A DNA stretch of 33,267 nucleotides from contig JAGBWX010000094.1 of NCBI GenBank assembly GCA_017629575.1, forward strand, positions 1-33,267. Reading direction: 5' to 3'. A program made the position numbers and the translations under genes. Below the pieces are notes generated by a model that worked only from the letters and a program-made list of their open reading frames with translations, did no database searches and was not told the DNA's origin. Origin of the DNA: Spirochaetales bacterium. GTDB taxonomy: Bacteria > Spirochaetota > Spirochaetia > Sphaerochaetales > Sphaerochaetaceae. Shown here piece after piece: positions 1 to 33,267 of the stretch. Every line of letters starts with the position of its first letter. Position 1 is the first letter of the stretch.

Positions 1-2
1 AA

Positions 3-2921
<2,919 letters not shown>

Positions 2922-2937
2922 CTTAGGTTTAAAAACG

Positions 2938-2977
2938 AAAACAGGTTGCAAGTCAAAGTGTTGCAACCTGTTTTTTT
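2938..2977. terminator. Bidirectional intrinsic terminator between lacZ and the VTT gene
   Basis: A perfect stem of at least 12 bp (AACAGGTTGCAA at 2940-2951 with TTGCAACCTGTT at 2961-2972) encloses a 9-nt loop. It is flanked by an A-rich left side and a run of seven T on the right, so it can end transcription from both converging genes. It begins about 17 nt after the lacZ stop and abuts the stop codon of the minus-strand gene. Confidence 0.9.
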
Positions 2978-2980
2978 GTT

Positions 2981-3568
2981 TCACGCAAGCAATAGCCCCG
3001 CCCTGAATAAGCAATAATATAATCCTGCATGCACTATTCTCAAAAAAGATGCTAAGACAACCTTTTTGAAATCAAGCTTAATTGTACCAGCTGCTGTGCA
3101 TAGTGTTGAAAATGGTAGCGGAAACAGTGCCGATAGCGCGACAAAGGGAACGCCATATGCCTTGATATATGGCCCCCATTTCTTATTTGCCTTGCCAACC
3201 ATCCTATCTATGAAGGGGATTTTGTCGACTAATATGCCGATGCCATATGATGTAATTCCACCAAGGGCAGAACCAAGGCCTGCTAAAAGGATTGCTTCCC
3301 ACCAAACCATGCCAGCGCCAACAACCCAAACCAAATCTGGAGATAGTGGAAGAATTAGAGTATCGACAATGTAGGCATAGAGAAACACGCCCATTCTTAG
3401 GCTGAAATGGCTATTGATCCACTCAAGAGTATCTGCATAGTCTTCAACGCCAAGCTTTTTAAGCCCAACAATGTAGAATAGATACATCAAGCATAGGCTG
3501 CAAAAGCCAATAAGCAATAGACGAGACCACTTTAGCTTAATGGAATCTGTCTTGTTCTCCTCACTCAC
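2981..3568 (-). CDS. VTT/DedA-like (SNARE-associated, YqaA-type) membrane protein
   Basis: A 195-residue integral membrane protein with four or five hydrophobic segments (about 15-33, 57-75, 80-110, 143-160 and 170-193). The stretch GLGSALGGITSYGIG near 95-110 followed by a polar amphipathic segment and a second hydrophobic hairpin resembles the VTT domain of DedA/YqaA proteins, which have been linked to lipid scrambling or membrane homeostasis. I see the family signature only loosely, and the substrate is unknown. The start overlaps the end of the alanyl-tRNA editing gene by 8 bp, so it is the last gene of a three-gene minus-strand operon. Confidence 0.65.
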   Translation of the reverse strand: MSEENKTDSIKLKWSRLLLIGFCSLCLMYLFYIVGLKKLGVEDYADTLEWINSHFSLRMGVFLYAYIVDTLILPLSPDLVWVVGAGMVWWEAILLAGLGSALGGITSYGIGILVDKIPFIDRMVGKANKKWGPYIKAYGVPFVALSALFPLPFSTLCTAAGTIKLDFKKVVLASFLRIVHAGLYYCLFRAGLLLA

Positions 3569-4697
3569 TTAAAAGCCTCATCGAAATAGACAGAACCTCT
3601 TCTGCATCTCCCTGATAAGCACCTCTGAAAAGAACATCTTTTCCACCGCCCTTCAAGCTGACCTCTCCCTTCAGCTTCAAGAACTTCTCCTTAGTTCCAA
3701 AATAAAGGAATCCCTTCTTGCCATCGCGCTCTATGATAAGAACATCCTTGCCAGCCTTCGATACAAGCTCCTGATAGTCTTCTACGCTATTGTTTGTGAT
3801 GAATGCGAGAACAGGGGCTGTTGATGACTGAAGTGCATCCTCAAACTCACGCTCTGCTACAGCCTTTCTGAGCTTCTTAACTTCATAGGAAAGATCGCCA
3901 TTGTCCTTGATGATGCGCTCGATATCCTTAACAATGGAGTCCTTGTCTGCAGAAAGCAACTTATAGCATTCCTTGAGAAGTCTCTCATTGTTTCTTCTAT
4001 AGGCAACACTCTCGTCAGCACATGACCACATAGTCCTTACATGACCTCTGATCATCTCCTTGCCACGATACACAACTTCCTTTATCTCGCCAGTTGATGC
4101 TACATGAACACCGCCGCATGCAACAGCATCAAGGTTTTCAATAAATACGACCTTAACATCTCCATCAACCTTGATTGAGCGACGCATTCCAAGGCTTTCT
4201 GCCTTCTCGTGGCTCATCTCATCTTGATAGATTTTCAAGCCATCTCTGATCTTCTCATTTGCAATATCTTCGATGCTGAGAAGGACATCATCAGCAATAT
4301 CCTCTGCACTTGTTTCAATGGTGAGGATTTCTTCTCCCTGATGGACTGCAACAGTGCCAATACCCTTGAAAGAGAACATGACAGCTGATAGAAGGTGCTG
4401 TGCACTATGCTCCTTCATGAACTTATATCTATGGTCCCAATCCAAAGAAAGCTTTAGACATGCACCAACTTCAGGAAGGCTGCCCTTCTTGAGGATGTGT
4501 AGGAATGCTCCATCCTTGTCCTTCTGAGTGTCTACAACCTGATATTCGCCATAGTAGCCCCTATCTCCAGGCTGTCCACCACTCTCTGCATAGAAAATTG
4601 TCTTATCTAAGACAACTGCATTACCCCTTACCTCTAAGACAGTTGCATCAACTTCCTTGAGGTACGCATCCTTATAAAATAAAAGTTCTGTATTCAC
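3561..4697 (-). CDS. alaX: Alanyl-tRNA editing protein, AlaX-L type
   Basis: This 378-residue free-standing editing domain, related to the C-terminal half of alanyl-tRNA synthetase, hydrolyses mischarged Ser- or Gly-tRNA(Ala). The N-terminal part carries FYAESGGQPGDRG (35-47). The zinc ligands are visible as HSAQH (H97, H101) and CGGVH (C194, H198). The C-terminal third, with a GGGKDVLFRG motif, resembles the DHHA1 domain of the long AlaX class, and the length fits. The start is a GTG (4695-4697) that overlaps the upstream TGA as GTGA, with a GAGG ribosome site about 11 nt before it. It is the middle gene of the TRIC-alaX-VTT operon, implying translational coupling. Confidence 0.9.
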   Translation of the reverse strand: MNTELLFYKDAYLKEVDATVLEVRGNAVVLDKTIFYAESGGQPGDRGYYGEYQVVDTQKDKDGAFLHILKKGSLPEVGACLKLSLDWDHRYKFMKEHSAQHLLSAVMFSFKGIGTVAVHQGEEILTIETSAEDIADDVLLSIEDIANEKIRDGLKIYQDEMSHEKAESLGMRRSIKVDGDVKVVFIENLDAVACGGVHVASTGEIKEVVYRGKEMIRGHVRTMWSCADESVAYRRNNERLLKECYKLLSADKDSIVKDIERIIKDNGDLSYEVKKLRKAVAEREFEDALQSSTAPVLAFITNNSVEDYQELVSKAGKDVLIIERDGKKGFLYFGTKEKFLKLKGEVSLKGGGKDVLFRGAYQGDAEEVLSISMRLLSE

Positions 4698-5326
4698 TGT
4701 TTATAAACCTCAATTGGCACCCTAGCCACTGGCAGCTTAAGGCGACACTTATATCCAATTATCCTTGATACGATAACAACTATGGCGACAAGCCACATTA
4801 TTACCATTTCTGGGCAAGCTGTCTTTGTTAGAAGAACAAAGAGAATACTTCCAATAACGCCTGCAGAGGCATAGAAATCTGATGTGAAGATCATTGGAAC
4901 TTCTCTAGAGAACAGGTCTCTCAATACACCGCCGCCAGATGTTGAAAGCATTCCACAGATAATGATGCCGATTACATCAACGCCCATTGCATATGCCTTA
5001 TTGCAGCCTAGCGCGCAGAATACTCCAAGACCTAGCGCATCACAATAGACAATCAACGACCATCTGCCAACAACATATTTGCTGAAGAAAATTACCAATA
5101 GAGCGGCAATTACACAGACAACGACATACATGTTGTCGGTATAAACACCAACTGGAGTCGCACCAAGCATTGTGTCTCTAATGATTCCGCCAGCACAGCC
5201 AACGGTTACTGCATATACGATGACTCCAAGAATATCCAATTTATTCTTTATTGCCTTGATTGCTCCAGAGAGCGCAAAGATAAAAGTACCAAAGATATCA
5301 AGCCCATAAAGAATTGTGTCATGCAT
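4694..5326 (-). CDS. TRIC/YicG-like membrane channel protein (UPF0126 repeats)
   Basis: A 210-residue membrane protein built from two homologous repeats. Each contains a glycine-rich kink followed by Arg-Asp: GCAGGIIRD (about 44-52) and STSGGGVLRD (about 128-137). This is the hallmark of the trimeric intracellular cation (TRIC) channel family, formerly UPF0126/YicG. About six to seven membrane segments are apparent. Prokaryotic TRICs conduct monovalent cations, but some YicG relatives have been linked to glycine uptake, so the substrate is open. It is first in a three-gene minus-strand operon. No Shine-Dalgarno precedes the ATG; a -10-like TATCCT lies exactly 6 nt upstream. Confidence 0.88.
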   Translation of the reverse strand: MHDTILYGLDIFGTFIFALSGAIKAIKNKLDILGVIVYAVTVGCAGGIIRDTMLGATPVGVYTDNMYVVVCVIAALLVIFFSKYVVGRWSLIVYCDALGLGVFCALGCNKAYAMGVDVIGIIICGMLSTSGGGVLRDLFSREVPMIFTSDFYASAGVIGSILFVLLTKTACPEMVIMWLVAIVVIVSRIIGYKCRLKLPVARVPIEVYKQ

Positions 5327-5332
5327 ACACTA

Positions 5333-5361
5333 AGGATAAATCAAAAAGGTACCGTTGTGAA
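5333..5361 (-). promoter_or_regulatory. Candidate promoter of the TRIC-alaX-VTT operon, leaderless
   Basis: On the minus strand a -35 TTCACA (5356-5361, 5 of 6 consensus bases) is separated by 17 bp from a -10 TATCCT (5333-5338, 4 of 6). The ATG follows after only 6 nt, which places the predicted transcription start on the start codon. No ribosome-binding sequence is present. Confidence 0.55.
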
Positions 5362-5391
5362 TTAACTAAAGACGAAAACTCGATAAAGGGA

Positions 5392-5397
5392 TATATT
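5392..5397 (+). promoter_or_regulatory. Candidate -10 of the SAWEIALE gene
   Basis: TATATT (5 of 6 consensus) lies 6 nt before the ATG at 5404. A weak purine run AAAGGG (5385-5390) sits 13 nt before the ATG, too far for a normal Shine-Dalgarno. No convincing -35 was found at 16-18 bp, so this is weaker than the divergent minus-strand promoter 30 bp away. Confidence 0.35.
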
Positions 5398-5403
5398 ATT
5401 CAC

Positions 5404-5985
5404 ATGGGAAGAATAAAAAGCGCATGGGAAATCGCCCTAGAAAGAACAGACGACATTGAAATCGACGTAGATAGAATCCGCAAGAACGAGACTTACGAAA
5501 AAATCAGAAAGATTGCAGGAGCCTATCTTCTGGCAGAAACAGCTGAAAATGACAGCCTTGCAGAGAAGTTTTCCGACTTCTCAGATGACGATTTGAGAGA
5601 AGCTCTCACACAGACAGTAATGAACAAGCTTACCTTGCCTTCAGATGAGGTAATGGACGATAGATACGAAAGAGTTGCTTTCATCCTCACTCAGATTGCA
5701 AGAAACGAATCAACAATGGAACTATTTGGACAGATTGCAAACTTCTTGATGCAATATCCTATCCACAAGAAACAGCTCATTGAGCAGATGAAGGCACAGT
5801 TTGAGCCTATCTTGAGGGAAAAGGAAGCTAAGATGAAGGAGCAATACGGAGAAAGCTTCCATGTCTCTCTAGAGCAGGACAAGGAATTCTTGGAAATCTT
5901 GAAGAAGAATCTTGAACGCCTCGATGAGCAGTACAATGCAACACTCCAGGATGCTAGAGAACAGCTCAAGGGTTGCTTAGCTTAA
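5404..5985 (+). CDS. Conserved hypothetical protein, 'SAWEIALE' N-terminus
   Basis: A 193-residue soluble, highly charged protein of unknown function. It begins MGRIKSAWEIALERT, which I recognise as the start of a conserved hypothetical family seen in spirochaetes and some other anaerobes (possibly DUF6657; from memory and unverified). The sequence is almost all predicted helix, and residues from about 125 onward look like a coiled coil rich in Lys and Glu. No catalytic motif is visible. The reading frame stays open upstream to an ATG at 5314, but that start overlaps the divergent TRIC gene and its extra residues look non-coding, so I place the start at 5404. A strong terminator follows, so it is probably monocistronic. 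Confidence 0.75.
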   Translation: MGRIKSAWEIALERTDDIEIDVDRIRKNETYEKIRKIAGAYLLAETAENDSLAEKFSDFSDDDLREALTQTVMNKLTLPSDEVMDDRYERVAFILTQIARNESTMELFGQIANFLMQYPIHKKQLIEQMKAQFEPILREKEAKMKEQYGESFHVSLEQDKEFLEILKKNLERLDEQYNATLQDAREQLKGCLA

Positions 5986-5997
5986 TCTAAATATGAC

Positions 5998-6042
5998 AAA
6001 TCCCCTTATTTAGGCTTTTGTGGTCCTATCTAAGGGGATTTT
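5998..6042. terminator. Bidirectional terminator between two convergent genes
   Basis: The arms AAATCCCCTT (5998-6007) and AAGGGGATTT (6032-6041) form a 10-bp stem with a nested TAGG/CCTA helix inside. The right side continues in T and the left flank is A-rich, so it can serve both the plus-strand SAWEIALE gene and the minus-strand malic enzyme gene. Confidence 0.8.
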
Positions 6043-6067
6043 TACAACCGTTTGATAACGTGTTTGG

Positions 6068-7345
6068 TTATCTATACTTTTTCACTCTATCAACAAGGGA
6101 CTCTCTATAAGCTTCCCAGTCTGAAATTGGCTTCTTTGCAACACCATCTTCGCAAGCAGCCTTAGCAACAGCAACAGCCTCATACTCGATTACTCTTGGA
6201 TCGAATGGCTTTGGAACGATGTAGTTCCTGCCAAATGAGAAATCAGCCCCGCCATATGCCTTCTTAACCTCTTCGCATACAGGCTCCTTGGCAAGCGCAG
6301 CAAGAGCCTTTGCTGCAGCCATCTTCATATTCTCTGTGATCTTTGTAGCTCTTACATCGAGAGCGCCTCTGAAGATGAATGGGAAGCCTAAGACATTGTT
6401 GATCTGGTTTGGATAGTCAGATCTTCCTGTTGCCATGATCAAGTCACTTCGTGCTGCAGTAGCCTTTTCATATGTAATCTCTGGATCTGGATTTGCCATA
6501 GCAAAGACAATAGGATTGTCATTCATGCTCTTGAGCATCTCTTCAGATACGATATTAGCAGCAGAAACACCCAAAAATACATCTGCGCCAACCATAGCTT
6601 CCTTCAGAGTTCTTCTATCGGTATCGCGAGCAAAGATTTTCTGCTCCTCTGTAAGATTTTCTCTTCCGGAGTATAGAACTCCATCGATGTCACACATGAG
6701 AAGATTCTTGATGTCGACACCGACAGCAACGAGCATCTTTGCACAGCTGATTCCTGCAGCCCCTGCTCCACTTACAACAACCTTGAGATCTCCAAGGTTC
6801 TTTCCAACAATCTCCGCTGCATTCATAAGTCCTGCAGCTACGATGATTGCAGTTCCATGCTGGTCATCATGGAATACAGGGATAGGACATCTATCGATGA
6901 GAGCCTTCTCGATTTTGAAGCACTCAGGGCCTTTGATATCTTCTAAGTTGATTCCGCCAAAAGTAGGAGAAAGGGATGCGATGATATCTATTAGCTTATC
7001 TGGATCCTTCTCATCAATCTCGATATCAAAAACATCAATATCTGCAAATCTCTTGAAAAGTACACCCTTTCCTTCCATTACAGGCTTGGATGCAAGAGCT
7101 CCTCTATCACCAAGGCCAAGGATAGCTGTACCGTTTGAAATGACAGCTACAAGATTTCCCTTGGATGTATACTTGTATGCATCCTCTGGATCTTCCCAAA
7201 TCTTCAATACAGGCTTTGCAACACCAGGAGTGTAGGCAAGAGCAAGGTCTGCTGCATTCAAACATGGCTTTGAAGGCACTACAGATACTTTTCCTGCTGT
7301 TGGATATGCATGATATTCAAGAGACTTCTTCTCTAATTCGTCCAT
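6068..7345 (-). CDS. maeB: Malic enzyme (malate dehydrogenase, oxaloacetate-decarboxylating)
   Basis: A 425-residue NAD(P)-dependent enzyme that decarboxylates malate to pyruvate. Visible motifs are the catalytic Tyr in YTPGVA (Y38), the Lys in MEGKGVLFK (K93), the metal-binding NLEDIKGPECF (E135, D136) and HDDQHGTA (D160, D161). These are followed by the nucleotide fold SGAGAAGISCAK (192-203), MANPDPEI and NQINNVLGFPFIFRGALD. The length matches the short bacterial class without the phosphotransacetylase-like C-terminal domain of E. coli MaeB. Cofactor preference cannot be read reliably. An AGGAG ribosome site lies 7-8 nt before the ATG. The gene follows the FAD-oxidoreductase gene by only 8 nt, so the two are probably co-transcribed. 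It works alongside the oxaloacetate decarboxylase and PEP carboxykinase also in this window. Confidence 0.93.
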   Translation of the reverse strand: MDELEKKSLEYHAYPTAGKVSVVPSKPCLNAADLALAYTPGVAKPVLKIWEDPEDAYKYTSKGNLVAVISNGTAILGLGDRGALASKPVMEGKGVLFKRFADIDVFDIEIDEKDPDKLIDIIASLSPTFGGINLEDIKGPECFKIEKALIDRCPIPVFHDDQHGTAIIVAAGLMNAAEIVGKNLGDLKVVVSGAGAAGISCAKMLVAVGVDIKNLLMCDIDGVLYSGRENLTEEQKIFARDTDRRTLKEAMVGADVFLGVSAANIVSEEMLKSMNDNPIVFAMANPDPEITYEKATAARSDLIMATGRSDYPNQINNVLGFPFIFRGALDVRATKITENMKMAAAKALAALAKEPVCEEVKKAYGGADFSFGRNYIVPKPFDPRVIEYEAVAVAKAACEDGVAKKPISDWEAYRESLVDRVKKYR

Positions 7346-7353
7346 TTGAGCTC

Positions 7354-8463
7354 CTATTCGAACAATGAGACATCAAGAGGCTTGCCAATGGCACCTCTCG
7401 CTTTCATCATCATTGGCTTTGCGTTAATGAGTATTACACCCTTAAGGATACCATTGCTATGCACTAAGGTAACTCTTCTGCCATCCTTCTCAACAAGAGT
7501 CTTCTCTCCATCAAGAATTCCAAAAGAAGCAACATCAATGCCACTTACTTTCAATATAGTGGATGGCTCAGATGGAGAATAGAGTGAAGAATCTCCGTCT
7601 ATGTTCTTTGCGGCAAAGATGCCCATCTCTCTTGCATACATTGCAAGGGCAAAGCACTTTCCATCAAGTTCAGATACATCGCCAACAGCATAAATTCCAT
7701 CGCAAGATGAAAGATTATTCCCAACTAAGATGCCTCTATTGCACTTTACCCCTGAGTTTTCTGCAATAGCCTTTGCAGGTCTAGAACCTACAGAATAGAT
7801 CAAGATACCCTTCTCAAATTCGCTTCCATCAGAGGCAATGAGCTTACCATCTCTTTCAGCAACCATCTTGATTCCAGTTACAATCTTGATTCCCTTTTCA
7901 GCCATTGCTTCCTTGAGATATACAGCGCTATCTCTATCAAGCTGAAGAGGGAGAATATATTCGGATGTCTCAAAGACTGTGACAGGTCTATCAAAGGCTG
8001 TTTTTATAGTATCTGCAAGTTCCAAGCCCAAAAGGCCTCCGCCAATAATTGAGACAGGTGCATCAGATGACAAGATTGCAGCCCTGATTTTCTTTGCATC
8101 ATCAATTGTTCTGAGAGTATAGCCTTCAGCAAAAGGAAGATTTACAGCATCTGAGCCTGTTGCAATGATCAACTCGTCATAATCAAATTCTCTTCCATCT
8201 GCTAAATGGACTTTCTTTCCATCTCTATCAATCTTGGCAGCCGCTCCATAAACAAGGGAGATTCCCTTTTCTGCGTACCAAGACTCAGGGTGGATGAAGA
8301 TAGTACTCTCATCTTTGCCTGATATTACTTCTTCAAGCCTCATTCTGTAATATGGAGGGTAACTTTCTCTGCCAATCAGAGTAACGCTATTCTTTCCTGC
8401 AAGAGTGGTAGCTGCATTAGCACCTGCAATGCCTGCTCCGATGATTACAACATTCTTATTCAT
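7354..8463 (-). CDS. FAD-dependent NAD(P)H oxidoreductase (rubredoxin-reductase/NirB-like)
   Basis: A 369-residue two-dinucleotide-fold flavoprotein. It shows the FAD-binding GAGIAGANAA near the N-terminus, the ATG motif in LIIATGSD (about 97-104), the NAD(P)H-binding IIGGGLLGLELA (about 137-148) and the second FAD motif YAVGDVSE (about 260-267). It resembles NADH:rubredoxin reductases and the N-terminal part of NirB, so it may pass electrons to a rubredoxin or act in oxygen detoxification. The exact acceptor is inference. The frame stays open through the upstream tRNA-Cys, but MNKNVVIIGAGIAG at 8463 is the natural start. No Shine-Dalgarno precedes it; TAAAAT lies 8 nt upstream. Malic enzyme follows 8 nt later. 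Confidence 0.85.
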   Translation of the reverse strand: MNKNVVIIGAGIAGANAATTLAGKNSVTLIGRESYPPYYRMRLEEVISGKDESTIFIHPESWYAEKGISLVYGAAAKIDRDGKKVHLADGREFDYDELIIATGSDAVNLPFAEGYTLRTIDDAKKIRAAILSSDAPVSIIGGGLLGLELADTIKTAFDRPVTVFETSEYILPLQLDRDSAVYLKEAMAEKGIKIVTGIKMVAERDGKLIASDGSEFEKGILIYSVGSRPAKAIAENSGVKCNRGILVGNNLSSCDGIYAVGDVSELDGKCFALAMYAREMGIFAAKNIDGDSSLYSPSEPSTILKVSGIDVASFGILDGEKTLVEKDGRRVTLVHSNGILKGVILINAKPMMMKARGAIGKPLDVSLFE

Positions 8464-8471
8464 ATCATGAA

Positions 8472-8477
8472 ATTTTA
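8472..8477 (-). promoter_or_regulatory. Candidate -10 of the FAD-oxidoreductase/malic enzyme operon
   Basis: TAAAAT on the minus strand lies 8 nt before the ATG at 8463, again without a Shine-Dalgarno. An alternative TATATA lies at about 8481-8486. The -35 position falls in the T-run of the tRNA terminator (TTTTTT), so support is weak. Confidence 0.3.
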
Positions 8478-8493
8478 CGATATATAGAGAAAT

Positions 8494-8519
8494 AAAAAAA
8501 GTGGTCGCTAGACCACTTA
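8494..8519 (-). terminator. Intrinsic terminator of tRNA-Cys
   Basis: On the minus strand an 8-bp stem AAGTGGTC/GACCACTT with a four-base loop (TAGC) is followed by seven T. It starts 3-4 nt after the tRNA 3' end and isolates the tRNA from the flavoprotein gene downstream. Confidence 0.9.
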
Positions 8520-8521
8520 TA

Positions 8522-8595
8522 AGGTGCCGATCGGATTCGAACCGATGACCAACGGTTTTGCAGACCGTCCCCTTAGGCCGCTCGGGCACAGCACC
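8522..8595 (-). tRNA. tRNA-Cys (anticodon GCA)
   Basis: The minus strand folds as a complete cloverleaf. The acceptor stem is GGTGCTG with CGGCACC (one G-U pair), the D stem CCC/GGG, the anticodon stem ACGGT/ACCGT with loop CTGCAAA giving GCA, and the T stem ATCGG/CCGAT with loop TTCGAAT. The discriminator base is U, a cysteine identity element. The CCA end is not encoded. It has its own promoter and terminator. Confidence 0.96.
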
Positions 8596-8607
8596 AATAC
8601 TTCAACC

Positions 8608-8636
8608 AAGATAACAGACCTTTAAAGTAATTGCAA
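8608..8636 (-). promoter_or_regulatory. Promoter of tRNA-Cys
   Basis: On the minus strand -35 TTGCAA (8631-8636) and -10 TATCTT (8608-8613) are separated by exactly 17 bp. The predicted start is about 6 nt before the tRNA 5' end. Each hexamer matches consensus at four positions. Confidence 0.55.
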
Positions 8637-8715
8637 GTGCATTATCGATCAGAATGATTCTTTTAGGGCAAGCAATGTGTTTGCTTTTATCTTTATTGAG
8701 ACTTACTCTTTTCTT

Positions 8716-9282
8716 ATGAAGAAGTTTGCAATCTTATTTTTGATGGTTATTTCTGCTTGCTCGCTCTATGCGCATCACGAGTATTATGCAGCCTCTGCAA
8801 CCTATGGGCACTCATCAGTATGCGATGCCACAACCTTGGGCTTTGGCACAACATATCAGCTACTTGCATCGCTTGACCAAGATTTAGCATTGGGAATAGG
8901 AACAAAGGCAGATATCGACTTACTGATTATGAAAAACAAGATAGCAACTAACCTTGGCCTTCTCTTTGGCCCAGCGCTCGAGATATACCTCTCCCCATAC
9001 TCGGCATTGAATCTATCTGCAGGCCTATCATTTTATGAAGAATCCCTGTTGGCAAAAAAATACACTTACGTCGGCATCGGTGCTGGCTTTGACATATCCT
9101 ACAACTACTACTCCAATGGAAATAGGGATTTAGGATTATGTGTTGGCATTACAGGGTTTAATTCTTTTGTGAATTATGCTAATACGAACTTTGGCAAAAG
9201 TGTTGATTGGTCTGTATATTTTGGTTTGTCTACCAATGTGCCATTTGGTCGCAAGGAGCATATCGATTACTTTTACTATTGA
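8716..9282 (+). CDS. Putative secreted or outer-membrane beta-barrel protein
   Basis: A 188-residue exported protein of unknown function. The N-terminus MKKFAILFLMVISACSLYA is a signal peptide with likely cleavage after A19; the ISAC motif at 12-15 could alternatively be a lipobox. The mature part is rich in Gly, Tyr and Asn with alternating hydrophobic residues and ends in aromatics (DYFYY), the pattern of a small outer-membrane beta-barrel. The ATG at 8716 is preferred over the upstream 8677 start because it begins the signal peptide. There is no clear ribosome site. An AAGCAA/TTGCTT inverted repeat (8670-8675, 8681-8686) lies upstream. The dehydrogenase gene follows within 12 nt. Confidence 0.65.
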   Translation: MKKFAILFLMVISACSLYAHHEYYAASATYGHSSVCDATTLGFGTTYQLLASLDQDLALGIGTKADIDLLIMKNKIATNLGLLFGPALEIYLSPYSALNLSAGLSFYEESLLAKKYTYVGIGAGFDISYNYYSNGNRDLGLCVGITGFNSFVNYANTNFGKSVDWSVYFGLSTNVPFGRKEHIDYFYY

Positions 9283-9293
9283 TGGAGAGAATA

Positions 9294-10427
9294 ATGACAG
9301 AACAGGAATTCCTTGAGTCCTATAAGGACTGTGAGTTTGTAAGCTTTGAAAAACTTGAGAAGTTCATGAAAGAAAGCCTAATCGGAGCTGGTGTCCCAGA
9401 AGGTGACGCTGAGATTATTTCCGACGTCCTTATCGAATCTGACAAAAGAGGAATTGACAGCCACGGAATTGGAAGACTCAAGCCTATTTACATCGACAGA
9501 ATTGATCTTGGCATCATGAATCCAAAGACAGAGATTGAGATTATCAAGGATGAAAAGGCTACTGCTGTTCTTGATGGCCACAATGGAATGGGCCATGTCG
9601 TTTCTAAGAAAGCTATGGAAATGGCAATTGAGAAAGCTAAGGAATATGGTGTGGGAATGACTGTTGTTCGCAATTCCAACCACTACGGCATTGCTGGCTA
9701 CTATGTAACTATGGCAACAAAGGAAGGCATGATTGGCGTAACAGGAACAAACGCTCGTCCATCAATTGCCCCTACATTTGGCGTTGAGAACATGCTCGGC
9801 ACAAACCCACTTACCTTCGGAATTCCCACAAACGATCCCTATCCATTTGTTCTTGACTGCGCAACCTCTGTCTCACAGAGAGGAAAGATCGAAGTATATG
9901 GCAGAGCTGGCAAAGAACTCCCTCCAGGCTGGGTCATAGATGAAAACGGAAATACTCGCACAGATACAGAACAGGTTCTGATTGACCTCACAAAGGGCAA
10001 GGCTGCCCTCACTCCACTTGGTGGACTTGGAGAGATGACTGCTGGCTACAAGGGCTTTGGCTATGCAACTGTAGTAGAGATTCTCTCCGCAGCACTCCAA
10101 GATGGCGCCTTCATGAAGGCCCTCAATGGAAAGGATGAGAACGGAAAGGCTATTCCATATCCACTTGGCCACTTCTTCATTGCAATCAACCCAGAGTTCT
10201 TCATGGGCAAAGATTTGTTCAAGGCTATTTCAACAACAATCCTCAAGGAGCTGAGAGAATCAAAGAAGGCTCCTGGCCAGGACAGAATCTATACTGCAGG
10301 CGAAAAGGAATATGAAGCATATAACTACAGAATGAAGTATGGCTGTCCTGTTCCTAAGTCACTTCAAAATGTCATTGATGAGCTGTCAGATAGATACTCT
10401 TTGACAGATAGCTGGCCTTGGAGATAA
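9294..10427 (+). CDS. Malate/L-lactate dehydrogenase family (LDH2/MDH2) oxidoreductase
   Basis: A 377-residue NAD(P)-dependent 2-hydroxyacid dehydrogenase of the family that includes YlbC/AllD ureidoglycolate dehydrogenase, sulfolactate dehydrogenase and archaeal-type malate dehydrogenase. The family motifs are RGIDSHGIGRL (52-62), NSNHYGIAGYY with catalytic His H130, GTNPLTFGIP (169-178) and a VLDCATS segment. This fold is unrelated to classical Rossmann LDH/MDH. Substrate cannot be fixed from sequence; the nearby malic enzyme makes malate/oxaloacetate plausible (inference). GGAG 6 nt before the ATG at 9294 fixes the start and excludes the longer upstream frame. Its stop codon directly abuts the stop of the next, convergent gene. 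Confidence 0.88.
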   Translation: MTEQEFLESYKDCEFVSFEKLEKFMKESLIGAGVPEGDAEIISDVLIESDKRGIDSHGIGRLKPIYIDRIDLGIMNPKTEIEIIKDEKATAVLDGHNGMGHVVSKKAMEMAIEKAKEYGVGMTVVRNSNHYGIAGYYVTMATKEGMIGVTGTNARPSIAPTFGVENMLGTNPLTFGIPTNDPYPFVLDCATSVSQRGKIEVYGRAGKELPPGWVIDENGNTRTDTEQVLIDLTKGKAALTPLGGLGEMTAGYKGFGYATVVEILSAALQDGAFMKALNGKDENGKAIPYPLGHFFIAINPEFFMGKDLFKAISTTILKELRESKKAPGQDRIYTAGEKEYEAYNYRMKYGCPVPKSLQNVIDELSDRYSLTDSWPWR

Positions 10428-11615
10428 CTATCTCATAATAGAGTCTGATCCTAAAAAGAAGACTCTCTTGGATAGCTTTCTCAGTGCCTTGAAAGCTGTG
10501 TCTGCAGGAATGAGCACAGAGCTCTTGGTTCTTTTGAAGACAAAGCCATCCTCACTCACCTCGTTGTTGTAAAAGCCGAGGCTGAGCCTTGGGTTGGTAT
10601 AGTGGGTGAAGGCGCTGCCGATAAAGATATTTTTAGACTCTCCCGGTTTCAGGGAGAGATTTTTTGTGCCCTTAGGACCGGAATTGAAGCCTGCTGTGAC
10701 AGCCATTACCTGAGGAGTTGCGCCATCAAACAGAGCCCAAGGAGAATCCAATCTTCCATAGTAATTCTCTCCAATTGTTGAATTTGGGAACTCATAGTCA
10801 TCTTCATTGACCATCTTTGGAGTGAATGTAATAAAAAGCATCTGAGAGCGAGGATTAATCACTGAAACCCAACGAGTTTCTTCCTTTTCCATGAACTTGC
10901 CGATCATGTAATCATAAGTTCCTGTAGGAGGTGGGACTATTGATGCATCCGCAATTCCGCCACCCTCGAGAGGTGCCTTCTTCAATTCCTCGAATACCTG
11001 ACCTGTTGCAAATCTATTGACGCCCCACTCTCGGCTTCTCAAGGGATAGACAGAGAAGTACTTTGAATTTGTTGAAATCATAGAACCAGACTCAACAAGA
11101 GGAGATGAGAGCATAGCATTCCAAGATGGGGAACCTTGAAGAACTTCGTCTCCTGTATTTGTAATTCTGATTGCTGTATATAGAACATTGTGGCCCGGAA
11201 TCAACAGGTCTACCCTTCCAAGGTGGAATCTGTTGCCAATTGCTCTGGACTTCATCTCAGAGTATTTCCATACTCCATGATGCTCATCCTCTGTACCATA
11301 CTTTCTGAGCATCCAATAGGTGTTGGAGCTATTGATTACATCCTCATTGTTCTCTGGAAAGTTGAAGTAGGCCCCGCCTGCCTGATAAAGACCTTGCCTG
11401 CTTCTCCACCAGGTGCTGTTTTCATCGGAATACACACCTGAGCCTGTACCGCGGAAATATGGAAGAGAAAGAGGTGATATTCTTGCACCATTCGCCATTC
11501 TTGCAGACAGTTCCAATGCAACCTCGCCCTGGTCCTCGATGATTACGGAAAACGAATCATTGGACATGTATGTTGCATTTCTGCCTTCCCATAGCGATAG
11601 ACGCTTTATATCCAT
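10428..11615 (-). CDS. Uncharacterised protein, perhaps galactose-mutarotase-like
   Basis: A 395-residue cytoplasmic protein without signal peptide or membrane segment. It is rich in beta-strand patterns, Trp, Tyr and Asn (for example STWWRSRQGLYQAGGAYFNF near 67-86). The overall look, including a late HYTNPRLSLGFYNNEV segment, suggests a carbohydrate-binding fold of the aldose-epimerase/galactose-mutarotase type, but I do not recognise a specific family and see no sure catalytic residues. A GGGAGG ribosome site lies about 8 nt before the ATG. It is transcribed divergently from the alpha-galactosidase across 90 bp, which supports a role in galactoside or glycan metabolism (inference only). 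Confidence 0.55.
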   Translation of the reverse strand: MDIKRLSLWEGRNATYMSNDSFSVIIEDQGEVALELSARMANGARISPLSLPYFRGTGSGVYSDENSTWWRSRQGLYQAGGAYFNFPENNEDVINSSNTYWMLRKYGTEDEHHGVWKYSEMKSRAIGNRFHLGRVDLLIPGHNVLYTAIRITNTGDEVLQGSPSWNAMLSSPLVESGSMISTNSKYFSVYPLRSREWGVNRFATGQVFEELKKAPLEGGGIADASIVPPPTGTYDYMIGKFMEKEETRWVSVINPRSQMLFITFTPKMVNEDDYEFPNSTIGENYYGRLDSPWALFDGATPQVMAVTAGFNSGPKGTKNLSLKPGESKNIFIGSAFTHYTNPRLSLGFYNNEVSEDGFVFKRTKSSVLIPADTAFKALRKLSKRVFFLGSDSIMR

Positions 11616-11669
11616 CTAGAGCCTCCCAAAAGTATGCATCAACTACATACAAATTGCTTATCTTTCGAT

Positions 11670-11675
11670 TATAAT
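11670..11675 (+). promoter_or_regulatory. Candidate -10 of the alpha-galactosidase/gpsA operon
   Basis: A perfect TATAAT lies 30 nt before the ATG at 11706. No good -35 was found 16-18 bp upstream. A GGAG ribosome site (11696-11699) lies 6 nt before the ATG, so this operon has an ordinary leader of about 24 nt. The 90-bp divergent intergenic region also must hold the promoter of the minus-strand gene. Confidence 0.45.
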
Positions 11676-11705
11676 ATCATAAAGAGCAGTTCTGTGGAGT
11701 GTTAG

Positions 11706-13973
11706 ATGATAGAGATAAGACAGAATAAGACAATTCACCTTACAACAGAGAATACAAGCTATCTGTTTTCAATTACAGATAGTGGCTATCCAGAGCATAT
11801 TTACTATGGAAAAAAATTGAGGGATCCAGATTCCTGCCTCTCTGCAATCAGAGAAAAGCATCTGGTTGCCCCTGTTATGAGCACAATTGCAAATAGAGAA
11901 GATAAGGAACTCTCTCTCAATGACACATTGCTTGAATTCTCTACAGAGGGCAAGGGTGACTATAAGACACCTATGATTTCTGTTTCCTATGGCGATGAAA
12001 AGGAAAGAACTCTCAATCTTGAATTCATCGGCTATGCAATCCACAAGGGAATCAAGAGATTCTCATCATCCCTAACTCTTCCACAGGCAATCGCGACAGA
12101 AAACGAAGCCGACACCCTCGAAATCGTATACAAGGATAAGACCAGAAACATAAAGCTGATCATGTACTACACAACCTTCAATAAGGCAGATGTAATTACA
12201 AGACGCTGCACAGTAGTAAATGAAAGCTTTGAGAATATAACACTTCGCTCTCTCTACTCCGGACAGCTGGATCTGAGAACAACTGAAGCTGAGTGCATCA
12301 CATTCCAGGGCGCATGGGCACGCGAGAGAAATATCGTAAGAAACAAGATTTCACAGGGTTCCTTCTTCATTGAATCCAGAACTCTCGAATCATCCTTGGA
12401 CGCTAACCCTGCCTTCTATGTTCTCAATGGAAAGGATACCTATTTAATGAACCTGATGTACTCAGGTGCACATAGGGCAACTTTCTCACAAACTGGCCAT
12501 GGGCTTACCCACATTGTATGGGGCATAAATGAAGCAATGTTCAGCTGGCCTTTGATTCCAACAGAGTACTTTGAAAGCCCTGAGGCTGTAATGATCTACT
12601 CAGACAAGGGAATTGATGGAGCAAGGGACCTTAGCCATAGATTTGTCCAAAAACATGTTAGAAGAGGCGTATGGCGCGATAGACTCAAGCCTTTGATGTT
12701 CAACACATGGGAGGGCTCCTATTTCGACATCGATGAGGATAAGATTGCAGCGATTGCAGCAAACGCGAAGAGTATTGGAGCAGAAGGCCTGGTAATCGAT
12801 GATGGATGGTTCGGTGCTAGATACAACGACAAGACAAGCCTTGGAGACTGGTATGCCAATACAATGAAGTTCCCATCAGGTCTTGCAAGCACATCTGCTG
12901 AAATCCATAGACTTGGATTGCTTTTCGGACTCTGGGTAGAGCCAGAGGCGGTAAGCGAAAAGAGCAACCTTAGGGAAAAGCATCCAGATTGGGTTATTGG
13001 AAGAAAGATTGAAACAAACGCAATCGGAAGAAACGAGATGCTTTTGGACCTTACAAGAGAAGATGTACAGGATTGGATTGCTGCCACTCTCTCATCCCTG
13101 ATTGAAGTTGCTAAAGTTGACTATATCAAGTGGGATATGAACAGAAGCGTTTCAGATATCTTCTCCCATAAGCCAATTGGCGACTATGGCAAATTCGCAC
13201 ATAAGTACATCACAGGTCTCTATAAGATTCTTAGAACGATTACACAGCGCTTCCCTAATCTTTATATCGAGGGCTGTGCATCTGGCGGTGGAAGATTTGA
13301 TCTTGGAATGCTCAGCTACTGTCCTTCAATCTGGACCAGTGACTGCTCAGATCCAATTGAGAGACTTAAGATTACAGAAGGAACTGCGATGGTCTATCCA
13401 CTCTCTGTAATGGGAGTCTCAGTTTCCCCTTCTCCAAACTTCCATACAAAGAGAATCGTTGACTTGGAAACAAGATTCAATACAGCTGTATTTGGTGTTC
13501 TTAACTACAGCGTTGAAGCAGAGAATCTCGATAGAGCCCTTAGGGCTTCATACAATCAGCAGATTGAGTTCTATAAGAACTACAGACTCCTTCTGCAGTT
13601 TGGCAACTTCAGGGTTCAGGAGAATGGCAACAGAGTTGTTTGGACTATCTCAAATAGCGATGCATCGACAATTATTGCCCTCTACCTTCAGAAGGAAGCT
13701 AAGATCAATACATCAGCTGAGAAGCTTTATATCGAATGTGCAAATGAAAACTATGAATACAGGTTCTTCGCTCGAGATCACTATCAGAGCGAAATAGAAG
13801 CATCACTCTACCCACAGGAACCTGAGTGCTACAATATTTCTGGAGATGCTCTCAAGTGGGCTGGCATATCTCTTGTCGAGCAATATTCTGGAAATGGATA
13901 CAGAGATGGAATGAGAGTTCTTGGAGATTTCTCCTCAAGACTCTACATCATAAAGAAAGTTGAGGTTAAATGA
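11706..13973 (+). CDS. Alpha-galactosidase, GH36
   Basis: A 755-residue retaining alpha-galactosidase that cleaves melibiose, raffinose-family sugars and galactomannan side groups. The N-terminal beta-supersandwich covers about 1-330, the TIM barrel about 330-645 and a C-terminal beta domain the rest. Diagnostic motifs are DDGWFGAR, WVEPEAVS, the nucleophile D477 in YIKWDMNR, ECASGGGR-like GCASGGGRFDLG, and the acid/base in WTSDCSD (most likely D546). The 69-residue separation matches well-studied GH36 enzymes (about 70). Length is typical of the bacterial intracellular class (720-755) and no signal peptide is present. Its TGA overlaps the gpsA ATG as ATGA, so the two are translationally coupled. 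Confidence 0.95.
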   Translation: MIEIRQNKTIHLTTENTSYLFSITDSGYPEHIYYGKKLRDPDSCLSAIREKHLVAPVMSTIANREDKELSLNDTLLEFSTEGKGDYKTPMISVSYGDEKERTLNLEFIGYAIHKGIKRFSSSLTLPQAIATENEADTLEIVYKDKTRNIKLIMYYTTFNKADVITRRCTVVNESFENITLRSLYSGQLDLRTTEAECITFQGAWARERNIVRNKISQGSFFIESRTLESSLDANPAFYVLNGKDTYLMNLMYSGAHRATFSQTGHGLTHIVWGINEAMFSWPLIPTEYFESPEAVMIYSDKGIDGARDLSHRFVQKHVRRGVWRDRLKPLMFNTWEGSYFDIDEDKIAAIAANAKSIGAEGLVIDDGWFGARYNDKTSLGDWYANTMKFPSGLASTSAEIHRLGLLFGLWVEPEAVSEKSNLREKHPDWVIGRKIETNAIGRNEMLLDLTREDVQDWIAATLSSLIEVAKVDYIKWDMNRSVSDIFSHKPIGDYGKFAHKYITGLYKILRTITQRFPNLYIEGCASGGGRFDLGMLSYCPSIWTSDCSDPIERLKITEGTAMVYPLSVMGVSVSPSPNFHTKRIVDLETRFNTAVFGVLNYSVEAENLDRALRASYNQQIEFYKNYRLLLQFGNFRVQENGNRVVWTISNSDASTIIALYLQKEAKINTSAEKLYIECANENYEYRFFARDHYQSEIEASLYPQEPECYNISGDALKWAGISLVEQYSGNGYRDGMRVLGDFSSRLYIIKKVEVK

Positions 13974-14926
13974 CAAAAATAGTAGTAGCTGGAGCTGGCG
14001 TATTCGGAACATCTGTAGCCGAAAGGCTCTCATGGAACAAGAATAACAATGTGATTCTTCACTCAATCGAGGAAGATGTAGTTGCAGATATCAATAAAAA
14101 TCATCAGAACACCAAGTACTTCCCTACAAGGTTTCTGAACACATCAATCAAGGCAACTGGAGATGACGAAGTCTTTAGAGATGCAGATGTAATCATGCTT
14201 GTTCTGCCATCTAAAGTAATTGTTCCTTTTTCTGAAAGAGTAAAAAAGAACAATAATGGAAATCCTCTCATCGTCAACCTTGCAAAAGGCATGAGCGATA
14301 ATGGAGCCTTCATTACAGAAGACATCCCATTTGAGCGTACTGCTTCAATGAAGGGCCCTTCATTCGCAATTGAGACAATCAATGGCTTCCCTACATCCTT
14401 CACATTCGGAGGAAGAAGAGATGACTTTGAGTACTTTAGAGATACTGTACTTCCAAACACTGGCTTTACCCTAGACTGGTCAAACGATGTCAGAGCTGTA
14501 GAACTTCTCTCTATCCTGAAGAACATGTATGCAATTGCCATCGGCCTCGTATCTGGAAGATATGGAAGCCCTAATGTTGACTTCATGGTGTATACAAAGG
14601 CTGTAAATGAGATGAAGGAGCTTTTGAAGATTTATGGATGCGACGAAGAAATCATCTTCAGATACTGTGGCATTGGAGATCTTGGACTCACAGCTTTAAA
14701 TGATCTCTCTAGAAACAGAACCCTTGGAATGCTCATTGGAAAAGGCTTTGCACTCGATGAAATGAATAACGCAACAACCATTGAAGGCCAGCGAACAATC
14801 AAGCTCTTTGGTGAAAAGACAAAAGAAAACGGAATGGCAAAGGACTTTCCTCTGATTCAGAGCCTTTACAAGCTAATGTATGAAGGTGGTACGCTCAACG
14901 AATACATGGTTGATGCGCTTAGATAA
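13970..14926 (+). CDS. gpsA: Glycerol-3-phosphate dehydrogenase [NAD(P)+], GpsA
   Basis: A 318-residue enzyme that reduces dihydroxyacetone phosphate to sn-glycerol 3-phosphate, the backbone for phospholipid synthesis. The nucleotide-binding GAGVFGTS (8-15), the NLAKG motif (K106), GPSFAIE (129-135) and the catalytic Lys K184 in LLSILKNMYAIAIG are all present. Length is slightly below the usual 330-340. The ATG overlaps the alpha-galactosidase stop by 4 bp, with a GAGG ribosome site inside that gene's end. Coupling a lipid-precursor enzyme to a glycosidase is unusual and may simply ensure supply from sugar catabolism. Confidence 0.93.
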   Translation: MTKIVVAGAGVFGTSVAERLSWNKNNNVILHSIEEDVVADINKNHQNTKYFPTRFLNTSIKATGDDEVFRDADVIMLVLPSKVIVPFSERVKKNNNGNPLIVNLAKGMSDNGAFITEDIPFERTASMKGPSFAIETINGFPTSFTFGGRRDDFEYFRDTVLPNTGFTLDWSNDVRAVELLSILKNMYAIAIGLVSGRYGSPNVDFMVYTKAVNEMKELLKIYGCDEEIIFRYCGIGDLGLTALNDLSRNRTLGMLIGKGFALDEMNNATTIEGQRTIKLFGEKTKENGMAKDFPLIQSLYKLMYEGGTLNEYMVDALR

Positions 14927-14956
14927 AAACCTCTTCGAGAAATTGAGGTTTCTTTT
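14927..14956 (+). terminator. Intrinsic terminator after gpsA
   Basis: The stem AAACCTC (14927-14933) with GAGGTTT (14945-14951) has an 11-nt loop and is followed by CTTTT. It begins directly after the gpsA stop codon. Confidence 0.65.
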
Positions 14957-14965
14957 GACATAAAA

Positions 14966-15059
14966 AAGATGATGGCGGAAGGGTATAGATAAAATTCTCC
15001 CGTAAATTAAAGATGACCACAAGCAGGACATGACACAGGAGAAGCTCCGCCACCATCTT
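14966..15059. repeat. 14-bp near-perfect inverted repeat around the recombinase relic
   Basis: AAGATGATGGCGGA (14966-14979) is an inverted copy, with one mismatch, of TCCGCCACCATCTT (15046-15059). The two are 66 bp apart. The right copy lies inside the serine-recombinase fragment and the left copy just after the gpsA terminator. A related AAGATGATGCC lies in inverted orientation at 15978-15988, at the far end of the relic region. Confidence 0.7.
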
Positions 15060-15146
15060 ATTGACACCTTTGTCAATGCAGTCTTTATCCATGATGATAG
15101 AATTCTGATCGGCAACAACTTCCAGAACGACGGACTCCTGTTATAA
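15003..15146 (+). pseudogene. Serine recombinase remnant (C-terminal end)
   Basis: The frame ending at 15144-15146 encodes the stretch LRHHLIDTFVNAVFIHDD (within the 38 codons from 15030). This closely resembles the C-terminus of large serine recombinases of Firmicutes-type mobile elements, which I recall as RRRLIDTFVNAVYLYDD. An in-frame stop at 15003-15005 closes the frame upstream and no catalytic resolvase domain is present nearby, so only the last 40 or so residues survive. I infer an old integration event, probably of a conjugative or mobilisable element acquired from gut Firmicutes. A short real peptide is unlikely because there is no ribosome site. Confidence 0.7.
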
Positions 15147-15394
15147 CTTTTATAAGATCAACGTCGTAATAAGGGCGGATAAGTTTTAGCTAATCTTCGC
15201 GAATAAGATTTATATTTTCAAAACCTCCTTAAGAATATTGTCTTATGAAAATATATACACTTTTATTTTCATAAACACATATCATATCCAGTAATTTTGC
15301 AAGAATAGGATATTATATTTTCATTATTAAAATGACCATAGTAAATTTTCCAATACGACGCACTTTGTGCTAAATCAACTTATTGGAGGTCGTT
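15147..15394. other. AT-rich intergenic stretch with repeated TATATTTTCAT motif
   Basis: About 250 bases without a gene. It contains four copies of an 11-base motif: TATATTTTCA at 15212-15221 (plus, lacking the final T), ATGAAAATATA at 15245-15255 (minus), TTTATTTTCAT at 15262-15272 (plus, one mismatch) and TATATTTTCAT at 15314-15324 (plus). The second and third form an 11-bp perfect inverted repeat (15243-15253 with 15264-15274). The stretch lies immediately upstream of the tyrosine-recombinase relic, so the copies may be old recombinase or regulator binding sites. Confidence 0.5.
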
Positions 15395-15511
15395 ATGAAA
15401 CACGACAAAACATTTGAAGAGTTTTTGAAACATAGCAATTTGTCTCAAAACACTCAAACCTCTTATCTGTGGACATCGAAATTCAGGATATTTATTTCTC
15501 AATCGATTTAA
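15395..15511 (+). pseudogene. Tyrosine recombinase remnant (N-terminal end)
   Basis: A 38-codon frame starts MKHDKTFEEFLKHSNLSQNT and continues QTSYLWTSKF. This matches the SAM-like core-binding N-terminus of phage-integrase/XerD-type recombinases, where the segment LS-NT--SYL is characteristic. A good GGAGG ribosome site (15385-15389) lies 5 nt before the ATG, so the translation start survives. The frame ends after about 38 residues and no catalytic domain follows; the next DNA is the 3' end of a Fic gene on the other strand. It is a truncated integrase gene. Confidence 0.7.
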
Positions 15512-15945
15512 TGAACGAATTACAACAAGAGGAATTCCTCTTTTCAGGTTTTTATAATTAGCACGTACAAGGGCATTCCTAAAATACCAGCTATTTTCCG
15601 CAAATATGTCATTGTCAACTTTGTAACCCATTAACGGAGGTATTTGATTGTAAAAACAACAGTTGTTCTAGTATTTTCTTCTCCAAAAGCATGAATCTAC
15701 CAAAGGCGTAAAACAAAAAAGTAATGTGCTTAACAATTTCATCCTTTGGAAGACTGGAATACTTAAACTTACGTTCCATATCAAAATCGTAATCAAGAGC
15801 TGCCTTGAGTTCAAAAGCAGCTCCATACATTACGGTATCGCCATTCAACACCCATTCTTTATTTGTAATATCGTGATCGCGTATTTTGCCTGCAACTTTA
15901 AAGATATCTTAAAAAAGCCTATTGTGAATTGAAATCAAATATGAA
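15512..15945 (-). pseudogene. Fic/DOC-family protein, decayed
   Basis: Read on the minus strand in pieces, this encodes a Fic-domain protein. One frame gives FKVAGKIRDHDITNKEWVLN and GDTVMYGAAFELKAALDYDF (about 15905-15780). After a frameshift near 15715 it gives RLW-stop-IHAFGEENTRTT, whose motif HAFGEENTR (15667-15693) corresponds to the Fic catalytic loop HxFx(D/E)GN(G/T)R. A second frameshift near 15632 gives the C-terminal NSWYFRNALVRANYKNLKRG (about 15585-15533). A TAG at 15697-15699 replaces the expected Gln codon, and a TAA lies near the N-terminus. Fic proteins usually AMPylate targets and often belong to toxin-antitoxin modules. This copy cannot make an active enzyme, and its 3' end is cut off where the integrase relic begins. 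Confidence 0.8.
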
Positions 15946-15954
15946 GGACTGAAA

Positions 15955-15988
15955 TTAAAAGATGGTTCACTAAGTGTGTGGCATCATC
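15955..15988 (-). terminator. Possible weak terminator after the aldo/keto reductase gene
   Basis: Immediately after the stop codon on the minus strand, AAGATG and CATCTT can pair around a loop containing a smaller CAC/GTG helix, followed by TTAATTT. The stem is short and the U-tract poor, so this is a weak call. Confidence 0.3.
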
Positions 15989-16837
15989 TTATAGGATATC
16001 AAGTGGCATCTTGTATCTTGGTGGAGGGAAGGATCCATCAAGCTTTGCCATATATGGCTTGATATCAAAATCAAGACATTTCATATTTAAGTCTACATGA
16101 GCTCTTGAACCAGCCTTTGGCGCTGTGATGATATCTCCATTTCTGATTACGAAACTAAGCATCAATGCCTCAGGTGAAAGACCTGTTTCCTTGCATATCT
16201 TCTGGACTTCGCTATTCATTGTGAATCTTCTTCTCAGGCTCATATTGTTTGCTAGTGGAGAGTAAGCCATAGGAAGGATGTCATGTTCCTTGAGATATGG
16301 AATAAGGTCGTACTCAATGCCTCTTGATGTGATGTTATAGAGGACCTGGTTTACGAAACAGTTCTCACCACCATCACAGGCAAGAAGTTCTTCCATCTCA
16401 TCAACATCGAAGTTTGATACGCCCCACTCCTTGATAAGACCTCTGCTCTTGAGATTTTCCATCTCATCGATGACAAACTGAAGATCCTGTCCAGTCCACC
16501 AATGAAGGAGATAAAGGTCGATATAGTCTGTTCCAAGACGTCTGAGAGAACGTTCGAAAGCTCTTCTGAAAACACCTGGCTCAGCATTGTTTGGGAGAAT
16601 CTTGTCAACGATGAACAAATCTTCCCTATCCTTCTTTTTGAGAACCTCTGCGATAAGCTTCTCTGACTCGCCATATCCATACATCTCTGCAGTATCGATA
16701 AGGGTCATTGAATACTCTTCAATTCCATGCAAAAACGATGCAATCTCCTCGCCTCTTTTTGAGGGATTCTCACCAATAAACCAAGAGCCAATGCCTACCA
16801 AAGGCAGCTTAATTCCTCTATGTGTCAAATACTTCAT
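15989..16837 (-). CDS. Aldo/keto reductase
   Basis: A 282-residue NADPH-dependent (by family) aldo/keto reductase reducing an unknown aldehyde or ketone. The catalytic tetrad is visible as D48 and Y53 in IDTAEMYGYGESE, K79 in VDKILPNN and H112 in YLLHWW. VSNFDVDEMEELL corresponds to the conserved GVSNF strand. Length is typical for the 2,5-diketogluconate reductase-like class. The ATG directly follows the TAA of the SIMPL gene, and its GGAGG ribosome site lies inside that gene's end, so it is the last gene of the mrp-NUDIX-SIMPL-AKR operon. Confidence 0.9.
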   Translation of the reverse strand: MKYLTHRGIKLPLVGIGSWFIGENPSKRGEEIASFLHGIEEYSMTLIDTAEMYGYGESEKLIAEVLKKKDREDLFIVDKILPNNAEPGVFRRAFERSLRRLGTDYIDLYLLHWWTGQDLQFVIDEMENLKSRGLIKEWGVSNFDVDEMEELLACDGGENCFVNQVLYNITSRGIEYDLIPYLKEHDILPMAYSPLANNMSLRRRFTMNSEVQKICKETGLSPEALMLSFVIRNGDIITAPKAGSRAHVDLNMKCLDFDIKPYMAKLDGSFPPPRYKMPLDIL

Positions 16838-17542
16838 TTAGTCCTCCAAAGCGTATACAACCGTTACCCTATCTGATACAGAAACCTTGCCTTCGTAATA
16901 GCTTGTTGAGCCTGATGCGGCTGCAGATTCTGTAGCATACATCATTGTGTTTGCGTATTTAGCCTGCGAATATGTTGTTCCATCGCTGATTGAAATTACT
17001 CTGCCAAGCTTCATTCCTGCGCCACTAGCATACTCTGATGCCTTGCGCTCAGCTTCTTTTACGGCAAGCTTTCTAGCTTGGTCCTCAAGCTCTCCTGAGG
17101 CCTTTCTTGCAAACTCAATCGAAGACACAGACACACCATCGAATGATGATAGTGCATCGATGATTTTTCCAATTAACTCAAGGTCTTCCAAGGTGACCTT
17201 AATGGACTGGGAAGCTCTGTAGCCTTTATCAACTCTTTCTCCATTAATCCATTCGTAGTAAGGATTAAATGAAAGGTACTCAGTTGTTATCGCATCTTCT
17301 TTGATACCGAACTCATCGATCAAGATGCCCACGGCTCCATTTACGAGTTCATTCATTCCGATCCTAGCTTTTTCAGTTGAAGATTCAATCTTTTCTGCAG
17401 CAATTCTGAAGTAAGCGATATCCGGATCGACCTCAATATATGAGGATGCTGTAACAGATACTGTTGCCTTCACGCTCTCTACAGAAGCGCAAGAGGCAAG
17501 CAGCATTAACACTGAGATTAACAAAGGCAAGAGTTTCTTCAC
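16838..17542 (-). CDS. SIMPL-domain (DUF541/YggE-like) lipoprotein
   Basis: A 234-residue exported protein. The N-terminus MKKLLPLLISVLMLLASC has a lipobox LASC with C18 as the likely lipidated residue. The rest is a SIMPL/DUF541 domain, with the characteristic SVTASSYIEVDPDIAYF strand near the start and the ARKLAVKEAERKASEYA helix near 155-172. YggE relatives are periplasmic proteins linked to oxidative or membrane stress, with no defined reaction. The start is a GTG (17540-17542) whose first base overlaps the last base of the NUDIX TAG, with AGGAG about 9 nt upstream. Confidence 0.85.
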   Translation of the reverse strand: MKKLLPLLISVLMLLASCASVESVKATVSVTASSYIEVDPDIAYFRIAAEKIESSTEKARIGMNELVNGAVGILIDEFGIKEDAITTEYLSFNPYYEWINGERVDKGYRASQSIKVTLEDLELIGKIIDALSSFDGVSVSSIEFARKASGELEDQARKLAVKEAERKASEYASGAGMKLGRVISISDGTTYSQAKYANTMMYATESAAASGSTSYYEGKVSVSDRVTVVYALED

Positions 17543-18126
17543 TATAAAATGCTCCTAAGCTCAGGTCTCTTCTCTGCTAGGCGCATGAAGAATCCAAGAG
17601 CCATCATCATGATTCCATTGTCGTAAAGGCCTGTTCCCATATCTCTGATGACTTCTTCTACAGGAACCTCGACTACATCAATTTCCTCATTTGCATCAAG
17701 ATTCTGACCAGCAACCTTCTCAAGATTCTCAACAAGATAGAATGACTGTCTATTGCACATGAATGCAGAATTTGGGTTTACATCACCAAGAAGAGTGAAA
17801 TCACCCTTGATTCCAGTCTCTTCAAGAAGTTCTCTTTCAGCAGCCTCGAGAGAAGGCTCTCCTTCTTCAACAAGGCCAGCAGGGAACTCCCTAGTTACAC
17901 TCTCAGAGCCATGTCTGTACTGTTCTTCCATGATGAAGCAAGGAACACCATCGGCCCTTCTGAACCAAGGGAGAGCTACAATCCAGTTATTGCACTTGAG
18001 CTCTATGAAATTGCCCTTTCTTCCATCTTTGTGAGTTCTTTCAATTCCATTGATGTCAAACAACACGCAAGAGAAAAGATTCTTTCTCTCACCAGACGTC
18101 CAAAGCAAATGGTCACTCATAATCAT
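17542..18126 (-). CDS. NUDIX hydrolase, ADP-ribose pyrophosphatase-like
   Basis: A 194-residue NUDIX enzyme. The complete NUDIX box runs from G84 to I106 (G-x5-E-x7-REL-x-EE-x-G-I), with the metal-binding glutamates in RELLEE. The preceding EEQYRHGSESVTREFPAG is typical of ADP-sugar/ADP-ribose pyrophosphatases (NudF/YffH type), so the likely reaction is hydrolysis of ADP-ribose or an ADP-sugar; the exact substrate is inferred. The ATG overlaps the mrp stop by 4 bp (ATGA). A second in-frame ATG two codons on is an alternative start. Confidence 0.9.
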   Translation of the reverse strand: MIMSDHLLWTSGERKNLFSCVLFDINGIERTHKDGRKGNFIELKCNNWIVALPWFRRADGVPCFIMEEQYRHGSESVTREFPAGLVEEGEPSLEAAERELLEETGIKGDFTLLGDVNPNSAFMCNRQSFYLVENLEKVAGQNLDANEEIDVVEVPVEEVIRDMGTGLYDNGIMMMALGFFMRLAEKRPELRSIL

Positions 18127-19043
18127 TTCTTCCTAGAAGGACAGTTTGATGTGCAGCTTGCACATGAAGTTGGTGAGCAGAATGATGTTCCCAAGAAAGA
18201 AGTATCTCTGCTTGTTGAGCATGCTGTGCCATAATTAATTGCCTCAGCAATCTTTCTCAAAGCTTCTGCTGATGGGTGTGCACCTGGGTCAGATACCCAG
18301 CTCTTGCCTTCATCCTCTGCTCTGCAAAGATCGATTTCCATAGGTACAGCACCGAGGAAAGGAACATGCATCTCATCGCACATCTTCTTTCCACCGCCCT
18401 TGCCGAAGATTGGGATTTCCTTTCCACAATCTGGGCACTTAAGGCCTGACATATTCTCGATTACGCCAATAATTGCAAGACCACACTTTCTTGCAAAGCC
18501 AACAGATCTTCTTGAATCAAGGACAGCAACATCCTGTGGTGTTGTAACAATGATTGCACCTGTCATCTCTGGAATAGCCTGAACTGCTGTGAGCTGCTCA
18601 TCGCCTGTTCCTGGAGGAGTATCGATGAGAAGGTAGTCCAATTCGCCCCACTCAGTATCTCCGATAAACTGTCTGATAGCGCTCATCTTGAGAGAGCCTC
18701 TCCAGATGATTGGAGCTGCTGGATCATCAAGCGCAAATGAGAGAGACATTACCTTGAGGCCCTTTCTTGGCTCGATTGGAATCATTGTGACTCCATCTGG
18801 TGAACCAAGCTCTGCATTCTCGCAGCCAAACATCTTTGCAACATTTGGTCCATGGATATCTACATCCAATACGCCAACTGTGCATCCCATATCTACAAGA
18901 GCATTGGCAAGGTTAACAGTAACAGTGGTCTTTCCAACGCCACCCTTACCTGACATTACCATGATCTTTCTACCGATTTTATCCATGCGCTCTCTGATTT
19001 TCTTATTCTGGAGCTCATATTCATCCATCTGGTTTTCTGCCAT
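18123..19043 (-). CDS. mrp: Mrp/NBP35-family Fe-S cluster carrier ATPase with Cys-rich tail
   Basis: A 306-residue P-loop ATPase that carries and transfers iron-sulphur clusters. The deviant Walker A SGKGGVGKTT (31-40), LDVDIHGPN (59-67), IDTPPGTGDEQ (140-150) and the cluster-binding CPDC pair (C203, C206) are all present. Beyond the usual end near residue 272 there is a tail of about 34 residues with five cysteines (C275, C289, C294, C297, C301), which could bind a second metal or cluster. An AGGAG ribosome site lies 8 nt before the ATG. It heads the operon with the NUDIX, SIMPL and AKR genes, each overlapping or abutting the next. Confidence 0.93.
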   Translation of the reverse strand: MAENQMDEYELQNKKIRERMDKIGRKIMVMSGKGGVGKTTVTVNLANALVDMGCTVGVLDVDIHGPNVAKMFGCENAELGSPDGVTMIPIEPRKGLKVMSLSFALDDPAAPIIWRGSLKMSAIRQFIGDTEWGELDYLLIDTPPGTGDEQLTAVQAIPEMTGAIIVTTPQDVAVLDSRRSVGFARKCGLAIIGVIENMSGLKCPDCGKEIPIFGKGGGKKMCDEMHVPFLGAVPMEIDLCRAEDEGKSWVSDPGAHPSAEALRKIAEAINYGTACSTSRDTSFLGTSFCSPTSCASCTSNCPSRKK

Positions 19044-19061
19044 CTTTTTTCTCCTAATTGG

Positions 19062-19070
19062 ATTATAACA
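19062..19070 (-). promoter_or_regulatory. Extended -10 promoter of the mrp operon
   Basis: On the minus strand TGTTATAAT forms an extended -10 (TG-N-TATAAT) with a perfect hexamer at 19062-19067. No good -35 is present, as is common for extended -10 promoters. The predicted start lies near 19055, giving a short leader of about 12 nt that still includes the AGGAG ribosome site. Confidence 0.55.
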
Positions 19071-19107
19071 CTTATGAAAATTAAATACAGTAAGTCAGTT
19101 AAAGTCT

Positions 19108-19128
19108 ACCTCATCAATTGATGATGGT
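19108..19128. promoter_or_regulatory. Palindromic operator candidate between mrp and oadG
   Basis: TCATCAATTGATGA (19111-19124) is a perfect 14-bp palindrome; with flanking ACC and GGT it extends to a near-perfect 20-base dyad. It lies between the divergent mrp and oadG promoters, about 130 bp before the oad promoter. No T-run follows, so an operator is more likely than a terminator. Confidence 0.45.
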
Positions 19129-19231
19129 GCCCCAACCTGCTTTGTAAACCGCTTTTTCTCTGTAAACTCAAAAACTGAACAAAATCATGTTTTTTTTATA
19201 GATATCGCAAAGATTTAGATACTGTATTCAG

Positions 19232-19261
19232 TTGAATCACAACACTTCTATCTGATATAGT
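19232..19261 (+). promoter_or_regulatory. Promoter of the oadGAB operon
   Basis: -35 TTGAAT (19232-19237) and -10 TATAGT (19256-19261) are separated by 18 bp. The predicted start near 19268 leaves a leader of about 28 nt with an AGGAG ribosome site at 19282-19286. Confidence 0.5.
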
Positions 19262-19295
19262 TTTATAGATTCCAAGAATATAGGAGAAAACATAA

Positions 19296-19580
19296 ATGTT
19301 GGCATTGTTAGAAAATCTGCCTAAAGAGACTCTTTCAACTCAGTTAGGCTACGGTGCTGTACTTATGCTTCTCGGAATGGCCACAGTATTCCTATTTTTA
19401 GTAATCCTTATTTTCTGCACAAAGGCTATGAGCAGAATTGTTGGTTCTATGGGAAAAAAGGCTCCAGTAGAAGCTAAGAAACCAACCACATCAAGTGCAT
19501 CAGTACAGGCTGCTCCTGTAGCAAATGATGCAGCAATCGCAGCAGCAATCGCAGCTGCCTATGACAAATCCAATAATTAA
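19296..19580 (+). CDS. oadG: Oxaloacetate decarboxylase gamma subunit
   Basis: A 94-residue small subunit that anchors and assembles the decarboxylase complex in the inner membrane. One membrane helix (about 18-42, GAVLMLLGMATVFLFLVILI) is followed by a charged and Ala-rich cytoplasmic tail, the usual OadG/MmdD plan. Identification rests on this architecture and on its place directly before oadA (12 nt gap) and oadB. It could alternatively be called a methylmalonyl-CoA decarboxylase delta subunit. The ribosome site AGGAG lies about 10 nt before the ATG. Confidence 0.88.
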   Translation: MLALLENLPKETLSTQLGYGAVLMLLGMATVFLFLVILIFCTKAMSRIVGSMGKKAPVEAKKPTTSSASVQAAPVANDAAIAAAIAAAYDKSNN

Positions 19581-19592
19581 AGAGGTTCAAGA

Positions 19593-21737
19593 ATGAGCAA
19601 GAAGAAAGTTGATTTTATGCTTACAGCTTTCCGTGATGGCTTCCAGTCAGTATATGGTGCTAGAGTCTTCACAAAGGATTTCATGCCTGCAGTTGCTGCT
19701 GCTAGAGAGGCAGGAATAACACACATGGAAGCAGGTGGTGGCGCAAGATTCCAGGCACTCTACTTCTACACAAATGAAAATGCTTTCGATATGATGGATG
19801 AGTTCAGAAGAGTAGCTGGCCCAGATGCAAACCTCCAGACACTCTCAAGAGGCGTTAACGTAGTAGGCCTCGATTCTCAGCCAAGAGATATGATCAAGCT
19901 CCATGCTCAGATGTTCAAGAAGCATGGTATGACAACAATCAGAAACTTCGACGCACTCAATGACGTTAACAACCTCATTGACTCAGGTAAGGCTATTCAC
20001 GAAGCTGGCCTCAAGCACGAAGTTACAGTTACAATGATGTCTCTCCCAGATGGCCTCAGAGGTGCACACGATCCAGATTTCTATGAAAGAATCCTCAAGG
20101 AAATCCTCGCTGCAAAGATCCCATTTGACTCAGTATGTTTCAAGGATGCTTCAGGTACATCAACACCTCAGGTTGTATACGAGACAATGAAGAGAGCAAG
20201 AAAGCTCCTCGGACCAAACATGAAGATTGTATTCCACTCACACGAGACAGCTGGTGTTTCAATTCAGCAGTACATGGCAGCTCTCGACGGTGGTGCAAGC
20301 TCACTTGACCTCTCAATGTCACCAGTATCAGGCGGCACATGTCAGCCAGACATCATCACAATGTGGCACGCACTCAGAGGAACAAACTACACACTCGACA
20401 TCGACATCGAGAAGGTAAAGAAGGCAGAAACTGTATTCGAAGAATGCATGGCTGACTACTTCCTCCCACCAGAAGCAACACAGGTTAACCCAACTATCCC
20501 ATTCTCACCACTCCCAGGCGGTGCTCTCACAGCTAACACTCAGATGCTCAGAGACAATGGCCTCATGGATAAGTACCCACTTATCGTTGCAGCAATGAGA
20601 GAGACAGTAGCAAAGGGTGGCTTCGGTACATCAGTTACACCTGTTTCACAGTTCTACTTCCAGCAGGCATTCAACAACGTTATGTTCGGACCATGGAAGA
20701 AGTTCGCAGAAGGTTATGGCAAGATGGTTCTCGGTTACTTCGGTAAGACACCAGTAGAACCAGACCCAGAAGTTGTAAAGCTCGCAGCAGAAGCTCTCAA
20801 GCTTGAGCCTACAAAGGAAAAGGTTGTTGACATCAACGACAAGGATCCAAACAAGGGCGTTGCAGCAGCTACAAAGATGCTCGAAGAAGCAGGTCTTCCT
20901 GTAACAGACGAAAATATCTTCATTGCTGGCGCATGTAAGGAAAAGGGTATCCTCTACCTCACAGGCAAGGCTAAGGTTAACGGCGTAAGACTTAAGAGCC
21001 AGACTCCTGCTCCTGCAGCAGCTCCAGCTAAGGCAGCAAACGCAAAGAAGGAATACACTGTTACAGTTAATGGCGCACAGTATGGTGTTAAGCTCGAGAA
21101 CGGTCAGGCTATCGTTAACGGCGTAGCTTACCCACTCTCAATTGCAGACGGCATCACAGCAGCTCCTGCAGCTCCAGCAGCAGCACCTGCAGCAGCAGTA
21201 ACAGTAACTGGCTCAGAAGAAGTCAAGGCTCCAATGCCAGGCTTAGTTCTCCGCCTCAATGTTAAGGTTGGCGACAAGGTTAAGAAGGATGACATCATCA
21301 TGGTTATGGAAGCTATGAAGATGGAGAACGAAATCTACGCACCATGCGATGGCGTTATCTCTTCAATCCCAGTTTCACAGGGCCAGCAGCTCCAGGCAGG
21401 AGATCTCTTGATGACAATCGGTGGCGTAGCAGTTGCAGCACCAGCTCCAGCAGCAGCACCTGCACCAGCTCCAGCAGCAGCACCTGCACCAGCAGCACCA
21501 GCTCCAGCAGCAGCTCCAGCAGGCGGACAGGAAGTTAAGGCTCCAATGCCAGGCTTAGCACTTCGCTTCAACGTAAAGGTTGGCGACAAGGTTAACGAGA
21601 ATGACATTCTCATGGTTATGGAAGCTATGAAGATGGAGAACGAGATCTATTCTCCATGCGCAGGTACAGTAACAGCAATTTGCGTAAATCAGGGTGAGCA
21701 GCTCCAGGCTGGCGATACTCTCATGACAATTGCTTAA
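19593..21737 (+). CDS. oadA: Oxaloacetate decarboxylase alpha subunit with two tandem biotinyl domains
   Basis: A 714-residue biotin protein that transfers the carboxyl group of oxaloacetate to biotin, releasing pyruvate. The carboxyltransferase domain (about 1-300) shows RDGFQSVYGAR, CFKDASGTSTP and HSHETAGVS, followed by the PYC/OADA conserved domain (about 300-470). After Ala/Pro linkers come two biotinyl domains, residues about 543-609 and 647-714. Each has the VMEAMKMEN lipoylation-type motif with biotinyl lysines K576 and K680. Most OadA proteins are about 590-600 residues with one such domain. The extra domain and linker explain the added length. RDGFQS replaces the more usual RDAHQS. 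The subunit is soluble and docks on OadB and OadG. A related substrate (another decarboxylase of this class) cannot be excluded. Confidence 0.93.
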   Translation: MSKKKVDFMLTAFRDGFQSVYGARVFTKDFMPAVAAAREAGITHMEAGGGARFQALYFYTNENAFDMMDEFRRVAGPDANLQTLSRGVNVVGLDSQPRDMIKLHAQMFKKHGMTTIRNFDALNDVNNLIDSGKAIHEAGLKHEVTVTMMSLPDGLRGAHDPDFYERILKEILAAKIPFDSVCFKDASGTSTPQVVYETMKRARKLLGPNMKIVFHSHETAGVSIQQYMAALDGGASSLDLSMSPVSGGTCQPDIITMWHALRGTNYTLDIDIEKVKKAETVFEECMADYFLPPEATQVNPTIPFSPLPGGALTANTQMLRDNGLMDKYPLIVAAMRETVAKGGFGTSVTPVSQFYFQQAFNNVMFGPWKKFAEGYGKMVLGYFGKTPVEPDPEVVKLAAEALKLEPTKEKVVDINDKDPNKGVAAATKMLEEAGLPVTDENIFIAGACKEKGILYLTGKAKVNGVRLKSQTPAPAAAPAKAANAKKEYTVTVNGAQYGVKLENGQAIVNGVAYPLSIADGITAAPAAPAAAPAAAVTVTGSEEVKAPMPGLVLRLNVKVGDKVKKDDIIMVMEAMKMENEIYAPCDGVISSIPVSQGQQLQAGDLLMTIGGVAVAAPAPAAAPAPAPAAAPAPAAPAPAAAPAGGQEVKAPMPGLALRFNVKVGDKVNENDILMVMEAMKMENEIYSPCAGTVTAICVNQGEQLQAGDTLMTIA
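21219..21735 (+). repeat. Direct repeat of biotinyl-domain coding sequence, period 312 bp
   Basis: The two biotinyl domains of oadA are encoded by similar DNA beginning at 21219 and 21531, exactly 104 codons apart. Several stretches are identical or nearly so, for example around the two EAMKMEN codons (21309 and 21621). Confidence 0.9.
21438..21485 (+). repeat. Two exact 24-bp tandem units in the Ala/Pro linker
   Basis: The unit encodes APAPAAAP and occurs at 21438-21461 and again at 21462-21485 with no difference, followed by partial copies to about 21520. It lies in the flexible linker between the biotinyl domains. Copy-number change would keep the frame. Confidence 0.9.
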
Positions 21738-21748
21738 GGAGTTCGTAA

Positions 21749-22945
21749 ATGGACGTTATTCTTTCAGGACTTAAGAACCTGCTTGCATCTACAGGTATCG
21801 TTGGTTTCCTAGCCCCTGGTGGCTGGGCCAACGCTGTTATGATTCTTGTTGGTTTCCTTCTTTTGTATCTTGGAATCAAGAAGGGCTTCGAGCCACTTCT
21901 TCTTGTTCCAATCGCAATGGGTTGCGTACTTTCAAACATCCCATTTGCTTACATTGCTAGCGTAGACCCAACAAACGGTCTTCCTGGCTTCATCAAGATT
22001 CTCTATGATGCAGGTATTGAATCAGGCCTCTTCCCATGCCTTATCTTCATGGGCGTTGGTGCAATGACAGACTTCGGACCACTCATTGCTAACCCTAAGA
22101 CACTTCTTTTAGGTGCAGCAGCTCAGCTCGGTATCTTCTCAGCACTTATCGGAGCTCTCCTTCTTTCCTTCATCCCAGGAATCAACTTCGACCTTGCAGT
22201 TGCAGGCTCAATCGGTATCATCGGTGGTGCTGACGGCCCAACAGCCATCTACGTAACAAGACTCCTTGCTCCAGATTATCTTGGATCAATCGCAGTTGCA
22301 GCTTACTCATACATGGCTCTTGTTCCAATCATTCAGCCACCAATTATGACAGCTCTTACTACTAAGGAAGAAAGAAAGATCAGAATGCAGCAGCTTAGAC
22401 CTGTTTCACAGGGCGAGAAGATTGTATTCCCAATCCTCGTTATCACACTCTGTGGCATTCTCCTACCTTCAGCAGCACCTCTCATGGGCGCACTCATGTT
22501 CGGTAACCTCGCTAAGGAATGTGGTGTTCTCGGCAGACTTGCAGACACAATGTCAAATGCTCTCATGAACATTGTTACAATCTTCCTTGGCCTCTCAGTA
22601 GGTTCAAAGATGGCAGCAGAGAAGTTCCTCACTCTCGAAACTCTCGGCATCCTCCTTTTGGGCATGGTTGCATTCGGTATCGGTACAGCTGGTGGTGTTC
22701 TTCTTGCTAAGCTCATGAATGCTATTGACAAGAAGCACCCAATCAACCCACTCATCGGTGCTGCAGGCGTATCAGCAGTTCCAATGGCAGCTCGTGTTGC
22801 ATCAAAGGTTGGACAGAAGGAAGATCCTCAGAACTTCCTCCTCATGCACGCTATGGGACCAAACGTATCTGGCGTTATCGGTTCTGCAGTAGCAGCTGGC
22901 GTACTTATGTCAGTTATCCCTAACATGATGGCTTCATTAGTTTAA
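21749..22945 (+). CDS. oadB: Oxaloacetate decarboxylase beta subunit, sodium pump
   Basis: A 398-residue integral membrane subunit that decarboxylates carboxybiotin and exports sodium ions. It has about nine to eleven membrane segments and the conserved [10 protein letters not shown] motif with D162, equivalent to the sodium-coordinating Asp of the Klebsiella enzyme. The N-terminal [21 protein letters not shown] and the later [18 protein letters not shown] segments are also family features. It lies 11 nt after oadA with GGAG before the ATG. A strong terminator follows, closing the oadGAB operon. Confidence 0.95.
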
Positions 22946-22966
22946 TCTCTAATGAGTTTTTGTATG

Positions 22967-22990
22967 GCTCCCTTTCGAGGGAGCTTTTTT
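22967..22990 (+). terminator. Intrinsic terminator of the oad operon
   Basis: The perfect 7-bp stem GCTCCCT/AGGGAGC is capped by a stable TTCG tetraloop and followed by six T. Confidence 0.95.
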
Positions 22991-23039
22991 ACTACCAAAA
23001 TACAATGTTATGCTTTATCATTAAATTGGAGGAGTTGTT

Positions 23040-23534
23040 ATGCCAAATAAGAGAACAGATAGCATTAGCTGGGACGAATACTTTATGGGAGTGGCTGTAC
23101 TATCTTCAATGAGATCCAAAGATCCAAACACTCAAGTTGGAGCTTGCATAGTATCTCAAGACAAGAAAATCATCGGAGTTGGATACAATGGATTTCCTAT
23201 CGGATGCTCTGATGACGATTTGCCTTGGGATAGAGATGGAGATTGGTATGACACAAAATATCCATATGTATGCCACGCAGAGCTTAATGCAATTCTCAAT
23301 GCAAACAATCCAACCCTCCTAAAAGGAGCAACTTTATATGTTGCCCTCTTCCCTTGCAATGAATGCGCAAAGGCTGTAATCCAAGCAGGAATCAAGAAGG
23401 TAATCTATCTTTCTGACAAATACAAGGATACAGCGGGAACAAAGGCTTCAAAGCGCATGTTCGATACTGCTGGTGTTGAATATAAGCAACTTGAATCTTC
23501 CGGTAAGGTTCTCACCCTAGAACTCAAAGTGTGA
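23040..23534 (+). CDS. dCMP deaminase (ComEB-like)
   Basis: A 164-residue zinc deaminase that converts dCMP to dUMP for thymidylate synthesis. The zinc site is complete: H79-A-E81 in CHAELNAI and PCNEC (C106, C109). [16 protein letters not shown] (49-63) is the substrate-recognition segment of the dCMP deaminase family. Length is typical. A strong GGAGGAG ribosome site lies 6-7 nt before the ATG. The molybdenum hydroxylase gene follows after 72 nt with its own -10, so they are probably separate transcripts. Confidence 0.9.
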
Positions 23535-23537
23535 AGA

Positions 23538-23543
23538 TATAAT
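23538..23543 (+). promoter_or_regulatory. Candidate -10 of the molybdenum hydroxylase gene
   Basis: A perfect TATAAT just after the dCMP deaminase stop. No convincing -35 was found. The predicted start is near 23550, where the leader stem begins. Confidence 0.4.
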
Positions 23544-23550
23544 ATATTAA

Positions 23551-23592
23551 GGTAGGTATCACAGACCCCCCTCAGGAGCTAAGCGGCTTGCC
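23551..23592 (+). promoter_or_regulatory. Possible structured leader of the molybdenum hydroxylase mRNA
   Basis: In RNA, GGUAGGU (23551-23557) can pair with GCUUGCC (23586-23592) through seven pairs including three G-U. This encloses a GC-rich 28-nt loop with CCCCCC and CAGGAG. It would lie at the very 5' end of the predicted transcript, just before the ribosome site AAGGA (23597-23601). It does not match a riboswitch class I can recall with confidence. Confidence 0.3.
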
Positions 23593-23606
23593 AGTAAAGG
23601 AATATG

Positions 23607-26156
23607 ATGAAACTTATCGTAAACGGAATTGAAAGACATCCAGAAAAGGATCAGAAGCTCCTCTCTTACCTAAGAGATGAACTTAATCTCCCTGGCACCA
23701 AGGATGGATGCTCAGAAGGCGCATGCGGAGCTTGCTCTGTACTTGTCAATGGGAAGCTGACTAAGGCATGCATACCATTGCTATCGAAGATAGATGGCGC
23801 AGAAGTTATAACTATAGAAGGACTTTCAGAGAGAGAAAAATCTGTCTACTCGTACTGTTTTGCAGAAGCTGGAGCTGTTCAATGCGGCTATTGCATTCCT
23901 GGCATGATCATGGCTGCAAAGTCCCTTTTAGATGCAAACTTAAATCCAACAAGGCAAGATGTAAAGAAAGCCATTAGAGGCAATATCTGCAGATGTACAG
24001 GATATGTGAAGATAGAAGATGCTATTTTGATGGCAGCAGATTACTTTAGAGAAAACAAGGCTGTAAATCCAGAAAAGGAAAGTGGTCGAATAACAACAAG
24101 ATTCAGAAGAATCGATGCAATCGAAAAAGCCTTGGGAGAAGGAAAATATGCTGATGATATCAACATCGAAGGCATGGTATATGCATCAGCGCTTCGCTCT
24201 CCAGTTCCACGCGCAAAAATCATAAAGATTGACTCATCAGAATGCGAAAAAGATGAAAGATGCGTGAAGGTTATCAAGAGAGAGGATGTTCCTGTAAATA
24301 AGCTTGGGCATCTTGTGCATGACTGGGATGTACTCATCGGAGAGGGAATGATCACCCACTATGTCGGTGATGCTCTATGTCTCGTTGTCTCTTACGACAA
24401 GAATGCTCTTGATGAACTTAAGAAAAAAATCATTGTTGAATATGAAGAGCTTCCAGGTGTGTTCTTGCCTCAAGATGCCCTTACTGAAGCAATATCTGTA
24501 CATGAAAATAAGTCAAATGTTCTAGTTGAGCAGCACATTTTAAGAGGTGATGCAACAGGTGTTCTCGAAGAATGCGACATAGTCATTGAAGGTGATTACC
24601 ACACACCATTTACAGAGCATGCATTCATGGAAATGGAATGTGCAATTGCAATGCCTGACAGAAACGACGGAATCTTTGCAATTACTGCAGGACAGTCAAT
24701 CTACGATGACCAAAGAGAAATCGCAAGAATGCTACATCTTCCTAAACACAGAGTACGAGTCCAGACCGCACTTGTTGGCGGTGGATTTGGTGGCAAGGAA
24801 GATATGTCTGTCCAGCATCACGCAGCACTTGCTGCATGGATTTGCCAGCGACCTGTAAAAATCAAGCTTACAAGACAGGAATCTCTGATGATCCATCCTA
24901 AGAGACATCCTATGGATATCCACGTTAAGCTTGGTGCCGATAAGAACGGTAGATTCAAAGCCCTCAAGGCTAAGATCATCGCAGACACAGGCGCATATGC
25001 ATCTCTTGGCGGTCCAGTTCTGCAGAGAGCTTGCACACATGCATCAGGACCTTATAACTACAAGAACCTCGATGTTCATGGAGTTGCCCTCTATACAAAC
25101 AATGTTCCATCTGGGGCATTTAGAGGCTTCGGTGTCACACAGTCATGCTTTGCAATTGAAAGTGCTATTGATGATCTGGCTGAAAAGCTTGGAATGGATC
25201 CATTTGAGATTAGACTGAAGAACGTTGTAAAACCTGGTCAGATTCTCCCTAATGGACAGATTGCAACTTCCGACTGTGGCATCACAGAGTGTATGGAAGC
25301 AGTTAAAGATGCATATTATGCCTCCGATAGAACAGGCATAGCGCTTGCAATGAAGAATAGCGGAATCGGCGTTGGCGTTCCAGATACTGGAAGATGTACA
25401 ATGAGCGTTGAAGGCGGAAAGATTCACCTCAGAACCTCTGCAGCCTGCATGGGACAGGGAATTGCAACAGTTGCACTTCAAATTGCCGTAGAGACTCTTG
25501 GAGTTGATCCTGATTTAATCATAGTTGAAAATCCAGATACCTCTAGAACTCCAGACTCTGGTACATCTACAGCCTCAAGGCAAACTGCCTTCACAGGCGA
25601 AGCTGTAAGAAGAGCTGCAGAAAAGCTGAGAATCGAGATGAATGAATTCTCTCTCAAGGAACTGGAAGGAAGTGAATACTTTGCTGAGTTCTGCTATGAA
25701 ACAGACCCTATCACATCAAAGAAGGGAAACCCTATTTCCCACTTGGCATTCTCCTACTCTGCACAGGTAGCAGAGCTAGATGAAAATGGAAAGGTTAAAA
25801 AAATCACTGCAGCCTGCGATGCCGGAAGAGTTATCAACAGACAGGCAATCGAAGGTCAGATTGAAGGCGGTGTCTTGATGGGTATGGGCTTTGCTCTCAC
25901 CGAGAATTTCAAGACCGAAAATGGCTATGTTAAGTCTAAGTACGGAACCCTGGGACTTATTAGAGCTACAGACGCACCAGAGATTGAAGTAATCTGCGTA
26001 CAGGGTCCAGACGAACTTCCAACCAGCTACGGTTCTAAGGGTGTCGGAGAACTATGCACTATTCCAACAGCTCCTGCAATTGCAAATGCATACAAGAGGC
26101 GTGATGGTATCAGAAGATACTCACTGCCACTTGAGAAAACAGCATACAAAAAGTAG
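23607..26156 (+). CDS. Fused molybdenum hydroxylase, selenium-dependent xanthine dehydrogenase type
   Basis: An 849-residue protein joining the [2Fe-2S] subunit and the molybdopterin subunit of the xanthine dehydrogenase family. The N-terminal ferredoxin cluster has C35, C40, C43 and C55; the second cluster has C93, C96, C128 and C130. The molybdopterin part (about 160-845) shows GQSIYDDQREIAR, VGGGFGGKED, GAFRGFGVTQ and the catalytic Glu region GVGELCTIPTAPA near the C-terminus. There is no FAD domain. Fused architecture and length fit the selenium-dependent xanthine dehydrogenases of Enterococcus and clostridia (about 850), and also resemble Desulfovibrio aldehyde oxidoreductase (about 907). 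The role in purine breakdown is inferred. The second of two adjacent ATGs is favoured by the AAGGA spacing. No FAD subunit, Moco-sulphur/selenium insertion or maturation genes are adjacent. Confidence 0.88.
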   Translation: MKLIVNGIERHPEKDQKLLSYLRDELNLPGTKDGCSEGACGACSVLVNGKLTKACIPLLSKIDGAEVITIEGLSEREKSVYSYCFAEAGAVQCGYCIPGMIMAAKSLLDANLNPTRQDVKKAIRGNICRCTGYVKIEDAILMAADYFRENKAVNPEKESGRITTRFRRIDAIEKALGEGKYADDINIEGMVYASALRSPVPRAKIIKIDSSECEKDERCVKVIKREDVPVNKLGHLVHDWDVLIGEGMITHYVGDALCLVVSYDKNALDELKKKIIVEYEELPGVFLPQDALTEAISVHENKSNVLVEQHILRGDATGVLEECDIVIEGDYHTPFTEHAFMEMECAIAMPDRNDGIFAITAGQSIYDDQREIARMLHLPKHRVRVQTALVGGGFGGKEDMSVQHHAALAAWICQRPVKIKLTRQESLMIHPKRHPMDIHVKLGADKNGRFKALKAKIIADTGAYASLGGPVLQRACTHASGPYNYKNLDVHGVALYTNNVPSGAFRGFGVTQSCFAIESAIDDLAEKLGMDPFEIRLKNVVKPGQILPNGQIATSDCGITECMEAVKDAYYASDRTGIALAMKNSGIGVGVPDTGRCTMSVEGGKIHLRTSAACMGQGIATVALQIAVETLGVDPDLIIVENPDTSRTPDSGTSTASRQTAFTGEAVRRAAEKLRIEMNEFSLKELEGSEYFAEFCYETDPITSKKGNPISHLAFSYSAQVAELDENGKVKKITAACDAGRVINRQAIEGQIEGGVLMGMGFALTENFKTENGYVKSKYGTLGLIRATDAPEIEVICVQGPDELPTSYGSKGVGELCTIPTAPAIANAYKRRDGIRRYSLPLEKTAYKK

Positions 26157-26202
26157 GTTCTTCACTGAAGGTTGTGGCATAGGAAAATTGTTAAAAGAAT
26201 AA

Positions 26203-26258
26203 GGCATGTAGGTTCTAAAGTAATTCTACCAACGAAATACAAGGAACCCATACATGCC
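26203..26258. repeat. Imperfect inverted repeat downstream of the molybdenum hydroxylase
   Basis: GGCATGTAGGTTC (26203-26215) pairs with GAACCCATACATGCC (26244-26258), with a two-base bulge. The 28-base loop can form its own small helix (GTAG/CTAC). There is no T-run after it. The right arm carries the start of a 22-codon frame. It could be the end of a lost insertion sequence or a processing hairpin. Confidence 0.5.
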
Positions 26259-26322
26259 CTATATAGGTGATACTTTTTCATCACAATTTAAGAGCAGAAA
26301 GAGTGCAAAAACTTGGAAATAA
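26254..26322 (+). other. Short open frame of 22 codons, uncertain
   Basis: An ATG preceded by AAGGAA (26241-26246) starts a 22-codon frame beginning MPYIGDTFSS and ending in TAA. It resembles the first residues of some transposases in style, but I cannot place it, and it may be chance. The rest of 26157-26378 holds only the two hairpins. Confidence 0.2.
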
Positions 26323-26362
26323 TAACGCCTTTCAACTGAACTGTTCCCAGTGAAAAGCGTTA
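26323..26362. terminator. Long imperfect hairpin before the YghZ gene 3' end
   Basis: TAACGCCTTTCAACTG (26323-26338) pairs with CAGTGAAAAGCGTTA (26348-26362), with one bulge and one mismatch around a 9-nt loop. It lies 17 nt beyond the stop codon of the minus-strand aldo/keto reductase gene. T-runs are poor on both sides, so termination is possible but not assured. Confidence 0.4.
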
Positions 26363-26378
26363 CTTGTCAAAAAGAGAC

Positions 26379-27380
26379 TTAGAGACTTGCAATCTCGATG
26401 ATCTTCTTGTCTTCTGCTGCAGAGAAATCACGCTTTGTCTTAAGGGCAGAAAGGCTCTTTGAAAGCTGTTCCTTGTTTCTAGCACCAACGATAACAGATG
26501 TAATATTCTGCTTGGAAAGAATCCAAGTAAGTGCCATCTGTGTGAGGCTTTGGCCACGAGATGCTGCAATGTCATTGAGAGCGTTGAGCTTTTTAACCAT
26601 CTTTTCATTGATATCGCTCTCTGAAAGGAACTTGTTCTCCCTTGCTCTGCAGTTCTCTGGAATATTTCCAGAAAGATACTTATCTGTAAGAAGGCCCTGA
26701 GCAAGAGGTGAGAATACAATTGTTCCAATGCCATTGTTCTCAAGCCCTAAGAAGAGGTTGTCTCTATCATCATTTTCCCTGTTGAGGATTGAATAGCTTA
26801 CCTGATTTAAGATTGGTGAGATATTCCACTCTGTCTCAAGAATCATCTTTGCCTTTATAGCGAGCTCCAGTGGATAGTTTGAAATAGCAACATAGAGAGC
26901 CTTTCCACTTCTTACAAGCTGTGCAAGAGCCTCCATAGTCTCATATAAAGGAGTATTTGGATCTGGACAATGGTGGTAGAAGATATCTACATACTCAAGT
27001 CCCATTCTCTTTAATGACTGGTTGCATGAAGAGATAAGGTACTTCTTTGAACCACCTTCTCCGTATGGTCCTGGCCACATATCATATCCAGCCTTTGATG
27101 AGATTACCATCTCTTCTCTATAAGGAAGGAAGTTATTCTTGAGAATCTCTCCGAATCTTTCTTCTGCAGAGCCATAGATTGGACCATAGTTATTTGCAAG
27201 GTCAAAGCTGGTAATACCGTTGTCGAAGGCACACTTAACGATATCTTCTGTTGTTTTGTAATCAGAATTTGTACCAAAATTGTGCCAGAAACCAAGTGAC
27301 ATCTCGCTGAGCTTTAAGCCAGAGGCACCACATCTGTTATACTTCATTTCTTCATATCTTTTTTCATTTGCAATATACAT
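26379..27380 (-). CDS. yghZ: YghZ-type aldo/keto reductase (L-glyceraldehyde 3-phosphate reductase)
   Basis: A 333-residue aldo/keto reductase of the Kv-beta/YghZ group. In E. coli YghZ reduces L-glyceraldehyde 3-phosphate and methylglyoxal, a detoxifying role. The tetrad is D60 and Y65 in FDLANNYGP, K96 in SSKAGYD and H137 in FYHHCPD. SKAGYDMWPGPYGEGGSKKY is a very specific YghZ signature. The N-terminal MYIANEKRYEEMKYNRCG aligns with the E. coli start (I recall WLANPERYGQMQYRYCG), so the first ATG at 27380 is right even though no ribosome site precedes it. TAGAAT lies 7 nt upstream. It is divergent from the PepT-like gene across 37 bp. Confidence 0.92.
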   Translation of the reverse strand: MYIANEKRYEEMKYNRCGASGLKLSEMSLGFWHNFGTNSDYKTTEDIVKCAFDNGITSFDLANNYGPIYGSAEERFGEILKNNFLPYREEMVISSKAGYDMWPGPYGEGGSKKYLISSCNQSLKRMGLEYVDIFYHHCPDPNTPLYETMEALAQLVRSGKALYVAISNYPLELAIKAKMILETEWNISPILNQVSYSILNRENDDRDNLFLGLENNGIGTIVFSPLAQGLLTDKYLSGNIPENCRARENKFLSESDINEKMVKKLNALNDIAASRGQSLTQMALTWILSKQNITSVIVGARNKEQLSKSLSALKTKRDFSAAEDKKIIEIASL

Positions 27381-27382
27381 AC

Positions 27383-27411
27383 ATTACATTCTAAGACATA
27401 AGGTGTAAAAT
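27383..27411 (+). promoter_or_regulatory. Candidate promoter of the PepT-like gene, leaderless
   Basis: -35 ATTACA (27383-27388, 4 of 6) and -10 TAAAAT (27406-27411, 5 of 6) are separated by 17 bp. The ATG at 27418 follows the -10 after 6 nt, so the predicted start coincides with the start codon. Only a poorly placed AGGG lies between. Confidence 0.5.
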
Positions 27412-27417
27412 AGGGAT

Positions 27418-28473
27418 ATGAATGTTGAAAAATATTTCAGGGAATTAATTGCTATCCCTTCCCCATCTAAAAATGAATGCAAAGTCTCATCCTACATGAA
27501 AGAAAAGCTCTCATCTTTTGGATTTTCATATCGAGAAGATGAGGTTGGAAACATCCTTTTCTACAGAACATTAGAGGGTGAAAAGATTGTGTTATCTTCC
27601 CATATGGATACAGTTCCACCAGCTGTAAATGCTGTCATGCTTGAAGACGATGAAAAGTTCTTCACAGATGGAACAACAGCCCTCGGCGCAGATGACAAGT
27701 GCGGACTTGCTGCAATTCTGTCAGTGGCAGAAGAATACAAAGGCGATGACTATGCGATTCTTCTTACTGTTGCAGAAGAAATTGGACTTTGGGGCTCGTC
27801 ACATCTCAAGAAGGAATTCTTGGATACAATCAACATTAAACATGTCTTTGTAATGGATGCAACAGGAGATGTTGGGACAATCATTAACAGTCAAGTTGGA
27901 AAATCTAGAGTCACCCTAACCTTCAACGGAAAGAAATCCCACGCAGGCTTCAAGCCTGAGAATGGAATCAATGCAATCGTAATGGCATCAAATTTCATAT
28001 CATCAATCAAGACAGGAAGACTTGAAGAACTCACCACATCAAATATCGGATCATTCATTGCAGAAGGTACAACAAACGTTGTTCCAGACAAAGCTACAGT
28101 AGTCTTTGAAGTAAGATCTAACAGAAGCGAAACAAGATTTGAAATCATAAGAGAGTATATCGCAAAGGCAACGGAGGCTGCATCAAAGCTTGGTGGTTCG
28201 GTGGACGTTTTTGAAGAAGATCTCTATACAGAATACTGTGTAAATGAGGATTCAGACATCATAAGACATGCACTCAAGTCCTTCAGCTCAATCGGTATTG
28301 ATGCAAAAATCAAATCAACTACAGGTGGTTCAGATTCAAATAATCTCAATAAGTTCGGAATTTCTTCTGTTGTTTTAACATCTGGATATTACAGCGCACA
28401 TTCAACAAGCGAATATATTGAGAAAAAGCAGCTTGGACTACTTTATAAAATAGCAAGAGCTCTCTTTAACTAA
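27418..28473 (+). CDS. PepT-like M20-family metallopeptidase
   Basis: A 351-residue cytoplasmic di-zinc aminopeptidase, resembling the PepT-like/tripeptidase group, that trims short peptides. The metal ligands and catalytic residues are H62 and D64 in SSHMDTVPP, D92 in GADDKCGLAA, the Glu pair E120/E121 in TVAEEIGLWG, D147 in VMDATGDVG and H328 in SAHSTSEY. The lid domain includes KSHAGFKPENGINAI (about 174-188). It is shorter than E. coli PepT (408), as usual for the PepT-like branch. Its stop region overlaps the convergent RNase D gene by 8 bp. Confidence 0.88.
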   Translation: MNVEKYFRELIAIPSPSKNECKVSSYMKEKLSSFGFSYREDEVGNILFYRTLEGEKIVLSSHMDTVPPAVNAVMLEDDEKFFTDGTTALGADDKCGLAAILSVAEEYKGDDYAILLTVAEEIGLWGSSHLKKEFLDTINIKHVFVMDATGDVGTIINSQVGKSRVTLTFNGKKSHAGFKPENGINAIVMASNFISSIKTGRLEELTTSNIGSFIAEGTTNVVPDKATVVFEVRSNRSETRFEIIREYIAKATEAASKLGGSVDVFEEDLYTEYCVNEDSDIIRHALKSFSSIGIDAKIKSTTGGSDSNNLNKFGISSVVLTSGYYSAHSTSEYIEKKQLGLLYKIARALFN

Positions 28474-28479
28474 GAGAGC
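28459..28479. terminator. Hairpin spanning both stop codons of convergent genes
   Basis: GCTCTCTT (28459-28466) and AAGAGAGC (28472-28479) form an 8-bp stem with the loop TAACT. It contains the TAA of the PepT-like gene and the TAA of the RNase D gene. U-tracts on both sides are weak (CCTTCTTT and TCTTGCTATTTT), so it is a compact, probably bidirectional terminator inside the 8-bp gene overlap. Confidence 0.5.
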
Positions 28480-29359
28480 CCTTCTTTGCTATATTCTCCA
28501 TATTTTCCTTTCTTGCCTTCTCCAAAGCTTCCCACACCTTAGGGGCAAGGAGTTCCCTGAATCTAGGACTCTCTGCAGATAGACGAACCTTCATCATATC
28601 TATTGTCTTTGGAGGATTCTTTGCAAACTCGATTATCCTCTTTTTATCCATCACGCGAGCAGCTGGGACATTGAAGCGACGAGCAAGAGCATCCCTTGAT
28701 AAATATAAGTGGCGTACTATGTTCTTCTCGCTTTCTGTGTAATGTCTCCAGTTGCCAACTCTCTTATACCCAGGCTCTGGCTTTTTGACATCAGTTGCCT
28801 TCTTCATAAGCCTATCAACTTGTGGAGAAAGATTTTTCTTTGATACCTCTTCTGAAAGAATGTCCTCAAGTTGGAAAAGATATGTAACATCCATCAGTGC
28901 ATACTTGATGAGCTCTTCATCAATTGGACGCCTCATCCAGTTTGCCTGCTGATTCTTTTTCTTGTTGATTGTTAATTCAATGCCCAGATATTCCTTAACA
29001 AGACCAAGTAAGTTGCCATCATAGCCAAGGGCCTTTGCCATAACTCTTATGTCCATGATATTTGCGATTTTCAGTTCATAGTTCTTGTAGACAAGTGAGT
29101 GATCAGATTGGCAGTCAAACCATACTTTCTTTACTGGCATGGAAAAAAAGGCTTCTAAGCCTTTGACTGTAAGAGCTTTGCTTCTTGGATCTATGATATA
29201 AAAGACATCCCCATCATATACCTGGATAAGACATAGATGTTCGCCATATACATGCAAATTGAACTCGCCTTCAAAGTCTACTGCTATTTTCTCTTTAGAA
29301 TTCAGGACTTCAATGGCTTTAAAAAGCTCTTCATCACTATTGATCTGGGTATAATTCAT
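28466..29359 (-). CDS. rnd: Ribonuclease D-like 3'-5' exonuclease
   Basis: A 297-residue DEDDy exonuclease that trims 3' ends of tRNA precursors and other RNAs. The metal-binding residues are D28 and E30 in VDFEGEF, D86 in CQSDHSLV and D157 with Y153 in YALMDVTYLF. A single HRDC-like domain (about 200-280) follows, whereas E. coli RNase D has two, which explains the shorter length (297 against 375). No normal ribosome site precedes the ATG: a GGGAGGAA sequence is buried in a hairpin that ends 3 nt before the start codon. It is probably the third gene after the WYL regulator and the outer-membrane protein gene. Confidence 0.9.
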   Translation of the reverse strand: MNYTQINSDEELFKAIEVLNSKEKIAVDFEGEFNLHVYGEHLCLIQVYDGDVFYIIDPRSKALTVKGLEAFFSMPVKKVWFDCQSDHSLVYKNYELKIANIMDIRVMAKALGYDGNLLGLVKEYLGIELTINKKKNQQANWMRRPIDEELIKYALMDVTYLFQLEDILSEEVSKKNLSPQVDRLMKKATDVKKPEPGYKRVGNWRHYTESEKNIVRHLYLSRDALARRFNVPAARVMDKKRIIEFAKNPPKTIDMMKVRLSAESPRFRELLAPKVWEALEKARKENMENIAKKGSLS

Positions 29360-29362
29360 AAG

Positions 29363-29388
29363 CTCTACAGGGATTCCTCCCTGTAGAG
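29363..29388 (-). promoter_or_regulatory. GNRA-capped hairpin directly before the RNase D start codon
   Basis: On the minus strand CTCTACAGGGA and TCCCTGTAGAG form a perfect 11-bp stem closed by the GNRA tetraloop GGAA. The ATG follows after only three bases (CTT). The only Shine-Dalgarno-like sequence, GGGAGGAA, lies in the end of the 5' arm and the loop. There is no T-run after it, so it is not a standard terminator. Confidence 0.75.
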
Positions 29389-29419
29389 TTTAACTAAAAC
29401 ATCTCTTTCTTTAAAGATA

Positions 29420-30046
29420 TTAGTACATCCTCATGACTGCAATTCTTGGTGAGATTGCAAATCCACTCTGATTATACATGCCTGATGATGCATATGGTCC
29501 CTTCTCAACATCTTTATGGATGTACAGTGGGACAGACATCTCTGCAGATGCAACGAGTGAAACCCAATCGTCAAGACGGAATGCGAAAGATGCATCGGCA
29601 ATCATGAAGTTGCTATATGTTGATACGATGCCATAGTCTACAGAAGCAACAGTTACTGGAGTGCTTCTGTACTCAAACATGTAGCCAACACCGGCTTCCA
29701 TTGTCAGCATGCTATTAATTGGCTGACGATAACGAGCTGTGATACTTGGTCTAATTCCAGCTGAAAGACTTGATAAGCTATGGTCTCCCTGCTCTGAATA
29801 GATTGGTGCTGTTACGGCAAATCCATATCCAACGCCAAACTTAGCATCACTTCCAAAAAAGTTAGCTCCTTCAATTGCGATTGGTACAACCATGCTGTAC
29901 CCACCTACGCTGAGGTCATCAGTTCCAAGCTTTGTCTCGCTCCAATAGAACTCTGCACCACTTTCAAAACCAATTCTATTATAGGAAGCAAACAACCCAG
30001 ACATAGAAATGATAAGAACAATAAGAATGTAGAAAACTTTCTTCAT
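29420..30046 (-). CDS. Outer-membrane beta-barrel protein
   Basis: A 208-residue exported protein. The signal peptide is MKKVFYILIVLIISMSGLFA with likely cleavage after A20 or A21. The mature protein has alternating polar and hydrophobic beta-strand patterns, many Gly, Ser and Tyr residues, and ends in an aromatic (RIAVMRMY), the usual C-terminal beta-signal of small outer-membrane barrels. I do not recognise a more specific family. GAGGAG lies about 10 nt before the ATG. It follows the WYL regulator gene by 41 nt and precedes RNase D by 60 nt, so an operon is possible. Confidence 0.7.
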   Translation of the reverse strand: MKKVFYILIVLIISMSGLFASYNRIGFESGAEFYWSETKLGTDDLSVGGYSMVVPIAIEGANFFGSDAKFGVGYGFAVTAPIYSEQGDHSLSSLSAGIRPSITARYRQPINSMLTMEAGVGYMFEYRSTPVTVASVDYGIVSTYSNFMIADASFAFRLDDWVSLVASAEMSVPLYIHKDVEKGPYASSGMYNQSGFAISPRIAVMRMY

Positions 30047-30087
30047 TTTTTATATCTCCTCTAATCGAGAAGATAATCATGAATTTT

Positions 30088-31014
30088 CTAAAGTCCAAAC
30101 TTATCTTTCAATGTTTTAATTTCATTTTTATAATTCTCAACAAACTCTTCTGGAGCTATTGGCTCGGCTTTTACGCCATAAGAAAGCACTTTGCTAACAA
30201 GCTCAATATCATTAGTTGCAGGGACTGTAAGCTCAAAGGTATCATCATCAATCCATCTGCCACTCTGATTCTTGTGCCAGACCTGCAAAGATACTATATA
30301 TGCAATATTGTCATAGAATCGCATTGTATAGTTCTTAATCTCGGCTTTTGGATTATAGAAGATTCCGAATCCACTCTCATCGATTTTTTCCAGCTCTGAA
30401 GTATCTGTGAATTCAAAGAATTCATTCATTACTTCAATCTCCTTGATTCTTGAGAGAGAATAAGTCTTAATCTCTGGTCCATTGTAGGCTTGGGTATCTA
30501 CAGCTCTCAAATACCAAACAGATGAGTAGTTAATCAACTCCAATGGCTCAACAAGACGCTTGAAGGGTCTCCTCTTTGGCCTGCAATAGAGAATAGAGAC
30601 TCTCTTCTTTACCTCAATTGCGCTCATTAATGAGAAGAATGTCGAATAGTCAGGCATCTCTGTCGCCTGCGACATATATTTAACCTTTCCTTCCTTGATA
30701 TCCTCACCTCTGAAAGCTTCCTTCAGAGGGTTAACAGAGGAAGCTGCAACAGCAGAAGCAATAACATTCTGAGAGAGAATCCTCTGGAGCTCTCTCTCAT
30801 CTCCATAAAGTCTATAGCTCTTGTCATAAGGATCATAATCAAGCTCAACTCTGGCACCAAAGTGCATCTTTTCAATCTTTTCCTTGATGTATGAGATATC
30901 ACGTCTAACCTGCCTGTCGCTGACGCTGTAGATATTCATGATTTCCTTGGTTGTGACTTTTCCATAGCGGCTGAGTCTATCGATAATCTGGATAATTCTT
31001 TCTGCTTGGCTCAT
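30088..31014 (-). CDS. WYL-domain transcriptional regulator (YafY-type)
   Basis: A 308-residue regulator. The N-terminal DeoR/HTH-11-type helix-turn-helix (about 3-58) shows KVTTKEIMNIYSVSDRQVRRDI. The WYL domain (about 130-220) shows the RRPFKRLVEPLELINYSSVWYLRAVD segment that gives the family its name. A C-terminal WCX-like extension follows. WYL proteins bind ligands, often nucleic acid or nucleotides, and respond to stress or DNA damage; the target here is unknown. RNase D two genes downstream is an interesting partner but the link is inference. No Shine-Dalgarno is present; a strong promoter ends 6 nt before the ATG. Confidence 0.9.
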   Translation of the reverse strand: MSQAERIIQIIDRLSRYGKVTTKEIMNIYSVSDRQVRRDISYIKEKIEKMHFGARVELDYDPYDKSYRLYGDERELQRILSQNVIASAVAASSVNPLKEAFRGEDIKEGKVKYMSQATEMPDYSTFFSLMSAIEVKKRVSILYCRPKRRPFKRLVEPLELINYSSVWYLRAVDTQAYNGPEIKTYSLSRIKEIEVMNEFFEFTDTSELEKIDESGFGIFYNPKAEIKNYTMRFYDNIAYIVSLQVWHKNQSGRWIDDDTFELTVPATNDIELVSKVLSYGVKAEPIAPEEFVENYKNEIKTLKDKFGL

Positions 31015-31020
31015 AAGCTA

Positions 31021-31048
31021 ATTTTAAACTACCCGTGGGACATTTCAA
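31021..31048 (-). promoter_or_regulatory. Candidate promoter of the WYL regulator gene, leaderless
   Basis: On the minus strand -35 TTGAAA (31043-31048, 5 of 6) and -10 TAAAAT (31021-31026, 5 of 6) are separated by 16 bp. The ATG begins 6 nt after the -10, so transcription should start at or next to the start codon. No ribosome site exists in this space. Confidence 0.6.
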
Positions 31049-31068
31049 GTCCTAAGATATTAAGGCAT

Positions 31069-31096
31069 AGAAAAAGGGGCACCATAACGTGCCCCT
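31069..31096 (-). terminator. Intrinsic terminator of the PEP carboxykinase gene
   Basis: On the minus strand AGGGGCAC/GTGCCCCT form an 8-bp stem with a six-base loop, followed by TTTTTC. Confidence 0.9.
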
Positions 31097-31115
31097 ATAT
31101 AAGCTATAAGCTAAA

Positions 31116-32945
31116 TTACTTTGAAGCCTTGAGTGATGCCTCGAGAGTATCGAGCATTTCTGCAAGTTCCTGAGGAAGGTGTGAACCGAACTTTGGATAG
31201 TGGTTAGTTCTGATGTCTTCAACTTCCTTGAGCCAGCCGTCTACGTCAACTGTGAGGAGAGCCTTCATATCTTCTTCTGTTACGCCTTCTGGTCTGTCGA
31301 TAGCGTCAACTGTTGGCATGATACCGATTGGTGTGTCAACTGTCTTTGCTGTGCCGTTACAGCACTCGAATACCCACTTGAGAACTCTTGAGTTATCGCC
31401 GTAACCTGGCCAGAGCCACTTGCCTTCTGCTGTCTTTCTGAACCAGTTAACATAGAAGATCTTTGGAAGAACGTCTGCTGATGGAGCTGCTGCGCCAACT
31501 TCGATCCAGTGCTTGAAGTAGTCACCCATATTGTAGCCACAGAATGGAAGCATAGCAAATGGGTCTCTTCTGATTGTGCCAGCCTTAACGTCGAGTGTAG
31601 CAGCTGTTACTTCTGAACCTACGATAGAACCGAGGAATACACCGTGGTTCCAGTTTCTTGCCATGTGAACAAGTGGGATTGTTGAAGGTCTTCTACCACC
31701 GAAGAGGATAGCTGATACAGGTACGCCGTTTGGATCTTCCCATTCTTCTGCGATACATGGGCACTGACCTGCAGGTGCTGTGAATCTTGAGTTTGGATGT
31801 GCAGCTGGCTTCTGGCTCTTGTCTGCCTTGTTCTGTGTCCAAGGGTTGCCGTTCCAGTCGATAACTTCGCCTGGTGCGTCGTAGCCAATGCCTTCCCACC
31901 ATACGTCCTTGTCAGCTGTAAGAGCAACGTTTGTGAAGATTGTGTTCTTGCTTGCTGCTGCGAGAGCGTTGTAGTTAGACTGAGCTGATGTGCCAGGAGC
32001 TACGCCGAAGAAGCCTGCTTCTGGGTTGATTGCATAAAGTCTGCCGTCTGCGCCTGGCTTCATCCATGCAATGTCGTCACCGATTGTCTGAACCTTCCAA
32101 CCTGGGATTGTTGGGATGAGCATAGCGAGGTTTGTCTTACCACATGCTGATGGGAATGCAGCTGTAACATACTTGCTTTCGCCTTCTGGTGATGTAACCT
32201 TGAGGATGAGCATGTGCTCTGCGAGCCAGCCTTCGTCTCTTGCGATAACTGTTGCAATTCTGAGAGCGAGACACTTCTTGCCGAGAAGAGCGTTGCCACC
32301 GTAACCTGAGCCATATGACCAGATTTCTCTTGTTGCAGGGAACTGTGAGATGTACTTGTCGTCCATTGGAGCGCATGGCCACTTGCCACCGTCTGTCTCA
32401 CCTTCCTGGAGAGGCTTACCAACTGAGTGGAGACATGGGATGAACTCGCCGTCTGTGCCGAGGAGCTCGAGAACCTTATCGCCAACTCTTGTCATGATCA
32501 TCATGTTGTTTACAACGTATGCTGAGTCTGTGATTTCAACACCGAGCTTTGAGATTGGAGAACCGAGTGGGCCCATTGAGAATGGGATAACGTACATTGT
32601 TCTGCCCTTCATACAGCCTGTGTAAAGACCTGTCATTGTAGCCTTGAGCTCAGCTGGATCGATCCAGTTGTTTGTAGGACCAGCTTCTTCAGCTGTTGGT
32701 GCTGCGATGAATGTTCTCTTTTCAACACGTGCTACGTCTGATGGATCTGAATCAAAAAGTACACAGCCTGGCTTCTTTTCCTCGTTAAGGCGTACGCAGA
32801 GGCCAGAATTTACCTGGAGCTCGATAAGCTCATCGTACTGCTTCTGTGAACCGTTGCAGATTACGATGTTGTCTGGTGTAGTCATCTTTGCAATTTCGTT
32901 GACCCAATCAACCAGCTTCTTGTGCTTGATGTCTGTAAGTGTCAT
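31116..32945 (-). CDS. pckG: Phosphoenolpyruvate carboxykinase (GTP)
   Basis: A 609-residue enzyme interconverting oxaloacetate plus GTP with PEP plus GDP and CO2. Visible motifs are the kinase-1 loop [10 protein letters not shown] (265-274) with reactive C268, the kinase-2 QTIGDDIAW with D290 and D291, [26 protein letters not shown] and the guanine-site region [21 protein letters not shown]. Length and motifs are of the GTP class, not the shorter ATP class. In an anaerobe with fumarate or oxaloacetate metabolism it may run towards oxaloacetate to conserve energy. An AAGGAG ribosome site 7 nt before the ATG at 32945 fixes the start; the frame open further to 33026 is not used. Confidence 0.96.
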
Positions 32946-32966
32946 GAATTTCTCCTTTATATGAAT

Positions 32967-32979
32967 CCGGACTCTCCGG
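32967..32979 (-). promoter_or_regulatory. 5' stem-loop in the PEP carboxykinase leader
   Basis: CCGGA/TCCGG forms a 5-bp stem with a 3-base loop. It lies only about 2 nt after the predicted transcription start, upstream of the ribosome site. Such 5' hairpins can protect an mRNA from decay. Confidence 0.4.
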
Positions 32980-32987
32980 TCTTTTTC

Positions 32988-33016
32988 ATTAAATAAAATC
33001 ATAAACGAGATGTCCA
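32988..33016 (-). promoter_or_regulatory. Promoter of the PEP carboxykinase gene
   Basis: On the minus strand -35 TGGACA (33011-33016, 5 of 6) and -10 TTTAAT (32988-32993, 5 of 6) are separated by exactly 17 bp. The predicted start is near 32981, giving a leader of about 36 nt. Upstream of it, 33017-33267 is AT-rich and I see no gene or clear repeat there. Confidence 0.65.
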
Positions 33017-33267
33017 GTTTCATCAAGCTACAGAGGACATGTCTATAAATAAATACCGAATTATTTGATACAATTTTACTATTAATCTATTTTATTACAC
33101 AAAAAGACTTTAAAACTCAGCTAAAATCAAAATGGACATTATTGCTTTTATTCTATCGGAGATAGTTTTCTCCAAAATAAAACAAAGCTCCTCTAAAAAT
33201 GGCAAACAAGACATTCTTATAATATTTCAAAACTTAAGAAGTTGATGTTAGGGCAATTTTACCTATC

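Follow-up and report, generated by a model that had tools for sequence, protein, structure and literature searches.

Promoter boxes set against start codons point to leaderless mRNAs beside Shine-Dalgarno-led genes in a Spirochaetales genome

Sequence analysis of this Spirochaetales genome indicates, with a probability that we put at about 0.93, that a part of its genes is expressed from leaderless mRNAs, transcribed from sigma70-type promoters set directly against the start codon, while other genes use the Shine-Dalgarno (SD) mode. The genome displays -10-like hexamers at a fixed distance before start codons, further promoter features around them, SD-led genes beside them and conservation of the arrangement within the genus. 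The window, the whole stretch of 33,267 nucleotides that was analysed, is contig 68 of an assembly of 1.41 Mb in 131 contigs that is 85% complete and in which no 16S gene turned up. The organism probably lives in the gut, judging from its gene content and the type of assembly.

The predicted promoter elements of the window are as follows, each with the evidence for it.

31012–31014, minus strand: ATG of the WYL/HTH_DeoR-type regulator gene (30088–31014), its A being the putative transcript +1; open reading frame and Pfam.
31021–31026, minus strand: -10 box TAAAAT of the WYL regulator, 6 nt before the ATG; sequence and homologues.
31043–31048, minus strand: -35-like TTGAAA of the WYL regulator, with a 16-bp spacer; sequence, such -35 matches being enriched genome-wide.
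12–17, plus strand: -10 box TATAAT of lacZ (GH2 beta-galactosidase), 6 nt before the ATG (24–26); sequence.
5333–5338, minus strand: -10 box TATCCT of the TRIC/PF03458 gene (4694–5326), 6 nt before the ATG; sequence and Pfam.
5392–5397, plus strand: -10 box TATATT of the DUF6657 gene (5404–5985), 6 nt before the ATG; sequence and Pfam.
8472–8477, minus strand: -10 box TAAAAT of the FAD/NAD oxidoreductase gene (7354–8463), 8 nt before the ATG; sequence.
27388–27393, minus strand: -10-like TAGAAT of the aldo/keto reductase gene (26379–27380), 7 nt before the ATG; sequence.
27406–27411, plus strand: -10 box TAAAAT of the M20 peptidase gene (27418–28473), 6 nt before the ATG; sequence and Pfam.

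Pfam searches assigned the products to GH2 beta-galactosidase, PF03458 (TRIC-like), DUF6657, pyridine nucleotide-disulphide oxidoreductase, aldo/keto reductase and M20 peptidase, and the product of gene 30088–31014 to WYL plus HTH_DeoR. The coding strand of the WYL regulator reads TTGAAA-16 bp-TAAAAT-TAGCTT-ATG. A preliminary description of this DNA had reported hexamers 6 nt before the starts of five genes (lacZ, TRIC, a SAWEIALE gene that corresponds to DUF6657, a PepT-like gene that corresponds to the M20 peptidase, and the WYL regulator), and all five were recovered at the positions listed above, together with the TTGAAA lying 16 bp upstream of the WYL -10 box. The boxes it had described at 8 nt (FAD-oxidoreductase) and 7 nt (yghZ, the aldo/keto reductase) were likewise found. 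Its further claim that these genes have no SD sequence held overall, with the exception of a chance AAGG before the DUF6657 gene and another before the M20 gene; these motifs lie at or upstream of the -10 box and thus outside the predicted mRNA. The FAD/NAD oxidoreductase mRNA would carry a leader of 0–2 nt. The lacZ gene stands at the contig edge, which places its -35 region beyond the visible sequence.

Elsewhere in the window, a molybdo-hydroxylase-like gene (ATG at 23604) is preceded by a TATAAT-like box and then a GC-rich leader of ~50 nt (23535–23603, plus strand), with no clear SD by the ATG. No Rfam family matched this leader, which is possibly structured. Positions 15000–15990 hold decayed gene pieces, among them a short frame from ~15396 with similarity to the beginning of a phage-type integrase, and this segment may be the remnant of a mobile element.

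The hexamer was then counted in 80 stretches of the same genome, ~771 kb including the window, or ~55% of the 85%-complete assembly. Genes were called with a codon model and a start-codon prior, upstream signals being left unused. The codon model is simple and some starts are wrong; such errors would dilute a TANNNT signal and would not create it. The 606 usable genes divided into 353 with an SD core 4-mer and 253 with none; the classes compared below are SD-less non-operonic genes (n = 218), SD-led first genes (n = 197) and SD-less operon-internal genes (n = 35). Background was estimated from 200 dinucleotide shuffles.

TANNNT ended 6 nt before the start in 42 of the 218 SD-less non-operonic genes and 7 nt before it in 25, on an otherwise flat profile of ~5 per position. 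The shuffles gave means of 7.1 at 6 nt and 7.0 at 7 nt, with a maximum of 15, and never exceeded 16 at spacings of 5–8 nt. SD-led first genes displayed no peak (6/197 at 6 nt, 3/197 at 7 nt); in SD genes the -10-like boxes are spread ~15–35 nt upstream, which fits normal leaders, and the SD core itself forms a sharp peak 5–9 nt before starts. The preliminary description had proposed such a count as a check, and the outcome across the sampled genome agrees with its prediction: -10 hexamers are enriched at 6–7 nt, solely in SD-less non-operonic genes; SD genes have their -10 further upstream; and two modes of initiation appear to coexist in one genome, the leaderless one being deduced from its boxes. 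Among the 192 genes whose upstream neighbour lies on the other strand, 49 had a box at 6–7 nt and no SD, and 80 had an SD. By a rough count, the excess amounts to ~53 of the 606 genes (~9%), or about a fifth to a quarter of the clear transcription-unit heads; ~136 SD-less first genes had neither signal.

The 67 genes with a box at 6 or 7 nt carried further features expected of promoters. Their consensus was TATAAT, with T and G enriched at the TGn positions. TTG in the -35 position peaked at spacers of 17–18 (18 of 67 genes, against ~1–2 per other position), and a TTGACA-like match of at least 4/6 at 16–18 bp was present in 31 of the 67 (shuffle mean 10.9, maximum 21). TG stood one base ahead of the box in 19 genes, only 4 of which had a -35 match, compared with 27 of the 48 without TG, a tendency towards mutual replacement (p = 0.014). 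The base at -1 was a pyrimidine in 57 of the 67 genes (39 of the 42 at spacing 6), compared with 58 of 136 other SD-less genes (43%; p = 5e-9) and 108 of 197 SD genes (p = 5e-6). This bias is expected if the A of the ATG is the +1 of a Y(-1)R(+1) initiator. These sequence data argue that the hexamers are real promoter elements, accompanied by a -35 or TGn and by an initiator at the start codon.

The arrangement upstream of the WYL regulator is conserved in the genus. Among 20 WYL homologues from the same genus (28–38% protein identity), which are not independent samples as some of the species are near neighbours, TANNNT lay 5–7 nt before the ATG in 18, in 13 of them at exactly 6 nt, and occurred at few other positions; none of the 20 had an SD. 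The M20 peptidase and WYL regulator genes (27418–31014) also face each other and lie close together in many genomes of the genus, forming a conserved neighbourhood.

The alternative that fares best, although we consider it highly improbable, is that the hexamer is an element of the mRNA, acting through ribosomal protein S1 or as an A/U-rich translation enhancer within a leader that starts at a distant promoter, and is not a -10 box at all. Both roles, S1 site and Pribnow box, have been put forward for A/T-rich stretches that precede starts without an SD (PMC5397173). However, the genes that would need an enhancer most, namely the SD-less operon-internal ones, had the box in only 1 of 35 cases (1 at 6 nt, 0 at 7 nt; p = 4e-5 against the first-gene rate), so that the hexamer is not simply a translation signal. 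The identity of the box as TATAAT, its fixed phase of 6–7 nt, the -35 at 16–18 bp, the TGn and the pyrimidine at -1 are moreover features of a promoter.

A still slimmer chance attaches to the possibility that the starts were mis-called and that the true ones lie downstream, behind ordinary short leaders. Start calling from codon usage is imperfect, and a few calls were indeed truncated; nevertheless, the peak was equally strong at ATG starts with no in-frame alternative upstream (25 of 71 at 6 nt, 11 of 71 at 7 nt), and random error cannot yield one sharp spacing. In-frame internal ATGs displayed a codon-phase ripple only. Family models matched from residue 1 in the members of the leaderless set that were tested (TrkA, Era and Uup-type), and all 20 same-genus alignments of the WYL regulator start at residue 1. 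Chance, to which we assign next to no probability, would draw on AT-rich intergenic DNA (the genome is 40% G+C), in which TANNNT is frequent, but shuffling produced ~7 per position against the 42 and 25 observed, with adjoining spacings at background. As a cause for the whole set it is refuted by the shuffles; ~14 of the 67 box genes are expected by chance, and any single gene may be such a match.

According to the leaderless reading that we favour, the sigma70 (housekeeping) holoenzyme would bind the -10 box plus either a -35 or an extended -10, and transcription would begin 7–8 nt past this box, either at the A of the ATG itself or 1–2 nt before it. The 5' ends would then lie at the ATG, and initiation would take place at a 5' AUG: ribosomes, probably as intact 70S particles, would engage the leaderless mRNA at this terminal codon. 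Intact 70S ribosomes start leaderless mRNAs in other bacteria. Other genes at the head of a transcription unit, like most of those inside operons, use a normal SD leader in this genome.

The leaderless set is composed of household genes, including MalQ, TrkA, Era, HflX, an EF-G-like protein, DNA polymerase IV, aminotransferases and transporters. A functional theme was not found in it: no family accounted for more than 3 of the 59 proteins, and a matched SD set was similar. It is conceivable, but in our judgement doubtful, that the leaderless state has been selected gene by gene in the genus, for example in the WYL regulator, because it places these genes under a translational control of their own, for instance by making them less dependent on normal 30S initiation during stress, and is not a neutral by-product of where promoters happen to be placed.

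We also compared how often TATAAT precedes ATG at the two spacings in other genomes, counting TATAAT-N(6,7)-ATG against TATAAT-N(10,11)-ATG, a control preferred to the reversed pattern, which was judged too weak. Among the 48 genomes examined from the genus, the shorter spacing was the more frequent in 46, with overall totals of 3538 and 2386. By family, the same ratio was ~2.3 in f6, 2.7 in f60 (genus g102), 1.4 in f3 and 1.3 in f9 (genus g13), and ~0.9, the background level, in f62 and in f5, a family that we take to be Borrelia-like and one member of which has a chromosome of Borrelia size. Gene-level profiles, based on ~70–100 kb per genome, had a clear 6-nt peak in G179, G247, G096, G208 and G019 and a weaker one or none in the others. 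A signal that is strong in f1, f6 and f60 and at background in f5 and f62 suggests gains or losses inside the class. Homologue pairs in family f1 (2 leaderless–leaderless, 1 leaderless–SD and 13 SD–SD) were too few for a switching rate.

Leaderless transcription is already known in bacteria, spirochaetes included, and the mechanism is not new; the papers that we searched include none about leaderless genes of Sphaerochaeta, nor any about leaderless Treponema start sites. The present results extend it, with good support, to an uncultured genus of Spirochaetia that is rich in species. This matters for the start-codon annotation of these genomes, as SD-based callers tend to shift such starts, and it helps in choosing spirochaetes in which to study the division between SD-led and leaderless initiation.

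In the available part of Zheng et al. (2011), bacterial leaderless genes are described with TANNNT ~12 bp before the start, and 6 of 18 Spirochaetes genomes are positive, with a mean of 3.9% of genes and a range of 1.8–6.9 (PMC3160421); the genus studied here does not appear by name in that part. The set described here resembles theirs, as far as that part goes, in the hexamer, its distance, the coexistence of SD genes and the TG before the box, which they report for low-GC genomes. Our ~9%, obtained by a different and cruder method, lies at or above their top spirochaete value of 6.9%. In Leptospira interrogans, dRNA-seq identified ~440 mRNAs with a 5' UTR of less than 10 nt, half of them less than 2 nt (PMC5243855); there, within the same phylum, the 5' ends were measured, whereas here they are predicted, and for a different spirochaete lineage. 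GeneMarkS-2 assigns leaderless transcription to 21.6% of bacterial species, as cited in PMC9581028, and the genomes so classed share, by that account, the architecture that our own counts recovered here: a promoter box beside the start at transcription-unit heads, and SD sequences elsewhere.
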